DNA from: Verrucomicrobia bacterium LW23
GTDB taxonomy: Bacteria; Verrucomicrobiota; Verrucomicrobiia; Methylacidiphilales; UBA1321
Reading direction: 5' to 3'
DNA length: 64,000 nucleotides
Assembly (NCBI GenBank): GCA_003054695.1
Contig: QAZA01000045.1
Span: 941,956-1,005,955 of the forward strand
Position numbers and translations under genes: made by a program. Below the pieces are notes generated by a model. That model did no database searches. It had not been told where the DNA came from and worked only from the letters and a program-made list of their open reading frames with translations. Positions within the stretch are counted from its first letter, which is position 1. Each line of letters starts with the position of its first letter. Positions 1-64,000 of the stretch are shown here, one piece after another.

Positions 1-69
1 GAGTTTGTAACGCCTTACGAGTACTACCAGAGCAAGCAGGCCGCCGGCAAAACCGCCGCCGCCAAATAG
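1..69 (+). CDS. C-terminal fragment of an unidentified protein
   Basis: The window opens inside a reading frame that gives 22 residues ending in a Lys/Ala-rich tail (QAAGKTAAAK) before a TAG stop at 67-69. The tail is too short to assign a family. The codons are GC-rich like those of the neighbours, and the strand is the same as that of the carbohydrate-active genes that follow, so it may belong to the same group. That link is only a guess. Confidence 0.4.
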   Translation, partial: EFVTPYEYYQSKQAAGKTAAAK

Positions 70-288
70 CCGTACCGCACGCCCATCGCTATGCTACGTG
101 AACTGACCGACTCCCAGCGCCGCCGGCAGTGCGGCTGCCGCCTGCGCGAAATGGAGCGCCTCACCCATATCCGCCGCGCCCCGCGCCCGGCCAGCACGCC
201 GGAGATCCCCGCCGCGTGCCCGCGCCGCCCGCACTCCGCCTCGGCCACCGGCGCGATTCATCTCTGACCTACCCTGCTGGGGTGCTGG

Positions 289-327
289 CAGGGACATTAG
301 GTGTCCCTGGGACACGTAATGTCCCTG
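289..327. repeat. 39-bp near-perfect palindrome upstream of the heparinase locus
   Basis: The sequence is symmetrical around base 308. The outer arms are CAGGGACATTA / TAATGTCCCTG and the inner arms GTGTCCC / GGGACAC, with one G-G mismatch at 300/316. It lies about 70 bases before the proposed start at 396. It could be an operator, a cruciform or a small mobile repeat. It has no T-run, so it is not an obvious terminator. Confidence 0.7.
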
Positions 328-395
328 TGCTTCATGCCTCGCTTTCGCAGTCTGCTTTATCGCAACCTTTTCCCCAACAAAGCCTTACCACGCCT

Positions 396-1082
396 ATGAT
401 CTCCCTCCCCAAACTGCGCCGCATGGCCGGCATCGGCTCCCTCATGCTTCTTTCCCTTGCCGCGGCCGCCACGCCTGGCATGTGCGAAAATCTTCTGCCC
501 AACGGCGATTTTGAGCAAGGCGAGTTTGGTTGGTATATCTTTGCGCCGCAGGAGGTTAAGGATAACTGTAGCTACGCCCGATCCTCCGACGAGCCGCAGG
601 AAGGCAGCCACTGTGGCAAGCTCAACTCCACCGTCGACGCCCGCTACGCCATTACCAACGGCCCCCGCAACCACGTGTGCAAGCCCGGCGATCGCTACCG
701 CGTGAGCGCCTGGGTTCGCGCCGGCCAGGACTTCGCCACCGGCGCCAAAACCCCCGGCTTCTGCATGCGCGTCTCCCTCTATTCCCAAATGGAGGGCTAC
801 GTTGACAGTAAAGCCGGCCACTTTATGCTGGGCCTGGGCAATAAAGCCTACTTCGGCAAAAGCATCAACCCGCTCGTCCCGGCCGACCCCGTGCCGCCGA
901 CATGGACCAAGCTGGAAGGCATTTTCGAACTCCCAGAAGACGTGCAGAAGGTCGGCGTCGCCATCTTCTCGTGGAACGGCCAGGGCACCCTCTACGTCGA
1001 CGACGTGCAGCTGGAGATTGTCGACAAAAGCTCCACGCTGACGCCGCTTATCGATTCCGACGAAAAAAAAACTGACGGCTGA
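396..1082 (+). CDS. secreted carbohydrate-binding (CBM4/9-like) protein; probable N-terminal part of the following heparinase
   Basis: The 228-residue product starts with a signal peptide (basic MISLPKLRR, then a hydrophobic stretch to about residue 30). A beta-sandwich of carbohydrate-binding type follows: ENLLPNGDFEQGEFGW near the start and TLYVDDVQLEIV near the end are typical CBM4/9 edge motifs. I chose ATG 396 rather than upstream in-frame starts because the signal peptide begins there. The frame ends in EKKTDG-stop, just after nine consecutive A at 1063-1071. The +1 frame stays open from that run straight into the heparinase-like gene. It is therefore probably the N-terminal module of one secreted polysaccharide-degrading enzyme, separated by a homopolymer frameshift. 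Confidence 0.75.
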   Translation: MISLPKLRRMAGIGSLMLLSLAAAATPGMCENLLPNGDFEQGEFGWYIFAPQEVKDNCSYARSSDEPQEGSHCGKLNSTVDARYAITNGPRNHVCKPGDRYRVSAWVRAGQDFATGAKTPGFCMRVSLYSQMEGYVDSKAGHFMLGLGNKAYFGKSINPLVPADPVPPTWTKLEGIFELPEDVQKVGVAIFSWNGQGTLYVDDVQLEIVDKSSTLTPLIDSDEKKTDG

Positions 1083-1212
1083 CGCCCCCTCCACCGCTGC
1101 TAAAGCCAAAGGCAAACCCCGCAGCGGCGGCAATAATCCGTATCCGGACGTAGCGCCCACCCCCACTACCGACGCCGAACTGCTGGCCGCGCTGGACCCC
1201 GCCGCCACAGCT

Positions 1213-3576
1213 TTGCCCGCGGAGCAAGTAGCTGATATCGAAAAGGTTAAGGCCGCGCTCCTGGCCCGCCACCGCTCCGGCGCGCTGGGCGGCAAGTGGA
1301 AGATCAACCCCGGCGACCAGCCCGCCACAGCCGAAGCCGCCACCGACGAGGCCGGCGACAAAGCGTGCGCCCACATCATTCACGATACCTACATCTTCCC
1401 CGACCCCGTTAACATGGGCGCGGACTTTGACTGGGAGCTGAACCCCCGCAAGGAGGGCGACCCCGCCTACACGGAGGAGTGGACGTCCTGCAGCGTCAGC
1501 CGCATGAATTTCTGGCCCACGCTGGGCAAAGCCTACTGGCGCACGCGCAACGAGAAGTACGCGCAGGAGTGGATCTGGCAGATGCGCGACTTTGCGAAGG
1601 ATCAGCCCGTGGTTGTCCAAGTCTCTCAGTACGATACACTTCTGTGGCGCTCGCTCGACGCAGCCATCCGCATGGCAGGCACCTGGCCCAACGCCTACGC
1701 GCAGTTCCTCCACAGCCCCAGCTTTACGGCGGATGACCACTGGGTTTACCTCAAACTCGTCCACGACCACGCGCGACGCCTTGTCTATGCGCTCAATCAT
1801 CGCCCCGAACGCAGCGGCAACTGGGTCTCCGCTGAGTGCCACGGCCTTTTCACCATCGCCGTCATGTTCCCGGAGTTTCGCGAAGCCGCCGCCTGGCGCG
1901 ACATGGCGCTGAGCCGCATGACAAGCGAACTCGTCCGCATGGTTCCGCCCGACGGCTTTCAGGCCGAGCTGACGCCCAGCTACCATTACGGCACGGCCGC
2001 CAGCTACTTCGACTTCTTTAAGTTGGCCCGCGACAACAACATAGCGACGCCGAAGGAGCTCACAGACATCATGCTGGCCATGTACCGCGCGCCGATCCTC
2101 GTCATGGATCAGCGCGGCATTCTCGTCGACACCAACGACTCCAACCCAAGCAACGCCCGCAAGCAATCGCGCCGCGGCCTGGAGCTCTTCCCCGACGACC
2201 CGCTGCTGAAATGGGCCGCCACCGACGGCAAAGAAGGCACCCCCGCCCCGCTGAGCGGATGCCTCCCCTACGCAGGCTTCTACGCCATGCGCAGCGGCTG
2301 GCAGCCCAACGAGGCGTTCCTCTTTTTCCGCGCGGGCCCCACCGGCCACGCGCACGAGAACGAGGATATGCTGCAAGTTGTCATGCGCGCCTGGAACCGC
2401 ACGCTCATCTTCGACCCCGGCAACTACACGTACGACCGCAGCGACTGGCGCCGCTACACACAAGGAACCGCCTCGCACAACACAATCATCATCAACGGCT
2501 TATGGCAGCATCGCGGCCTGAGCAAGGTGCCCGTCACCACCCCTGTCGATAACCCCTGGCACACGACGCCCCTGGCCGACTACGTGGCAGGTACGTATGA
2601 CGCTGGCTATCAACAATCTGTGCATAATCCCAACCGCGAGTACTACCCCCAGAAGTGGGTGGGCCCCGTGGACAAAAGCGTCTCACACACGCGCCGCGTT
2701 CTCTTTCTCAAGCCCTTCTATGCGTTGGTGTTAGATAACATCGACGGCACCGGGCGCCATGTTATCGATGCGCACTTCCATCTCGACAGCCCCGCCGCCG
2801 CGCTGGACGACGCCACCCAGTCCGTACGCAGCAAGAACGCCGAGGGCGATGCGCAGTTTCTGCTGATGCCGCTCCAACGCGACAATCTGCAAACACAAAT
2901 CATTCAGGGCCAAAAGGATCCGCTTCTCGGATGGATGCCCAAAGGCCAGCGCCCCATCCCCACGGTACGCTTCCGCAAGGAGCAGGAGGCACCCGCGCAA
3001 CTGGCCACCCTGCTTTGTCCCTTCCGCGGTGTAGCGCCGCTCATCATGTTTGCGCCGCTGCCCGTAAAAGATAGCAACGGCAATATCTTACTGCAGGGAA
3101 GCTCGGGCTCAGGCCCGGGAGGCGCTGGCGGCAAGGTATGGTCCACAGCGTTTACCTCGCCCCACGAGGCTGCGGAAATTATTGTGGCTGCAACAACGCC
3201 GGGCACTAACAGGGCCGCGCCCGTCGCCTTCGCCTACAATTCCGCACTGCACGCAACCCCCGTAAGCGCGAACGCCGCCGGCCTGGTGTCGCGTAGATTC
3301 TCTGACGCAAAGCAGGTCTTGACAATGGTTTGGGATTGCACGACCTTCTCCGCGGGCGGCCTCTCCATCACCACAAAGGTTCCGGCAACGCTCATGCTTG
3401 CCCAGGATGCCGACGGCTCCGTGACGGTGCTGAATGCCGCCGGCCAACAGTTGGAAATAGTTGTTGCGCAACCCTTTGCACTAAATGTAACCCTGCCCCA
3501 GGGACAATGGATGTCCCTCGCCAAAACCGGCCCTGCCCCCGCGCCGGCCCCCTCCATGCCGCGCCTTTCGGACTAA
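1213..3576 (+). CDS. heparinase II/III-like (alginate-lyase type) polysaccharide lyase
   Basis: This 787-residue product has the two-part architecture of heparinase II/III-type lyases. An alpha/alpha-toroid comes first (NWVSAECHGLFT, PPDGFQAELTPSYHYG at about residues 200-275). A beta-sandwich follows, with the hallmark GHAHENEDML and TASHNTIIING stretches at about 378-430. The substrate is probably an acidic polysaccharide such as a uronate polymer, which I cannot specify. The only start in this frame is TTG 1213, without a visible ribosome-binding site. The same frame is open back to the A9 run at 1063-1071 and encodes a plausible linker there, so the protein is probably translated from 396 through a frameshift. 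It has no signal peptide of its own, which supports that reading. Confidence 0.8.
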   Translation: MPAEQVADIEKVKAALLARHRSGALGGKWKINPGDQPATAEAATDEAGDKACAHIIHDTYIFPDPVNMGADFDWELNPRKEGDPAYTEEWTSCSVSRMNFWPTLGKAYWRTRNEKYAQEWIWQMRDFAKDQPVVVQVSQYDTLLWRSLDAAIRMAGTWPNAYAQFLHSPSFTADDHWVYLKLVHDHARRLVYALNHRPERSGNWVSAECHGLFTIAVMFPEFREAAAWRDMALSRMTSELVRMVPPDGFQAELTPSYHYGTAASYFDFFKLARDNNIATPKELTDIMLAMYRAPILVMDQRGILVDTNDSNPSNARKQSRRGLELFPDDPLLKWAATDGKEGTPAPLSGCLPYAGFYAMRSGWQPNEAFLFFRAGPTGHAHENEDMLQVVMRAWNRTLIFDPGNYTYDRSDWRRYTQGTASHNTIIINGLWQHRGLSKVPVTTPVDNPWHTTPLADYVAGTYDAGYQQSVHNPNREYYPQKWVGPVDKSVSHTRRVLFLKPFYALVLDNIDGTGRHVIDAHFHLDSPAAALDDATQSVRSKNAEGDAQFLLMPLQRDNLQTQIIQGQKDPLLGWMPKGQRPIPTVRFRKEQEAPAQLATLLCPFRGVAPLIMFAPLPVKDSNGNILLQGSSGSGPGGAGGKVWSTAFTSPHEAAEIIVAATTPGTNRAAPVAFAYNSALHATPVSANAAGLVSRRFSDAKQVLTMVWDCTTFSAGGLSITTKVPATLMLAQDADGSVTVLNAAGQQLEIVVAQPFALNVTLPQGQWMSLAKTGPAPAPAPSMPRLSD

Positions 3577-3637
3577 GCGAATCGCCCCACGGCTTGCGCA
3601 ATGCCCCACGGTTGCGCTACACTGGGCGGCGCTCCGC

Positions 3638-5080
3638 ATGTCCTCCCCCCGCATCCTCCTCATCGAAGACGACGCCGTGCTGGCGCGCACCCTGGCCCAG
3701 GTGCTGCGCGACGACGAGTACGACGTGACCGTAACCGAACGCGGCGACGACGGCGTGCGCGAAGGCCAGGCGGGCGCCTTCGACGCCGTGCTGACCGACC
3801 TGCGCCTGCCCGGCCTCAGCGGCCTGGACGTGGTGCGCGAGTTGCACGCCCACGCGCCGCGCCTGCCCATCATCCTGATGACCGCGCACGGCACCACCGA
3901 AACGGCCATCGAGGCCATGAAACTGGGCGCCTTCGATTACCTGCTCAAACCGTTCGAAATGCCTGAGCTGCTGGACCTTGTGCAAAAGGCCGTCGCCGAC
4001 ACCCGCACCGCCGCGCGCGATGGAACCGGCCCTGGAGCCGGAGCCGCTCCGCAGAGCATTGTCGGCCGCAGCAAAGCCATGCAGGAAGTTTATAAGCAGC
4101 TCGGCCGCGTCGCCGCCACCCCCGTTTCCGTACTGGTGCGGGGCGAGACCGGGACAGGTAAGGAGCTGGTAGCCAGGGCTTTACATCAGCACAGCGCCCG
4201 GTCGCGGGAGCCGTTCATCGCCGTCAACTGCGCGGCGATCCCCGAGGCCCTGCTGGAGAGCGAGCTATTTGGCCACGAGAAGGGCGCATTTACCGGCGCC
4301 GACGCCCGGCGTGTCGGCCGGTTTGAGCAGGCGCATCGCGGCACCATTTTCCTCGACGAAATCGGCGACATGAGCCCGAGCACACAAGCAAAACTGCTGC
4401 GCGTGTTGCAGGGCAAAACCATCCAGCGCATCGGCTCCAAGGAGACGATTCCTGTCGATGTACGCGTCGTCGCCGCCACGCATCGCGACCTCGAGGAGGC
4501 TATCGTCGACAAGTCGTTTCGCGAGGATCTGTACTACCGGCTCAGCGGCGTTACCCTGCAGTTGCCGCCCCTGCGCCATCGGCAGGAGGATATTCCGCTG
4601 CTCGTCGATCACATCCTGCGCGTAGGCGCCGAAACACTGGGCATTCCCAGCCCGCGCATCCTGCCGGAGGCGGTGGATCTGCTGGTGCGCCAGCCGTGGC
4701 CGGGCAACGTGCGGCAATTGGAAAACGTTGTGCGGCAGGCGCTTATCATGGCTCGCCACAGCGCTATAACCCCCGCGCACGTGCAAACGTGCCTTGCGCC
4801 GGCGGATCCCGCCGAAGCTTCGCCGTCCGCGCAAAGCATGTCCGCCTTTGTGGGGGCGCTGCTTGCCGAGGCGCAGTCCGGCGCGAGCGAAAACGCGCAC
4901 GCGCGCGCCATCCATGCCGTTGAGCGGGAACTGGTTGGACAAGCTATCCAGCTCTCGCAGGGCAACCAGGCCAAAGCGGCGCGTTGGTTAGGCATCACCC
5001 GCTATACTTTGCGAGAGAAATTGCTGTTCCACGGACTGTTTCCGGAGAGTGCGGGCGCGGAAAATGCTGCACCGCAATAA
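3638..5080 (+). CDS. sigma-54-dependent response regulator, NtrC family
   Basis: This 480-residue protein has three modules. The receiver domain (1-120) has acidic D11/D12, phospho-acceptor D54 and K104. The AAA+ domain (about 140-375) has Walker A GETGTGKE at 169-176, the sigma-54-contacting GAFTGA loop at 216-221 and Walker B LDEIGD at 239-244. The C-terminal Fis-type helix-turn-helix (about 430-465) includes KAARWLGITRYTLREKL. It should activate RNA polymerase carrying sigma-54 when phosphorylated. No histidine kinase is adjacent, so its partner is elsewhere. It starts 61 bases after the lyase gene on the same strand and could be co-transcribed with it. The targets are unknown. Confidence 0.95.
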   Translation: MSSPRILLIEDDAVLARTLAQVLRDDEYDVTVTERGDDGVREGQAGAFDAVLTDLRLPGLSGLDVVRELHAHAPRLPIILMTAHGTTETAIEAMKLGAFDYLLKPFEMPELLDLVQKAVADTRTAARDGTGPGAGAAPQSIVGRSKAMQEVYKQLGRVAATPVSVLVRGETGTGKELVARALHQHSARSREPFIAVNCAAIPEALLESELFGHEKGAFTGADARRVGRFEQAHRGTIFLDEIGDMSPSTQAKLLRVLQGKTIQRIGSKETIPVDVRVVAATHRDLEEAIVDKSFREDLYYRLSGVTLQLPPLRHRQEDIPLLVDHILRVGAETLGIPSPRILPEAVDLLVRQPWPGNVRQLENVVRQALIMARHSAITPAHVQTCLAPADPAEASPSAQSMSAFVGALLAEAQSGASENAHARAIHAVERELVGQAIQLSQGNQAKAARWLGITRYTLREKLLFHGLFPESAGAENAAPQ

Positions 5081-5106
5081 GTTGCGGCGCGCGCTGCGCG
5101 ATGATC

Positions 5107-5523
5107 TCAGGCCTTTTGGGGCGCGACGACGGGGGCTCGCTCGATCTTCTTCACGTGCGTCCAGTCCAAAGCGCCCTTTTTGAGCACGTACAGGTAGCCA
5201 ACGAAGAGGATGCCGATGAAAGAGAACATCGAGACAACAATAGTCAATCCGTACTGCAGCTGCTCCTTAAACACGACGGCCCAGGTGTACATAAACACCA
5301 CTTCGATATCGAACAGGATGAACAGCATCGCCACCATGTAAAACTTGACCGAAAAGCGAGGCTGTGTCGGGCCGATCGGGTCCTTTCCGCACTCGTAGGC
5401 GATGTGTTTGGCCGCAGAGTCGCGCCCGCGCTTGCCCAGGGCCTGCGCCGCCGCAAGAGAGCCCACTGCAAACCCAATAGCTACAATGAGTTGGAGAAGA
5501 ACCGGGAGGTAATCGGCGTTCAT
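5107..5523 (-). CDS. nuoA: NADH-quinone oxidoreductase subunit A
   Basis: The 138-residue product has three membrane helices in the order expected for NuoA, a membrane-arm subunit of respiratory complex I. The loop after helix 1 carries the conserved YECGKDPIG segment, followed by RFSVKFYMVAMLFILFDIEVVF, the family signature around the conserved Phe-Asp-Ile-Glu. The length matches the family. The gene stands alone: the neighbour downstream is a convergent regulator and the neighbour upstream is divergent, with no nuoB or other nuo gene in the window. A second complete nuo operon or a dispersed complex I set would explain this. Confidence 0.93.
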   Translation of the reverse strand: MNADYLPVLLQLIVAIGFAVGSLAAAQALGKRGRDSAAKHIAYECGKDPIGPTQPRFSVKFYMVAMLFILFDIEVVFMYTWAVVFKEQLQYGLTIVVSMFSFIGILFVGYLYVLKKGALDWTHVKKIERAPVVAPQKA

Positions 5524-5746
5524 GTCTACGTGCAGACTAGCGCAAGTGCCGCGGCCTGTGAAGCGATATTCCGCGTTCGCGTTGGCTCTGGCCCCGCAGC
5601 AAGCATTTTTTCACTGGCAAGCGGGGGGAAAGTAGATTACTCCTTTACGTCTGCTTTTTGCCGCAAAGCGCTCGCCGGGCGGCACGTGGCAGTCTTACGA
5701 ACCCAGGCAAACACGCCATAACCTCCTGTCAACAAACAACATCCCT

Positions 5747-6052
5747 ATGGAAGAGCTCTTCAGATCGCCCGTGGGCCGCCTTCGCATTATCTCGGTGCTC
5801 GAGGGTATTTCCCTCCTGCTCCTCGTCGGCGTGGCCATGCCGCTTAAATATGGTTTGGGTATCAAGATCGCGGTGACGATCGCGGGCGCTGTGCACGGGG
5901 GGCTTTTCCTCCTGTTTCTGGCAGCGCTTTTTATGGCGGCCGAGTCCCGTAAGTGGGGCTGGGGATTTATCGGCGGCGCCTTTCTGTCGTGCCTGTTGCC
6001 TTTTGGTTTCTTTTGGCTCGAAGGGCACTTGCGTCGCGATCAAAACGCTTAA
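5747..6052 (+). CDS. DUF3817-family small membrane protein
   Basis: The 101-residue product has three hydrophobic segments and the DUF3817 pattern. The N-terminal [17 protein letters not shown] is followed by a central [12 protein letters not shown] with a conserved His, then [18 protein letters not shown]. The function of the family is unknown. It is predicted to sit in the inner membrane. Its last four bases overlap the end of the convergent YnfA-like gene. Confidence 0.8.
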
Positions 6053-6369
6053 CGTGGCGGCAGGAGGATGATGGCGGCGCCGATGATGCACAACGTGGCG
6101 CCGAGGATATCCCAGCGATCGGGTAAACCCTTTTCCACCAGCCACATCCACAGCAGGGATGCCACGATGTAGATGCCGCCGTATGCAGCGTAGGCGCGGC
6201 CTGCCAGGGCCGCGTCCACACGTGTTAACAACCACGCGAACGCCGCCAGGCTCAGCACCCCCGGCACAAGCCATAAGATGCTGCGGCCCAGGCGTATCCA
6301 CATCCAGAATGTAAAGCAGCCGGCGATTTCGGCGACAGCGGCAAGGGCGTAGATAACAAAAGGCATCAC
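6049..6369 (-). CDS. YnfA/UPF0060-family membrane protein
   Basis: The 106-residue product has four predicted membrane helices and matches the YnfA family in length and key stretches ([38 protein letters not shown]). The family resembles small multidrug-resistance transporters, but its substrate is not settled. It overlaps the upstream nucleotidyltransferase gene by four bases (ATG inside that gene's end), so the two are probably translationally coupled. Confidence 0.88.
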
Positions 6370-7190
6370 GGCGTTGCATCAGGCATTGTTTGCAGACGCG
6401 GTGTCAACCCGTTCAGGCGAATTCTTATGAGGATGTCATTTACAGCCACCCGCACGTCTGGTGCCGGTGCTTCGGGGAGAAAACTGCATTCGGAGCTTGC
6501 CTCCAGCTCGCCCATCAGGCGCTCGAACTCGCTCTGGTGGAACGAGATGGATTCCACAAGCGGTTCTTTTTCCCGGCCGGAGGTTTTGCACTCGATAAGG
6601 CCCGGTATGTAGGGCAGGCGGTACACCTCGTTAAGCTTAAGGAGGTTGGTTTCGAGCAGGCCGGTGCGCATGAGGTAGATGCCGGTAAGCAACACGCGGT
6701 AAACATAAAGCAACGGCTTTACGCGGGGAACCGGCTCCTTGAGAAGCAGCTTCCACTGGGTGTGGGCAAAACCTTTGTAATGGTGGGCGTGATTCTTTGT
6801 AACCAGCCGGGGCGCAAGCTGTTGCAGCTCCTCGTGCTCCGCGCTTGTGCGGACAATGAGGGGGGACATGAGCTGCTCCAGCACGTAGCCGTTTTTCTGT
6901 AGCAGCATGCCGAAGAATTTGTGGATGTCGTGGGTAACGATGTCCATTTCCAGCCCTTCAATCACGCTGGAATTCTCGAGCGTTTTGTCGCTAACCTCCA
7001 GGGCCACAATATCTTGCAGGGGGAGGATGTGGGCACCGCGCAGATCGACATCCGAATCGGGCGACGGAAAGCCGTACAAGTGTGCGCCACTTATGGACGC
7101 GAACAGAAGCGGGTAGCGGTGCGCCTCCACAATGCGTTGCAGCCGAGGATCGGACGCGGGGTTGGGGGTGGGTGCAGTGCCGGCGGTCAT
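6366..7190 (-). CDS. YcgL/COG3541-type predicted nucleotidyltransferase
   Basis: This 274-residue protein belongs to the polymerase-beta nucleotidyltransferase superfamily. Near residues 30-50 it has [20 protein letters not shown], which combines the glycine/serine loop with an intact DSDVD acidic pair for metal binding. The remaining helical part ([46 protein letters not shown]) fits the YcgL-like group. The substrate is unknown. I chose the ATG at 7190 because the upstream in-frame residues look like non-coding translation. It is followed directly by the YnfA-like gene. Confidence 0.8.
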
Positions 7191-7334
7191 GGCAAGAGCC
7201 TGCCACATTCCCCGCAGGCTTGCCATTGCAAAGCAAAACCCCGGCTCGGTGAGGCGTAGAGATACGCCCGTACCGGCCGGGGCTGATGCTGTGCACGCAT
7301 GGCTGCGCGTGCACAAGTTGCTTATACTGAGGTG

Positions 7335-7721
7335 TTAGCCTTCGATCGTGATGTGGCGCGGCTTGGCGGCCTCCGCCTTGGGAAGGGTGACGGTGAGCAC
7401 GCCGTTGCGCAGTTCCGCACGGATGCGGGTGCTGTCGACGCGGTGGTCGAGGCGCAGGGAGATGCGGTAGTCGTTCGGGCGGATTTCGCGGATGAGCGAA
7501 ATGGCGCCTTCGGGGGCCTTCCAGCCCTTGCGGCCGGTGATGACGAGTTGCTGGTCCTGCACGACGGTCTCCAGGGTCTCTTTCGAGACGCCGGGGACGT
7601 TGGCGGTGAGGATGTACGCGTCGGCCGTTTCGTTAAAGTCGTGAGCCGGGCGTACAAAGCGCTCGTGTTGAACGGGTTGAGAGGCTGTGGCGGTGTTGTA
7701 GGGGGTGATGCAGCTGTTCAT
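7335..7721 (-). CDS. Hsp20/alpha-crystallin small heat-shock protein
   Basis: The 128-residue product is mostly an alpha-crystallin domain (about residues 28-128). YILTANVPGVSKETLETVV marks the first strands, and ELRNGVLTVTLPKAEAAKP is the conserved A-x-x-x-N-G-V-L-T-V-x-L-P-K signature near the C-terminus. It should act as an ATP-independent holdase that oligomerises and binds unfolding proteins. It lies 70 bases downstream of a second Hsp20 gene on the same strand, probably in one heat-inducible unit. Confidence 0.95.
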   Translation of the reverse strand: MNSCITPYNTATASQPVQHERFVRPAHDFNETADAYILTANVPGVSKETLETVVQDQQLVITGRKGWKAPEGAISLIREIRPNDYRISLRLDHRVDSTRIRAELRNGVLTVTLPKAEAAKPRHITIEG

Positions 7722-7791
7722 GGGAATAAGTGTTGTGGGGTTGAACGAGTGTCTTAAGATGTTGGGGATAAGCGGGTTAGCATGCTATACG

Positions 7792-8289
7792 TCAGGCAAC
7801 CTCGACGTTGATGGTGCGGGGTTGCGCCTCTTCGCGCTTCGGCACCTCAACGGTAAGGACGCCGTTTTCATACCGGGCCGTAACCTTCTGCCAGTCAACG
7901 TCGTCCGGCAGGGAAAAGCTGCGGCTGAGGAGCTTGCGGGCCTTGGGAGAGGCGGAGGGCTCCTGGGCGGGTTCAGCGCCGTTGGTCGAGACGGTGGTTG
8001 CCTCGGTGGCGGTGGCTTCGTCCACTGCGTTTACCGACAGAATGAGTTGATCCTCAATTACATCCACGCTAATAGCATCGCGGGCGACGCCGGGGAGTTC
8101 GGTGCGGACGACGAGCTTGCCCGCGTCCCGGTAGGCGTCCACGGCGCCAAAATCGGAGTCTGCGGCGGATGACTCGCCGAAGAGGGGGACGCTGGGGAAG
8201 GCGAAGTCGAACAGGCGCTCGATATCGCGTTGGAAGGGGCTGGTCTGGACGCGGAACGGGGAGTAGGAGTAGCGGTGGGTGAGTTTCAT
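7792..8289 (-). CDS. Hsp20/alpha-crystallin small heat-shock protein, longer paralogue
   Basis: The 165-residue product starts at MKLTHRYSYSPF. The N-terminal arm contains DIERLFDFAFPSVPLFGE, typical of class A bacterial Hsp20. The alpha-crystallin domain spans about 50-160, with KLVVRTELPGVARDAISVDV and the signature ENGVLTVEVPKREEAQP. An acidic, Ala/Thr-rich loop at about 85-112 enlarges the domain. I rejected the in-frame ATG at 8355 because its extra residues are unlike the family. It is the promoter-proximal gene of the Hsp20 pair. I saw no clear CIRCE element upstream. Confidence 0.93.
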   Translation of the reverse strand: MKLTHRYSYSPFRVQTSPFQRDIERLFDFAFPSVPLFGESSAADSDFGAVDAYRDAGKLVVRTELPGVARDAISVDVIEDQLILSVNAVDEATATEATTVSTNGAEPAQEPSASPKARKLLSRSFSLPDDVDWQKVTARYENGVLTVEVPKREEAQPRTINVEVA

Positions 8290-8858
8290 GGTGTTTTGGT
8301 TGGTAAAGTGGTTTTGGCGGATGCCGGGCACTTCAGCTACTGCAACCGGCGCCATCTCTATCTACTGCAAGAGGAATGCCATCCCGAACAAGAGTGGCGC
8401 GATGGTATGATAAAATGTTGGTAGTGAACGGTATACGTGTGTTTGAGTGCCGCCTGGAAGTTCCCCTCATCCTGGCGACGGGCGAAAAATTGTCACAGCA
8501 GAAAGCGCCAAAATGACGCATCGGCTATACCTTCGATGGATGGCGTCAATATGACCCAAATCTGTCGTGGAGTCGGTTTCAGCCCAATGCCAGACCGGGT
8601 TTGGGCCGACTTAGAGGCGTGATTGGTCGGAAAGTTGCAGAGGGCGTGCGTAACGTGCTTTGCATATGCAGGTTAGCGAGTTTCCCCAGGCTAAATGTTT
8701 AGCGATGCTGTGTGTATTGTGTATTGCTGGGCAATTGACTTGAGGTGCGCGATGCTTCATTCATCGAACTCTCGCCCGGCACCGGCACGCCCTGGTATCG
8801 CAGGGCTCCATTTGAATGGTAACGCGTTGTTGGGGAGGGGGTTCTGCTTGCTCTTGCA
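8290..8858. other. divergent intergenic region, no gene recognised
   Basis: This 570-base spacer lies between the minus-strand Hsp20 pair and the plus-strand glycosidase, so it should contain both promoters. It is less GC-rich than the flanking genes. I saw no convincing CIRCE inverted repeat, sigma-32-like box, RNA gene or conserved reading frame. Confidence 0.5.
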
Positions 8859-11069
8859 ATGTCGATCACGACTTTTAATCACGAGGTGGATGTTTCTCGC
8901 ACACCTTTTGCCGTCGCCGATTCTCACGTTAACGGGACCACGAATGGCCACGCACCGCGCGGCCCGGTCACGCCCGAATTCCCGCTGATGGTGTCGCGAC
9001 CTATTCAGCATCAACAGCTTACGCCGTTTCGGGAGCTGTATGCGCAGGGGATACGGGTGCTGCATGTGGATGCGACCTTCAGCGAAGATTTTTTCCATAC
9101 CGAAATGCGTGCCTGGAAGGGGCCGGGGGAGTTTGACTACTCCTACCAGGCGGCCTACTGGCGCAAGTTGCTGGAGGCTTGCCCGGACGCGAAGTTTTGC
9201 CTGCGGTTAAACTCGGCCAGCCCGCCGTGGTGGGACGAGTTGCATCCCGCTGAGCTGCAACAGTATGCGGATGGCACGGCTGAGGCTGCTTTTCAGCGCA
9301 CGGCGCGTCGCACTTTACCCAGCCTGGCCAGCCAGACGTGGCGTAAGGCGGCGTGCGGGGCGCTGGCGCACTTTTTGCGCTGGCTGGAGAGCGAGGGCTG
9401 GGCGGACCGCATCTGGGGGCTGTTTCTGTGCTACGGCATTACCTGGGAGTGGGGCATTTTGGGTACGGACCGCTTTCCGGACTACAGTGCGCCGATGCAG
9501 GGCCGTTTTCGCGAGTGGCTGCGCGAGGCGTATCGCAATGATGTGGAAGCGCTTAGGAATGCCTGGGGTGATGCGGTCGTCACGTTTGAGACGGCGGCGA
9601 TCCCCGGCGAGGCGGCGCGGCTGGCGGCATGCAACGGGGTGGCGTGGGGCGGCATTGGCAGTGCGGAGCTGCGGCAATTTCCGCGCGACCGGGCGGCGGC
9701 GGATTTTCAGAACTGTATGTCGGACACGAACTGCGACTACCTGCTGGATCTGGGACGCACGGTGCGCGAAGTGGCGGGCACGAGGTACAAGCTGGGCAGC
9801 TTTTATGGCTACACGCTCACGAGTCGCGAGCATACCGCGTTTACCAGCCAGTACGGCGCGGGCGGCCTGGCGGGGGGGCATCACGCCTTTGGTAAGTTCC
9901 TGCGCAGCAGGCTTTTCGACTTTAATGCGAGTCCGTACGCGTATGCGGATCGGGACTTGGGGCGCGGTTGCCTTATCCAGCATTTCCCTCGCGCCAGCTG
10001 CCAGTTGCACGGCGTGCGGGTGTACGACGAGAACGACCTGAAGACGTTTCTGGTGGCGGACGCGCAGGACGATCGGACCATTTCGATTGGCCAGACGCGG
10101 ACGCTGGAGGACACGGTGCGGCATCAGCGCTGGGCGCTGGCGCAGGCGCTGTGCCACAGCACAACCTATTGGTGGACAGAGCTCAGCGGATGGATCGGCG
10201 CTTACCTGCCTAACTTCGATCACCCGGAGATTCTCTCGGAGCTGCGCCAGCACAGCCGCGCGTTTGAGCAGCTGGGCGGTGAGGCGGAGCCCGAGTCGGC
10301 GCCGGTGGCGATCATTATCGACGAGCGATCCATCGCGGCTTTGTCGTTGGCCAGCAAGCTCTTCCGCGATGAAGTGTACCAGCAACTGGCCGCGTGGAGC
10401 TGGTGCGGCGCGCCGTTTGACGTCTGGCTGGCGGAGGACGTAACGCCGGAGACGATGCGGCATGTGCGTCTGGCTTATGTGTTTGCGCCGGCGCCGTCGT
10501 TGGCGCTGCGTAAGTCGCTGGCCAGTGCGTTGTGCCGCGATGGCCGCACGGTGTGGTGGGCGCCGCTTACCGGCTGGATGACCGACGCGGGGCCGGACGA
10601 CGCGGCGTTTACAAGGCTGACAGGACAGACAGAGCCGCTGGTGTATTCTGCCGGAAGGCCGTTGAGCCGCATGGAGATGCGTACGGAACCCCACGCGAAC
10701 GGGGCGCCCGCCTCGAACGGAAGCCACGCGAATGGCTCAGCCAGCGCGCATGGGGCGAACGGGGCCCGCACCTGCTCGTCGGGCTGGATCTCCCTCTACG
10801 GCGCGTGCGCGGGGCGGACGGCCGAGGAGCTGGGCGCCATTGCCGGCGCGGCGGGCATCGAGCTGTATGGCGATGCGCCGCTGCACGTCATGCGCGGCAA
10901 GCGCTTTCTGGCGCTGCAATCGGCCGCACAGGGCCGCACGTTGCATCTGCCCCCCGCGGGCCCCGGCGCGCGCTGGCAAAATGTGTGGACGGGCGAGCTG
11001 GTTGATGAGTCGGGCCCCGTGCGTTTGCCGGCAACCGATACGTTGCTGCTGCGGCGGGCGGAGGAGTAG
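8859..11069 (+). CDS. cytoplasmic GH42-like (beta-galactosidase A4-type) glycoside hydrolase
   Basis: This 736-residue protein resembles the TIM-barrel clan containing GH42 beta-galactosidases. ELYAQGIRVLHVDATFSED is followed by a strand ending in CYGITWEWGILGTD (about 195-208), whose Glu is the candidate acid/base. PMQGRFREWLREAYRND is a typical GH42 helix, and TTYWWTELSGWIGAY (about 430-445) holds a candidate nucleophile Glu. A Rossmann-like trimerisation domain follows (PVAIIIDERSIAAL). There is no signal peptide, so it probably acts on imported oligosaccharides. Asn-Gly/His-rich linkers occur near residues 22-32 and 605-640. The exact family and substrate are inferred. Confidence 0.7.
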   Translation: MSITTFNHEVDVSRTPFAVADSHVNGTTNGHAPRGPVTPEFPLMVSRPIQHQQLTPFRELYAQGIRVLHVDATFSEDFFHTEMRAWKGPGEFDYSYQAAYWRKLLEACPDAKFCLRLNSASPPWWDELHPAELQQYADGTAEAAFQRTARRTLPSLASQTWRKAACGALAHFLRWLESEGWADRIWGLFLCYGITWEWGILGTDRFPDYSAPMQGRFREWLREAYRNDVEALRNAWGDAVVTFETAAIPGEAARLAACNGVAWGGIGSAELRQFPRDRAAADFQNCMSDTNCDYLLDLGRTVREVAGTRYKLGSFYGYTLTSREHTAFTSQYGAGGLAGGHHAFGKFLRSRLFDFNASPYAYADRDLGRGCLIQHFPRASCQLHGVRVYDENDLKTFLVADAQDDRTISIGQTRTLEDTVRHQRWALAQALCHSTTYWWTELSGWIGAYLPNFDHPEILSELRQHSRAFEQLGGEAEPESAPVAIIIDERSIAALSLASKLFRDEVYQQLAAWSWCGAPFDVWLAEDVTPETMRHVRLAYVFAPAPSLALRKSLASALCRDGRTVWWAPLTGWMTDAGPDDAAFTRLTGQTEPLVYSAGRPLSRMEMRTEPHANGAPASNGSHANGSASAHGANGARTCSSGWISLYGACAGRTAEELGAIAGAAGIELYGDAPLHVMRGKRFLALQSAAQGRTLHLPPAGPGARWQNVWTGELVDESGPVRLPATDTLLLRRAEE

Positions 11070-11090
11070 CCTCGGCCCCTCCCCGGCGCG

Positions 11091-14000
11091 CTATTTTATC
11101 AGTCGGCCGTAGGGGAAGCCGAACAGATCGCCCACGTACCAGCTGATGGCTTTGCCGGCCAGGAAGAGCATGGCGCTGGTGTCGCTGGTAATGTCGCGGA
11201 CGAGGCGTTGGCTGAGGTCTTGCTCCGGCTTTTTGATGGTGCCGCCGACGTCGAAGGTGGCCCAGGCGTAGCCGCCGCGTTGTTCGGAGAAGAGGTCGGC
11301 CCGGGCGCGGGGCATCCACGTGAGGTAGCGGGGGGCCAGGCCGATGCGGATTTTGCCGTGGAGCGCGGTTTTTTCGTCCATGCGGACGTTGCCGCGGATC
11401 CATAGTTTGCCGGGCGCGTTGACGGACAGGTTGCTGAGGTAAAAGGAGCCTTCGATCCACTGGTAATCCACGCTGGCTTCGCGGAAGTCGAGCGTGCGCA
11501 GGGTGGGATCGCCCAGCAGGCGGGCGGCCATGTCCAGCACGCGCCACTGGTGCAGGCGGCCGTTGCGCAGGCTAAGGCGGCCGGTGGCGCGCGCGCCTTT
11601 AAGGTGGCGCGGGTGGCCTGTAAATTGCAGGGTGCCGCTGGCCACGCCGTCGAGCATGGGTTGCAGGCTTTTGGGCAGCCAGCGTTGCAGGGGCAGGTCG
11701 CGAAGCTCCAGGTTGGCGCGCAGGTTGTCTTTCTCTGGGAAGCTCATGCTGCCGGAGAGCCACAGATTGCCGGCGCTGCGAAAGTTCAGTTTATCGATGC
11801 GCAGGCCCTGCTTGCCGAATCCGTACGTAACATCGGCGGTCTGGAAGTTCAGCGACGCCATATCCGCGTGGCCGGACATGCGGGCGAGCTGGGAGAGGAT
11901 GTGGATGTTGGAGAGGCGCGCTCCGGCAATCTTCAGCAGGCCGGTGGCCTCCCAGGCCTTGAAGTCGTTGGTGGGGCCGGTCCACAGCATGGTGGATTGC
12001 GCTTTGCCGTCGACAGATTGCTGGAGATTGGCGGGCAGCCAGCGTTTCAGCGCCAGGTCGCGGATGGCGACGTCGAGCTTGGATTCAGCTGTGGCGCCGG
12101 ACTCCGGGTCGGCCATGGAGCTGCGGGCTTTGGCGGCGATGTCGAAGTTGCCGGGGGAGATGAGGCGTAAGTCGTTGCACTCGAACGTGCCGTTGCGGTA
12201 GGTGATGTTCCAGCTGGTGTCGTTAAACGCGATAGTGCTGAGCTCCGGGTGCCCCGTCAGTTTGGCCATCTGGTGGAGGAAGGGCATCTTTTCCAGCGCG
12301 GCGCCGGTCAGGGTAAGGCGCGCGGTGGCGGTGCTGCTGGTGTCGGTCGGGTCGCCCTCCCACGTGGCGGTGCCGCTGGCGATGCCGCGCAGGCCGGGGA
12401 AGAAGGCCTCCAGCGAGACGTTGCGCAGCTCCGCGCGGCCCTCCAGGTGGCCGACGGGGCGTTTGGTTTTGGCCGGGGGGCCGGCGAGGGGGGAGGTTGC
12501 GTCGGCGGGCGCTGATGGGGCGGGTGTGGCGGCGGGGGGCGTGGCGTGCTTTTTCTCCAGATTGGGGTGCCAGCGCAGGTTGCCGGTAAAGTCGACAAGG
12601 CCGGGCGCTTTCAGCTCCAGGTCCGGGATGACGAGCAGGCCGTCTTTCCACTCGTAGCTCATGCTGGCCACGGTAAAGCTGATGCCTGGGGGAGGGCCCA
12701 TATCCGGCGTGGTTTGGGCGGGCGCGGTGCCGATCTGCCCGGTGGGGTTTCCTCCGGGCAGAAGCGACGGCACGGCGGCGGCGGGCGATCCCGGAACGCC
12801 AGGCAGCAGGGGTGCGCTGAGAGCACCGCCCGGCCCGGTGCCCGCCTGGATTACCGGCGTGGGGGACAGCCCGGCGGCGCCCGGCTGCGAAGATCCGGAG
12901 GGGATCGACGGCATGGGCGGGATGGCGGAGGTAGGCGTGCTCGGCAGGCGCGGCATCGGCCCGCCGCCCGTGGCCACGCGGTTGGTGGCGCCGGGGGAGA
13001 GCAGCACGCCCGCCGCCGGGTGATGCAGCGGAACGCGGGCGGCGGGCGTGCCCGGTGCGGCGGTGGCGGCGGTGGGCGGGGCAATGGGCGCGACGGGCAC
13101 CGTAACACCACCCGGGCCGGTGCCGGTCAGCGGGTCGAGCGCCACATCCGCCGCGGCGCGGTCCAGCTCGTCGTCCTGAAACAGCGAGAGCTGGCGCAAA
13201 AACGGCAGGCCCTGCACGCGCAGGTTGCTGAGGGAGAGGCGGCCGGTGCTGCGCGTCATCTCCACGCCGCCGGGCTGGCTCTCCCAGGCCACATCGCCGG
13301 AGGCGCGGGCCAGGATGGCATCCTTCAGGGCGTCGGGCAGGGCATTGCGCACGGGTACCTCCGTAATGGCCAGGGTGGCGCGCAGGCTTTTGTCGGCGGG
13401 CTGCGTGCCCATTTTGACGAACAGTTTGACGCGGGCGGGGTCGCCCTCCTCCACGCCGCGCAGGTTAAAGCGTTTTACCTCCAGGTAGGGCTTGGACATC
13501 ATCACGTCCAGCTGCTCCACGCGAAGGGGGGGCAGCATGGCCATGTGCATGGTGCCGCCGCTGCCGGAGAACAGCCAGTCCACGCCCACGGGGGTCACGC
13601 GCACCTCTATGCCGTCAATGTGCGCCTGCTCCTTCATAAACATCCACTCCACGCGGGTGCGGTGGGAGATAATTTCCTTCGGCACCACGCGGCTGGGCAG
13701 ATACCGAGCCCACCAGGGTTTGGGCGGCTTGGGCATTACGGGGGCGCGCTCGGCGGGGTTGGGCGCGCGCAGGCCCAGCACGGCGCTGTCGATATCAATG
13801 CGGCTGAACTCCCACATGTCGTCCCAGTACCCGGCGGGGTTAAAGACGGCGCGCGTGCGGGTGGCGTCGAGCTTTGCCACCACCTCGCCCGGCAGGCCGG
13901 TGCTGGTAAAGCCGTCGGTGGTCACCACCCAGGCGTCCTTGTGCACGGGTTTGAACTCCCCCTTCACCTTCAGCCCCTTGCTCGTCTCGCGGGAGATCAT

Positions 14001-14129
14001 GCCGCGAAAACCGTCGCTCTGCACCCACCACGTTACCGGCACATCCCAAAACAGCGCGACAATCACGCAAAAAGACAACGCCCCCCCGCCAACCCACAGG
14101 GCTTTACGGAGAGCGGGACTCTTCCACAC
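11091..14129 (-). CDS. AsmA-like inner-membrane-anchored protein (AsmA/TamB superfamily)
   Basis: This 1012-residue protein has one N-terminal membrane anchor (about residues 9-30, KALWVGGGALSFCVIVALFW), followed by long beta-rich repeats ending in an AsmA-like C-terminal region. Repeated units of the type GxLxFTGHPxxLxxxxATGxLxLxNGRL and related stretches occur at about 630-960. Members of this superfamily form periplasm-spanning lipid- or protein-transfer bridges; the role here is inferred. A Pro/Gly/Ala-rich segment of about 130 residues (about 340-475) interrupts the beta-rich region and looks disordered. A second Pro/Ala tract lies at about 530-550. The gene stands alone and converges with the GH42-like gene. 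Confidence 0.75.
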   Translation of the reverse strand: MWKSPALRKALWVGGGALSFCVIVALFWDVPVTWWVQSDGFRGMISRETSKGLKVKGEFKPVHKDAWVVTTDGFTSTGLPGEVVAKLDATRTRAVFNPAGYWDDMWEFSRIDIDSAVLGLRAPNPAERAPVMPKPPKPWWARYLPSRVVPKEIISHRTRVEWMFMKEQAHIDGIEVRVTPVGVDWLFSGSGGTMHMAMLPPLRVEQLDVMMSKPYLEVKRFNLRGVEEGDPARVKLFVKMGTQPADKSLRATLAITEVPVRNALPDALKDAILARASGDVAWESQPGGVEMTRSTGRLSLSNLRVQGLPFLRQLSLFQDDELDRAAADVALDPLTGTGPGGVTVPVAPIAPPTAATAAPGTPAARVPLHHPAAGVLLSPGATNRVATGGGPMPRLPSTPTSAIPPMPSIPSGSSQPGAAGLSPTPVIQAGTGPGGALSAPLLPGVPGSPAAAVPSLLPGGNPTGQIGTAPAQTTPDMGPPPGISFTVASMSYEWKDGLLVIPDLELKAPGLVDFTGNLRWHPNLEKKHATPPAATPAPSAPADATSPLAGPPAKTKRPVGHLEGRAELRNVSLEAFFPGLRGIASGTATWEGDPTDTSSTATARLTLTGAALEKMPFLHQMAKLTGHPELSTIAFNDTSWNITYRNGTFECNDLRLISPGNFDIAAKARSSMADPESGATAESKLDVAIRDLALKRWLPANLQQSVDGKAQSTMLWTGPTNDFKAWEATGLLKIAGARLSNIHILSQLARMSGHADMASLNFQTADVTYGFGKQGLRIDKLNFRSAGNLWLSGSMSFPEKDNLRANLELRDLPLQRWLPKSLQPMLDGVASGTLQFTGHPRHLKGARATGRLSLRNGRLHQWRVLDMAARLLGDPTLRTLDFREASVDYQWIEGSFYLSNLSVNAPGKLWIRGNVRMDEKTALHGKIRIGLAPRYLTWMPRARADLFSEQRGGYAWATFDVGGTIKKPEQDLSQRLVRDITSDTSAMLFLAGKAISWYVGDLFGFPYGRLIK

Positions 14130-14308
14130 GGCGCCACCTATTACAGCCCCAGCGGTACGGAAAGGTCAAGCCAACGCAATGCGACAATATCGGGGCGGCG
14201 GGGAGGGCCGAGGAGTCAGGCAGATAACATCGCCAAGGACGGAAAGTTTCGCCAAGGGGGAGTTGTGGAGAAGGGAGCGGCGCGAAACTACGACTGCTTC
14301 CCCCTCAT

Positions 14309-14411
14309 CCCTTTGTGACTTCGTGTCTTTGTGGTTTAATAATCCCCTGTCCCCATCGCCGCGGGCAGCAGAAGGGGAGTTATCACCACAAAGGCACGAA
14401 GTCACAAAGGG
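14309..14411. repeat. long hairpin with 27-bp arms (CTTTGTGACTTCGTG family)
   Basis: The left arm 14309-14335 pairs with the right arm 14385-14411 at 26 of 27 positions, around a 49-base loop containing its own GC-rich inverted repeat. The arm is made of short words such as TTTGTG, ACTTCGTG and CTTTGTGG. It fills the gap between two minus-strand genes. The same style of word-based hairpin recurs at 21713, 26802, 26930, 31459 and, decayed, at 38118. No T-run follows, so it is more likely a dispersed intergenic repeat than a simple terminator. Confidence 0.85.
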
Positions 14412-14441
14412 CAGAAGCAGAACGGCGGGAACCCGGCATAA

Positions 14442-15440
14442 TTATTTTGTCGTCGCCGGCGCGTTGGTAGTGGGGCCGGCTGCGTTGGTTTCGGCGGAGG
14501 CGCCGTCGCCGCCGGCGGGGGCGCCTGGGGCGGAAGGGGCAGGTGCGGAGGTTGCTGTTGCGGAGGAGGCAGCGGCGCGGTCGGCTTTCTCTTTCTCCTC
14601 GCGGCGGCGGGTTTCCTCGACGGCGAGTTTGGCTTTGGCTTCCTTTGCTTCTTCCTCGCGCTTTTTGCGGGCGGCTTCCATGCTGGTCACGTCCACGCGC
14701 CAGCCGACGTTTTCCATCACCACTTCCACGTAAGGTTGATCGCGAAAGCGCTGCCGGTTTTCCTCCGTTTTACGTTTAAGGTTGGCGGCGTGGGCCTGGC
14801 TGCGGACGAGGGAGCGGATGCCTTCCAGCGTGGGCAGGGTGGTGTTGCTGCGGGCGGCGCTGGTGATGGCTTGCACGTATTGCATGGCCACCTCGTCCTG
14901 CATCTGCCACTCGGCAAAGTTCTTCTCGTTAATGATGAGGGGCACGCGGGCGTGGCGGCCGCCGTCCAGCAACTCCGCGGGGCCAAACGTCACGTACTCC
15001 GGCATGCGGTTGCGCAGCTGGGTGGAGAACTGCTGAAAGTCGGGCCTTTCCCGAATCAGCTTGAGCATGGCCAGGAAGGTGGTGGGCATTTGCTTAAGCT
15101 TGGCGCGAAAGGCGCTGTCGGAGATCATGGCGGCGCTTTCCAGATCCTGCACCAGTTGCATCTCCAGCCACACGCGCGTTACGTCCGTAGGCGTGTTGGA
15201 GTGCGCGGGCATTTGCGGCTGAAACTGTGCGGCCGTAGGCGATGCGGGCGCCTCGGCGGCCGTGGCGTCGGGAGTGTGCGGACACAATACGGCCAGGATG
15301 AGCAGGGCCAGCATCGCGGCGAGGGATGCGCTGGACGCGCGGAAGGCACAGGAGGTCCAAGACGCGCAGGCGCGCGGTGCCGTGGCAGAATCCTCCCGCA
15401 GGCGCCAGGCGCGGAGGGGTACGTCAGTAACCAAGTGCAT
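14442..15440 (-). CDS. secreted protein of unknown function with charged coiled-coil tail
   Basis: I do not recognise a family in this 332-residue protein. A hydrophobic stretch at about 42-55 (MLALLILAVLCP) followed by Ala-rich sequence suggests export. The middle part is mixed alpha/beta. From about residue 245 a highly charged helix (ARKKREEEAKEAKAKL onward) is likely a coiled coil, and it is followed by a low-complexity Ala/Thr/Pro tail. Its start overlaps the end of the upstream membrane-protein gene by 17 bases, so the two are very probably one operon. The true start could be the internal Met at residue 43. Confidence 0.6.
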   Translation of the reverse strand: MHLVTDVPLRAWRLREDSATAPRACASWTSCAFRASSASLAAMLALLILAVLCPHTPDATAAEAPASPTAAQFQPQMPAHSNTPTDVTRVWLEMQLVQDLESAAMISDSAFRAKLKQMPTTFLAMLKLIRERPDFQQFSTQLRNRMPEYVTFGPAELLDGGRHARVPLIINEKNFAEWQMQDEVAMQYVQAITSAARSNTTLPTLEGIRSLVRSQAHAANLKRKTEENRQRFRDQPYVEVVMENVGWRVDVTSMEAARKKREEEAKEAKAKLAVEETRRREEKEKADRAAASSATATSAPAPSAPGAPAGGDGASAETNAAGPTTNAPATTK

Positions 15441-16476
15441 TTTCAGGAGATTGAGTAAGCAGGAACAGGGCCAGGGGAATGCCGGGAATCAGCAATGCCA
15501 TCGCCGGAGCGATCCACCGCGCCCAGCCGCCCAGGCCGGGCACCAGCACCAGCGCAATGCCGGCCGGCGCCGCGGCGGCCAGCAGGGCCATGTAGACAGG
15601 CAGCCCGTAGGTAAAGTACTGGCCACTGTACATCAGCGCCGCCAGCGCCACAAACGCCGTAAACGCGGCACCCGGCCCAAACAGATACGCGCCGCCGCGC
15701 CACGTGTGCCACACGCCGGCCAGCATGGCCATGCCGCACCCGATCGCCCCCGCCGTGGCCAGCTGCGCATAAATGGCCGAGTGCGCCACCGCACCCAGAA
15801 TAACGGACGCCATGCCATAGGAGATGGCAAACGTGAGCGGCACCCACCAGCCCATGGTCACGGGGGTCGATGTCGCAAAATCGAGCAGCGCGGCCACCGC
15901 GGCCACACCCAGCAAAACGACGGCCAGCAGTGTGTACTCCATCGCACCCCAGGTTTGCGGAAGGGTGCGCATCGCCAGCGCGGTCATCACCGCCAGCGCC
16001 ACAAACCCGGTGCTGGCCACCCGCGAAAGGAGCGCGCCGAACGGCACCCCGCCCGAGCCGCCCGTCACCGCGCCATCGCCCGCCAGCGCATGCGTAAAGC
16101 CGGGGCGCGAGGCCACGCCAATGCCAAGAAAACCGAGCAGCAGCGCCACCAGCGCTACCGCCGGCGTACTGCGCATGGGGGAGAGCTGCGGCCAGCCATC
16201 CAGCCCCACCAGCGCCGCAAAAATAGCCCCGCCAATCGCCACCGGCGCCGCCAGGCTGGCCCGGGGATAGGGCGCCAGCGCCTCCGGCTTGCCGCGAAGA
16301 GACGCCCACAGAGCGCGAATCTCCAGCGGCAACGCCCAGTGCCCGGAGGGAGCCGCGGGCACATGCCGGCGCAGCAACAACATCTCCATCACCACAAGCA
16401 CCCCGGCCACAAGGGCCGGAATGACCGCGGTGTACAGCGCCAGCTGGATGTGCAGATCGGTAATAGATGTGGGCAT
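15424..16476 (-). CDS. polytopic membrane protein of unknown function
   Basis: This 350-residue protein is almost entirely hydrophobic, with about nine to ten predicted membrane helices and a soluble loop after helix 1 (LRRHVPAAPSGHW...). I chose the ATG at 16476 (MPTSITDLHIQ) because the upstream in-frame residues are Cys/Gly/Pro-rich and lack conserved character. No family motif was recognised. It overlaps the downstream secreted coiled-coil protein by 17 bases, suggesting that the two act together at the envelope. Confidence 0.6.
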   Translation of the reverse strand: MPTSITDLHIQLALYTAVIPALVAGVLVVMEMLLLRRHVPAAPSGHWALPLEIRALWASLRGKPEALAPYPRASLAAPVAIGGAIFAALVGLDGWPQLSPMRSTPAVALVALLLGFLGIGVASRPGFTHALAGDGAVTGGSGGVPFGALLSRVASTGFVALAVMTALAMRTLPQTWGAMEYTLLAVVLLGVAAVAALLDFATSTPVTMGWWVPLTFAISYGMASVILGAVAHSAIYAQLATAGAIGCGMAMLAGVWHTWRGGAYLFGPGAAFTAFVALAALMYSGQYFTYGLPVYMALLAAAAPAGIALVLVPGLGGWARWIAPAMALLIPGIPLALFLLTQSPENALGY

Positions 16477-16796
16477 GGGCAATGCGTTTGCGATGGGGCA
16501 GCACGGGCAGGGAGCAGTCGCGCCCCCCGGGGAAGCGCCAGTCGCCGACAACGCGCCGATCACACTAGCACAACCGCCCCCGCACAAGCAACCGCCACGC
16601 CCATCGCCCCACGCAATTTATGGGGAGGCGAGGAATGCACCGGGACGGAGCCCCTGTTTGCAAGAGACGCCGTGGTTTGCGTTATAAGTGAACACCACCG
16701 GCACCCCGCCGGCCACGGAAAAGGCGTGATGCCTGCGCCCGGCTGTTGTAGGCTCAGCCCGCCGCGATAAATCGCGAACGAAAGCGAACCACCCCC

Positions 16797-17990
16797 TTGC
16801 ACACGCCGCATCCGCAACATCAGCAGCCCCTGCAAACGGCACAGCCGCAACCTGTTGCGCGCGGAGTGATACCCCCGGCCCAGTGGTTGCAGGCTCGCCC
16901 CCTGCGCATCGCCGGCACCGGCATGGCACTGCCGCGCACCTGCGTCACCAGCGCGGAGCTGGATGCCCGCCTGGGCCTGCCGCCCGGCACCGTGCAGGCG
17001 CGCTGCGGCGTAGCCCGGCGCTACCTGGCCCAGCCCCACGAGACAGCCGCCGAACTGGCTGCGCTGGCCGCCGACCGCGCCGTGGCCGCCGCCGGCATGC
17101 GCTGGGCTGACGTCGACTGCCTCATCGCCGCTAACGCCACCATGGACCAGGCGCTACCCTACAACGCCGCCCTTGTGCACGCCCAGCTGGGCCTGCACGC
17201 GCACCGCACCGCCACGTTCGATATCGGTGCCAGCTGCCTCAGCTTCCTCGCCGCCGTTGATTTTGCCGCCGCCATGATTGCCGCAGGCCGCTACACCACC
17301 GTCGCCGTCGTCTCCGCCGACCTTGCCAGCGTGGGCCTGGATTGGCGCGACCTGGAAACCTGCGGCATGTTCGGCGACGGCGCCGCGGCAGCCATCCTGA
17401 CGCGGCCCCCCGCCGACGCCGGCTCCGGCCCGGATTCCTCCTCCGCCATCCTCGCCGCGCGCTTCGAAACACTCTCCGACGGCGTCGACTACTGCCAGAT
17501 CCCCGCCGGCGGCAGCCGCCATCACCCGGGCAAGGTGCCGGATGCGGTCGCGTTTGCGGAGCTCAACCTCTTTCGCATGCAAGGCAAACCCCTCTTCCGC
17601 CTCATGGCCACGGAGATGCCCGGCTTTACGCAAAGACTGCTGGCCGAAGCGGGGGCTGTGCTTGCGGGAGAAACGCGTGGCACCTACGGCAACCTCGGCG
17701 TCCACGGCGAGCAGGCAGCTCCCGCGCCCCTGCCCATCCACCGCATCGCCCGAGTCATCCCCCACCAGGCATCCCGCCTCGGCATCACCCACATCGCGCG
17801 ACGCCTGGGCATCGCCACCGGCCAGCTTACGGATATATTTGAGGACTACGGCAACCAGGTAGCCGCCTCCATGCCCACCGCTCTGCACCTGACGCTTTCC
17901 GCTGAAACAGCCCCCCAGCGCGGCGACATCCTCCTCCTGCTGGGCACCAGCGCCGGCGTCTCCATAGGCGGCATGGTGGTGCGGTATTAA
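16797..17990 (+). CDS. beta-ketoacyl-ACP synthase III (FabH)-like thiolase-fold enzyme
   Basis: The 397-residue product has the FabH/KAS III fold and all three catalytic positions: Cys in FDIGASCLSFL (about residue 147), His in VIPHQAS and Asn in EDYGNQVAAS. LRIAGTGMALPRTCVTSAEL is the usual N-terminal strand. It could start fatty acid synthesis or act in a specialised acyl or polyketide pathway; no acyl carrier protein or partner gene is nearby. The start is uncertain. TTG 16797 is the longest option, but GTG 16866 is equally plausible because the first 23 residues are His/Gln/Pro-rich and unlike the family. A hairpin terminator follows the gene. Confidence 0.82.
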   Translation: MHTPHPQHQQPLQTAQPQPVARGVIPPAQWLQARPLRIAGTGMALPRTCVTSAELDARLGLPPGTVQARCGVARRYLAQPHETAAELAALAADRAVAAAGMRWADVDCLIAANATMDQALPYNAALVHAQLGLHAHRTATFDIGASCLSFLAAVDFAAAMIAAGRYTTVAVVSADLASVGLDWRDLETCGMFGDGAAAAILTRPPADAGSGPDSSSAILAARFETLSDGVDYCQIPAGGSRHHPGKVPDAVAFAELNLFRMQGKPLFRLMATEMPGFTQRLLAEAGAVLAGETRGTYGNLGVHGEQAAPAPLPIHRIARVIPHQASRLGITHIARRLGIATGQLTDIFEDYGNQVAASMPTALHLTLSAETAPQRGDILLLLGTSAGVSIGGMVVRY

Positions 17991-18098
17991 AGTCGATCAG
18001 TTGAGAAATTTGATTTTTTGCTTGCAATTAATCAAGCAACTGCTCTAATGTTCTTTTACGGCCACAGGCCAGGCGCTGAGCATTGCCGGCGGCAAACT

Positions 18099-18139
18099 AG
18101 GTCCGAATAGCCTTGAATAGGCTAGTTTGGGCCTTTTTT
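18099..18139 (+). terminator. Rho-independent terminator after the KAS III-like gene
   Basis: A nested hairpin has outer arms AGGTCC / GGGCCT and inner arms TAGCC / GGCTA around TTGAATA, followed directly by six T residues on the plus strand. It lies about 110 bases beyond the stop at 17990. Confidence 0.7.
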
Positions 18140-18143
18140 GTGA

Positions 18144-18983
18144 TCAAATTTCATCAAAGCACGAATACTTTATCCCGCACTCAAGCCGTTCAGCCTCTGC
18201 TGGAAAGCAGGAATCAATAAGTTTGTTGTTCTTTACCAATTCATTATACGCTAAATTGCTTGAGTCGTATCTGCCTGCCACTATTGGATATGCCACGAGA
18301 TCGCTAAATTGAATTGCAGGCTTATCCTTTTTAACGAAATTAGGTGCTTGTGCAAGCACATTCTTAAAATCTGCTGTAGTTAGTGGATTATACTTTCCAG
18401 AACTTACTGGACAGAAGCAGGACATTTTCTCAAGTAGTGCCTGGTGATAGCATTTAATCCGAGCATCTTCTTTCTCTCCCGTCGCCTCCACGTAGATCCT
18501 TAGTTTGCGATTCCATTTAAGTGCAACTTTTGCAGCGCGCTCCACCGCAATTGTGTAGGCTGTTTTACATAGGGGCCAACATTCCTTTTGATATTGGTCT
18601 TTATACCTGGCTTGGTAGCCTGGTCTATGGATTACGCAACCGGTTACATGGGCAGGCAACCGAATGATTGCCGAAGTCAGTGAATCGAGAAATTCACGCC
18701 CCCTCGCGCAGTACAATTCGCCATCGCTCCCCTTCATCCATCGGAAATTGTCGCGTGCCCCTCGTATTTTAGTGCTGTGCAGCGGGTACTGTATGCCAAA
18801 CTGCTGACTAAGATTCGAGTGGAGTGCATTAATAGTGACGAGATCTTCTCCCTTGAACATGATGCCGCCGAGTGCAAACCAATCCATCTTGTCATGCCGA
18901 ATCGGTGGAGGACCAAATGGATCTCGAATACCGCTATCATCGAGATAAAGATATAAATACTGGTCTGTGTCTGCAAGGATCAT
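18144..18983 (-). CDS. DUF3800 domain protein on AT-rich DNA
   Basis: This 279-residue protein has the DUF3800 pattern. An early acidic strand YLYLYLDDSG (about 8-17) and a late AIQFSDLVAYPIVAGRY segment (about 237-253) hold the conserved acidic residues, and FALGGIMF and LRIYVEATGE lie between them. DUF3800 proteins are predicted RNase H-like nucleases often carried by phages and accessory islands; no biochemical role can be assigned here. Codon use is clearly more AT-rich than that of the flanking nrdB and KAS III-like genes, which indicates acquisition by transfer. It is transcribed in the same direction as nrdB but separated from it by that gene's terminator. Confidence 0.82.
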   Translation of the reverse strand: MILADTDQYLYLYLDDSGIRDPFGPPPIRHDKMDWFALGGIMFKGEDLVTINALHSNLSQQFGIQYPLHSTKIRGARDNFRWMKGSDGELYCARGREFLDSLTSAIIRLPAHVTGCVIHRPGYQARYKDQYQKECWPLCKTAYTIAVERAAKVALKWNRKLRIYVEATGEKEDARIKCYHQALLEKMSCFCPVSSGKYNPLTTADFKNVLAQAPNFVKKDKPAIQFSDLVAYPIVAGRYDSSNLAYNELVKNNKLIDSCFPAEAERLECGIKYSCFDEI

Positions 18984-19054
18984 TGAAGCAAGTCAATGTT
19001 ACTTAAAAATAAAAGAAAAGCAAGATATTTTACTAAGTCAACTGCGAAATCATG

Positions 19055-19104
19055 GCAAAAAATTGCCGGTATAGTATCACGCCCTGAATAGATACTATAC
19101 CGGC
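19055..19104 (-). terminator. Rho-independent terminator of nrdB
   Basis: Perfect 14-bp arms (GCCGGTATAGTATC at 19065-19078 and its complement at 19091-19104) enclose a 12-base loop. Read on the minus strand, the hairpin is followed by AATTTTTT. It begins 26 bases after the nrdB stop and separates nrdB from the AT-rich DUF3800 gene. Confidence 0.85.
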
Positions 19105-19129
19105 CTGTCGTCTCTCTTTGTTAGCGCTG

Positions 19130-20191
19130 CTACCAGGAGAGGCTGCTGCCGCTTTGGTATTCGGTAACGCGGGTTTCGAAGAAGTTCTTTTCCTTTTGCA
19201 GGTCGATGGCTTCGCTGAGCCAGGGGAAGGGGTTGCGGGCGCCGAACTTCGCTTTCAGGCCAATGCGCTCCAGGCGGCGGTCGGCGATGTGGCGCACGTA
19301 GTCGCGGAACATGTCGGCGTTGAGGCCCAGGATGCCGCGCGGCAGGCAGTCGGCGGCGTAGGCGATCTCCAGGTCCACGGCCTGGTCGATCATCCCGCTG
19401 ATCTCGTCGCGGAACTGCGGCGTCCAGATGTCCGGATTCTCCTCCTTAATGCCGTTAATCAGGTCGATGCCAAAGTTAAGGTGCGTGCTTTCGTCGCGCA
19501 GAATGTACTGGAACTGCTCGCCGATACCCGTCATCCGGTTCTGTCGCTGGAAGGAAAGAATCATCGCAAAGCCGCTGTAAAAGAAGATGCCTTCCATAAT
19601 CACATAAAAGCCGATCAGGTTCTTCACAAACAGCTGGCGACCTTCCTGCGTCTCTGTCGTAAAGCCTTCGTTGAGAATGCCTTGCGTAAAGTCCATCTCA
19701 AACGCGTCCTTATTGCGAATGGAGGCGACCTCGTGATACATGTTAAACACTTCACGCTCATCCAGCGCCAGGCTCTCGCAAATATAATGGAACGCGTGCG
19801 TATGAATCGCTTCCTCAAACGCCTGCCGCAACAGATACTGCCGCGCTTCGGGATTGGTAATGTGCTTAAAGATAGCCAGCACAATGTTATTCCCCACCAG
19901 ACTCTCCGCCGTAGAGAAGAACCCGAGGTTGCGCATAATCACCTGCCGCTCGTCGGGGGAGAGCCGATTCGATTTCCACAAATCAATATCGCGCTGCATC
20001 GGCACCTCCTGGGGCATCCAGTGGTTAGCGCAGCCATTAAGATAATGCTCCCAGGCCCACTTATACTTCAACGGCATCAACTGGTTGACATCAACCGCCT
20101 TACAATTAATAAGGCGCTTGTCTTCCGGATTAATCCGCTTGGTGAGATCGTGAGGCTGAGCCGGTTGGGATGTAGTGTTGCAGCAGGACAT
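19130..20191 (-). CDS. nrdB: ribonucleoside-diphosphate reductase small subunit, class Ic-like
   Basis: The 353-residue R2 subunit forms the metal cofactor that starts radical chemistry in NrdA for dNTP synthesis. The metal ligands are visible as E96 (in [10 protein letters not shown]), E127 and H130 (in [10 protein letters not shown]), E200 (in VIMEGIFF), and E234 and H237 (in RDESTHL). The position of the radical tyrosine, four residues after H130, is F134, and the first ligand is Glu instead of Asp. Both are hallmarks of the chlamydial class Ic enzyme with a Mn/Fe cofactor, and the sequence resembles chlamydial R2 along its length. The C-terminus [10 protein letters not shown] is the NrdA-docking tail. 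It is downstream of nrdA but separated from it by two accessory genes. Confidence 0.96.
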
Positions 20192-20272
20192 GGGATTGGG
20201 GGAGGGGTAGGGCGGTGAAGGTATTGTAGGAACTATCGGACAACCGAATGTGGGAGCCTGATTCGTCCCTTG

Positions 20273-21079
20273 TCAGTCGGTGGCGTCCTTCAGCAGTTTT
20301 ATTTCTTTTGGATCATCAAGCAGTTTTCGAAGATCGTCGGATGAAATCTCTTCGAGCTTTGCTCGAAGAGATCGTGGCGTTCGCTGATCAATATTTAGCC
20401 TAAACTGCTTTTTGTAATCATCGAACGCCTTTTCTCTAGCCTCTCGAATTTGAGCTCTAGTTTGACAGCTAAGAACTAGTAATTGAGCTAATGAGGTTGC
20501 AAGTGTCTTACCAGTAAGCTGATCTATAATAAAAGCTCCAGTATTTACCAAAATTCCGAGCCAAGCATTGACCTCAACTAGCGATCTGCTTTTTTGGTAT
20601 TCTAATTGATTAAGGATTTCGCTCAAATCTCTTGCAGCCTGGAAAGATAAATCGGCATCTCCCTCTTCGATTATTTGCTTTAGCGCCCTGATGACTTCCT
20701 CTATAAAATTTTTAATTTTTCCATCATTTTTATAACTTTCAAAAAGATCATTAAATGCCTTATTTCTATATTCATCCTCGTTTACTAACTTTTTTAGAGA
20801 CTTCAGCGCGTGTGAGAGACTTATAATCGACTGATGAGCAGGATCCGACTTTAGGTTATATGCGTCGCTGATTACCCCTTTAACTAAATCAGGAACAGGC
20901 TCGAATAATCCACCGAGGCCCTCTGCTTTAGCGATTAACCGATCGCATGCAGTCAAGAAGGACTGCCTATGGGTATTGTTTGTGCATTGCTTAATATTAT
21001 TGAACGCATCATAAATCGCGCCTTCAACCGCGCTACATTTTGCATTAACATTTGATTTCCAGCCTTCATGATGAGTCAT
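20273..21079 (-). CDS. unrecognised helical protein on AT-rich DNA
   Basis: This 268-residue protein matches no family I know. It is predicted to be almost wholly alpha-helical and rich in Lys/Glu/Asp. One hydrophobic stretch at about 170-200 (AWLGILVNTGAFIIDQLTG, then ATSLAQLLVLS) could be a membrane-associated hairpin, and the C-terminal tail is charged (EEISSDDLRKLLDDPKEIKL). The DNA is distinctly more AT-rich than that of nrdB and nrdA on either side, a sign of recent acquisition. It sits between the two reductase genes on the same strand. A role in phage defence or as an effector would be speculation. Confidence 0.6.
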   Translation of the reverse strand: MTHHEGWKSNVNAKCSAVEGAIYDAFNNIKQCTNNTHRQSFLTACDRLIAKAEGLGGLFEPVPDLVKGVISDAYNLKSDPAHQSIISLSHALKSLKKLVNEDEYRNKAFNDLFESYKNDGKIKNFIEEVIRALKQIIEEGDADLSFQAARDLSEILNQLEYQKSRSLVEVNAWLGILVNTGAFIIDQLTGKTLATSLAQLLVLSCQTRAQIREAREKAFDDYKKQFRLNIDQRTPRSLRAKLEEISSDDLRKLLDDPKEIKLLKDATD

Positions 21080-21149
21080 AATGCGTTTGAGATTAAAGTA
21101 TTAGCAGAGAAACTATAGCTCTCAAAGTTCATATAGGAAAATCCTACTC

Positions 21150-21509
21150 CTACAACACCCGCCCCAGTGCCAGCACCTTGCTGCGCTGGCTTTCGGGCAG
21201 GCTCTTTAAATCTACCACATGGATGGGGTGGGGCTGGTCGGTTTCTGCGGCCTGGCGGTAGGCCTGGTAGCAGGCGTCTTCGGGGATGCCCTCCTCGGCG
21301 AGGTTGATGTCGGAGTCGACGGTGAAGCCGTATTCCCTGGCCAGGCTGCCAAACAAAAGCACGCGCGCGGCCCCGTGGCGTCGGAGGATTTCGGCGGCGC
21401 GGCGGGCGGCGGCGAGGGCTTGCTCGACGTCCTGGGCCGGCAACAGGCCCGCGTAGGGAGGCGGGGTGTTGGCCGGGCGGCGGTGCAGGCGTTCGAGCAT
21501 CTGGTTCAT
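21150..21509 (-). CDS. minimal nucleotidyltransferase (MNT) domain protein with altered active site
   Basis: This 119-residue protein has the MNT core. LLFGSLAREYGFTVDSDINLAEEG contains the glycine/serine loop and the acidic motif, but the second metal-binding acid is Asn (D-I-N instead of D-I-D, codon AAC). MNT proteins usually pair with a HEPN partner as toxin-antitoxin modules; no HEPN gene is adjacent, unless the helical protein downstream plays that part. I chose the ATG at 21509 because GAGGA precedes it by a few bases. An in-frame ATG at 21596 would add 29 residues rich in Arg/Pro/Gly. Confidence 0.68.
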   Translation of the reverse strand: MNQMLERLHRRPANTPPPYAGLLPAQDVEQALAAARRAAEILRRHGAARVLLFGSLAREYGFTVDSDINLAEEGIPEDACYQAYRQAAETDQPHPIHVVDLKSLPESQRSKVLALGRVL

Positions 21510-21712
21510 GCGGTCCTCACTGGCGCGGCGGTTGGGGCTGCTCTCGCTGCCTCCTGGGGTGAGGCCGCGGTCGCGGGGGTCGCGTGGGTAGATCATGCGG
21601 GGCGGGCGTGGCGAGTACGGCTGGGGGTGGGTGAGGAAGGGCGGGTGGTGTTCGTTCCGGTCGCTTGCGTTTCCTCTCCGCGCTTCATCCTCAGCTTCCC
21701 CTTCCGTGCAGT

Positions 21713-21784
21713 CCGTGAAATCCGTGGTTATTTCCTCCTCTCTCTAAAAAAAGGCAGGATATTATATAACCACGGATTTCACGG
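21713..21784. repeat. perfect 19-bp inverted repeat (CCGTGGTTAT family)
   Basis: Arms CCGTGAAATCCGTGGTTAT (21713-21731) and its exact complement (21766-21784) flank a 34-base pyrimidine- and A-rich loop, between nrdA and the MNT gene. It is the same kind of word-built hairpin as those at 14309, 26802 and 31459. Confidence 0.88.
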
Positions 21785-21859
21785 ATGGGGAAGTCGGAGG
21801 GGACGTTGCAGAGAGCGGCGAGGAGTGGAACGGCGCGGAGCGCGGCGGTCGGCCGGTCC

Positions 21860-24800
21860 TTACTGGCAGGACTCGCAGCCGGGATCCAGGATGGAGCAGG
21901 CTTTGCCGACCTGGCTGGCGGGGATGTCCGTGGGCGAGGCGATCGGGTCGTGCTCCTCGTCCGCGGCCGCGGCGGCTTTCTCGTTGGCGACAAGCACCAG
22001 GTTCTCCTCCTCCTCCGCGGCCGCGCCGGCGGGGTGGCCGTTGCCGTTGCCGTTGCCCTTGCCATTGCGCAGGGCGGCGGCCGCAGCCTTGCCGGCGGGG
22101 CCTTCGGGCAGGGCGATTTCGTCTTTCCGCTTTGCTTCCTCCGCTGTCACAAAGCCTTTGCGCTCCACGGTGATGTTGCTGGAGGCGGATTTGCTCTTCA
22201 TCCAGCGGGGCTGGAGGCCGCGGCGGTTGATGTCGACGGTGCTCTTTTCGATCTGCGTGGCGGCGAGGGTGCGCAGGTAGTAGGTGGTTTTGAGGCCGCG
22301 CTCCCACGCCAGCAGGTACATGTCGTTGAGTTTGCGGCCGCTGGGCTCCGCCAGGTAGAGGTTGAGGGATTGCCCCATGTCGATCCACTTTTGGCGGCGG
22401 CTGGCGCAGTCGATCAGCCATTTCGGCTCGATCTCGAACGCCGTGCGGTAGCGCTCCTTCAGCTCCTCGGGAATGCGCTCGATTTCCTTGAGCGAGCCGT
22501 CGTAGTACTTCAGGTCGTCCAGCATAAACTCGTCCCACAGGCCGTGCTCCTTCAGGTCCTCCACCAGCCAGGGGTTGAGGCTGATGAACTCGCCGGAGAG
22601 GTTGGACTTGGCGTACAGGTTCTTGTAGGTCGGCTCGATGGACTGGGACACGCCGGTGATGTTGGAGATCGTGGCCGTGGGCGCGATGGCCATGGTGTTG
22701 CTGTTGCGCATGCCGTGTTTGGCCAGGGATTCGCGCACGGGCGTCCAGTCCAGCGCCATGGAGCGGTCCACCGTGCAGTAGCCGCCGCGCTCCTCTTCCA
22801 GCAGTTGCACGGTGTCGATGGGCAGCAGGCCGCGGCTCCACTTGCTGCCGGGGAACGTGCTGTAGGCGCCGCGCTCCTTGGCCAGCAGGGTGCTGCTGAG
22901 GATGGCATTGTAGGAGATCAGCTCCATGCTCTTGTCCGCAAACTCCACGGCCGCCTGCGAGGCGTACGGGATGCGCAGCGCGTAAAGCACGTCCTGAAAG
23001 CCCATGATGCCCAGGCCCACGGGGCGGTGGCGCAGATTGGCGGTTTTGGCCTCCGGCGTGGGGTAGAAGTTGATGTCGATGACGTTATCGAGCATGCGCA
23101 TGGCCGTGCGCACGGTGGCGGCGATTTTCTTTGCGTCCAGACCGGTGCGCGCCTCGTTAATGTGCATGACGAGGTTGACGGAGCCCAGGTTGCACACAGC
23201 GGTCTCCTGCTCGGAGGTATTGAGCAGGATCTCCGTGCACAGGTTGGAGGAGTGCACCACGCCGGTGTGGTCCTGCGGGCTGCGCACGTTGGAGGGGTCT
23301 TTAAACGTGAGCCAGGGGTGGCCGGTTTCAAACAGCAGCGTCAGCATCTTGCGCCACAGGGAGGAGGCCTCCACGCGCTTGCCCAGCTTCAGCTTGCCGG
23401 CATCGAAGTCGGCCTCGTACTGCATGTAGCGCGCCTCGAAGGCTTTGCCGTAGAGATCGTGCAGGTCGGGCGTATCGCTGGGGTTAAAGAGGGTCCAGTG
23501 CTCGTTGCGGCTTACGCGCTTCATAAACAGGTCGGGGATCCAGTTGGCCGTGTTCATGTCGTGCGTGCGGCGGCGTTCGTCGCCGGTGTTTTTGCGCAGC
23601 TCGAGGAAGTCCTCGACGTCCAGGTGCCACGTCTCCAGGTAGGCGCACATGGCGCCCTTGCGCTTGCCGCCCTGGTTTACTGCTACCGCGGTGTCATTCG
23701 CCACCTTGAGGAAGGGGATGACGCCCTGGCTGCGGCCGTTGGTGCCGCGGATGTGGGCGCCGGTGGCGCGGATGTTCGTCCAGTCGTTGCCCAGGCCGCC
23801 CGCCCACTTGCTCAGCTTCGCGTCGTCGGAGATGACCTTGAAGATGTGGTCCAGGTCGTCCATTACCGTGCTGAGGTAGCACGAGGAGAGCTGCGGATGC
23901 GGTGTGCCGGCGTTAAACAGCGTGGGGGTGCTGCTGGTAAAGCGGAACGTGCTCAGCATCTCGTAGAACTCGATCGCCCGGTCCTCGCGGGTAATGCCAC
24001 CCTCCGTCTTCTCATGGATGGCCAGGCCCATCGCCACACGCATCCAGAAATACTGCGGCGCTTCGAAACGGCGGTCGCGATGGTGCAGGAGATAGCGGTC
24101 GTAGATGGTTTGCAGGCCGAGGTAGTTGAACTGCTCGTCGCGCTCGCGCACGAGGGCGGAGCTGATCTTGTCGAGGTCATATTTCAGCAACTCCGGGTCG
24201 ACGCGGCCGACCTTGCTGCCATGCTCCAGCGCTTTGCGGAAGTGGATGCGGTGCAGCGCGTCGATCTGCTCCACCGGCAACGAGCTGTGATACTGGGACG
24301 GAAGCACCTCGCGATACACAACATCCAGCAGCAGGCGCGAGGTGACATAGGTGTAGGCCGGCTCGCGCTCGATGCGGCTGCGCGAGGCGAGGATGAGGGC
24401 CTGGTCGATCTCCTCGAGCTTCACGCCGTCGTACAGCGTGCGCAGCGCTTCGTCGGCGATCTCGGACGCGTCGCAGTCGGCCTCCAGCCCGTGGCAGGCG
24501 CGGGTTACGCGATCACGAACCTTTTGGGGGATAAGGACTTCCTTGCGGCCGTCGGGCAGCGTAACGTGCAGCACTTCCTCGGCGTCGCGCAGCGCGCGGG
24601 CGCGGCGGCGCTCCTCACGGTACACAATGTAGCGGCGGCCGACGGCAAAGTGGCCCAGCGCCATCAGCTGCGCTTCCACGGTGTCCTGGATGTTCTCGAC
24701 TTCCAGCTCCTCGCCGCGGGCGGCGCGGGCTTCCAGGGGGCGGCGCACGGCTTCGGCCACCTTTTGCGCGGCAAACGCGTGCTCCTCGTTCAGCGGCGAT

Positions 24801-24970
24801 GTCGGGGCGACGTGGAACTCGGCGCGGAACGCGGCTTCGATCGCCAGCAGAACGCGCTGGTCATTCCAGTCCTCCACGGTGCCGTCGCGCTTGCGCACGA
24901 GGAAGGGGCGGCCCTGGAGCGGATCGAGACCGAGCAGTTCAAGCTGGCCCTGGGGAGCGTCGGATAGCAT
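21860..24970 (-). CDS. nrdA: ribonucleoside-diphosphate reductase large subunit with ATP-cone
   Basis: The 1036-residue catalytic R1 subunit reduces ribonucleoside diphosphates. An N-terminal ATP-cone (about 20-110, [18 protein letters not shown] and [14 protein letters not shown]) gives allosteric activity control, and a second cone-like helical segment follows (about 125-215). The catalytic barrel has the active-site cysteines in [20 protein letters not shown] and [12 protein letters not shown]. The C-terminus ends in CESCQ, the dithiol pair that is re-reduced by thioredoxin or glutaredoxin. It should work with the NrdB encoded at 19130-20191. A candidate NrdR box lies about 185 bases upstream. 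Confidence 0.97.
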
Positions 24971-25155
24971 AGCGGGTGGCGGTGTGGGCTGTGGGTTGAG
25001 CGGGGTAGGGGTGAGGGAGTTCGCCGTCTCGCAGATATGTGCGCGGCGTAACGTGACGTTAGTGTGTCAGAAAAATGGCGGAAAAAAGGCACGGATGGTC
25101 CCCGTGCTTCAGTGATTTGCGGGCGTATTAACGCAATTTCGGATGAAAAGGCGCC

Positions 25156-25171
25156 ATACTATATATTGTGG
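25156..25171. promoter_or_regulatory. candidate NrdR box upstream of nrdA
   Basis: The 16 bases ATACTATATATTGTGG match the NrdR consensus ACACWATATATWGTGT at 14 positions. NrdR represses reductase genes, usually through paired boxes about three helical turns apart. I do not see a well-spaced second box; the nearest partial match is at 25294-25309. The site is about 185 bases before the nrdA start. Confidence 0.45.
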
Positions 25172-25752
25172 TGCTGCTTTCCCCGCTCCGCCGCCCTTTG
25201 CAAGCGTTGCGGACCTGGGGGAAACGGGCTGTGATTTGAGCCGGAGAGCGTGGAAAGATCAAGGCTAAATCGCGAAGAATTTGTTACGGAGGTGCACAAT
25301 ATATGGGCTTCTTTGCGATGTATCCACAACCTGTAGTGTGTGGGTCGGTCCCCTTATCCAAGAGAATCACAGCCGACTTCGCAAGCAAAAACGCGGAAAA
25401 ACCGCGAAATTTTCGTCTGAAATTTTGCTTGAAAACCGTTGTTGCGCGCCGTTGAGCAATCTACCACAGGTTGTGGTGGGGCGCACGTTCCAATCTAATT
25501 TCTTACGTAAATTGCGTAATGGAATGGACTTGGAAAAATGCGATCCTTTGAGCCCCATTTTCCGCTTGCTAATCTTTCGCAGCCAGCCCCTTCCGCTTGC
25601 TGTTGCCATGCAGGAAGTTATATAGTCGTATAACTCACGCGTTGATTTGTTAATGCAAATGAACTTTAGGTGGTCAACAAAATGGTGCCGTGCGCCGGGT
25701 TTGGGCAAAAAGCGTGCGCCATGCCGGATATCGTTGCCAAAGCGTGTGATGC
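25172..25752. other. gene-poor region with nested inverted repeats
   Basis: No convincing gene is present between the nrdA promoter region and the SGNH hydrolase. The stretch is AT-richer than its surroundings and holds several inverted repeats. CCACAACCTGT (about 25323) pairs with its complement near 25466. CAAGCAAAA (25382-25390) pairs with TTTTGCTTG (25423-25431). CGCGG-AAAAA-CCGCG lies inside the latter at 25392-25406. The nested arrangement suggests a structured leader or a degraded mobile element. Confidence 0.5.
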
Positions 25753-25784
25753 TGTTCTAGAATAACGCCTCTTGTTCTAGAATA
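25753..25784. promoter_or_regulatory. twin TTCTAGAA palindromes 20 bp apart, candidate operator
   Basis: The 12-mer TGTTCTAGAATA occurs at 25753-25764 and again at 25773-25784, exactly 20 bases (two helical turns) apart, each centred on the palindrome TTCTAGAA. They end 38 bases before the SGNH hydrolase start, a good position for a dimer-binding repressor or activator pair. Confidence 0.5.
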
Positions 25785-25822
25785 GACTGCTAACCCAGAG
25801 CCATTCGCTGCATTCCCTTCGC

Positions 25823-26785
25823 ATGATCTCCCCACGCTTCCTCTCTCCTGCCCTTGCCGCCGCCTTCACTGCCGTTAGCGCCGCCGCCGCGCTTAACATG
25901 CTGGCCATCAGTATGATGCCGATTTCCGCCTCCCACGCGCAAGGCGCCGAGGCCGCCCAGGTTACCGCGCCGGAGCCCGGCCAGCCGGTCATCAGGGACG
26001 GCGAAGCCATCGGCTTTATGGGCGATTCCATCACCCAGGCCGGCGCCGCGTCGCCCTCCGGCTACGTGCAACTGGTCATCAGCGGGTTGAAGGCAAACGG
26101 CATTAACGTAAAGTCCTACCCCGCAGGTACTAGCGGCAATAAGTCCGACCAGATGCTGGGCCGCCTGAAGGGCCTGCTGGATAAGAAGCCGACCTGGATT
26201 ACGCTGAGCTGCGGCGTGAATGACGTGTGGCACGGCCCCAAAGGCATCCCGCTGGATCAGTACAAGGAGAACATCACCAAATTTGTGGACCAGTGCCAGG
26301 CTGCCGGCGTGAAGGTGATGATCCTGACCGCCACGATGATTATGGAAAGCCAGGACGGTAAGCTCAATAACGAGCTGGTGCCCTACAACGACTTTCTGCG
26401 CACCCTGGCCAAGGAGAAAAAGTGCCTGCTGGCCGACCTGAACGCCGACATGCAGAAAGAGGTGGCCGAACTGAAAGCCGCCGGCCTGCAAGGCAACACG
26501 GTTACCGGCGACGGGGTGCATATGAACCCGGCCGGCAACCTGATGATGGCCAAAGGCGTCCTTCGCGCATTTGGGCTGAACGACGAGCAGATGAAGAAAG
26601 CGATGGACCACTGGCTGGACATCCCCCACGCATGCGAAGTGAAGGCCGGCATTACCCTGCGCGAGTACCTGGCCATCCAGGACGCCGCCGCCAAAGCAAA
26701 GAAAAGCACCGGCCAGGTGCTGAACAAGAGCGTAAAAGTAAAGCTGGATGTAGGCGACGAGAAGGCCGACAAGGCAGAGAAGTAA
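25823..26785 (+). CDS. secreted SGNH/GDSL-family hydrolase
   Basis: The 320-residue product has a signal peptide (about 1-40, ending in an Ala-rich stretch). The four blocks of the SGNH esterase family follow: GDSIT near residue 69 with the nucleophile Ser, a conserved Gly in the SYPAGTSG region, GVNDVW with the oxyanion Asn, and GDGVHMNP with the catalytic Asp-x-x-His. Such enzymes remove acetyl or other ester groups from polysaccharides or lipids. The neighbouring carbohydrate-active genes favour a polysaccharide deacylase, but this is inferred. Twin TTCTAGAA sites lie just upstream, and a hairpin-rich spacer follows. Confidence 0.9.
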   Translation: MISPRFLSPALAAAFTAVSAAAALNMLAISMMPISASHAQGAEAAQVTAPEPGQPVIRDGEAIGFMGDSITQAGAASPSGYVQLVISGLKANGINVKSYPAGTSGNKSDQMLGRLKGLLDKKPTWITLSCGVNDVWHGPKGIPLDQYKENITKFVDQCQAAGVKVMILTATMIMESQDGKLNNELVPYNDFLRTLAKEKKCLLADLNADMQKEVAELKAAGLQGNTVTGDGVHMNPAGNLMMAKGVLRAFGLNDEQMKKAMDHWLDIPHACEVKAGITLREYLAIQDAAAKAKKSTGQVLNKSVKVKLDVGDEKADKAEK

Positions 26786-26801
26786 GCCGCACCCTCTCCG
26801 C

Positions 26802-26885
26802 CCCCTCAGTGCAATCCGTGGTTGCAAATCCTCTTATAAACGGGGGAGGAAGTAACCACGGATCACACGGATTGCACGGAGGGGA
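26802..26885. repeat. inverted repeat of the GTGCAATCCGTGG family
   Basis: A left arm at about 26802-26822 (CCCCTCAGTGCAATCCGTGG) pairs imperfectly with a right arm at about 26864-26884. The right side also carries an extra AACCACGGAT copy at 26854. It begins 17 bases after the hydrolase stop and may terminate or stabilise its transcript. The words are those of the 21713 hairpin. Confidence 0.7.
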
Positions 26886-26929
26886 GGGGGCAAACCAACA
26901 AAGCTTTCAACTATTTACCGTACCAGTTT

Positions 26930-27087
26930 CCCTCCGCCTCCCCCCTTCGCGTACTTTGCGTCCTTCGCGGCCTCTGCGCGAAATTACCTGTTGGCGATGC
27001 CTGTGGGAAACGGCAAGGCCATACGACAAGGGTGTTTCGCGCAGAGGCCGCGATGGACGCAAAGAGCGCGAAGGGGGGAGGCGGAAA
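26930..27087. repeat. long hairpin, arms of about 50 bp (GCGTCCTTCGCGGCCTCTGCG type)
   Basis: The left arm, about 26930-26983, contains CTTTGCGTCCTTCGCGGCC and CTCTGCGCGAAA. It pairs with the right arm, about 27035-27087, which contains TTTCGCGCAGAGGCCGCG and GGACGCAAAG, with only scattered mismatches around a 51-base loop. It lies in the spacer between the SGNH hydrolase and the V4R gene. The same GCGTCC/TTCGCG words build the inner hairpin at 31530-31665. Confidence 0.85.
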
Positions 27088-27348
27088 GGATTCGTTGCAC
27101 TGGGCGGACCTATGACCAATTGGTATAAGAATCACTTCCCCCTTTCGTCCCCCTGATTTCCTTTCTGGTTCCCCGTTTCGACTGGTTTCCGTGGTTAAGC
27201 TCCCCCCGTCCCCTTCCCCTGCCTGCACGTTGCCCGGCAAGCCGCCAAAATCGCACGGCGGGGCGGCGTGCCGTATTGTCACAGCGGTGCGGTTTTGCTG
27301 TAATGGCGTGGTCGGGGTCTGACCCGGCACCCCTCCCTCGCGCGCGCC

Positions 27349-28050
27349 ATGTCTATATCTCCTGCCGACGGCGGCTTCAAAAATCGCCACAACGCTTTTA
27401 CTCCGGACGATTTTGTCGCCCGCGGGCAAAACAAGCCACACCAGGTGTGGATTCAGGACGGCAAACAACGCGTGGCCTGCGCCACGGAGGACTTTATTAC
27501 CGGCCTCACCTATGGCCTGGACGCCGCGCTGGGTGCCGAGGAGGCCCGCGCCACCCTGTACGCCTGCGGGCGCGAGTGGGGGCGCCGCGAAGCCGTGCGT
27601 CTGGCCGAGCGAATGCGCCAGGAGTACGGCGGCGGCAAACTCGCCCTTGCGCAGATGAACCGCGGCTTTGTGCTGGAGACCTGGTGGTGGCCCCTGCGCG
27701 CCATGGGCTTCGGCGTCTGCCGCGTCAATGAGACGCACCGGCCCGCGCGCGGCCTCACGCAGGTAAGCCTGCGTAACTCCATGGTAGCCAGGTCGATGGA
27801 GCAGCTGGGCCGCCCCGTCTGCCACCTGCCCGCCGGCTTCTTTGCCGGCTTTTTTGCCACGCTCGACGCCACCCCGGACGAGCAGATTGCCGCCGTGGAG
27901 GTGGAGTGCTACGCCATGGGCCATGACTGCTGCCAGTTCCTCGTGGGAGCCCCCGCCGACATGGCGCTGGCGGAGGCGTGGCGAAAAAAAGGCGATACTG
28001 TGGATGAAATTATCGCGCGCCTGCTCGTTATGTCAGAACAACCGGCGTAG
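27349..28050 (+). CDS. V4R (4-vinyl reductase-like) domain protein
   Basis: The 233-residue cytoplasmic protein carries a V4R domain at about 80-215. The end of the domain shows the family pattern: CHLPAGFFAGFFATL, then VEVECYAMGHDCCQFLVG with the conserved Cys/His/Cys residues that may bind a small molecule or metal. V4R domains occur as ligand-sensing modules and in bacteriochlorophyll and hydrocarbon-sensing proteins. Nothing here shows the ligand. No DNA-binding domain is present. It stands alone between hairpin-rich spacers. Confidence 0.75.
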   Translation: MSISPADGGFKNRHNAFTPDDFVARGQNKPHQVWIQDGKQRVACATEDFITGLTYGLDAALGAEEARATLYACGREWGRREAVRLAERMRQEYGGGKLALAQMNRGFVLETWWWPLRAMGFGVCRVNETHRPARGLTQVSLRNSMVARSMEQLGRPVCHLPAGFFAGFFATLDATPDEQIAAVEVECYAMGHDCCQFLVGAPADMALAEAWRKKGDTVDEIIARLLVMSEQPA

Positions 28051-28166
28051 AGCGGCTTGATGCCGCGCACGGCGGGGAGAAACAGAAGCCCTGCCGCTTA
28101 TTTTTACGGATAAATGGCTCTGCCCCGCCCAACGGGCACGGCACCTGCTGAAAATCCCCTGCCTGC

Positions 28167-28200
28167 ATCTCCCCGCAATCGCTTGCCGGGGAGATTCTTT
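28167..28200 (+). terminator. probable terminator after the V4R gene
   Basis: The arms ATCTCCCCG (28167-28175) and CGGGGAGAT (28187-28195) form a strong stem followed by TCTTT. It lies 117 bases after the V4R stop. The T-run is short, so termination efficiency is uncertain. Confidence 0.5.
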
Positions 28201-28572
28201 GCGAGATCCATATTTATTTTCCTGAGGGAGAAGCGCGGTTTTTCCGCAAATATCGCATCACTTTCAAGCACGCCGTTGCAATTGAGGTATATTATCCTTT
28301 CCAGCGCTTTCCGGATCTGGCGCGCGTGATCATAGCGTGCCGGCCCATCCGCGCTGGAGCTGGACTTGTCCAGGTTCCCGGCATATGCGCAGGGAGGGCG
28401 CCGAGGCGGCGTCTTCCCTGCGTAAGCCGGGGGGCCTGGGGATGCCTCACGAATGCGATGGTGCGCCCACCATGCCTCTTTCGCCTTCCCCGCACCGCAA
28501 GGTGCCGCCGGCTCTTCCGGCACATCCCCCGCAGTCCGCAACACTCAACCCGATCCTCAGGACCTTACTTGC

Positions 28573-28743
28573 ATGAATCTCGAGCACAGCCACGGCCCCC
28601 ACTTCAATTCCACCCCGCAGCGCCACATTCAGCGCGCCGTCACGCGCGTTAAGGCCGTGGACGCCCCGATGCTTCGGTGGATCTGGGCCGCCCGCCGGGC
28701 TGTCTCCCGCTTTGCGGACTCCGTAAGCCGCGCCCTGCGCTAG
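28573..28743 (+). CDS. possible small basic protein, 56 residues
   Basis: ATG 28573 follows an AGGA at 28559-28562 and opens a 56-codon frame encoding an Arg/His-rich, probably helical peptide with a Trp pair (MLRWIWAARRAVSRFADSV). The transcript would run into the strong terminator at 28891-28923. It may be a real small protein or part of a structured RNA; the flanks contain several GC-rich hairpins (for example near 28500-28530 and 28838-28862). No family was recognised. Confidence 0.35.
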   Translation: MNLEHSHGPHFNSTPQRHIQRAVTRVKAVDAPMLRWIWAARRAVSRFADSVSRALR

Positions 28744-29379
28744 TAGAAGCTGCCCGGCGCCGTACGTCGCGCGCCTGCACACTTTCCCTGGTACAGGACA
28801 GTCATCCCCGCGTTGGCAGGGGTGCCTCATCCGGCATTATTTGCCGGGTTGCCCGGCAATTCCTGCTTCCCGCGCATTTCACGCCATCAGCCCGAGGCTC
28901 CCCCGCCTCGGGCTTTTCTTTTTGACCTGCGCCCAGCCGTGCAGCCGCAGTTGCTTTTATCAGCTCAATAGCATGGTAAACTTAACCGCAAGCCTGCCTC
29001 ATCCATACGTGCGGAGTGAGACATCACACCAATGAATGTGTATGAGCTCAACGCAATAAGGGCGTTGCTGCACTTATATAGAGGTTCGCATGTAGTTCCA
29101 ATGACAATACCGGGCACGGTTGACGCCCGTAACCAACACACCTTACGAGGGAAAATGTGTGCGGATCGGGCCATGGCAAACGGACGCAGGGCTTCGTGCG
29201 TAAAGCATTTTATGCAACATAAATTGTTTTATCGCGGTACCCCTCCAGATAACTCTCTATTTCGTCTGGACGTACGGCACGGATGGTTTATGGTGATGGT
29301 CGGACTCGCTCGCCGCCAGGCACTCCATCACGATTCAATCAAGAGGGACTCAGGGCTTTGCAGGCACGGGCTGACCGGT
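28744..29379. other. long spacer; hairpins and terminator, no further gene recognised
   Basis: After the small basic reading frame, this stretch holds a CCCC-GGGG stem near 28816, a TTGCCGGG / CCCGGCAA hairpin around 28841-28862 and the terminator at 28891-28923. From there to the response regulator at 29380 I see only AT-richer sequence without recognisable coding features. Confidence 0.45.
28891..28923 (+). terminator. strong Rho-independent terminator
   Basis: The stem CCCGAGGC-TCCCCC-GCCTCGGG (28891-28912) is followed by CTTTTCTTTTT on the plus strand. It marks the 3' end of a transcript that would include the possible small protein at 28573-28743 or a non-coding RNA. Confidence 0.85.
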
Positions 29380-29844
29380 ATGGAACCCAAACACCTTATC
29401 TTGCTGGCCGAGGATAATCCCGACGAGGCCTTTATCACCGATCGCGCCTTCAGGAGCGCAGGCGTACCCGCAACAATACGCCATTGCGAAGATGGTCAGG
29501 CAGTCATCGACTACCTCGAATCCGCCGCAGCCGACGCTACCAACAACCCCTCCTCCACCTCCCTCTGGCCCCGCCTGCTGCTTCTGGACCTGAAAATGCC
29601 CCGCAAAAATGGTCTGGAAGTGCTGCGCTGGGTGCGACAACATGAACACTTCAGTCTGCTCGTCGTACTGGTCCTGTCCTCCTCTGCGGAGCGTCAGGAT
29701 GTCCTCGACGCCTATCGGCTTCACGCAAATGCTTACCTTGTCAAACCATCTTCCCTAAGTGTCATGACCGAGATGGCGCGCAGCATCGGCACCTTCTGGC
29801 TCGATCAGGCCAGACTGGCGACCGGCCTGCGGCATTCGGTATAA
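29380..29844 (+). CDS. single-domain response regulator (Rcp1-like receiver)
   Basis: The 154-residue protein is a lone receiver domain. Acidic residues lie in ILLAEDNPDEAF, the phospho-acceptor Asp is in LLLLDLKMPRKNGLEVL (about residue 65), LVLSSS supplies the conserved Ser/Thr, and NAYLVKPSS holds the conserved Lys. The NPDE and KMPRKNG signature is typical of receivers that pair with phytochrome-type or hybrid kinases. I took ATG 29380 because the domain begins at once; earlier in-frame codons are not conserved. It is followed 22 bases later by a related receiver, probably co-transcribed. Confidence 0.92.
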   Translation: MEPKHLILLAEDNPDEAFITDRAFRSAGVPATIRHCEDGQAVIDYLESAAADATNNPSSTSLWPRLLLLDLKMPRKNGLEVLRWVRQHEHFSLLVVLVLSSSAERQDVLDAYRLHANAYLVKPSSLSVMTEMARSIGTFWLDQARLATGLRHSV

Positions 29845-29866
29845 GCGATACAAGAGCGAGACACAC

Positions 29867-30292
29867 ATGGCACTCAACGACGACCCAATCCGCGTCCTTG
29901 TGGTTGAAGATAACCAGGACGACCGCGAACTTTTGCTGCGCCAGCTTCGCAAAGCGCAGATGGACAGCTACGTCAAATTCATCTCCGACGGCCGCGAGGC
30001 CCTCGACTTCCTCAGTGGCGACGATGCCGCCGACGGCAAAGCGGGCGACTCCATCATCGCCCTCTTTCTGGACCTTAAACTGCCCAGCATGGGCGGCATC
30101 GAGCTGCTGCGCCGCATCAAAAAAATGCCCCGCTACGCCCGCCTCCCCGTCATCGTCATGACGTCCAGCAACGACCCGTTTGACCTGGAAGAATGCCGCC
30201 GCCTTAACGTGCATCAATACGTGGAGAAGCCCATCACCTTCTCCTCCTTCTCCCACGCCGTGGCGAACGTGTTTCACTCCCCCGGCACGTAA
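29867..30292 (+). CDS. single-domain response regulator, second copy
   Basis: The 141-residue receiver has VVEDNQDDREL at its start, the phospho-acceptor Asp in ALFLDLKLPSMGGIELL (about residue 67), VMTSSNDP and the conserved Lys in QYVEKPITF. It lacks an output domain. It is related to the preceding receiver, so the pair may be phosphorylated by one kinase and act through protein contacts or as a phosphate sink. No kinase gene is adjacent. Confidence 0.92.
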   Translation: MALNDDPIRVLVVEDNQDDRELLLRQLRKAQMDSYVKFISDGREALDFLSGDDAADGKAGDSIIALFLDLKLPSMGGIELLRRIKKMPRYARLPVIVMTSSNDPFDLEECRRLNVHQYVEKPITFSSFSHAVANVFHSPGT

Positions 30293-30733
30293 GGGGACCG
30301 GGCACGAACCGCGGCGCGCCAGGGCGCGGGATGGTTGGCAAGGGCTTCGGGCCGCAATCTCGTTTGGCAATGGGCAGCTTTGGGCGTATCTTATCAAAGC
30401 TGCGGGTGGCCCGTGGACAAGGTGTGCTGACGCGTAAGTAGCGTCTGTAGCACGCCAGACTGGGGATGCAGGCGATTGCAATCTGTTTTTATTAAACAGG
30501 CCCTATCTTTTTAGCGCGGCATCTGATACAACTTGCCCATGCGAAATTGCCGCACGGCCCCGCCGCTGCCTGCATTTCTCTTAAAAAGAGATTAAACCAG
30601 CCCCCGGCCACTGCCGATAGCTGGAGGTAACTTAATCCCCGGACAGCTCGCACCCCGAGCGCGCCGCCCGGCCCGCCCACTACGGACGTAACCCCGGATC
30701 ATCAGGATCCCACCGACGAGACGAGGATTGACC
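30293..30733. other. spacer without recognised gene
   Basis: This 440-base spacer contains a small hairpin CTGTTT-TTATT-AAACAG at 30483-30499, followed shortly by a T-run, which may end the receiver transcript. The rest shows no coding or RNA features that I can support. Confidence 0.4.
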
Positions 30734-31438
30734 ATGCAAACCCAGGCCCCGGAGCAGAAAACGTCCCCCGCCACCGCCACCATCCCCGACAGCGCCGCTG
30801 TCGCCGCCACCGCCGCTGTCGCCGCGAAGTCCGAAATGAACCTCGGCGCGCCAGTACCGTCCGGCTTCTCCTTCCGCTATCGCTTTACGGACGAGGAGTT
30901 TAACCGCCGCTTTGTGCTGACGAACCAGCCCGCTATCGACTCCCAGCGCAAGGCCGCCTTTCTCATCGCGTGCTTCGGCGGCGTTCTCTTCCTGATGGGC
31001 ACGGGTATGTCGGATCAGATGACCGGCATCCGCTTCATGCAAATGGCCTTTGCCGCGCTTTCCCTGGCCGGCATCACCGCCATCTACGGCATTGCGGCGC
31101 GCTGGCTGGAGCACATGCAATTTACCGCCGGCTACCTCTATAATGCGGAGGTGGAGGTAACCTTGGACAACAACGGCGTCGTCTACACCATCGCCGGCGT
31201 GGCCGTGCCGCACCCGTGGAAGGACTACGCCGTGGCCAGCATCGCGCCCGAGGGCACCATGCTCTACCCCCCTGTCCCCCCCAAAGGCGCCGAGCCCGTT
31301 GGCTCCCCCGTCTGGCTCCCCTACCACGCCATGCGCCCCGTCGTCGCCCTCCCCGCCCTGGCGCTGGAGGAGCTGCTGACGCAACACGTCAAAAAGATCG
31401 AAAAGACCCTGCTGACCACTGCCGGCGGCGGGCATTAG
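30734..31438 (+). CDS. YcxB-like membrane protein
   Basis: The 234-residue product has an Ala/Thr-rich N-terminus, then FSFRYRFTDEEFNRRFVLT, two adjacent membrane helices (about 80-97, AAFLIACFGGVLFLMG, and about 108-125) and a C-terminal beta-rich cytoplasmic part (EVEVTLDNNGVVYTIAG, HPWKDYAVA). This order resembles YcxB-type proteins, whose function is unknown. I chose ATG 30734 over the nearby TTG 30728. It converges with the CAP-domain gene across a large hairpin element. Confidence 0.55.
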   Translation: MQTQAPEQKTSPATATIPDSAAVAATAAVAAKSEMNLGAPVPSGFSFRYRFTDEEFNRRFVLTNQPAIDSQRKAAFLIACFGGVLFLMGTGMSDQMTGIRFMQMAFAALSLAGITAIYGIAARWLEHMQFTAGYLYNAEVEVTLDNNGVVYTIAGVAVPHPWKDYAVASIAPEGTMLYPPVPPKGAEPVGSPVWLPYHAMRPVVALPALALEELLTQHVKKIEKTLLTTAGGGH

Positions 31439-31458
31439 AGCGGGGAGGGGGAAGGGTT

Positions 31459-31772
31459 TGTTTTAGCCACGCATCTCACGAATACTGCGGAGGGAGGAAT
31501 AGGAGGGATCTCGAAATCCTGAACCTTTCCCCCATCGCGAACTTTGCGTCCTTAGCGTCCTTCGCGCGAAAAACACATTCGCGTTGGCCCACGTTTAACC
31601 GCGATCCAGCACATTTACGGTTTTTCGCGCAAAGGACGCCAAGGACGCAAAGTTCGCGATGGGGGATACGGATACTGAAAACTACAATAAAGGGAGTCAG
31701 GTTCATCGTATCCACTCCTCTTTTCCCCATTCCTCCCCTCCGCAATATTCATGTCAGTCGTGGTTAAACAAC
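31459..31772. repeat. composite nested inverted-repeat element of about 310 bp
   Basis: The outer arms, about 31459-31505 and 31730-31772, share GCCACG/CGTGGT, TGCGGAGGGAGGAAT and similar words in opposite orientation. The inner arms, about 31530-31574 and 31620-31664, pair almost perfectly (CATCGCGAACTTTGCGTCC, AGCGTCCTTCGCGCG). It fills the gap between two convergent genes. It looks like one hairpin element inserted into, or grown inside, another of the same style. Confidence 0.8.
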
Positions 31773-31791
31773 TCTCCGTCCTCCGCTTCCC

Positions 31792-32835
31792 TCAATAGGG
31801 TGTGACCCGAATGCGGGGGCGGCGTGCCGGGCGGTTCTCGGGCGGCGGTTGCTGCTCGGCGGTGGACTCCGGCGGAGGCGGAGCCGGCATCACTTTGGCA
31901 AACAGCTGCGTAAAGTAGATGGTGCCCGATTTGGCGACTTTAACGCCTACGCCTGTCAGCGAAAACTCCGGGCCCTCCATGTTTTTGCGGTGCTCTGGGC
32001 TGTTGATCCAGTTTTGCACGGTGCTGCGCGCCGCGTTGGGGCCGGGGAAGTTGGTTGCCACGTTCTCCCCCATGGCAGCGGCCAGCGGGTTGGCTTTGCG
32101 CAGCTCCGCAAAGCGATCGCGGAATCCATCATGGCTAAGCCTGACCTTGCCGGAGGCCATGCCGGCCGTGTGCTGCAGCGCCAGCCGACGCAGCGTGCCG
32201 TCCGGCGCCAGCGGGCGCAGCTTTTTGGAGGCGCGATACTGGTTCACCAAGTCGATGATATCGCGCTCCAGAGCGGACTCGTCGGTATAGCTTTCCATCG
32301 CCTTTTTGGCGTTGGCGGTGGGGGTGCCGGCGCAGAAGATCTGCACCGCGTACACCCGCCCGTCCGCTCCGGCCGCCACGCCCATGCCCGTCAGCGCAAA
32401 ATCGCCCAGGATGTTCTTTTTGTGCGAGGCGCTGCGCATCCAAAGCCCCACCATGGCGGCCGCCTTGTCGCGCGCGGCCGCGTCCTGAAAGCCGATGTTC
32501 TCCCCCATGCTGGTAACTGTGGGGTTGGCCGTGCGGATAGCCGCAAAGCGCTCAGCGTATCCCTCGTGCGAGAAGGGCGTGCGGCCCCCCGCTATCGCGT
32601 CGCAGTGCCGTTGCGCCTGCTCGCCCAGCAGTGGATCGACCGTCAGCGCCGGCAGATTCGCCTTGGCCCGCGCGTCGTTCACCAGCTGCAGCAGTTGCCG
32701 GCGCACAGCGGCCAGTTCCTGTGTATCCACGGCCCCAGGCGCCGCGTGCACGGCTGTCAGCGTGAGGAGAAGCGCCAACGCCATCACGCCAGGGCCGTGG
32801 GCGAGAGCCATGACTGAGGAAAGGAATGCTTTCAT
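31792..32835 (-). CDS. secreted protein with two CAP (SCP/PR-1) domains
   Basis: The 347-residue product has a signal peptide (about 1-33) and two tandem CAP domains. The first (about 45-170) has LLQLVNDARAKANLPAL, HCDAIAGG, SHEGYAERF, GENIGF and HKKNIL. The second (about 190-310) has IIDLVNQYRASKKLRPL, SHDGFRDRF, GENVATN and HRKNM. The paired His and Glu/Asn residues of the CAP cavity are kept in both. The C-terminus is Pro/Arg-rich. Bacterial CAP proteins are secreted and of mostly unknown role. It is divergent from the exonuclease gene. Confidence 0.9.
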   Translation of the reverse strand: MKAFLSSVMALAHGPGVMALALLLTLTAVHAAPGAVDTQELAAVRRQLLQLVNDARAKANLPALTVDPLLGEQAQRHCDAIAGGRTPFSHEGYAERFAAIRTANPTVTSMGENIGFQDAAARDKAAAMVGLWMRSASHKKNILGDFALTGMGVAAGADGRVYAVQIFCAGTPTANAKKAMESYTDESALERDIIDLVNQYRASKKLRPLAPDGTLRRLALQHTAGMASGKVRLSHDGFRDRFAELRKANPLAAAMGENVATNFPGPNAARSTVQNWINSPEHRKNMEGPEFSLTGVGVKVAKSGTIYFTQLFAKVMPAPPPPESTAEQQPPPENRPARRPRIRVTPY

Positions 32836-32908
32836 CGCCGCGCAGCATACGCGATCCCGGGCGGTTTGTCGCGCCAAGACCGCGCGAAAAACGGTAGAAT
32901 TCCGCTGT

Positions 32909-32991
32909 TACACTTCTGTATCAACGCGATACTACACATTGTGTATCGCGGCGATTCGCCAACAAAAAGCACAATATCTGGTACACTTCTG
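32909..32991. promoter_or_regulatory. divergent promoter region with inverted and direct repeats
   Basis: Between the divergent CAP and exonuclease genes lie an inverted repeat CGCGATAC (32925-32932) / GTATCGCG (32943-32950) and, flanking it, two direct copies of TACACTTCTG at 32909-32918 and 32982-32991. The layout suggests an operator serving one or both genes. Confidence 0.4.
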
Positions 32992-33028
32992 CTTGCGGGT
33001 GGGGGGCGATCATGGCATCTTACCGCGC

Positions 33029-33652
33029 ATGCTGCGGACCGTCCAAAACTTTGTCTATTTTGACCTGGAAACACAGAAAAGCGCCGCGGAGGTAGGCGGC
33101 TGGCACAACAAGGCCGCCATGCGCATGTCCATCGGCGTTACCTACAGCACCCAGCGCGGCAGCTACATGATTTACGACGAGGCCAGCGTCGACGGCCTCA
33201 TCAACGAGCTCCAGCGCGCCGACTGCGTCGTCGGCTACAACATCCGCGACTTCGACTACGAAGTGCTCGCCCCCTACTGCATCTTCGACCTCAGCCAGGT
33301 GGCCACGCTCGACCTCATCGACCAGGTCGAATCCCACCTCGGCAAACGCATTGGCCTCGACGCGATCGCGACCGAAACGCTCGGCGTCGGCAAAACCGCC
33401 GTGGGCCTGGACGCGCTCAAATGGTGGAAAGAAGGCCGCCTGCGCGACATCGCCGAATACTGCTGCTTTGACGTAAAAGCCACCCGCCTGGTGCATGAGT
33501 ACGGCGCCGTCAACGGCCGCGTCTTCTACCACAACGAGAAAACCGGCCGCCGCGAAACCATCCCCACCCCCTGGCCCGCCAGCGGCGCCCACACGCCGGA
33601 GGTTCTGTCCCTGAGCGGCGGCGTGGCCTCTCCCGCGCTGGTAGCGGCGTAG
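33029..33652 (+). CDS. RNase H-fold 3'-5' exonuclease-like protein (DEDD type)
   Basis: The 207-residue protein starts with FVYFDLETQ (Asp-x-Glu of the first exonuclease motif). The second motif is VVGYNIRDFDYEVL, and the third is near IAEYCCFDVKATRLVHEYG with a terminal Asp. A GLDALKWWKEG segment lies between the second and third. This is the RNase H-like fold found in DnaQ-like and YprB-like exonucleases, acting on DNA or RNA ends. I set the start at ATG 33029, since the long open frame upstream is the antisense of the CAP gene. It stops 32 bases before the decayed copy of the MITE-like repeat. Confidence 0.75.
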   Translation: MLRTVQNFVYFDLETQKSAAEVGGWHNKAAMRMSIGVTYSTQRGSYMIYDEASVDGLINELQRADCVVGYNIRDFDYEVLAPYCIFDLSQVATLDLIDQVESHLGKRIGLDAIATETLGVGKTAVGLDALKWWKEGRLRDIAEYCCFDVKATRLVHEYGAVNGRVFYHNEKTGRRETIPTPWPASGAHTPEVLSLSGGVASPALVAA

Positions 33653-33683
33653 AGGGGTAAGGCGAATTACCAACGTAATTTAG

Positions 33684-33780
33684 CCTTTGCGGGCTGCCTT
33701 TGGGCGCATGCTGCGTTGGCCTTTCGGTCGTGCATTTTTCAGATGCACTCTCTGAAGCCCGCCTTGCCTGCATCCCACAA
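33684..33780. repeat. decayed copy of a MITE-like repeat (copy A)
   Basis: About 95 bases match the core of the element at 52175-52336, including GCGGGCTGC, TTTGGGCGCA, GCTGCGTTGG, TGCATTTTTCA and AAGCCCGCCTTGCCTGC in the same order. The left end keeps only a shortened version of the terminal repeat, and the right terminal repeat is missing. It lies between two convergent genes. Confidence 0.85.
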
Positions 33781-33828
33781 TGTTCTCCGGCGCTCTCGGA
33801 GGGCGCTTGACTCCCAACCTCGCGACTC

Positions 33829-36657
33829 TTACCAGTCCACTTCCTCCTCCTCCAGCGGTTTGGAGGAGGTGGAGCTGGCTTTGCTGGCGGGGGAGGACTT
33901 TTTGGCGGCGGCTGCTGCCTTTGTGGCGGGGGATGCCTTACTGCCCGCAGCGGCTTTGCCGGCGGCCTTTTTGGCAGGGGCTGCTTTGGCTTTGGAGGCG
34001 GGTTTGCCCTCTGCTGCCGCAGAGGAGGCATTGGCAGCCGGGGCGCCTTTGCGGAAGCCGAAACGGCCGCCGCCGGAGGCTACGGGCTTGCCGTCCGCGC
34101 CCAGCTTGGGTTCGCGCTCCTGGAACTTGAATTGCACTTTGTGCTCCGCGTCCAGCACCAGAAACGCCGAGAAGGCGCGGTTGGTGCGGTTGGAGATGAA
34201 CCTGGTGAGCAGATCCGTACTGCCCGTGGAGAGGAGCTTGCGCGCCTGCTCGGGGGCGATGTCCTGCTGCAGCAACGTCTTGGTAATCTTGAACTTACAT
34301 GCGGGTTTGGGCGGCTCGTCGCCGGTTCCTTCCTCGCTGTCGCCGCTGCTTTGAGCCACGCTGTTCTCGCAAATGTAGGCGGCCGCCGCCTCGTACACCT
34401 GGCCGCCGCACACCGGGCATGTGCCGACGGGTTCCTGCTGGGAGAAATCGAGCTTCTCGCCGCTGGCGTTGACGGGCGCGTTGTCAAAAACAAACTCCAC
34501 GGCGCCGTTGTCCATCAGCTTCAGCATAGCCGCAAAGGCGCGGCCCAGGCGGCTTCGGAAGCCCTGCAGCGGGCCGATCGCCTTCTTCTCGATAAGCTCC
34601 TGCGCCTCATGGGGTTCCAGCAGGCGGCCGCCGATAACCTTGCGCATTTGGAAGGCGCCGTCCGCCGTCTGGTAATGGCGCAGCGTTTCCACCATCGGCT
34701 TGCCGTCCGGGCTGGTGAAGGGCAGGGGCTTGGAGCTGACGCCTTCTTCCTCGAAGTTGCGGGCGCGTTCCACCACAAGTCGCGTCAGCTCAACGATTTC
34801 CTTCATAAAGGAATCGCGCGACAGCGAGCCGCTTTCCATCTGCTTCAGCTTGTACTCCCACTCGCCGGTCATCTCCGGCGAGGTAAGGCCGGGGACCTTC
34901 ACCGCATGCAGTAACTCAATGAGGGCAAAGGCTTTAGGCGTCGCCATCAGGTCCCGCCCTTCGCGGCGCAGGTACTCCTCCAGCAGCAGGCCTTCGATAA
35001 TCGCCGCGCGGGTGGCGGGAGTGCCCAGGCCTTTGGCGGCCATGGCTTCGCGCAGTTCTTCGTCCTCCACCAGCTTGCCGGCGCCCTCCATGGCGCTCAG
35101 CAGCGTGGCTTCGTTAAAGTGCGCGGGCGGGCGGGTAACGAGCGCCTTGAGGTCGAGCTTTTTGGTCGTCACGCGCTCGTTGGGCTTGACGGCCACCAGG
35201 GCCGGGCCTCCCTCGCCGGCTTCGGATTTTTGCTCCTCCTTGCCATAGATGGCCTGCCAGCCGGCCTCGCGCATCACCTTGCCTTCCGTCTTGAAGGGCT
35301 CGCCCTCCACTCGGGTAATGCGTGTCGTGATTTCAAACACGGCAGGCGGGAAAAAGACGGCCAGAAAGCGGCGCGCCACCAGCTCGTACACCTTGCGCTC
35401 AATGTCGTCCAGTGTGGACGGCGGCGCCTGCAGCGTGGGGATGATGGCGTGGTGATCGCTCACCTTCGTGTTGTTGAACACGCGTTTGTTGGGGCGGATC
35501 CACCCCTGCTGCAGCGCCTGCGTGGCAAACGGCGCCAGCACGGTGCCCTGCAGCGTGCGCGCCACGTCCTTGGCTACCTGCACATAATCCTCCGGCAGCG
35601 CGCGGCTGTCGGTACGGGGGTAGGTAAGGACTTTATGCTTCTCATACAGCGCCTGGGCTATTTGCAGCGTGCGCTTGGCGCTGAGGCCGAAACGGCCGTT
35701 GGCCTCGCGTTGCAGCGTGGTTAAATCGTACAGCAGGCCGGAGAGCTGGCTGCTGGGCTTTTTCTCCTCCGTAACAATGCCCGGCTTGCCGGTGCATTTG
35801 CGCAGGATGTCCTCGGCGCGGTTCACGTCCCAGAAGCGCTCGGCGCGGCGGTCTTCGTCCTCCACAACGCCAGCCTTGTCGCCGCCGGGGTAGACGGTGC
35901 CGGGCGCGGCCTTGGCGTCGTGTTTACGGAATTTCTCGTCGATCCACCGGCCGGGATATTCCCCCGCCTCGCAGCCAAAGGTGGCGTGCAGCTCCCAGTA
36001 GTCGCGCGGCTTAAAAGCTTTGATCTTCGCATCCCGCTCCACCACAACAGCTAACGTCGGCGTCTGCACGCGGCCCACAGTCGTTTTCTGAAAGCCGCCG
36101 TTGCGGTTGTTAAACGCGGTAAGCGCGCGGGTGCCGTTGATGCCCACCAGCCAGTCGCTCTCGCTGCGGCACATCGCTGCGGTGGCTAGGGGCTCCAGAT
36201 CGCGCCCGGGGCGCAGCTTCTGAAAGCCGTCGCGGATAGCCTGCGGCGTCATGCTCTGCAGCCAGAGGCGCTCGATAGGCTTGCTGACCTTGCTGTACTT
36301 GACGATGTAGCGGAAGATGAGCTCGCCTTCCCGCCCGGCGTCGCACGCGTTAATCACGCTGTCGACGTCGTCGCGTTTCATCAGCTTGCGCAGCAGCTTC
36401 AGCCGCGACTCGGTTTTGGCGATCGGCTTCAGCTCAAACTCGCGCGGGATGACAGGGAGATTCTGGAAGCTCCACTTGCCGCCCGGCAGGCGGTCGAACT
36501 CGCTGGGCTGGCTTAACTCGACGAGGTGGCCGATGGCGGAACTCAGAACGAAGTCGTCGCTCTCATAATAGTCGTCGTTGCGCTTGAAACCGCCCAGTGC
36601 CTTGGCGATGTCGCCCGCGACGCTCGGTTTTTCCGCGATGATGAGTGCCTTGGCCAT
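33829..36657 (-). CDS. topB: DNA topoisomerase III (type IA)
   Basis: The 942-residue enzyme relaxes and decatenates DNA through a 5'-phosphotyrosine. The N-terminal Toprim domain has KALIIAEKPSVAGDIAKAL and the acidic triad in NACDAGREGELIF. The catalytic Tyr is in the KVLTYPRTDSRALP segment (about residue 348). A DxAATRAAIIEGLL-type block, GLGTPATRAAIIEGLL, marks domain I/III. A degenerate zinc ribbon (CPVCGGQVYE) and an extra topoisomerase C-terminal repeat follow. The last 90 residues are an Ala/Lys/Ser-rich basic tail that probably binds DNA. I chose MAKALII at 36657 as the start. Confidence 0.93.
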   Translation of the reverse strand: MAKALIIAEKPSVAGDIAKALGGFKRNDDYYESDDFVLSSAIGHLVELSQPSEFDRLPGGKWSFQNLPVIPREFELKPIAKTESRLKLLRKLMKRDDVDSVINACDAGREGELIFRYIVKYSKVSKPIERLWLQSMTPQAIRDGFQKLRPGRDLEPLATAAMCRSESDWLVGINGTRALTAFNNRNGGFQKTTVGRVQTPTLAVVVERDAKIKAFKPRDYWELHATFGCEAGEYPGRWIDEKFRKHDAKAAPGTVYPGGDKAGVVEDEDRRAERFWDVNRAEDILRKCTGKPGIVTEEKKPSSQLSGLLYDLTTLQREANGRFGLSAKRTLQIAQALYEKHKVLTYPRTDSRALPEDYVQVAKDVARTLQGTVLAPFATQALQQGWIRPNKRVFNNTKVSDHHAIIPTLQAPPSTLDDIERKVYELVARRFLAVFFPPAVFEITTRITRVEGEPFKTEGKVMREAGWQAIYGKEEQKSEAGEGGPALVAVKPNERVTTKKLDLKALVTRPPAHFNEATLLSAMEGAGKLVEDEELREAMAAKGLGTPATRAAIIEGLLLEEYLRREGRDLMATPKAFALIELLHAVKVPGLTSPEMTGEWEYKLKQMESGSLSRDSFMKEIVELTRLVVERARNFEEEGVSSKPLPFTSPDGKPMVETLRHYQTADGAFQMRKVIGGRLLEPHEAQELIEKKAIGPLQGFRSRLGRAFAAMLKLMDNGAVEFVFDNAPVNASGEKLDFSQQEPVGTCPVCGGQVYEAAAAYICENSVAQSSGDSEEGTGDEPPKPACKFKITKTLLQQDIAPEQARKLLSTGSTDLLTRFISNRTNRAFSAFLVLDAEHKVQFKFQEREPKLGADGKPVASGGGRFGFRKGAPAANASSAAAEGKPASKAKAAPAKKAAGKAAAGSKASPATKAAAAAKKSSPASKASSTSSKPLEEEEVDW

Positions 36658-36819
36658 AATGAAAACGTGATATAGAAACTGCAAAAGTAAAGCCTGCCCG
36701 ACCGTTCCGTCTCCACCGTGAAGTGGGCGATTGGCAAACGTAATTACAGGATGAACAGCATTGTGGCGAAGTTTTTTCCTAAAAAAGCGTTGAAAGGCTG
36801 CGGCAGCCGCGTCGTCTGG

Positions 36820-37977
36820 CTACGCGGTTCGCACAAATACTTTGCCGGGGAGTTGTTTGACAAGTTTTTTCATTTCCAGCCTAAACAGCGACGTCGAAAC
36901 TTCGCCCGAGCTCAGCCCCGTCTTCATCACCAGCTCGTCCGCCGGCGTCTCCTCCATGCCCAGCGCGTCGAAAACGGCCGTCTCCCCCGGTGTCAGGTTG
37001 GTGGGGGCGGCGCGCGTTGTCGCCAGTGTGGTGGCGCCCATGCCGCCGGGGGATTCGAGCAGCGGGAGCTCCGGCGTCTCCTCGCGCAGCGTTGGCGCCA
37101 GAAACTCCATGGTGCGAAGGATGTCATCCACATCTTCGACCAAAGCGGCGCCTTCCTTAATAAGAAGATTGCAGCCGCGCGCCTGCGGGTTATCGATGCG
37201 CCCCGGGATGGCCATAACGTGGCGCCCCTGCTCCAGCGCCTGCCGCGCGGTAATCAGCGCCCCGCTGTCCACGCCGGCCTCGACGACCAGCACGCCGTGG
37301 CTCATGCCGCTGACAATGCGGTTGCGGCGCGGAAAGGTCTTCCTGTCCGGCGGATAGCCCAGCGGGAACTCCGAAAGCACGCAGCCGCCGCTGTCTGCAA
37401 TTTTCTTCGCAAGCTCCTCATTCTCCGGTGGATACACGCCGCCCAGCCCGCGCCCCTGCACGGCCCACGTTACCCCGCGCGCCGCCAGTGCGGCGTGATG
37501 CGCCACGGTATCAATACCGCGCGCCAGCCCGCTGATAACCGGAACGCCCGCGTAAGCCAGCTGAAAGCTCAGTTTCTTGGCGCAATCCAGCCCGTAAGTG
37601 CTTGTCTTGCGGCTACCTACAACAGCAAGGCCCCGCTGCCAGCGCGATGGTACGGTGCCCAGTGCGTACAGCACGTGGGGCGGATCATGAATCTCCCGCA
37701 GCGGCGGCGGGAAGTCGTTGTCGCTCAACGCAATAATGCGCACGCCCAGCCGCTTCGCCTCCGCCCGCTCGTCGTCGGGATGCGGCTTGCATGCATCGCG
37801 CCAGTTGTGGATAAGCCGCGCCGTCTGCTCCGCAATGCCGGGGACAAGCATCAGGCGGTGCAGATCCGCCTCCAGCGCGCCGCCCACGGAGCCAAAGAAC
37901 TGCGTCAGCTTACGCACCCGCACCGCACCAATGCCGGGCAGCAGGTTGTAGATAAAGTAAGCTTCAGCATCCGTCAT
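36820..37977 (-). CDS. dprA: DNA-processing protein DprA/Smf
   Basis: This 385-residue protein loads RecA on incoming single-stranded DNA during natural transformation. An N-terminal helix-hairpin-helix/SAM-like part (about 1-65, YNLLPGIGAVRVRKLTQFFG) precedes the Rossmann-like DprA core. The core has LAVVGSRKTSTYG, VISGLARGIDTVAHHAAL, GLGGVYPPENEELA, SEFPLGYPP, FPRRNRIVSGMSHGVLVVEA and the GALITARQALEQGRHVMAIPG region. A C-terminal winged-helix domain (about 320-385, TPADELVMKTGLSSGEVSTSL) completes the typical length. Its presence suggests competence, though no other competence gene is in the window. Confidence 0.95.
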   Translation of the reverse strand: MTDAEAYFIYNLLPGIGAVRVRKLTQFFGSVGGALEADLHRLMLVPGIAEQTARLIHNWRDACKPHPDDERAEAKRLGVRIIALSDNDFPPPLREIHDPPHVLYALGTVPSRWQRGLAVVGSRKTSTYGLDCAKKLSFQLAYAGVPVISGLARGIDTVAHHAALAARGVTWAVQGRGLGGVYPPENEELAKKIADSGGCVLSEFPLGYPPDRKTFPRRNRIVSGMSHGVLVVEAGVDSGALITARQALEQGRHVMAIPGRIDNPQARGCNLLIKEGAALVEDVDDILRTMEFLAPTLREETPELPLLESPGGMGATTLATTRAAPTNLTPGETAVFDALGMEETPADELVMKTGLSSGEVSTSLFRLEMKKLVKQLPGKVFVRTA

Positions 37978-38117
37978 GCGGGGCGATAGTAGGGGAACGA
38001 GGCGCGATCGGCGAGGGGAAATGACCTCGTAGATGTAGTGCCCGGCTTGTATTTACGGATGTGGACCGGGCTAATGAGGAGCTCCTCCCTTTTTCCGAAG
38101 CTTGGTGGCTTTGTGCC

Positions 38118-38196
38118 TTGGTGGTTCATTTCCTTTGCTTCACTCTCGCCTGAAAGGTGCTTCAAGAAAATTGCTTAAGAAATATTAACCACCAAG
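38118..38196. repeat. short decayed inverted repeat (CTTGGTGGTT family)
   Basis: CTTGGTGGTT at about 38118-38127 pairs with AACCACCAAG at about 38187-38196, with TTTGTGCCTTGG-type words adjacent. It looks like a degraded member of the hairpin family seen at 14309 and 21713, lying between dprA and the acetyltransferase gene. Confidence 0.5.
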
Positions 38197-38251
38197 TTCC
38201 TCCGGGTTGCCAGGACACCATGTGTCAGAGGAGAATCAAGAGATCGAGAGA

Positions 38252-38800
38252 CTATTCCTCAAACTCAAACCGCATCATCACCTCCGTCACGTCCTGCCCG
38301 CCAATGCGCGCAGAGAGCGTAAACGCAGGATCCAGCCGCCCGCCCCAGCGCTGGTAGGCGCGGCGCGCGCGGGTGTTGGTATCCAGCACCCACAGGTATG
38401 CGCCGGGGATGCCGCGTTGCGCAAAGTGCTGTCGCGCATAGCTATAGAGCGCGTGCCCAACGCCGGTGCCCCAGTATTTGCGCAGCACGTACACGGCGTA
38501 AATCTCCCCCCACGGCAAGTGGCGACTCTCCCGGGCGGGGCCAAATGAGACAAAGCCCATCGCCGCGCCCTGCCCGTGCGCGGGGCTTGGCTCGCCCTCC
38601 CGTGCCACAAGCAGGTTGCTGCCTTGGTACCCGGCCGCGGTGCCGCCAAAAACCTCGCGCCACTTTACCAGTCGCGTCGCCACGCTCAGGTGGTCCAGAT
38701 AGTCCTGCGGGAGCAGCCCCGCGTAAGCCTCCTGCCACGCCTGCACGTGGATTCGCGCAACCTCGGGCAAGTCCTCCCGGTTGGCGTGGTGTATGTGCAT
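38252..38800 (-). CDS. GNAT-family N-acetyltransferase
   Basis: The 182-residue product has the GNAT fold. IHHANREDLPEVARIHVQAW opens the domain. Strand 4 and the acetyl-CoA loop are seen in EIYAVYVLRKYWGTGVGHALY (the R/K-x-x-G-x-G-x-G/A type, about 101-121), and AYLWVLDTNTRARRAYQRWG is motif B. The acceptor substrate is unknown. It lies 27 bases downstream of the LacI-type regulator gene on the same strand, so the two may form an operon. Confidence 0.88.
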   Translation of the reverse strand: MHIHHANREDLPEVARIHVQAWQEAYAGLLPQDYLDHLSVATRLVKWREVFGGTAAGYQGSNLLVAREGEPSPAHGQGAAMGFVSFGPARESRHLPWGEIYAVYVLRKYWGTGVGHALYSYARQHFAQRGIPGAYLWVLDTNTRARRAYQRWGGRLDPAFTLSARIGGQDVTEVMMRFEFEE

Positions 38801-38827
38801 TATACTTAAAGGGTTGCACGGCTGGGC

Positions 38828-39856
38828 TCATCCCTGCCGGCGCAGCGTTTTGCCCGGGCGCCACACGCTCTCCACCAGCAGGCGCACCGGTACCTCCGGC
38901 ATCCCGCGCTCGCCGCGGTGCAGCATATCGATGAGGAAATCGACCGCCTTACGGCCAATAAGGGTATCGTTTTGATACGCACCGCTCATGTACTCGTCCT
39001 TGCTGGTAATGGCCAGGCACGCAAAGCCCACGTCCTCCGGAATCTTCAGCCCCGCCCGCTCCATCCCGCGCACCGTCTGGTCGAAAGAAACCACCACATC
39101 CGGCTTGTACTGGCGCACCCAGCGCACCATCTGGTCCCAATCCTCCGCCACACCTTTATAGTTCGGAACTACCTCCACCTGAGGGTTTTGCGAATGCCAC
39201 CACATCATCCCTCCAAACCATCCGTGATCCACCTTGCGGTCCCAGTCCTCCGACACACTCAGCCCGATGCGCTTGTACCCCAGCTTCTGTAACTCGCTCA
39301 GCACCAGGTTCATCGTATGGAAATGGTGGTTGGTGATGACATGCAGCGACGGGGGCTGAATGCTGTAGCCAAACGCCAGCACCGAAAGCTCCCCCAGCGT
39401 AAACGCCGGGCACCTGTGCTGCGCAGTGGGCTGCGGCGCCAGCAGCACGCCCTGAATATCCCGAGCGCGAAAGATGCGCTGCAGCTTCTCCGCCGTCATG
39501 CCCGGCTCGCTCAGCCAGAATTCCTCCAGCACATAGCCGCACTCCTCGGCGCGCGCCTTTGCGCCCATAAAGTACTCGCGAAACACCGGGATTTGCAGCA
39601 AGTGGTTCTGCCGCGGCCAGTTATTGATCCACGCAATGGTGGCCTGGTAGCGCGGCGCTGTCTTCGTGCGGCGGTAGGCGCTCAGCGCCGTCAGCATCGG
39701 GTCGTACTTATAGCCCAGCCGCGCGGCCACCTCGCGCACGCGGTCGCGAGTCTCCTGCGGCAGGCGCGGGCTGTTGCGCAGCGCCAGGCTTACGGTGGTG
39801 AAATGCAGCCCCACCTCGGCTGCGATATCGCGAATAGTGACGCGGGAAGAGGACAT
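38828..39856 (-). CDS. LacI-family transcriptional regulator
   Basis: The 342-residue protein has a LacI-type N-terminal helix-turn-helix and hinge (RVTIRDIAAEVGLHFTTVS, ALRNSPRLPQETRDRV, ARLGYKYDPML). A periplasmic-binding-protein-like effector domain follows, with VVVSFDQTVRGMERAGLKIPEDVG and a C-terminal DNDTLIGRKAVDFLIDML-like block (here YQNDTLIGRKAVDFL). It probably senses a sugar or related ligand. I chose MSSSRVTIRD as the start. It is divergent from the pseudopilin cassette with only about 80 bases between, so it may regulate that cassette, itself, or distant sugar genes. Confidence 0.93.
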   Translation of the reverse strand: MSSSRVTIRDIAAEVGLHFTTVSLALRNSPRLPQETRDRVREVAARLGYKYDPMLTALSAYRRTKTAPRYQATIAWINNWPRQNHLLQIPVFREYFMGAKARAEECGYVLEEFWLSEPGMTAEKLQRIFRARDIQGVLLAPQPTAQHRCPAFTLGELSVLAFGYSIQPPSLHVITNHHFHTMNLVLSELQKLGYKRIGLSVSEDWDRKVDHGWFGGMMWWHSQNPQVEVVPNYKGVAEDWDQMVRWVRQYKPDVVVSFDQTVRGMERAGLKIPEDVGFACLAITSKDEYMSGAYQNDTLIGRKAVDFLIDMLHRGERGMPEVPVRLLVESVWRPGKTLRRQG

Positions 39857-39939
39857 GACGCGCCTATTATTCAAATTGTAGACTTACGTTGCAATCAAAT
39901 CCGCTTTAAGCTTCAACGCGCATCACTTATCTTACGTTC

Positions 39940-40437
39940 ATGAACTCGCAGCACTCCACCCAGCCGGGCCGGCCTGTTACCCCCATGCCGCGCCGCAGCC
40001 GCAGCCATAGCGCCAGCGCCGGGTTTACCCTGGTGGAGGTCACCCTCTCCATCGGCCTGCTGAGCTTCTCCCTGCTGGCCCTGATTGGCCTGGTGCCCAG
40101 CGGCCTCGGTGCGCTGCGCGACTCCCTGGACCAAACCACGCGCGCCCAGATCGTCCAGCGCATCTCTAACGACCTGGCGCTCACCGACTTCTCCACGATC
40201 TCCACCGCCCCCATTTACTTTGATCAGGAAGGCCAGACCCTGCGCTCCTCCACCGGCGCCCACTATCGCGTCGACCTCTACGACACCGCGCCAACCCTTC
40301 CCGGCCTCACCGATACCGAGCAGGCCGGCCTGCACTCCCAGCTCAAATGCATCCGCATCGGCATCCAGCGTACCGAAGGCGAGCTGCAAAGCGCAACCAC
40401 GGTTCACTGGTACTCTCTGCAGGTCGCAAAGCGGTAA
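39940..40437 (+). CDS. pseudopilin-like protein, Verru_Chthon cassette protein B
   Basis: The 165-residue product carries a type IV prepilin leader with basic residues, then cleavage-type AG-FTLVEV and a hydrophobic helix (about 28-50). After it, LVPSGLGALRDSLDQTTRAQIVQRISNDL and LTDFSTI match, as I recall it, the B member of the Verrucomicrobia-specific 'Verru_Chthon cassette'. These proteins are presumed to be processed by a prepilin peptidase and assembled at the membrane, but no function is established. It is the first of three prepilin-like genes in a row, divergent from a LacI regulator. The cassette A protein is not upstream. Confidence 0.85.
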   Translation: MNSQHSTQPGRPVTPMPRRSRSHSASAGFTLVEVTLSIGLLSFSLLALIGLVPSGLGALRDSLDQTTRAQIVQRISNDLALTDFSTISTAPIYFDQEGQTLRSSTGAHYRVDLYDTAPTLPGLTDTEQAGLHSQLKCIRIGIQRTEGELQSATTVHWYSLQVAKR

Positions 40438-40458
40438 AAAGCGTTGGTTTGGCACTAA

Positions 40459-40472
40459 CTTTAGCGATAAAG
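40459..40472. repeat. 14-bp palindromic site CTTTA-N4-TAAAG (first of a cluster)
   Basis: CTTTAGCGATAAAG lies 21 bases after the cassette B stop. It is the first of 14 related sites listed in the cluster entry at 40459-51430. Confidence 0.85.
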
Positions 40473-40588
40473 TAATCAGTATTGAACGAACGTGCGCTTC
40501 CGTATGCTGTACCGATCCTGAAGGCAGATCTAAAACCAAGGGGCGGGAATACTGTCAGATTCTGGAGTCTTGCCCGCGTTTGGCGTAG

Positions 40589-40602
40589 CTTTATCGATAA
40601 AG
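40589..40602. repeat. perfect palindrome CTTTATCGATAAAG upstream of cassette C
   Basis: This fully symmetrical member of the site cluster ends 50 bases before the ATG of the cassette C gene. The identical sequence recurs inside tmk at 49623-49636. Confidence 0.85.
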
Positions 40603-40652
40603 GCACCGCAATCTTGCTCGTTTCCCCGATCAACTTCCCAGGACGCAACGCC

Positions 40653-41765
40653 ATGCACCGCGTATCGGCCTTTCCACATCCCGCACCAGCGCGGCCCCCG
40701 TCTATCCGCCGGGGTCTTCGTCGTCCGCAGGCGAGTAAAGCTTTTACGCTGGTGGAAGTACTTACCGCTGTGACACTTCTGCTCGTCATTATGGCGGTAA
40801 CCGCCACCGTGATGGACCAGACCACACGGGCATGGCGCCAAACCAACAGCAAAATCGAAGCATTCCAAAACGCGCGCGCCGTCTTTGATGTCATGACTGC
40901 GCGACTGGCCCCCACCACTCTCAACACGTACCTGGATTACTATGACGCCGCCGGCAATCCCTTCCGCCTCGCCACAAGCCCTGCCTCCTTTACCGCGGCC
41001 CGTTACGGCCGCTACTCGGACCTCCACTTTATCTGCGGCGCGGCTCAAACCCTCGTTAACCCGTTGCCGCCCAACTACTCCCGTGTATCCTCCGGCGCCG
41101 TCTTTTTCGTCGCCCCCACCGGTCTGGCCGCCGATGCGGACCGCCGAGGAACAGGCGGCCTGCTCAACGCCAGCGGCTTCTTCCTTGCCTTCGGCAGCGA
41201 TCGCGGCCACCGCCCCTACTACATCACCACGCCGGAGACGTATCGCTGGCGCCTCATGGAGCTCAGCGTCCCCACCGAGTCGCTCACTGTCTTCGGCACT
41301 TCCACGGGCAACGCGTGGTTTCAGACGCCCGTAAGCGAAGGAAAAGTCCGACCCGTGGCAGACAACGTCATCGCGCTGGTCGTCTGGCCCCGCCTCTCCC
41401 CTGCCGACGATCCGGCCGGAACCGCCCTCTCGACCGATTACACCTACAACTCCCGTACCGCCGCCACATGGTCGGGCTCTGTTCAACCCGTTCAGGCCCA
41501 TCAACTTCCGCCAACACTTCAGGTCACCATGGTTGTCATCGATGAAAGCGCCGCCCGCCGTCTTGCCACCGGTTCCACCCCGCCTCCGCAAATCGACGCC
41601 ATCACCGCCGGCCTCTTCAACGCAAACCCCGCATCCGGCGGCAACCTCGTGCAGCACTATGAGGAAGACCTGCGCACCCTGGAGCAACGTCTGACTGACA
41701 GCCGCATCGCGTACCGCATCTTTTCCTCCACAATCAGCCTGAAGGAGGCGAAATGGACGCCCTAA
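40653..41765 (+). CDS. pseudopilin-like protein, Verru_Chthon cassette protein C
   Basis: The 370-residue product has a basic leader (IRRGLRRPQ), prepilin cleavage-type KAFTLVEV and one membrane helix (about 32-55). The conserved DQTTRAWRQTNSKIEAFQNA and ARAVFDVMTARLAPTTLNTY stretches mark, as I recall it, the C member of the Verru_Chthon cassette. The large exported domain has no known fold. I took ATG 40653, preceded by AGGA at 40640, rather than earlier in-frame starts that would run through the palindromic site at 40589. It overlaps the next gene by 13 bases. Confidence 0.85.
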   Translation: MHRVSAFPHPAPARPPSIRRGLRRPQASKAFTLVEVLTAVTLLLVIMAVTATVMDQTTRAWRQTNSKIEAFQNARAVFDVMTARLAPTTLNTYLDYYDAAGNPFRLATSPASFTAARYGRYSDLHFICGAAQTLVNPLPPNYSRVSSGAVFFVAPTGLAADADRRGTGGLLNASGFFLAFGSDRGHRPYYITTPETYRWRLMELSVPTESLTVFGTSTGNAWFQTPVSEGKVRPVADNVIALVVWPRLSPADDPAGTALSTDYTYNSRTAATWSGSVQPVQAHQLPPTLQVTMVVIDESAARRLATGSTPPPQIDAITAGLFNANPASGGNLVQHYEEDLRTLEQRLTDSRIAYRIFSSTISLKEAKWTP

Positions 41766-42397
41766 CGCCCGTTGTTTGCAGGACTTTAACGATACAGTTT
41801 GTGCCTTCACGACGTTTGCGAGCCGCATTCTCACTCGTCGAGCTCATTCTTGTCCTCGCGCTTATCTCGATCCTCGTCACCCTCTCCATCCCGTTGATGC
41901 ACAACATCACGCGGGGCAACTCCTTAACCCGGGCCGGCCAGACAGTCGGCGACCAGCTTGCCCTCGCACGACAGGAAGCCGCCGGGCGAAACCGCCCCGT
42001 ACAAGTGCGCTTCATCAAATTCCCCACGGGCGCAACGGGTTACAGGGGGATGCAGCTCTGGGCTCCCTCTCCCACCAACATCACCGTATTCGCCCCGATC
42101 AGCCGCATCGCCATACTTCCCGAGGGTGTCGTCCTCGCCAGGACATCCCAGCTCTCCCCGCTGCTAACCAGTGCCTCCGTGGTGGATAAAAGCGAGACGT
42201 TCCCCGGAATCGGCCCCGTAACCTACTGCGCCTTCCGCTTTCGCCCCGGCGGCTCCACGGATCTCGCGTTCTCCTCCGTAAACAATTTTGTTACAGTGGT
42301 TTACGCCAAGGATGAAGCAGCCGAAACGCCTCCCGCCAACTACTTTGCTGTCCAGGTCGATCCCGTCAACGGCCGCACTCGCCTCTTTCAGCCCTGA
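41753..42397 (+). CDS. pseudopilin-like protein, Verru_Chthon cassette protein D
   Basis: The 214-residue product has the leader VPSRRLRA, cleavage-type AFSLVEL and a membrane helix, then ITRGNSLTRAGQTVGDQLALARQEAAGRNRPVQVRF, which matches my recollection of the D member of the cassette. ATG 41753 is supported by a strong AAGGAGG five bases upstream, inside the end of the C gene, so the two are translationally coupled. A one-mismatch copy of the palindromic site (41784-41797) lies in the leader-coding part. A GTG at 41801 would also give a prepilin leader. Confidence 0.87.
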   Translation: MDALTPVVCRTLTIQFVPSRRLRAAFSLVELILVLALISILVTLSIPLMHNITRGNSLTRAGQTVGDQLALARQEAAGRNRPVQVRFIKFPTGATGYRGMQLWAPSPTNITVFAPISRIAILPEGVVLARTSQLSPLLTSASVVDKSETFPGIGPVTYCAFRFRPGGSTDLAFSSVNNFVTVVYAKDEAAETPPANYFAVQVDPVNGRTRLFQP

Positions 42398-42409
42398 GCT
42401 CCGCTTTAC

Positions 42410-43846
42410 ATGCGTAACATCTTTCATTCCAGCGTCTTCCTGCTTGCTATTGCACTCACTTCAACCGATCTTCGCGCCCAGGGAGATATCACCCTGCCTC
42501 TGGTTAATGGCAGTTTCGAGGATGGCACCACTGGCTGGACCATTCACGCGCCCGAGGGCACAACGGCCGCTGAGTCGATGCCCGATGCTGCCTCGTTGGG
42601 CCGCAAAGGTTTGCGCATTACCAACCCCGCCGCCGGCAATGGATTCGAGGTCATCAGCGGACCTCTTCCTGTCAACCCTGGCAAAACCTATTCCGTCAGC
42701 TTCTGGAGCGGCGGGGGCGGTCGCAAGCCAGGCGTTGCCTCGGCAAAAATGGTATTTACCCGCCCCAAAGCCGCAGGTGGGGTGGAAATCCTCCAGCCCG
42801 CAATGGCCAGCATCCGCAAATGGCCGGGCGCTGAAATCAGCGGCGGCCTCTATTTTGGAAACGTCATCATGGCAGCCGCCGCCCCCGAGGGGGCTACGGA
42901 ACTACGCATTCATATCATCCCCAAGCGGGGCGCGGAGGTAGAGAGCTCTGTGGATATTGACGACTTTATCGTTAAAGAGTTGGCGGATGTCGCTCCTCAA
43001 GCCCCGCGAGACCCTAAACTCGGCAACCCTGTTCCCCCCACAGATCCCGCACAGCTGGAAGCCTGGCTCACCGAAATCCGGAACGACCCATGGCGCGGCA
43101 AAAAGCCCCCTCGCATCGTCCTAAAGCTTGACGACTTCAAGGCGGTAAAGGGTGGCGGCATTCATCAGCGCTGGCTGCGCGTGGCCGACTATGCCGCGCA
43201 AAAGCAAATAAAACTAAGCTTCGGCATCATCGGCAATGGCATGGAGACCGATGCAAATGCCTTCTACACATGGGTTAAGGAGAAGCATGCCGCAGGCCAG
43301 ATCGAATTCTGGCACCACGGCTACGACCACGCTGGGGACGGAAAAATCATGGAGTTCAGTGGCCAGCCGTTCGAGCATCAGAGGGAGCATATGGCCCGCA
43401 CCCAGCAAATCGCCAAAGACAAGCTGGGCTTTGCATTCACCTCCTTTGGAGCCCCCTTTAACGCTACAGATGCCGCCACCTTGCGTGTTCTACAGGATGA
43501 ACCGGACCTGAAGGTATGGATGTACGGCAATGCCCGGACGCCCGCCGGCAAAATCGTGCTTCAGCGAGCTTTTAACGTCAACCTGGAGTCCCCCACCATT
43601 ATCGCCAACTACGGTGCCTTCATCCAAGGCTACGCCCACAATCGCGGCGCCGAGTACTTTGTGCTTCAGGGCCATCCCGCCGGTTGGGGTGACGATCGCT
43701 ATGCCGAATTCCAGAAAATCATCGAATTCCTCCTGGAACAAAAAGCGCAATTCGTTCTACCGCGGGACTTTATCGCAAACCCGCCCGCTCCGGTGATACT
43801 TCCAGCAGAGGCCGGCTCGGTCAAAAAGGAATCAGTGGCAGACTAA
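42410..43846 (+). CDS. secreted CBM-type plus polysaccharide-deacetylase-like protein
   Basis: The 478-residue product starts with a signal peptide (about 1-24) and a CBM4/9-like beta-sandwich (about 28-190, LVNGSFEDGTTGWTI to SVDIDDFIVKEL). A NodB-like deacetylase barrel follows: VLKLDDFK (metal Asp pair), FGIIGNGM, EFWHHGYDH (two metal His) and VLQGHPAGWGD. It probably binds and N- or O-deacetylates a polysaccharide outside the cytoplasm. It starts 12 bases after cassette D, so it is very likely in the same transcript, which hints that the pseudopilin-like complex acts together with a polysaccharide-modifying enzyme. An exact CTTTA-N4-TAAAG site lies inside it at 42964-42977. Confidence 0.8.
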   Translation: MRNIFHSSVFLLAIALTSTDLRAQGDITLPLVNGSFEDGTTGWTIHAPEGTTAAESMPDAASLGRKGLRITNPAAGNGFEVISGPLPVNPGKTYSVSFWSGGGGRKPGVASAKMVFTRPKAAGGVEILQPAMASIRKWPGAEISGGLYFGNVIMAAAAPEGATELRIHIIPKRGAEVESSVDIDDFIVKELADVAPQAPRDPKLGNPVPPTDPAQLEAWLTEIRNDPWRGKKPPRIVLKLDDFKAVKGGGIHQRWLRVADYAAQKQIKLSFGIIGNGMETDANAFYTWVKEKHAAGQIEFWHHGYDHAGDGKIMEFSGQPFEHQREHMARTQQIAKDKLGFAFTSFGAPFNATDAATLRVLQDEPDLKVWMYGNARTPAGKIVLQRAFNVNLESPTIIANYGAFIQGYAHNRGAEYFVLQGHPAGWGDDRYAEFQKIIEFLLEQKAQFVLPRDFIANPPAPVILPAEAGSVKKESVAD

Positions 43847-43913
43847 ATTTGCGCAGCTTCTCTAGCAATAGGCCGAGGCTTGCTTCATGCATAAGCGTAC
43901 CTCACGTTCATCA

Positions 43914-44609
43914 TTAGCGGCGCAATGAAAAGAGCCCTTCGGATCCAATACACAGATCGAGAAAGTCTTGCCAGTTGATGTTAAGATAAGGATCAATCTC
44001 CTTAATCCGCAACATCGTTCGCTGCTCAATCTCCTTCATCGTCTGATCGATCGATCGAGAAACCTTGCTTTCGTGCCACCCGTACATGCGAGCCACTTCA
44101 CGCTGCATAAGTCCCTGGAGATAAACGAGTTGCAAAAGGATTAGCTGCTCGGCAGGGGTCTGCTCAATGGCGTATTTCAAGGCACGTCGCATCACTTCCT
44201 GAAGATCGGAATCAATCGCCTGGTTGCCACTGCTGCCAGGCAGTAAGTCAAAGTTATTGACATCATCCTCAGGGTCGTGCCCCGGCAACGTAGCCTGAAA
44301 CTTCTGTCGTCGCTTCAAATCCACCAGGCGATGAAGCGAAACCGTAACCAGCCACGTGTATAAACTGCACTTGCCGTGGTACTTAAGAAAGAGCGGCGCC
44401 TTTCCTTCCCGGCCTACCGCGCACTCGCTCCACAAATCGCCCAGCAAATCGCCCGCTTCGGTTTCGGACGCGCCCCGGCTGATCAGATGGCTCATCAACC
44501 GCCCATTCGCTCGATCACGCAGCGTCGTAAAGGCGTTAGAGTCCCCCTCCAGGCAAAGCTGGACGAGGCTAAAGTCCTCCTGATGGGCCGCGCTGTTCGC
44601 GTCAGTCAT
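43914..44609 (-). CDS. RNA polymerase sigma factor, ECF-like sigma-70 family
   Basis: The 231-residue protein has a region-2 helix set (FTTLRDRANGRLMSHLISR, SLYTWLVTVSLHRLVDLKRR) and a region-4 helix-turn-helix (TPAEQLILLQLVYLQGLMQREVARMYGWHESKVSRSIDQTM). No anti-sigma gene is adjacent. I chose MTDANSAAHQ at 44609 because region 2 begins shortly after. It is the last gene of the minus-strand run that starts with ispF and is separated by about 160 bases from tatC. Its promoters and targets are unknown. Confidence 0.88.
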   Translation of the reverse strand: MTDANSAAHQEDFSLVQLCLEGDSNAFTTLRDRANGRLMSHLISRGASETEAGDLLGDLWSECAVGREGKAPLFLKYHGKCSLYTWLVTVSLHRLVDLKRRQKFQATLPGHDPEDDVNNFDLLPGSSGNQAIDSDLQEVMRRALKYAIEQTPAEQLILLQLVYLQGLMQREVARMYGWHESKVSRSIDQTMKEIEQRTMLRIKEIDPYLNINWQDFLDLCIGSEGLFSLRR

Positions 44610-44770
44610 GTAGACAGTGTGGTAGAAGAGCTGAAGAGTGGCCAGGGGCCGGCTATGGTCATAAATGCCGCCGCTCGGGCAGCAATCCGGCAAAATCCTA
44701 CAGCGTCGGGGCGTGCCGGTCAACGGCGAACATGCAACCTTTACGTGCAAGCCGAAACCGGAATCTCCCT

Positions 44771-45550
44771 CTACCGCCGTGCCGCTTCTCGCCGCGCCAA
44801 GCCGGCTTCCCGCCATTTCATAATAAAGATGCAGCCTTCATAAAAAAGGTACATAGGCAGGGAGAGAAGTGTCAACGAGAACAGATCTGAACTTGGCGTT
44901 ATGCAACAAGCTGCGATAAATATCGCTACAATAGCATGCCGTCGATACTCCTGTAAAAAGCTGCTGGACACAATGCCAAAGAAATGTAACACCAGTAATA
45001 CAAGCGGCATCTCAAAAGCAAGCCCAAAACCAATAAGCATCTGCAGAACAAAATCAAGATAGTTCTTGATTGTCCAGGTGGCATTAAGATGGAGCCACTT
45101 ATTGTAGTCTAAAAAGAACTGAAGTGTTATCGGCAGCACAAGATAATAGCAAAAGACAACCCCCAATACAAACAAAATCGCTCCCGCCGCAAATACCGGA
45201 AGCACAAGGGCTTTCTCCTGCTTGGTAAGAGCAGGTAAAACAAACTGAGCTACAAAATAAAGGATGAGTGGCAACGCCATTACAAGCCCGCTAAAAAGCC
45301 CTATGCTAATATGAATGGAGAAAGGATCAAGAACGCTAAGTGTGTTAAGAAACTTTTCGGGATCCTGACCAATGACAACAAGCGGCCTCTGCAAAATAGT
45401 AAATATTTCTCGCGAAAAATAGAGGCAAAAAGTGCCCGTTACAGTAAGTGCAACCACGCAACGGATAATCATCCAGCGGAGATCTTCCAGATGCCCCAAC
45501 AGGGGTTTCTGCTCCAGTTGCTCCTCGGGATCGTGGTCTTGGGCCGTCAT
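44771..45550 (-). CDS. tatC: Sec-independent protein translocase TatC
   Basis: The 259-residue integral membrane protein has six predicted helices and the TatC hallmarks. The N-terminal KPLLGHLEDLRWMIIRC contains the conserved H-L-x-E/D-L-R signal-binding motif, and VLPALTKQEKALVLPVFAAGAILFVLGVVFCYY and IGFGLAFEMPLVL carry the conserved Phe/Pro/Glu residues. It recognises twin-arginine signal peptides of folded exported proteins. No tatA or tatB is in the window. Its codon use is more AT-rich than that of its neighbours. It begins 12 bases after thiE. Confidence 0.95.
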   Translation of the reverse strand: MTAQDHDPEEQLEQKPLLGHLEDLRWMIIRCVVALTVTGTFCLYFSREIFTILQRPLVVIGQDPEKFLNTLSVLDPFSIHISIGLFSGLVMALPLILYFVAQFVLPALTKQEKALVLPVFAAGAILFVLGVVFCYYLVLPITLQFFLDYNKWLHLNATWTIKNYLDFVLQMLIGFGLAFEMPLVLLVLHFFGIVSSSFLQEYRRHAIVAIFIAACCITPSSDLFSLTLLSLPMYLFYEGCIFIMKWREAGLARREAARR

Positions 45551-45562
45551 ACCTGCACAACC

Positions 45563-46234
45563 TTATCGCCTCTCCGCAGCAAGCGCATCCCCAAAATGCG
45601 CGTCCAGCATGCGGCGAATCGCTGCGCAGTTGCCACGCACATCCTCCCCCTTCAGCAGGGCGGAGACGACGACAATACGTTCTGCGCCGGCCGCAAGCAC
45701 CTGCGGCAACGTGCGGGCATTGACCCCGCCGATGCAAAACTGAGGCAATGTAACGCGGTCCCGCACTTGCTGAATGAGGCGCAGGCCCACCGGCGTGTAG
45801 TCCGGCTTGGTTGGCGTAGCGTACAGCGGACCGACACCGATATAGTCCGGGCCTTCTGCGGCGGCATTCACGGCCTGTTCAACGCTATGCGTCGATTTTC
45901 CCACAATTTTTCCCGCGCCTAGAATGCAGCGCACGGCGCTGACCGCATAGTCTTCCTGGCCGACATGCGCACCGTCTGCGTCCAGTTCGCAGGCGATCTC
46001 AGGATAGTCGTTAACGATAAAGATGCCCCCAAACGAGCGAACAACGGGCAAAACAGCCTCGCCAACTGCTAAAATCTCTCCTTTCGTGCGATTTTTTGCG
46101 CGAAGCTGGAGAATGTCCACTCCGCCAAGAAGCATCTCCTCCGCAAGTTGGGCAGGGTCCCGATCGCCAGTGTATGCGAGATCCAGGATACCATAGAAAC
46201 GCCCGAACTGGAGGCGTCTCTGAGCGGAATTCAT
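45563..46234 (-). CDS. thiE: thiamine phosphate synthase
   Basis: The 223-residue TIM barrel joins the thiazole and pyrimidine halves of thiamine. It shows LQLRAKN (pyrophosphate-binding Arg/Lys), FIVNDYPEIACELDADGAHVGQED, GKSTHSVEQA, YIGVGPLYATPTKPD and FCIGGVNARTLPQVLAAGAERIVVVSAL, all in family order. I chose the ATG at 46234. It lies between accC and tatC in the housekeeping run, with a palindromic site inside it (46009-46022) and another 14 bases upstream of the start (46249-46262). No other thiamine genes are near. Confidence 0.95.
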   Translation of the reverse strand: MNSAQRRLQFGRFYGILDLAYTGDRDPAQLAEEMLLGGVDILQLRAKNRTKGEILAVGEAVLPVVRSFGGIFIVNDYPEIACELDADGAHVGQEDYAVSAVRCILGAGKIVGKSTHSVEQAVNAAAEGPDYIGVGPLYATPTKPDYTPVGLRLIQQVRDRVTLPQFCIGGVNARTLPQVLAAGAERIVVVSALLKGEDVRGNCAAIRRMLDAHFGDALAAERR

Positions 46235-46289
46235 AGGAAACACAGTGGCTTTAACGTTACAGCAGAAGTTCGGCGATCGAATGCTTCCC

Positions 46290-47633
46290 TTAGCGCTTGA
46301 AGAACCGCTCGATGAAATGCGTGGAGTACTGGCCACGACGAAAATCGGGGTCGCGCAGAATCTGCTGGCCAAGCGGGATCGTGGTATGGATACCTGTAAT
46401 CTTATACTCGTGCAGCGCGCGATCCATGCGGTCCATTGCCGTGCGGCGATCGGGGCCGAACGCAATCAGCTTTGCGATCATCGAGTCGTAATAAGGCGGG
46501 ATGTGATAGCCTGTATACGAGTGTGAATCGACACGAATTCCATGCCCGCCGGGAGGAAGGTAAAAATTGATGCGACCAGCGGAAGGACGGAAGTCGTTGT
46601 CGGGATCCTCGGCGTTGACGCGGAATTCAATCGCATGTCGTTGAGGCTGAAGATCATCGAATTCCCGACCAAGGCGCTCACCGGCAGCAAGTTTGATCTG
46701 CTCGCGCACCAGGTCAATGCCATAAACTTCTTCGGTCACAGGATGTTCTACCTGTATTCGGGTGTTCATCTCCATGAAGTAGAAATTGCCCTTGTCATCC
46801 ACCAAAAACTCCAGCGTGCCGGCACCTTCATAGTTCACGGCTTCGGCCAGCTTGATGGCCGCGCGGCCCATTGCTTTGCGGAGCGCAGGGGTCATGAGGG
46901 GTGAGGGCGATTCTTCCAGCAGCTTTTGATTGCGGCGCTGGATGGAGCAGTCGCGCTCGCCAATGTGGACGACTTTGCCGTACTTGTCGCCAAGCACCTG
47001 AATCTCAACGTGATGCGGATGCTCGATCAGCTTCTCGATATACACGGTACCGTTCCCGAACGCCTTCTCGGCCTCCAGCTTGGCCGCGTTGAAACCCTGT
47101 ACCAGGCTTACATCATTATGTGCTGGGCGCATGCCGCGGCCGCCGCCACCTGCAACTGCTTTAATGATAACAGGATAGCCGATCTGTGCGGCTACTTTCA
47201 GGGCCTGCTGGTCATTCTCTACCACGCCGGCGCTGCCGGGCGTAACGGGCACGCCAACTTTGCGGGCCGTTTCGCGGGCCACGGCCTTGTCGCCCATCAT
47301 GCGGATGGAAGAGGATTTGGGGCCAATAAATTTGATCTTGCAGCTCTCGCATACCTCCGCAAACTGCGCGTTCTCGGACAGGAAACCATAGCCGGGGTGG
47401 ATCGCGTCGACATCTCCAATCTCAGCGGCGCTGATTATGCGGTCGATCTTGAGATAGCTTTCAGAGGCGGGAGCTTTACCGATACAGATTGCTTCGTCCG
47501 CCAGCTTTACGTGGAGGGAATCGACATCAGCATCGGAGTAGACGGCCAGCGTACGAATCCCGAGATCGCGGCAGGCGCGGATGACCCGGAGCGCGATTTC
47601 GCCACGGTTGGCGATCAAAATCTTGTCAAACAT
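46290..47633 (-). CDS. accC: acetyl-CoA carboxylase biotin carboxylase subunit
   Basis: The 447-residue ATP-grasp enzyme carboxylates biotin on AccB in the first committed step of fatty acid synthesis. It shows [20 protein letters not shown] at the N-terminus, the glycine-rich [12 protein letters not shown] loop (about 159-170), [36 protein letters not shown] with catalytic Glu/Arg residues, and the C-terminal biotin carboxylase domain ([12 protein letters not shown]). The length is typical. It is downstream of accB in the usual accB-accC order, with a palindromic site (47741-47754) in the spacer. Confidence 0.98.
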
Positions 47634-47774
47634 GGCAATTTATCTTGGAGATACTGCGGAATCGCCGTGCCGGCCGATCACGTGTGGCGGCGGTGCGATC
47701 TCAGGGAAAGGCAAAGCAACAGGTAGCATTGCGCGGCGCACTTTAACGTGAAAGTGCGCGGAAATGCGCATGGA

Positions 47775-48242
47775 TTAGAGCGGTTTAATCTGGAAAAGCG
47801 GCTTATTGAAGTCAACCGGCTTTCCATTCTCCACAAGGACTTCGGTGACGATTCCGCGAACGTCCGCCTTGATTTCGTTCATCACTTTCATCGCCTCAAT
47901 AATGCAGACGACGGTGTCTTCGCGAACCTCGGAGCCGACATCCACGTAAGGCGCGGATGTGGGGGTGGGGCTGCGGTAAAACACGCCCACCATGGGGGAG
48001 ACGAGAGGGACCGTTGAGGGCGCGGGTGCCGCGGCGGGGGCGGCGGCTTCAGCGGAGGGCTGGGGGAGGGAGAGCTGGGGCTGCGGGGCGAGTGGCAGCA
48101 GGGGCGGGGCGGTGACGACCTGCACAGCTTCGGTGCCAGTGCGGCGGATGCGGATCTTGAACTCGGGCTTTTCGAGCTCGAACTCAGCGAGTCCATTTTT
48201 TGCAATCAGTTCAAGCAGAGCCTTGATCTCCTTTAAATCCAT
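47775..48242 (-). CDS. accB: biotin carboxyl carrier protein of acetyl-CoA carboxylase
   Basis: The 155-residue product has an N-terminal helical domain (MDLKEIKALLELIAKNGLAEFEL), a Pro/Ala-rich swinging linker (about 45-80) and a C-terminal biotinyl domain with CIIEAMKVMNEI, where K119 is the biotin-accepting lysine. It carries carboxybiotin between AccC and the carboxyltransferase. Two exact palindromic sites (48397-48410 and 48463-48476) sit upstream in the 230-base gap to holB. Confidence 0.98.
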   Translation of the reverse strand: MDLKEIKALLELIAKNGLAEFELEKPEFKIRIRRTGTEAVQVVTAPPLLPLAPQPQLSLPQPSAEAAAPAAAPAPSTVPLVSPMVGVFYRSPTPTSAPYVDVGSEVREDTVVCIIEAMKVMNEIKADVRGIVTEVLVENGKPVDFNKPLFQIKPL

Positions 48243-48476
48243 GAAAAATCCTCGGGGCGGCGATTCAGAAGTGTGTCGGAAAGAGTGCCTAGCGACCTGT
48301 GGGGTGGCTGGGGCGTTTGAAGAGCGAGCGAGAACTATGCTCCTGAATTTTACGCATTACAAGCGAAAATCCATGAGGTTTTGATGATCGGGCTATCTTT
48401 ATCGTTAAAGGATACGCGTGTGCCAGGAAGATCGCGAAGTGTGCGTTTCTGTGATTTCTAAGCTTTAACGATAAAG

Positions 48477-49349
48477 CTAAACAATATCAGCGATTTTCAG
48501 GCAAGTCCGCTCCATTGCAAGAGCCTGATCCATGTTTTGCTGGAGGGCCTGGTGCAAATCTTCCAGGGCAAGGATGGCGCGAAGCGATGGTTCGCTGGCG
48601 CCGGGGCTGGATGGCGAGGTGATGGCTTTGCGTCGATACTCCTCAATGAGAGCTGCGATGGAATCCTGACGGGCGAGCTGGAAGTCGGCTTCCAGCAACG
48701 CTTTAAGTGTGTCTTCGTCGTCATCGTCGCCGGCGTTGGCTTCGTGGGCGTCCTGGATGGTTTCGCGGAGGCCGCGCCAGTACTCGCCGAGGACGGAGCT
48801 GAGCGCGTAGGCTTGTACGCCCGGCTTGGAACGAGTGGCAAACCATTGGTTAACAAGGGGTTGGTGCTGATCTGTTGTGGGCTGGTCGCCGGTAGTTGTG
48901 CCCAGCAGGTCAACACGAAGGCAGCGGGAGATGATGGTAGGGAGCAGGAGTTGCGGCCGTGTGGAGGCGAGGAGAATGAGCGTTGACGCGGGCGGTTCCT
49001 CCAAGGTTTTGAGGAACGCGTTGGCGGGCTCGGCCTGGCCCAGACACATGCGCTCGGGCCAGAGGATGAGGGCCACTTTTGTGTCGGCCGAGTATGCTTT
49101 AAGGAAAAGGGATCGCTCAAGGGAGCGGACTTGGTCGACGGAGATGCGTCGCGATTTGGAGCTGGGCTGAATGAGGTGAAAGTCAGGGTGCTCAGTGGGT
49201 TCCTTGCCCAGGATATTGCGGGCAAGGGTTTTGCTGAGATTCTCGAGTTCGGTCGGGCTTTCGCCCGTAAGTAAATAGGCGTGGCCCAGGCGACCTGCGG
49301 CTTTGCTGGCGGAAAAGCGGGATACTATATCGTTAAAGCTGAAAGGCAC
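48477..49349 (-). CDS. holB: DNA polymerase III delta' subunit
   Basis: The 290-residue clamp-loader subunit has the AAA+ fold with a degenerate P-loop (LLTGESPTELENLS), as expected for the non-hydrolysing delta' subunit. DFHLIQPSSKSRRISVDQVRSLER, NAFLKTLEEPPASTLILLASTRPQLLLPTIISRCLRV with the SRC motif, and a C-terminal helical domain follow. GTG 49349 is the best start because it opens MPFSFNDIV, the usual beginning, and overlaps the tmk stop. A longer frame to 49457 is only antisense-like tmk sequence. Coupling with tmk is a common arrangement. Confidence 0.9.
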   Translation of the reverse strand: MPFSFNDIVSRFSASKAAGRLGHAYLLTGESPTELENLSKTLARNILGKEPTEHPDFHLIQPSSKSRRISVDQVRSLERSLFLKAYSADTKVALILWPERMCLGQAEPANAFLKTLEEPPASTLILLASTRPQLLLPTIISRCLRVDLLGTTTGDQPTTDQHQPLVNQWFATRSKPGVQAYALSSVLGEYWRGLRETIQDAHEANAGDDDDEDTLKALLEADFQLARQDSIAALIEEYRRKAITSPSSPGASEPSLRAILALEDLHQALQQNMDQALAMERTCLKIADIV

Positions 49350-49989
49350 TGGTAACCTCCTTCCAGATTTCTTCGGAAACCACGTCTTTGGGGCGGGATG
49401 CTTCGATGCGCCGGAAGCGGCCGGGTTCGTTGCGTGCAATGATCTGGTAGCCGGCAATCACTTTATCGAAAAAGTGGCGGGATTCGGCCTCGAACCTGTC
49501 GGTTCCGGCTGATTCTTGGCCAGTGCGGGCTCGAATGCGCGCTTGGGATTCCTCGTAAGTGATATCGAGAAAGAGGGTTGCTGAGGGGAGGAGGGAACCT
49601 GATTTCGAGGCAAATGCGTTGACTTTATCGATAAAGTCCTCTGAAAGACAGCGTGCTGTGCCCTGGTATACCCGCGTGGAGTCTGTGAAGCGATCGGAGA
49701 GCACCCAGGCGCTGTTCCTCAGGGCGGGAGCGATCACTTTGTCGACGAGTTCGGCGCGGCTGGCCTCGAAGAGAAGGAGTTCCGCCTCGGGGCAGATCCC
49801 TTTGCCGACAGGGGAAAACTTAAGGATTTCGCGGAGTGCCTCTCCAAGGGGCGTGCCACCGGGTTCCCGCACGCAGATGACGTTGTCGCCACGCGCTTCC
49901 AGACGGGCTTTCAGGAGGGCAATCTGGGTGGATTTGCCGGAACCTTCGGTGCCTTCAAAGCTGATGAAGCGGAGGGGTGTGGCGATCAC
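49333..49989 (-). CDS. tmk: thymidylate kinase
   Basis: The 218-residue P-loop kinase converts dTMP to dTDP. The Walker A SFEGTEGSGKSTQ (about 9-21) is followed by VREPGGTPLGEALR (the DR-like substrate loop), VLSDRFTDSTRVYQG (DRY/F motif), LFLDI and the LID region RIRARTGQESAGTDRFE. A perfect palindromic site is embedded in the coding sequence at 49623-49636, and the TAA stop lies in another at 49325-49338. It overlaps the holB start by 17 bases. Confidence 0.96.
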   Translation of the reverse strand: MIATPLRFISFEGTEGSGKSTQIALLKARLEARGDNVICVREPGGTPLGEALREILKFSPVGKGICPEAELLLFEASRAELVDKVIAPALRNSAWVLSDRFTDSTRVYQGTARCLSEDFIDKVNAFASKSGSLLPSATLFLDITYEESQARIRARTGQESAGTDRFEAESRHFFDKVIAGYQIIARNEPGRFRRIEASRPKDVVSEEIWKEVTSAFQL

Positions 49990-50019
49990 GTGAATCGGGT
50001 GATTGTGGCAGCAAAAGGC

Positions 50020-51402
50020 TCAGGAGCGGAGTAATTCCTGGCCTTTGGCGGTATCTTTAACCTTAAAGCCGTGCGTTTCGATGGCTTTACGGAGTTCGTC
50101 GCTCAGTTTGAAGTCTTTGGCCTTGCGGGCGGCGCCGCGCTGGTCGAGCAGATCCTGAACTTCGTTCGGGATGCTCAGTTCAGGCTCTTTCAGGCCGAGA
50201 ATCGCGTTGATTTTGGTCCAGACGGCGCCAATTCCCTCTGGAAAGTGGCCAGAATCCATGAGTTTATTGGTTTCCGTAATGTAATTATGCAGGTGGCCGA
50301 TGGCGCCGGGCATGTCGAGGTCTTCGGCAAGGGTGTTGTAGAAGGTTTCGATGAATCCGCGGCCGGCCTCATCGGCGGGCTTGTCGGCTAAGGGGTTGCC
50401 GGCGAAGCGTTTACGCCATTCGTCGATGCGCTGGACGGTGGCTTTGGCGGCGTCCATTACTTGCCAGGTGAAGTTGAGATTTTGGCGGTACTGCACGTTG
50501 GCGAGGAGGGCGTAGCGGAGTACGCGGCCTTCGTAACCTTTTGCCAGCACGTCTCTTACGGTGAAGAAAGTGCCGTCTCGCTTGGACATTTTGCGGCCGT
50601 CGACAAGGAGGTGCTCGTTGTGCAGCCAGTAGCGGGCAAATTTTTTGCCGGTGGCGGCTTCGCTTTGGGCAATCTCGTTTTCGTGATGGGGGAATTTGAG
50701 GTCGACGCCTCCGCAGTGGATGTCGATTTCCTTGCCGAGGTAGTGCATGCTCATGGCGGAGCACTCGATGTGCCAGCCGGGGCGGCCTTTGCCCCAGGGG
50801 GAGTCCCAGGCGACGTCGCCATCGGCGGCTACCCATTTTTTCCACAGGACGAAGTCGCCGAAGCTTTCCTTTTCGTATTCGTCGTGGCTGACGCGGGCGC
50901 CGGCTTTCAGGCCGTCGAAGTCCAGGCCGCAGAGGCAACCGTATGGGCCGAAGGAACTTACGCGGAAGTAGACGGAGCCGTCGTCGCTGGGGTAGGCGTT
51001 GCCTTTTTCGACCAGCTGCGAGATGAGGCCGGTCATCTGCGGGATGTGGTCGGTGGCGTTGGGCATGTCGTCCTGGGGCTCGATATTGAGCTGGGCCATG
51101 TCTTCCAGGAAGGCTTTGGCGTAGCGGGCGGTGAATTCGCGCAGGGGGATGCCTTCGGCCTGGGCGCCTTTGATGGTTTTGTCGTCAACGTCGGTGCGTT
51201 GCATGACGAAGCGCACTTTATAGTTAAAGTTGCGCAAAACGCGCTGTAACAGGTCGGTAAAGATGTAGGCGCGGAAGTTGCCGATGTGCGCGAAGTTGTA
51301 GACGGTGGGGCCGCAGGCATACATCCTGACGTGCGGGGCTTCCAGGGGCTGGAAGTCCTCGATAGTGCGCGTGAAGGAGTTATAGAGGCGGAGCGGTCTC
51401 AT
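50020..51402 (-). CDS. cysS: cysteinyl-tRNA synthetase
   Basis: The 460-residue class I synthetase has the HIGH-type motif in YACGPTVYNFAHIGN (about 28-42), with the zinc-binding Cys just before it. Further zinc ligands are in GWHIECSAMSMHYLG and HCGGVDLKFPHHENEIAQSEA, and the KMSKRDG loop lies at about 272-278. A DALR-type helical C-terminal part with RGAARKAKDFKLSDELR completes it. Palindromic sites lie inside it at 50055-50068 and 51216-51229 and 15 bases upstream of the start at 51417-51430. Confidence 0.98.
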   Translation of the reverse strand: MRPLRLYNSFTRTIEDFQPLEAPHVRMYACGPTVYNFAHIGNFRAYIFTDLLQRVLRNFNYKVRFVMQRTDVDDKTIKGAQAEGIPLREFTARYAKAFLEDMAQLNIEPQDDMPNATDHIPQMTGLISQLVEKGNAYPSDDGSVYFRVSSFGPYGCLCGLDFDGLKAGARVSHDEYEKESFGDFVLWKKWVAADGDVAWDSPWGKGRPGWHIECSAMSMHYLGKEIDIHCGGVDLKFPHHENEIAQSEAATGKKFARYWLHNEHLLVDGRKMSKRDGTFFTVRDVLAKGYEGRVLRYALLANVQYRQNLNFTWQVMDAAKATVQRIDEWRKRFAGNPLADKPADEAGRGFIETFYNTLAEDLDMPGAIGHLHNYITETNKLMDSGHFPEGIGAVWTKINAILGLKEPELSIPNEVQDLLDQRGAARKAKDFKLSDELRKAIETHGFKVKDTAKGQELLRS

Positions 51403-51496
51403 GGGGAGGCGGGGAACTTTAAGGATAAAGTAACGGAAAAAGCAGGAATAGGATGGCGAAAACGGACGAAACAGGTGGTGGCGCGCCGGGTTTGCA

Positions 51497-52015
51497 TCAG
51501 TCCGCAGTCGCGGCGGTGGGTTCCGGGGAGGCTGTGGGCCAGCTTACGGAGGCTACGGCCATGGCGGCGATGCCTTCGGCGCGGCCGATGAAGCCGAGGC
51601 GCTCGTTGGTGGTGGCTTTGAGGTTGATGCGGTCCGGGGCGATGCTGAGGGCTTCGGCCATGGCGGCCTTCATCTCGGGGATGCGGCGCACGATTTTGGG
51701 GGCTTCGGCGATGACAGAGGCGTCGATATTCTCGATAATCGCGCTTTTTTCGTCCAGGTGGCGGCGGATTTCGCGCAGGAAGACGGTGCTGGGGACGCCG
51801 CGCCAGCGTTCGTCGGTGTTGGGGAAGTGGTGGCCGATATCGCCGCCGCCGATGGCGCCGAGCAGGGCGTCGGCGATGGCGTGGATGAGGACGTCGGCGT
51901 CGGAGTGCCCGTCGAGTCCTTTGGGGTGCTGGAATTCCACGCCGCCGAGAAAGAGGCGCCGCCCTTCGACGAGGGGGTGAACGTCGTAGCCAATGCCGAC
52001 TCGGTTTGTCATCAT
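51497..52015 (-). CDS. ispF: 2-C-methyl-D-erythritol 2,4-cyclodiphosphate synthase
   Basis: The 172-residue enzyme cyclises a methylerythritol intermediate in isoprenoid synthesis. It has GIGYDVHPLVEG (zinc Asp and His), GHSDADVLIHAIADALLGA, GGDIGHHFPNTDERW, and LKATTNERLGFIGRAEGIAAMAV near the C-terminus, with a slightly extended Pro/Thr tail. Two adjacent ATG codons (52015 and 52012) are both possible; the second starts MTNRVGIGYD. Longer upstream frames are Pro/Arg-rich and unlikely. It heads the run that continues with cysS. Confidence 0.97.
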   Translation of the reverse strand: MMTNRVGIGYDVHPLVEGRRLFLGGVEFQHPKGLDGHSDADVLIHAIADALLGAIGGGDIGHHFPNTDERWRGVPSTVFLREIRRHLDEKSAIIENIDASVIAEAPKIVRRIPEMKAAMAEALSIAPDRINLKATTNERLGFIGRAEGIAAMAVASVSWPTASPEPTAATAD

Positions 52016-52174
52016 AAATGCGTGCAGCCCGCGCGTGGGGCAGGGGAGGGGGAGCGAGAAAGGGGGAAGGGTAGCGGGATTTGCGCGGGGGCACAAGTGC
52101 GGAGTTGACGGGGCGCGAGCGAAGCGCGGAGACACGGTTGGGAACAGCGGCGGCGCGGGGGCGCGGCCTGCTTA

Positions 52175-52336
52175 GACCAATTCGCACAGTTATTTGGCCT
52201 TTTGGCGGGCTGCTTTTGGGCGCAAGCTGCGTTGGTCTTTCGGTCATGCATTTTTCAAACGCACTCCCTCAAGCCCGCCTTGCCTGCATCCTAAAATCGG
52301 CGCCGCCAAAAGGCCAAATAACTGCGCGAATTGGTC
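52175..52336. repeat. MITE-like element with ~33-bp terminal inverted repeats (copy B)
   Basis: The left end 52175-52207 starts GACCAATTCGCACAGTTATT and continues TGGCCTTTTGGCG. The right end, about 52301-52336, is its complement with essentially one base change. The 95-base core contains GCGGGCT / AGCCCGC as a second inner pair and shares an ordered block with 33684-33780. No clear target-site duplication is visible. It has no coding capacity of its own and lies between ispF and the YCII gene. Confidence 0.88.
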
Positions 52337-52468
52337 GAAGTAAAGCTGCCGGGGCCTTCGACCAGCCATTCGCGGTCTCCAGGGCGCCGGTGATGTAAGT
52401 GGCGCGCCGGTTTGCGTCCGCCTGCGCCCGGTGCGTAAGGGCGATTCAGCCGCCCACAAAAGCCTGGA

Positions 52469-52864
52469 TTACTGATTCTTCCAGGTGGCCGCGGGGATAT
52501 CTTCCACCTCATACATGGGGCGGATCTCGATGATGGCGTCTTCGCCTACCATCGGCTGGGGGCAGCGCTTGGCCCATGCCAGGGCTTCGTCCATTGTCTT
52601 GACTTTCCAGATCCAGAAGCCGGAAACCAGCTCCTCGTACGGGGTAAAGGGGCCGTCCACGATGGTAATTTCCCCACCGCCGGACTGGTGCCGCACGTAT
52701 AGGCGCTTGCCCTCGGAGCTGGGGCGTACGCCTTCGGCGGCCAGCACCATGCCGGCGGCATTCAGCTCCTCGTTAAACTTGTCCATCGCATGGATCAGCG
52801 CCTGATCGGGCATGACGCCCTGTTCCGCATTCTTTGTTGCCTTGATGATAACAATGACTCGCAT
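52469..52864 (-). CDS. YCII-related (DGPF-domain) protein
   Basis: The 131-residue product has the YCII/DGPF fold. RVIVIIKATKNAEQG opens it, IVDGPFTPYEELVSGFWIWKVKTMDEALAWAKRCP carries the DGPF motif and the conserved helix, and EIRPMYEVEDIP ends it. Related domains are found with ECF sigma factors and in small dimeric proteins of uncertain chemistry. ATG 52864 is preceded by AGGAGA, a good ribosome-binding site. There is no sigma factor partner next to it. Confidence 0.92.
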   Translation of the reverse strand: MRVIVIIKATKNAEQGVMPDQALIHAMDKFNEELNAAGMVLAAEGVRPSSEGKRLYVRHQSGGGEITIVDGPFTPYEELVSGFWIWKVKTMDEALAWAKRCPQPMVGEDAIIEIRPMYEVEDIPAATWKNQ

Positions 52865-53002
52865 CGAAGTTCTCCTGTATTGAGCAGCGTGCAGCCAAAC
52901 GGATGACGGCCCTGCTTCTGATACTACGACGAACGGGCGCTGCACGGCGGGACAACGCAGGAGCAAAAGCCTGGCGGATGGTTGGCAACAGAATCGGGCC
53001 CG

Positions 53003-54892
53003 CTAAGCGCCGGCCTCGTCGTTCAGCAGGGGGATGTCACGGTAGAGATCCTGCAGCAGCAGGGCACGGAGGCGGGGGCCGGGATTCACGCCGTCCTGGC
53101 TAAACTTGATGTCGACAAGCTCCTCCACGCGGCGGCGCAGTTCGTCCTCGCGGCCGGGGGCGATGAGCTCGGGCTGTACGTTTTCCTCTAAAAACGGCGC
53201 AATGCGCTCCTTGAGGGCGGAGACGAACGCGGCGGCGGCGCTGTTGAGGGCAGGGTTGTGGGCGCGTGCCATCTGCCGCGGTGCCATGGGCTGGATGGCA
53301 AATGGCTCCGGCTCCACGGGCCGGGGCGCGGCCGCGGGGGGCGGCTGCGGCTGGGTGCGCTGGGGAGGCTGCGCCGGCTGCCCGTAAGCAGGCGCGGGCG
53401 CGGCTCCCGCCAGTTGCTGGGCAGCGGGGGGGGAGGGGTGTTGCCGTGCGGTTAGGGGCGGCATGGAAGCCGTCACCCGCGCGGCGACTGGCGTCACCAC
53501 CTCGTCGCCGGGCAGGGGCCCGCGCCTTATGGGGGTGGCGGGTTGCTGTGCGGCGCCGCCGCGCGCGGGATCGACCCGCTTGAGCGCCGGGTTGGGGAAA
53601 GATGCCTGGGGCGCGCTCGCCGTCTGCTGCGGAGCAATGGGTGGGAAGCCCCCGGCCATAGCGGCGCCCGGAGGAGGCTGCTGACGGGGAGCGGGACGCG
53701 GCCCCTCAGTACCACTGGCGCCGCCGGCGCCACCAGCGCCATAGGCCGGCTGGGGATGCTGCTGTTGCGGAGGGCGTCCGTAGGCCTGCTGCGGCTGGCC
53801 GCCCGGATAGCCAGGCGTCGGCACGGCAGGCTTTTGCGCCGGCTGCGGGGCGGTGGGGGATATGCGATACGTCTGGCCGCCGGACATCATGCCGGACGCC
53901 TCCATTGCGGCAATCTCCGCCTGGTTGGGCAGGCGCCCTGTGCTGGTGCCGGCCGGGATGCCCGTATTCGTTACCGTACGCATGGGCGGGCGGCCTGCGG
54001 GCAGGCGGCCGGTGGACGTGCCCGCCAGGGGGACGCCGGGCTGTACCGCTTTCTGGGGGATGGGCGGCATGTTGCCGGGCTGGCCGGGTTTGCGCGGAAC
54101 ACTCTCGCCATAAGCGGGTTGCGTCTCCTGGCCGGGGCCGTGGGCAAAGCGGGAGATGGCATTATCCGCCGTCGCTACGCCCGAGGGCAGCGGCCCGCGG
54201 CGCGGCCCGGTGGCGGGCTGCCGGGTCTCCGCCTTGCGAGGCACGCCCTGCTGCTGGGGAATCGCGGGGGGCGGCGGCTGCGCGGCGTACTCGGGGGCGG
54301 CAAACGTGGCGGGATCCGCGGCGGCGGGGTGGGGATGGGCGGTATCAAACTCGGTGGCGGCCTCTTCGGCCTCGGCCATTGCTCGCTCTTCGGCCTGTGC
54401 TTCGGCGGAGACGGGCGGCGGCGCCGGCTCGACGGGCTCGGGTTCGGGTTCCGGCTCTGGCGCAGGGCGGGCCGAGGGCATGGAGGCCATTAGCTCCGGC
54501 GAGGCGGTTTCCTCGTGGAATTTGGTGTTCTCACCGGCCGCCTGCTGTTTGGCCAGCTGCTGTTGCTCAAACTCGGAGGTGACATGCCCGGATGGCGCCG
54601 GCGCCGCGGGATCGGGCGCGGGGCGCGTCAGGCCAAACCACAGGGCCAGGATACCCAGCGAGGTATGCAGGGCGTAGTAGGTCAGCAGAGTAAAATCGGG
54701 CTTGGACTTGGTGGAGAGGTCGTAGGTAACCCAGCTCAGCCCCAGGGTGGTGACGGTGAGGACCAGCAGAAACCACAGGTTGCTGCGGTTGGTCGCAAAC
54801 AAAATAATATAGAGCGAGAGAATGGCATGGACCCACGCCGCAAGGTCAAACAGCCCAATATCGGGCAGGATGGCAACGGCGGGATAGTCCAT
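53003..54892 (-). CDS. Pro/Ala-rich membrane protein of unknown function
   Basis: The 629-residue product begins with three or four membrane helices (about 12-115: LAAWVHAILSLYIILFA, LWFLLVLTVTTLGLSWV, YYALHTSLGILALWFGL). From about residue 120 to 530 it is a low-complexity Pro/Ala/Gln/Gly tail, probably disordered and cytoplasmic or periplasmic. AGTSTGRLP is duplicated at two places about 20 residues apart. The last 90 residues look ordered and helical (AFVSALKERIAPFLEENV, ELRRRVEELVDIKFSQDG) and are probably the functional end. No family was recognised. Confidence 0.6.
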   Translation of the reverse strand: MDYPAVAILPDIGLFDLAAWVHAILSLYIILFATNRSNLWFLLVLTVTTLGLSWVTYDLSTKSKPDFTLLTYYALHTSLGILALWFGLTRPAPDPAAPAPSGHVTSEFEQQQLAKQQAAGENTKFHEETASPELMASMPSARPAPEPEPEPEPVEPAPPPVSAEAQAEERAMAEAEEAATEFDTAHPHPAAADPATFAAPEYAAQPPPPAIPQQQGVPRKAETRQPATGPRRGPLPSGVATADNAISRFAHGPGQETQPAYGESVPRKPGQPGNMPPIPQKAVQPGVPLAGTSTGRLPAGRPPMRTVTNTGIPAGTSTGRLPNQAEIAAMEASGMMSGGQTYRISPTAPQPAQKPAVPTPGYPGGQPQQAYGRPPQQQHPQPAYGAGGAGGASGTEGPRPAPRQQPPPGAAMAGGFPPIAPQQTASAPQASFPNPALKRVDPARGGAAQQPATPIRRGPLPGDEVVTPVAARVTASMPPLTARQHPSPPAAQQLAGAAPAPAYGQPAQPPQRTQPQPPPAAAPRPVEPEPFAIQPMAPRQMARAHNPALNSAAAAFVSALKERIAPFLEENVQPELIAPGREDELRRRVEELVDIKFSQDGVNPGPRLRALLLQDLYRDIPLLNDEAGA

Positions 54893-55055
54893 GGGCAGAA
54901 GTTTACACAGGGCTGTTGAAAATGCACGCGGACTTTTTACCTTTTTTTAGCGTAAAAATGCGCTTCCTTTTCTATTGCATCCACTTGCCTGCAGGCGGCG
55001 CGTTTCCATTACGGTGATGATTGCACCGGCATTGGCGGCCGCGCCGGGCCCCTCC

Positions 55056-56156
55056 TTACAGGCCCAGCATCTTCTCGTACTCGCCCCCGGGGCTAAAGTG
55101 TTTGGACATAATCTCCGGCCATGGGCCAAATACCTGTTCCGCCCGAAACGTCTCCTGCGGGGGGAAGTTGGCGGCAAAATCTTTGGCCACATCCGGCAAA
55201 ATGCTGCGGTAGCCAAACTTGGCGGCCAGGCGCTGCGCGTCGGGCGTATACAGCTGGGCGATAAAGGCGGCGGCCAGCGGTGCGTTCTGGTGCTTGGCGG
55301 TGTGCTTTTCCACCGCCACGACGGGGAACTCGCACAGGACGCTGAGGGAGGGCCGCACGATTTCGTATTTGCCGGGGTTTTTCTCCATAATGCGCAGGAT
55401 TTCCGACTCGTACGTCAGTAGCACATCCAGAGAGGCCGTCTCCTGAAACACGCTGGAGGAGCCGCGCCGGCCGCCGCCTGTAACACTGGCGTTGGCTGTA
55501 AAGATGGTGCTGACAAACTTGCGCGCCTCCGCCTCGCTTTTGCCCGCCTTAAGCTGGCTGTACCAGGCACTTAGATAAGTATAGCGGCCGGTGCCGCTGC
55601 TTAGCGGGCTGGCGACGATGACCGCCACGCCCGGCCGCGCCAGGTCCGCCCAGTCTTTAACGCCGCGCGGATTTCCCTTGCGCACCATAAAGGAGATAAT
55701 CGACGTAAACGGCACGCTGTTGTTGGGCGACGCCTTGATCCAGTCCTCCGGCAACAGTTTGGCGTTTACCAGGGGCGCCAGCTCGCCTATGCCGGACATC
55801 GCGACGATATTCGCCTCGTCGCCTGTCAACACGGCCTCCACCATGCGGTTGCTTTGGCCGCTGGCCAGCACAACGTCCGAGCCCGCCTGCGCCTTGCGAA
55901 ACTCATCCGCAAACGGCCGGTAAAAGTCGGCGCCGTGGCTGTAGGTGACGACCCGCAGGGTGGTGGGGCCCGGTTTGGGGGCCATTTTTGTGTCCTGGGC
56001 AAAGGAGCCCGGAGCAGTGGAGAGCGCAAAGCCGGCGCAGAGGCCAAGGGTGAGGGCGCGCGCGATCCTGCGGGCTGTGTCGGTCAGCTTCTTGAATATA
56101 AACGTCTTTCCAACAACAGTTTCCGGAGTTTCGCCGGCCAGGCTGCGGGTAAGCAT
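55056..56156 (-). CDS. sulfate/thiosulfate-type ABC transporter substrate-binding protein
   Basis: The 366-residue exported protein has a signal region (about 20-50) and the family-2 binding-protein fold of Sbp/CysP. LRVVTYSHGADFYRPFADEF, GQSNRMVEAVLTGDEANIV, SFMVRKGNPRGVKDWADLARPGVAVIV, GGGRRGSSSVFQETASLDVLLTYESEI and AAKFGYRSILPDV follow the expected order. It probably binds sulfate, thiosulfate or a similar oxyanion. No permease or ATPase gene is adjacent, so its partners are elsewhere. I chose the start MLTRSLAGE at 56156. Confidence 0.85.
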   Translation of the reverse strand: MLTRSLAGETPETVVGKTFIFKKLTDTARRIARALTLGLCAGFALSTAPGSFAQDTKMAPKPGPTTLRVVTYSHGADFYRPFADEFRKAQAGSDVVLASGQSNRMVEAVLTGDEANIVAMSGIGELAPLVNAKLLPEDWIKASPNNSVPFTSIISFMVRKGNPRGVKDWADLARPGVAVIVASPLSSGTGRYTYLSAWYSQLKAGKSEAEARKFVSTIFTANASVTGGGRRGSSSVFQETASLDVLLTYESEILRIMEKNPGKYEIVRPSLSVLCEFPVVAVEKHTAKHQNAPLAAAFIAQLYTPDAQRLAAKFGYRSILPDVAKDFAANFPPQETFRAEQVFGPWPEIMSKHFSPGGEYEKMLGL

Positions 56157-56238
56157 AGGGGTAGGTGGGGATGGGAGGTGCGGTGCCACCTCAGCTTAAA
56201 AGAGAAGTCGGCGTTTCGCGACTTTTATTTGGTGGCAC

Positions 56239-57852
56239 TCAGTATTTCTGCAGAATTTCCAGCAATCGGCGATCGAGCTTGTGGCCCTGGTAGTCCTCGT
56301 ACTGCACATCGGCGCGGCCGCTGTCCAGCACGCCAAAGCTGCCACGGAAGTTCCACAGCGCCCAGCCAAAGCCGGCCCTTTTCCAGTTAATGAGGCTATC
56401 CTCAACCCATTGAAGCACAACGGGATGCGGTGTTTTATTAAAGGCGCCGAACTCGCCCACCATAACGCCCCGGCGCTGTGTCTTCTCAAACGCCACCCAC
56501 GGCTCGACTGCCGTTCGCCACAGCCACTCGCGGTCGTGCATCTCGCCGCCGATGAACGGGGACTCCAGAGCTGTTGCCTTGCTGTTGTATGCGATGTTGT
56601 ACCACTCCGGCCTGGGCAAAAACGACACCTCGGGCGAGAGCTTCAACAGGTGCTCCGGCGAGTCGGTGCGGGCATTTCGCGGGCGCAGCCCAATTTCAGA
56701 CATCCGCAGCCAATCTCCTTCCGTCACAAGGATTTGCACCTGCTTTGTGCCGGCCGGTATGGTGGCGGAGAGATTCAGGTCGTACTCGTTTTGCCAGATC
56801 TTGTATGCCTCGCTGTAGACGGCCTTCTTCCACTCGCCCGCGCCGTCGCCCGGCTGCATGCGGTGGGCAAACACTTCCTTTCCGTCCGCCCGCACCCTCA
56901 GATCCGCCAGGGAGGAAACCTGGATAACATGCATGCGCAGAAGCATATCCGCCGGAAAATCGCCGCTCAGGGCAAGCGCCGCGTGGGCCTCCCTGCGGTG
57001 CGGGCCGTGTAAAATAGCCGGCACGCGCTGGGCGGGCCAGGTGGGGATGCTGAGCTTATCCGTACCGGCCACCCAGGGGGCCATGTAGTGACTTACGGTA
57101 AACGGAACATAACCGCGTGTTGCCTGGGCCACACGAAGCTCCGCCAGCGCGGGCGCGGGCCTGTTGCCCCAGTTCAGGCCGTCGGCAATAATGAGGCGGT
57201 CCGGATCCTCCGCGCGAATGGCCTCGCACATAAGTCGCGCCACGGCAAGGTATTGAGCCTCGGTTACATGCTGGTCGGGCTCGTTAAACAGGTTGAAGCT
57301 GAGGTTGCGGTTGGGGATGCCCTTGTACCGCCTGGCAAACGCAGCCCAGTGCATGGCGCAGATGCGTTGCGTCTCCGGCTCCGTCCAGATATTGGCTTTT
57401 TCAACCGGATTGCGGTTGACGGAGTAGCCGGGGGCGCGGTGGAAGTTAATGTTGACGTGGATGTTATGGCGGCGACCGTACTCCACGGCCTTATCAATTT
57501 CCTTCAGCCGCTCCTCATCCAGCCTGCTCCAGTCGCCGTCGCGGATCCATATGCGGTAATCCAGGGGCAGGCGCACGAAGTTGAAGCCCAGCTCGCGGAT
57601 CATGCGGAAGTCTTTCTCCTCAAACGGCTTAAAGCCACCGAGCGTAAAGCACTCCAGCAGGTTAAAGCCGCGCCAGCGGGGGAGCTTTTCCGGCGTTGCA
57701 TCGGGCAATTCCGGCAAAGACGGCGTGTCGGCGGCGTGCGTGGTAGCCATGGCAGGCGGCAGGGCCAGGGTAAGGGCCAGGGTAAGGGCAAGCGCGGCTG
57801 CGGCAATAGTACTGGCAAAAGCTTGCATCGGACGCGCATGAGGCAGTAGCAT
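56239..57852 (-). CDS. secreted GH5-family glycoside hydrolase with inserted beta domain
   Basis: The 537-residue product has a signal peptide whose hydrophobic core is the repeat LALTLALTLAL, encoded by a 12-base tandem repeat. The GH5 TIM barrel follows: RGFNLLECFTLGGFKPFEEKDFRMIRELGFNFVRLPLDY, VNINFHRAPGY, LSFNLFNEPDQH with acid/base E191, and GVMVGEFGAFN with nucleophile E467. Between about residues 285 and 420 a beta-rich stretch (ADLRVRADGKEVFAHRM, YDLNLSATIPAGTKQVQILV) interrupts the barrel. The substrate is probably a beta-glucan or beta-mannan, inferred from the family only. The start at 57852 places the signal peptide at the front. Confidence 0.88.
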   Translation of the reverse strand: MLLPHARPMQAFASTIAAAALALTLALTLALPPAMATTHAADTPSLPELPDATPEKLPRWRGFNLLECFTLGGFKPFEEKDFRMIRELGFNFVRLPLDYRIWIRDGDWSRLDEERLKEIDKAVEYGRRHNIHVNINFHRAPGYSVNRNPVEKANIWTEPETQRICAMHWAAFARRYKGIPNRNLSFNLFNEPDQHVTEAQYLAVARLMCEAIRAEDPDRLIIADGLNWGNRPAPALAELRVAQATRGYVPFTVSHYMAPWVAGTDKLSIPTWPAQRVPAILHGPHRREAHAALALSGDFPADMLLRMHVIQVSSLADLRVRADGKEVFAHRMQPGDGAGEWKKAVYSEAYKIWQNEYDLNLSATIPAGTKQVQILVTEGDWLRMSEIGLRPRNARTDSPEHLLKLSPEVSFLPRPEWYNIAYNSKATALESPFIGGEMHDREWLWRTAVEPWVAFEKTQRRGVMVGEFGAFNKTPHPVVLQWVEDSLINWKRAGFGWALWNFRGSFGVLDSGRADVQYEDYQGHKLDRRLLEILQKY

Positions 57853-57998
57853 ATGGGTCGATCCTACCGACTGTGCCGGGCAATGCAACACGCATCCGCT
57901 CGGCCTGCAATCCCTCGCCGTTCGGCGCAAAAGGGACTCAGTTTTGCCACGGTATATCCGATTTCAGTCTTTATCATCGGCGCGTTGTAGCCGAAGCT

Positions 57999-61889
<3,891 letters not shown>

Positions 61890-61913
61890 GGAGCGAGGCC
61901 GCGCCTTCAGGGC

Positions 61914-62014
61914 AAAAAAAGACCAGAGGCGACAACAACTTCGGTCAAGTTACCGTTGCTCCCTTTCGGGCCTGGCGGGGTTGGCCTGCCTGGGCTAAGT
62001 CACCTCTGGCTCAG
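61914..62014 (-). ncRNA. ffs: signal recognition particle RNA (small bacterial type)
   Basis: Read on the minus strand, CCAGAGGTGACTTAGCCC pairs at the far end with GTCGCCTCTGG. The apical part CCCGCCAGGCCCGAAAGGGAGCAACGG carries the conserved SRP domain IV elements (GCCAGGCCC, the tetraloop and GAGCAACGG). A run of seven T follows the closing stem and would terminate transcription. The RNA binds Ffh to target membrane proteins. The tetraloop is GAAA rather than the more usual GGAA; both are GNRA loops. Ends are approximate. Confidence 0.9.
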
Positions 62015-62090
62015 CCACTATGGCACAGGCCCGGGTGATTGCCAGAAAAATATTTGCGCTATAGGGCGTAGGGGGTGTCGACGACACGCG

Positions 62091-62918
62091 CTACTTCCAC
62101 GCCGCAGGATCGGGCACCAGCTCAAACACCACGTTGATGTTGGCCGTGATGCTGAGCGTGCCGGTGGAAAACGCCGCGCTGTCTGCGCCTTCGCCGGTCT
62201 CGCCGCCGCCGGGCGCGGAGGTGGTTTGCGCCTGCATGTAGTTGTTTGTCTGACGGTTATAATTGTAGCTGTTGAAATAGGGGCCTCCCCACGTGTTCTC
62301 ACCCACGGTAATGGGGGGCCCGACCAGGCAGCCCATGTCCTTCGCAATGGCGCCCGCCTTCTCCCGGGCATGCTTCACGGCGAGCGAGCGCGCTGTGTCG
62401 CGGTGCTTCCGTAACTCCTTGCTGCACAGCGCGATGCTATCCACGGTGTTGGCGCCTGCGGCCAGCACGGCGGTCAGTACCTCGTCAAACTTGCCGGGAT
62501 TCTCCAGCCGCACCGAGGCCATGCGCTCCACGCGATAGCAGTCCAGCACCTCGTCGCCGTCGCGGGTGCGGTAGATCGGCTGGATCTGGATGCGGTCCGT
62601 CTGGATGTGTTTGGCCTCGACGCCAGACCTGGTAAGTGCGGCCAGTATCGCTTTGGTCTTTGCCGCTTCGTCGGTTGTCGCTTTCGCCAGGTCCTTGTCC
62701 TGCACGCGGATGCCCACATTAAACGTGACGTAGTCAGGCGCCACTTTCACCTCGCCCGTGCCGCTGGTGGTAAGCATGCGGGTAACTTTCTCCGACGCGG
62801 GAGTTGCAGCAACGCTCTGCGCGCGCGCCTGCAGGGGCATTGCCAGCGCCGCGCCCACGCAAAGCACCGCGCCCGCAAGGCAGGCGGCGGAGCGCCACAG
62901 GCGTCGCGTGCGGCGCAT
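62091..62918 (-). CDS. exported SIMPL-domain (DUF541) protein
   Basis: The product of about 275 residues has a classic signal peptide (MRRTRRLWRSAACLAGAVLC onward, cleaved after QARA). The SIMPL domain follows: TTSGTGEVKVAPDYVTFNVG, DKDLAKATTDEAAKTKAI, GVEAKHIQTDRIQIQPIY, GANTVDSI and ARSLAVKHAREKAGAIAKDMG. Family members are periplasmic or surface proteins, some linked to oxidative stress tolerance; the role here is not known. The start is uncertain. In-frame ATGs at 62963 and 63065 would lengthen the N-terminus, but 62918 gives the cleanest signal peptide. Confidence 0.82.
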   Translation of the reverse strand: MRRTRRLWRSAACLAGAVLCVGAALAMPLQARAQSVAATPASEKVTRMLTTSGTGEVKVAPDYVTFNVGIRVQDKDLAKATTDEAAKTKAILAALTRSGVEAKHIQTDRIQIQPIYRTRDGDEVLDCYRVERMASVRLENPGKFDEVLTAVLAAGANTVDSIALCSKELRKHRDTARSLAVKHAREKAGAIAKDMGCLVGPPITVGENTWGGPYFNSYNYNRQTNNYMQAQTTSAPGGGETGEGADSAAFSTGTLSITANINVVFELVPDPAAWK

Positions 62919-63204
62919 GGCCGGCAACGCAACCGCCGTCTCGCTCAGAGAAATGCTGTGCATACGGGGAGGAATCGACGCCTGCGCGCTAAACGCGAAG
63001 GAAGTTTCGGCGCGGCGAGGGGCCACGCAGGAAGCTGCGGGGAAGCGGATGATCGAGGAGTTCATTCTGCGATGCATGTTGGGGGGAGATTGAGAAGTTT
63101 GCGCGCGGCAGGACAGTCGGCGCCGCTTCGACGATGCCCCATTGTGTGCAAAAGGTGTCCGCGTGTTGTCATGCAGTAGTGAAAAAATTGTAAAAGAATT
63201 GTCA

Positions 63205-63245
63205 GGGACTGAGGCCAATGAGCAGAGCTATTTGGCCTCAGTCCC
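63205..63245. repeat. perfect 14-bp inverted repeat in a divergent promoter region
   Basis: GGGACTGAGGCCAA (63205-63218) and its exact complement (63232-63245) flank a 13-base loop, between the divergent SIMPL and HExxH genes. Because it lies upstream of both genes it is unlikely to be a terminator; an operator or small mobile hairpin is more likely. Confidence 0.75.
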
Positions 63246-63326
63246 TCCAGGCCTCCTGCCACCAATCGCTCGCGCCCTGATTCTTTTGTATTGAATCGCC
63301 CGCCTCTTCGCCCGTAGTTTAGCAGG

Positions 63327-63830
63327 GTGCCGACGCTTACTCCCCCCAGCCCGCTGTCGCAGGCGCTCCAGCTTATCCCGTCGACGGGCCTGGAACTGGC
63401 GCTGCCGTTTGTGGTGCGCTGGGCGCGCCGGCGCGAGGCGGACATTATCCGCCACGGCGCGGCGCTTACGCAGCGCCAGCTGGAAGATGCTCGCGACGTG
63501 GGAGTTACGCATCCCGAGCGCATCCGCGTGATGATGGTGAGCGCCGTGCCTTTTCCCATGAACCCCGTGCTGCGTGTCGCGGCGCACGCGTTCGGGCTGC
63601 GCCCCGGCTCCACACTGGGCATGAGCCTGGGCTACGGCATTTATGTGCGGCGGGATTACCAGGAGTCGAGGCGGGTGTTTCGCCACGAATGCATGCATAC
63701 CGCTCAGCACGAACGACTTGGTGGGATCGACCGCTTTATCAAGGCGTACTTTCGCGAGTGCTATCAGTTTGGCTACGCCTGCGCGCCGCTGGAGCGCGAG
63801 GCCGTGACGGCGGAGCAGTACGTGTGGTAG
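63327..63830 (+). CDS. HExxH-motif protein, DUF4157-like putative peptidase
   Basis: The 167-residue product carries FRHECMHTAQHERLGG at about 118-133, an HExxH zinc-binding motif followed downstream by conserved acidic and Tyr residues (RECYQFGYACAPLEREA). The pattern resembles DUF4157-type metallopeptidase-like proteins found beside secreted toxin or phage-like loci. Here the neighbours give no such context. GTG 63327 is the likely start. A third zinc ligand is not certain from sequence alone, so activity is unproven. Confidence 0.6.
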   Translation: MPTLTPPSPLSQALQLIPSTGLELALPFVVRWARRREADIIRHGAALTQRQLEDARDVGVTHPERIRVMMVSAVPFPMNPVLRVAAHAFGLRPGSTLGMSLGYGIYVRRDYQESRRVFRHECMHTAQHERLGGIDRFIKAYFRECYQFGYACAPLEREAVTAEQYVW

Positions 63831-63882
63831 CCCACAGCACCAGGCGCATCATGGGCACCAGGGACGCAGCACTCGGAGACGC

Positions 63883-64000
63883 ATGAAAATTTTGCATACG
63901 GAGAGCGGCAAACAGTGGGGCGGCCAGGAGCTGCGCACGCTTGTGGAGGTGGAAGAAGCCATCCGCGACGGCCACGACGCCCTGGTGGCGCTGAACAAAG
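63883..64000 (+). CDS. glycosyltransferase (GT-B type), N-terminal fragment
   Basis: ATG 63883 opens a frame that runs off the window after 39 codons. KILHTESGKQWGGQELRTLVE is the typical opening of GT-B glycosyltransferases of the GT4/heptosyltransferase kind, with a glycine-rich donor-side loop. It probably acts in lipopolysaccharide or exopolysaccharide assembly. The rest of the gene lies beyond the window. Confidence 0.72.
   Translation, partial: MKILHTESGKQWGGQELRTLVEVEEAIRDGHDALVALNK

Follow-up and report, generated by a model that had tools for sequence, protein, structure and literature searches.

A Verru_Chthon B-C-D cassette with a predicted carbohydrate-binding deacetylase in the slot of protein A in Verrucomicrobia bacterium LW23: a possible exchangeable type II secretion tip

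Gene layout and cassette membership

The window analyzed here is a 64,000-nt stretch of the genome of Verrucomicrobia bacterium LW23 (GCA_003054695.1; contig QAZA01000045.1, positions 941,956 to 1,005,955, forward strand), and coordinates given without a contig number (C) are positions within it; loci that need to be told apart carry an L number. Four successive genes on the plus strand make up the unit under study: B (39940..40437), encoding a prepilin-leader protein that resembles the minor pseudopilin GspI; C (40653..41765), encoding a GspJ-like minor pseudopilin; D (41753..42397), encoding a GspH-like minor pseudopilin; and a gene (42410..43846) for a secreted protein with a CBM_4_9 domain and a DUF2334/CE4-like deacetylase domain, which lies in the slot held by A in sister cassettes. 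The start of D lies 13 nt inside the end of C. The deacetylase gene follows D by 12 nt, as a preliminary description of this DNA had stated, and the gap between B and C is 215 nt long, so that a second promoter could fit there. Divergent from B on the minus strand is a gene for a LacI-family regulator (38828..39856; Pfam LacI 3.8e-9, Peripla_BP_3 1.5e-6), likewise in agreement with that description, and the region between the two genes (39857..39939) contains a predicted LacI promoter and a candidate operator stretch.

The same description had identified the three prepilin-leader proteins as the B, C and D members of the Verru_Chthon cassette, and each of them scores above the NCBIfam curated cut-off of its family: B reaches 69.4 bits against TIGR02598 (cut-off 51.4), C reaches 279.6 bits against TIGR02599 (cut-off 256.5) and D reaches 133.8 bits against TIGR02596 (cut-off 70). 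Ordinary type II secretion and type IV pilin families, considered as a better match for B, C and D, were rejected; they score far worse, and mostly at the N-terminus. The LW23 genome has many complete copies of the cassette (TIGR02596, TIGR02598, TIGR02599, TIGR02600), and the copy in the window differs from them in having no large protein A and in carrying the CBM-deacetylase in the A position. Our literature search found no paper that names the Verru_Chthon cassette.

Protein A and its ancestral position

A search of the whole 64-kb window with the A profile gave no match, which upholds the earlier claim of a cassette without A as far as the window is concerned, and because the window lies well inside a 1.01-Mb contig, A has not been cut off by an assembly end. 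Genome-wide the claim does not hold. The LW23 assembly (6.6 Mb in 56 contigs, 95% complete) contains 17 A genes above cut-off, all of them elsewhere, together with 15 C genes (plus two weaker full-length ones) and about as many B and D genes, or about 17 cassette copies. Gene maps place A adjacent to the other genes in 12 cassettes and about 6 kb off in one; four C genes are without A (the window copy and those at C17:101k, C25:51k and C28:14k), and four A genes are solitary. Since A adjoins C at 52 of 54 loci in relatives, a missing A is unusual, and it is commoner in the LW23 genome than elsewhere. Absence in the relatives was read from fetched DNA; the table of A scores was not used alone for this because it scored only eight candidates per genome. 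Besides these copies, about 15 loci (e.g. L098, L031, L034 and L039) carry B/C/D(/A)-like pseudopilin clusters that score under the family cut-offs and make up a second, divergent set.

The expectation that A would normally lie upstream was not borne out. Most loci have the order B-C-A-D, a second large group has B-C-D-A and a few have A-B-C-D or D-B-C-A. When 73 C proteins were placed in a tree, by a quick method and with SH-aLRT support only, the window C fell within a 21-member clade (SH-aLRT 98%); of its 19 other members that have A, 18 show the order B-C-D-A. As nearly all of this clade is B-C-D-A, the deacetylase appears to sit in the former A slot, and we accordingly place the ancestral position of A, as reconstructed from gene order, directly after D. 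The GspK-like A of this unit would have been lost, be dispensable or act in trans. For the last of these possibilities the best candidate may be the solitary A gene at C11:369505-373275 (L081), whose predicted product groups with the A of the L101/L260 locus described below (support 1.0).

Relationship to the minor-pseudopilin tip of type II secretion

Several lines of evidence relate the cassette to the GspH-I-J-K tip (XcpU-V-W-X) of type II secretion systems. Glutamate at position +5 of the prepilin leader is invariant in B (35/35), C (63/63) and D (31/31) and was never seen in A, whose leader is readable in 37 of 45 sequences; the type II tip likewise has this residue in its I, J and H members and not in K. 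Among the 35 members of the B family, 28 match XpsI, 20 match PilV and 18 match GspI, and B aligns with the genome's own GspI at an hhalign probability of 95%. D matches XpsH (1.1e-5) and GspH (2.2e-4) and aligns with the genome's own GspH (hhalign E 1.2e-4). Both B and D fall below the curated GspI and GspH cut-offs and are therefore related to those equivalogs without belonging to them. In the A family 17 of 21 members match T2SS_GspK, at the N-terminus (best 3.4e-8), and the A N-terminus aligns with the genome's own GspK at an hhalign probability of 88%.

The AlphaFold model of C (pLDDT 90.7) retrieved in a fold search a Thermus type IV-like pilin (Z 11.4), EpsJ (11.2) and XcpW (10.5), the first unrelated chain scoring 5.5, and C is predicted on this basis to have a GspJ fold. 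The model of A is poor (pLDDT 72) and a fold search with its N-terminal part returned no usable match, so the fold of A is unconfirmed. A sequence search of the PDB yielded no real match with the A and C profiles and only chance or leader matches with the B profile.

Taking together the matches of A, B and D, the predicted fold of C and the pattern of Glu +5, we conclude that the cassette is homologous to a complete minor-pseudopilin tip in which A corresponds to GspK, B to GspI, C to GspJ and D to GspH, the A and B correspondences being based on N-terminal matches below cut-off. The common cassette order B-C-A also parallels gspI-J-K. There are differences as well: the Verru_Chthon cassettes are encoded apart from the core gsp genes, the LW23 genome has about 17 such alternative sets, the length of A is about 1300 aa compared with about 320 for GspK, and the window unit has no K member.

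A search of the genome for prepilin peptidase and GspE/GspF-type genes, which the preliminary description had proposed, found both the core machinery and the processing enzyme in this cell: one prepilin peptidase gene (PF01478) and one complete gspD-E-F-G-H-I-J-K operon, located on C17 and possessing its own ordinary tip (its GspH was assigned by position and by its hhalign match with D). Additional GspE/PilB-type ATPase genes are present, two of them neighbors on C9 beside a PilC-like gene. The simplest reading of this inventory would be one machine with many tips. In Myxococcus several minor-pilin sets share one machine (PMC7541494), and the minor pilin/PilY1 clusters of M. xanthus resemble the cassettes as exchangeable tip sets for a single apparatus; they differ in serving a type IV pilus, in including PilY1 and in numbering only three (PMC7541494). 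The window unit showed no recognizable PilY1-like gene. In Pseudomonas, secretion persists in xcpX (GspK) and xcpU mutants but fails when xcpV or xcpW is mutated (PMC6211770). The cassette counterparts of XcpV and XcpW are B and C. Since xcpX mutants still secrete, a GspI-GspJ core could work without GspK, and the B-C-D unit might do so in the same way.

Sugar context, the deacetylase and a proposed secretion tip

In the LW23 genome 9 of the 17 cassettes have a LacI gene no more than 6 kb away (expected 1.5, P 2.4e-5), as do 20 of 56 loci in relatives (a count of 22 compared with 3.9 expected, P 2.7e-10). This is an enrichment of about sixfold over a background of 4 per 503 kb that is itself overstated, as these four include the LacI gene of the window and a second one next to a distant B/C/D set. 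No sugar regulator is known for the Myxococcus minor pilin/PilY1 clusters. The closest relative of the window LacI among the fetched loci is the LacI of L101 (54% identical). Within 39857..39939 the predicted LacI promoter (TTGCAA, 17 nt, AATAAT) is on the minus strand, and it comes from a scan in which promoter sites overall were no more frequent than in shuffles. The stretch TTGCAATCAAATCCGCTTT in this same region is shared with two distant LacI orthologues, its score being reached in 0 of 300 shuffles; in the LacI upstream regions of these three deacetylase/cassette loci it sits near the LacI −35 box. We regard TTGCAATCAAATCCGCTTT as a candidate LacI operator, the candidate LacI-protected sequence within 39857–39939 being TTGCAATCAAA. 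Of the sugar-responsive LacI control suggested earlier, the association with LacI genes is supported as a class-wide pattern by the enrichment and the conserved promoter stretch, and the sugar ligand is presumed. Neighbors of the cassettes include GH2, GH42-like, GH78, GH106 and sialidase-like proteins, and many direct neighbors are housekeeping genes. A LacI/GntR-type regulator (C21:134158) also flanks one of the pseudopilin clusters below cut-off (C21:131515-134120).

The predicted enzyme scores 32.9 bits against DUF2334 (threshold 26) and above the gathering score for CBM_4_9, with Polysacc_deac_1 (CE4) just below its cut-off. Residues D242, H303, H307 and H422 are invariant among four to five homologues, so that the putative CE4/DUF2334 deacetylase has both the domain and the metal-binding Asp/His residues; by inspection it carries an ordinary signal peptide and no prepilin leader. 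The coupling of the cassette to a CBM-deacetylase that had been described earlier is supported. The linkage is also found in other lineages: of 86 relatives of the deacetylase (78 public loci), 10 have a pseudopilin gene immediately upstream (expected 2.2, P 8e-5), and such pairs span Opitutales, Cerasicoccus and Lentisphaerae. At one locus in another genus (L101, identical with L260) deacetylase, LacI, B, C and A genes stand side by side, and at L284 the deacetylase gene lies within the cassette. We considered the window as a direct orthologue of the L101 locus and rejected this, as the two C proteins belong to different clades, which implies that the linkage arose repeatedly or by shuffling.

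Two further arrangements of deacetylase genes were observed. The order LacI, single pseudopilin, deacetylase recurs in Lentisphaerae and Opitutales (L275, L267, L287, L278 and L294), and these loci are a minimal form of cassette-deacetylase coupling. At the start of the window a stand-alone DUF2334-type deacetylase gene ends (C45:941308-941991) and is followed by a gene for a small secreted CBM-like protein (window 396–1082; L063, L106); the two neighbors apparently encode separately both domains of the CBM-deacetylase. In Verruconatronum alginivorum (Opitutales) a PulG-like pseudopilin with 67 homologues in the genome is encoded in an alginate-induced operon (PMC13274419). That operon is similar to the window unit in that a pseudopilin is co-encoded with secreted polysaccharide-active enzymes, and different in that the pseudopilin is single rather than part of an I-J-H set and the enzymes are lyases and not a deacetylase (PMC13274419).

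With a probability of roughly 0.55, we favor the reading that the unit encodes a LacI-controlled, exchangeable type II secretion tip together with its client enzyme, a proposal in which we infer the function, co-transcription, the LacI ligand, the client relation and any action of A in trans. A sugar ligand would lift the repression by the LacI-type regulator; B, C and D would be processed by the single prepilin peptidase and would cap the pseudopilus built by the one Gsp machine; and the CBM-deacetylase, exported by Sec, would then be recruited as a client, leave through the secretin and deacetylate a polysaccharide. A would have been lost from its position after D, and either the GspI-GspJ core would suffice in its place or an A protein from one of the four solitary genes would act in trans. 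The pseudopilin machine acting on polysaccharide that was suggested earlier is better put as an alternative minor-pseudopilin tip for the type II system, one that probably serves the deacetylase as a client.

B, C and D might instead be minor pilins of the PilV/PilW/FimU type, priming a type IV pilus for adhesion or uptake and binding surface polysaccharide, with the deacetylase exported separately. The PilV matches in the B family, the further PilB/GspE-type ATPases (with the pair next to the PilC-like gene on C9) and the precedent of several minor-pilin sets on one pilus machine in Myxococcus (PMC7541494) agree with such a pilus. However, the XpsI/GspI, XpsH/GspH and GspK models match equally well or better, the linked enzymes are secreted carbohydrate-active proteins, and the top folds for C include EpsJ and XcpW of type II systems (yet the Thermus type IV-like pilin is their equal); we think this explanation unlikely. 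PilY1 caps type IV pili, and a deacetylase that functionally replaces A could similarly be borne at the tip and be pushed or displayed at the outer membrane. Its position in the exact ancestral slot of A, the pseudopilins directly upstream of such deacetylases in several lineages and a published discussion that likens PilY1 to the substrates of type II systems (PMC7541494) would suit this, but its ordinary signal peptide would not, and the genome retains solitary A genes while A and the deacetylase coexist in L260 and L284, so we hold such a replacement to be quite doubtful. Still less probable, in our judgment, is a decaying cassette from which A was deleted, leaving a remnant with the deacetylase as a chance neighbor: although A is adjacent at nearly all loci of relatives and three more C genes in LW23 lack it, none of B, C and D is disrupted and their scores are on a par with those of complete cassettes, the deacetylase gene is tightly spaced to D, and the linkage of pseudopilin and deacetylase recurs.

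For the preferred reading of a secretion tip with its client, the wider pattern suggests that each cassette is an exchangeable type II tip tuned to one polysaccharide. The Verru_Chthon family occurs in many copies per genome and has had no assigned function. A single model, that of an exchangeable GspI-J-K-H tip, would account for the number of copies as well as for the LacI regulators and the carbohydrate-active neighbors, and would give the cassette a role that is concrete and testable: a single machine fitted with many tips, each for one polysaccharide. The window unit, whose probable client is encoded where GspK would be expected, offers a compact case for testing this. A far-reaching version, in which about 17 substrate-specific, sugar-regulated tips serve one machine and the window enzyme replaces the GspK-like A to give an enzyme-tipped pseudopilus, we consider a long shot.

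The gap between B and C contains two CTTTAWCGWTAAAG palindromes (40459–40472 and 40589–40602, together spanning 40459..40602). We rejected them as LacI operators, since they belong to an array that extends over 11 kb without regard to gene borders and are probably not operators of the B-C-D-deacetylase unit. The array (40459–51430) comprises 17 CTTTAWCGWTAAAG-like palindromes (at least 12 of 14 positions) in both coding and intergenic DNA, with 13 matches at no more than two mismatches compared with 0.04 expected. Similar clusters occur at C5:106-113k and at C21:85-124k, near a DnaN-like gene; 509 kb of other LW23 sequence contained one site, and 29 relatives together gave one match. What seem to be identical, inverted copies of one gene set occur on C9 (L095, 2000–20000) and C10 (L096, 129000–147000). 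A palindrome and a ParB-like gene also correspond between these two contigs at a distance of tens of kb, and the copies are a large duplication or redundant assembly. The palindrome clusters lie near local GC-skew minima, canonical parS was not found in the three contigs read, and the array is possibly a lineage-specific parS-like or centromere-like motif or a chromosome-organizing one. The only ParB above cut-off is a chromosomal-type protein on C5 (C5:50849-51817; L139/L121), whose putative recognition helix, GKGRVAVSNALRLL, departs from the usual form GKSR(S/P)xVxN. This ParB may fit the palindrome array, with CTTTATCGATAAAG as its putative target.

Follow-up and report, generated by a model that had tools for sequence, protein, structure and literature searches.

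A 162-bp intergenic element bounded by long terminal inverted repeats (TIRs) raises two questions: how did it come to be where it is, and what does it carry between its ends? The element lies in a 64,000-nt stretch of the genome of Verrucomicrobia bacterium LW23, the whole of which we call the window. An earlier note, made from the sequence, had read it as a member of a repeat family mobilised in trans or of a structured RNA family. We found it to be one copy of a MITE family, an identification that is well supported. The best explanation as a whole, namely a MITE with an L132-type IS630 transposase as candidate mover and a TNA target, is one in which we place considerable confidence.

The element is located between a YCII-domain gene (52469-52966) and ispF (51497-52012), both on the minus strand. 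It matched covariance model R1 with 167.9 bits (E = 3.5e-44), and full copies elsewhere in the genome were 97% and 93-94% identical to it by blastn. The features of the window are collected in Table 1. Being short (162 bp), non-coding and bounded by 34-nt arms, the element has the form of a bacterial MITE. The TIRs of about 33 bp in the earlier note were accurate: beyond the element proper, complementarity reaches 95% across 38 nt (52171-52208 with 52303-52340), leaving 94 nt in between. The fold is exceptionally stable, with z = -11.3 as RNA and -10.9 as DNA, and on either strand 0 of 200 shuffles reached this stability. An inner pair, GCGGGCT (52205-52211) and AGCCCGC (52272-52278), is indeed present, although GCGGGCT has the outer right arm, not AGCCCGC, as its partner in the best fold. 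The Rfam 15 covariance models gave no match to the window at gathering. Finally, the two flanks of this copy differ, so a target duplication has not been preserved here.

Table 1. Coordinates of the family's features in the window
Feature	Position	Strand	Remarks
Full-length 162-bp MITE, subtype A	52175-52336	- (model orientation)	Covariance model R1, model positions 1-162
Left terminal inverted repeat, begins GACCAATTCGCACAGTTATTTGGCC	52175-52208	.	34-nt arm
Right terminal inverted repeat	52303-52336	.	34-nt arm
Structured core, model positions 28-135	52202-52309	-	Segment common to other genomes of the class
Most conserved segment, GAGGGAG-hairpin-GACCG, with tandem G-A internal loop	52241-52270	-	Subtype-consensus fold, alignment columns and other genomes
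Left flank, TTA (TNA type)	52172-52174	.	
Right flank, GAA	52337-52339	.	Unlike left flank
Decayed relative	33690-33789	-	Covariance model E = 5.5e-15, model positions 32-131 of 162
25-bp relic, ends GGCCAAT...ATTTGGCC	63213-63237	.	Same kind of ends; overlooked in the earlier note

The window holds two further family members. The diverged relative that the earlier note placed near 33684, with its right end lost, is real: it is 87% identical to the full-length element across 107 bases (blastn), its left end is worn and its right end absent. It too is intergenic, lying between two convergent genes, one RNase H-like and the other encoding a topoisomerase. The second is the 25-bp relic, whose host flanks, GGGACTGA and TCAGTCCC, prolong the palindrome by ~8 bases per side. 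Another 25-bp relic (L100 2097-2121) has host flanks GGGAATCA and TGATTCCC that do the same, as if host DNA had been converted to match.

Copies are numerous and dispersed. The covariance model located the family at at least 72 distinct places in the 6.6-Mb genome (127 rows; at least 60 places of 155 nt or more), counts that are lower bounds as the best 150 of 2924 first-look candidates were scored, and in which ~3 of the 72 places were probably counted twice because the matches on C9:1-149.5k and C10:1-149.5k are mirror images of one another across ~149 kb (reverse order, coordinates summing to ~149.5 kb). Either a large segment is duplicated in inverted orientation or the assembly is redundant here; the only pair of stretches compared from these contigs, L224 and L230, was not letter-for-letter reverse-complementary as oriented. 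In other searches, blastn with the element returned 58 matches in its own genome, pattern searches for two kinds of terminal repeat found 66 and 82 ends, and TNAGACCAAT occurred at 155 sites vs 20 for the reversed pattern.

A total of 68 elements was taken from the loci: 51 have lengths of 161-164 bp, and the other 17 are shorter (25, 32, 36, 41, 58, 103 and 110 bp). By their arms, the long elements fall into subtypes A (n = 5), B (n = 28), C (n = 16) and D (n = 2); E (L138) and F (L224) are each represented by one divergent element. All six subtypes have GACCAATT ends in common and differ in the remainder of the terminal repeat. Mean identity was 94-97% inside a subtype and 59-75% between the consensus sequences of A-D. 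The MITEs at L011, L028 and L039 adjoin another repeat, starting AGAGGCTGTCGACATT and resembling the end of DDE_Tnp_1 locus L066, which we regard as nested insertions.

Identical 3-bp flanks were present in 49 of the 68 elements, as compared to a mean of 19.1 when right flanks were permuted, and none of 5000 permutations reached 49. The identical flanks are nearly all TAA, TTA, TCA or TGA, and identity over 4 bp was seen in 0 of the 68; together, these data fit a 3-bp TNA target duplication. The 19 elements with unlike flanks include the full-length window copy (TTA/GAA). Target-site duplications, raised in the earlier note as a point to check, are thus a feature of the family. That note had also considered chance duplication of a local sequence the likelier origin if the genome held no further copies and the ends resembled no transposon; dozens of copies were found, as was a transposon with similar ends, described below. 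Although both window copies are intergenic, as they would be if they were intrinsic terminators or products of chance or local duplication, such an origin is extremely improbable and is refuted by the copy number, ~70 dispersed copies, and by their target duplications.

Mobilisation in trans, as the earlier note proposed, was supported by these dozens of copies, by the exact TNA duplications and by a matching IS630-family element. Whole-genome searches with an IS630 protein and DDE_Tnp_1 gave no place in the window, which thus holds no matching transposase, as the earlier note had stated; an element with matching ends was found elsewhere. Specifically, an intact 1158-bp IS630-family insertion sequence (IS) at C19:29912-31069 (L132:1413-2570) has the TIR GACCAATTCCATRCGTTAATCGGTA at both ends and TTA on both sides, i.e., a duplication other than TA. 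Among all family ends inspected, those of this IS are the one pair 1158 bp apart. Its 361-aa ORF scored 177.2 bits against the NCBIfam IS630 model NF033545 (cut-off 100) and 71 bits against DDE_3. Acidic residues 191, 270 and 303, in the contexts VEDE, WDGAG and NPVE, are predicted to form the catalytic triad. In the IS630 protein search, this IS was the only close copy in the genome. A 346-bp relic, L133, contains IS630 C-terminal coding sequence (tblastn E = 6e-11 vs IS630 loci), and its end agrees with subtype B, the commonest MITE type, at 24 of 31 positions in register.

The degree to which the MITE ends resemble those of the L132 IS varied with subtype. Over TIR positions 9-25, agreement was 13/17 for E, 10/17 and 9/17 for F, and 9/17 each for B, C and D, with shuffle P values for subtypes B-F ranging from 0.00005 or less to 0.02. 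Subtypes E and F also share ATCGGTA with the IS at positions 19-25. Subtype A, that of the window, has GACCAATT plus GTTA at positions 15-18 in common with the IS; beyond position 8 its left TIR agrees at 8/17, which taken alone is not significant (P = 0.056). Likeness to an IS630 element of the same genome is thus strong in E, F and B and weak in A. The L132 TIR is not identical to that of any MITE subtype, and the intact IS is single-copy. In blastn comparisons of the MITE with the IS or the L133 relic, all of the matches listed start at the element ends, in register. Simple deletion from the L132 IS does not account for the MITE, since nothing in that IS corresponds to the MITE core. Judging from these sequence comparisons, an IS630-type transposase is the likely mover of the family: the transposase, of which the genome has one intact copy, would bind the GACCAATT ends and excise the element, and joining of the excised element to a TNA target would generate the 3-bp duplication. 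At L071 (C53, ~1895-2110), a fragment resembling the IS630 transposase (37% identity over 68 residues) directly adjoins a subtype B MITE that is truncated.

Some members of the IS5 group likewise insert at TNA targets. Given this overlap and an assembly that is 95.4% complete, another transposase could be the mover, and core-bearing elements of other genomes, described below, end in, e.g., GAACCTGTTTGG or GAGGCTGTCTG. Nevertheless, we consider movement by an IS5-group transposase unlikely: the ends and target duplication of the L132 IS630 element fit the family, whereas GACCAATT ends were found at 0 of the 7 DDE_Tnp_1 loci of the genome, and the DDE_Tnp_1 ends that were found (L064 and L066) consist of CTAG plus AACCTATCTCAA or AGGCTGTCGACATT. 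The seven DDE_Tnp_1 transposases were rejected as movers on the basis of their ends. ISAzo13-type transposases, one of them intact and with ends GGAGTCGTCCAGAAATAAC, were likewise rejected; the intact element (L130 1141-2469; PF07592, 469 bits) has 42-nt ends that are 81% complementary. Finally, a 1816-bp stretch between two family ends at C23 (L067) contains a cellular-type ORF in which no transposase was recognised, and was treated as a coincidence.

A second, independent set of flanks, those of IS630 relatives, bears on the preferred mover and its target. At E <= 1e-20, 33 of 383 other genomes of the class contain relatives of the L132 transposase, as do 12 named loci, mostly from MAGs of Verrucomicrobiota or Kiritimatiellae. 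Identical 3-bp flanks were found at 12 of the 21 relatives with a detected TIR, vs 4.6 in permutations, and 38 of the 42 flanks were TNA; these 21 include L159 and L179, which share their ends and probably represent a single sequence present in both of two collections, as well as two loci with weak, probably false TIRs (L177 and L181), while three loci cut by contig ends and four without a TIR stand outside the count. The closest relative, L167 (45% identity), has ends TACCATTTCTTACTGATAATCGGTA and agrees with the L132 IS at 11/17 inner positions. L153, a more distant IS630-like locus of the LW23 genome (32% identity), differs in its ends, and its target reads TA. MITE flanks and IS630-relative flanks thus both support TNA, rather than TA, as the target. 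In the portions of the literature used here, TA is given as the rule for the IS630 group (PMC2229807, PMC7386202), and TAA and TAAA duplications are described for fungal Fot-type elements (PMC7386202). A search of open-licence PMC literature for IS630 elements with a TNA or 3-bp target returned nothing relevant. Were a branch of IS630 to use such a 3-bp target, the known target choice in the IS630/Tc1/mariner group would become broader.

The closest described parallel in kind is RUP of pneumococcus, which is 107 bp long, occurs in ~108 copies and has IS630-Spn1 as its proposed mover (PMC2229807, as excerpted). Like RUP, the present family comprises short, non-coding, intergenic repeats in high copy number whose TIRs resemble those of an IS630-family element. 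By the same excerpts, RUP targets TA, the duplication expected of an IS630-linked MITE of this kind, whereas that of the present family is the 3-bp TNA; the present family also differs in having six terminal subtypes on one folded core, which is found under different ends elsewhere. We therefore class it with the RUP/IS630 kind of MITE, its target being non-standard. Correia/NEMIS, ERIC and other hairpin MITEs are similar in their length of 100-200 bp and long stem-loops, and the sections consulted report that their transcripts may affect neighbouring mRNA (PMC2229807, PMC3733652); compared by description, most have TA at their termini, unlike the TNA seen here. The IS630-Tc1-mariner and fungal Fot (pogo) elements have related DDE transposases, with one branch making a 3-bp duplication (PMC7386202, in part). 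Fot is, however, eukaryotic and uses TAA, whereas the IS630 branch described here belongs to bacteria and targets TNA (TAA, TTA, TCA and TGA seen). REP/BIME sequences with RAYT are also dispersed extragenic palindromes and are reported, in the relevant part of the source, to be enriched in a verrucomicrobial genome (PMC3733652). As described there, REPs are 20-40 bp long, have a GTAG or CGTC tag at one end and are linked to tyrosine transposases, whereas the present element is 162 bp with TIRs and target duplications; size, TIRs and duplications all place it outside REP/BIME. Literature searches of open-licence PMC papers found no paper describing these elements.

The shorter elements and the arms bear on what happens to copies after insertion. 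Identical 3-bp flanks were present in 10 of the 17 shorter elements vs 4.2 expected, and duplications are kept in many of those of 25, 32, 41 and 58 bp. By eye, the junctions of small relics lie at short repeats common to both arms, e.g., TTTGC in the 32-mers, the pattern that slipped deletion within a hairpin would leave. Older copies may therefore lose their middle by deletion between short repeats of the hairpin, leaving relics of 25-58 bp.

RNAalifold predicted 50 pairs across 52 copies, with two-sided changes in 25. Of 10 two-sided changes inside subtype C, 8 are complementary (~0.2 expected); several of the C cases go back to one change shared by descent. Subtype B has 2 complementary two-sided changes vs ~0.1 expected. 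In two subtype B copies, L033 and L124, a right-arm tract now reads as the left arm's complement, suggestive of template switching; at L093:1888-2049, both outer arms changed together. These tracts and joint changes, along with four mini-elements whose flanks prolong the palindrome into host DNA, are what a purely mutational process would leave, in which template switching copies arm onto arm without selection on structure. We give this explanation nearly an even chance. Against it, certain mismatches, A-G near position 40 and tandem G-A around GAGGGAG/GACCG, have been kept through subtypes A-D in nearly all copies and have not been corrected away. We read the arm pattern as repair plus some selection: template-switch repair of the hairpin may keep the arms complementary, as may selection for the fold, and the two processes may act together, a step of which we are less confident than of the transposition itself.

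The core has a distribution of its own. At E <= 0.01, the covariance model found matches in at least 29 of the 383 other genomes of the class; at this threshold, chance alone would yield ~4 of 384 genomes if the E-values, which are rough, were exact. Up to 7 best candidates were scored per genome, such that copy numbers are lower bounds. These matches often span model positions 28-135 (~108 nt) only, without the ends found in this genome. Detection in the relatives depended on the model: blastn with the 162-bp element found no match outside its own genome among 97 relatives, and a 25-base core pattern had no match among genome contigs. A PDB sequence search yielded nothing useful. The cores show, in order, GGCAAGGCG, GAGGGAG, GACCGA and CAACGC. 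This four-part motif, picked after inspection of the alignment, occurs in 13 of 26 cores of other genomes vs 2 of 5200 shuffles; a further 3 matches were found across 148,476 flank bases.

Where copies were inspected, the core lies in short repeats whose ends vary. In genome G188, core copies have GAACCTGTTTGGATAAAA ends, with TNA duplications in 5 of 7. Further ends are GAGGCTGTCTGAAAAG (TTA), GGGTCTGCTCAAAAATAA (TAA), GGGCCTGTTAAGA with CTAG, and AGAGCATATTCGC, and the core element at L235 has a TACCACTTCT end resembling IS630-type ends. In this survey, some TIRs fell inside the core and were uninformative on ends, and as CTAG flanks are palindromic, a CTAG duplication is indistinguishable from a longer TIR. 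The CTGT-type ends we take to resemble those of the IS5 group. From these differences, one core apparently sits under the ends of at least two transposase types, suggesting a portable, conserved core.

The usual picture of a bacterial MITE is that of a dead deletion derivative of a single IS, with an interior not worth keeping. In the present MITE, the inside appears to be the older, better conserved part, common to elements with the ends of different transposases. A functional RNA or ssDNA hairpin is a possible reason for its retention; the structured RNA family proposed in the earlier note may thus apply to the core, in view of the covarying stems and of its presence under different ends in other genomes. 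The core, not being IS-derived, may be a structured module under its own selection, although we are less confident of this step. Our own formulation, held tentatively, is that a ~100-nt tandem G-A module resides in MITEs with unrelated termini (IS630-type TNA, IS5-like TNA and CTAG) across the class, and that the module rather than the ends is the lasting entity, an RNA or ssDNA hairpin that aids its carrier MITE or host and swaps transposase vehicles. A related proposal, to which we give a little less credence, makes the core itself a candidate functional structured RNA or ssDNA hairpin, its tandem G-A loops and CAAGGCG/CAACGC strands active and the MITE ends merely a vehicle. The spread of the core over other genomes under differing ends argues for such a function, as do stems that vary while loops stay, a GG:CC pair followed by a 2x2 loop in the folds of 18 of 31 cores, and the frequency of the motif relative to shuffles. 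Weighing against it are the post hoc choice of that motif and its occurrences in flanking sequence, the few pairs that RNAalifold predicted on 25 realigned cores (6 of the 31 rows, poorly aligned, having been dropped), and the Rfam result: the hits at 15 core-bearing loci comprised only tRNA and some overlapping ones below threshold, with none on a core. If the core is indeed kept by selection, the family would provide a concrete case of MITE cargo under selection and a defined motif in which to test for RNA or hairpin function; a portable conserved core would be reason to rank the family above an ordinary MITE.

Two features of core copies in other genomes were also observed. In genome G007, the elements at L280-L283 are longer and have a second hairpin-like segment to the right of the core (TTTTGGCCGGCGGCTATGCTCCTCGCTCGGCTCC...GCCGGCCAAAAT). 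In genome G070, the core copies at L285 and L286 adjoin tRNA genes.
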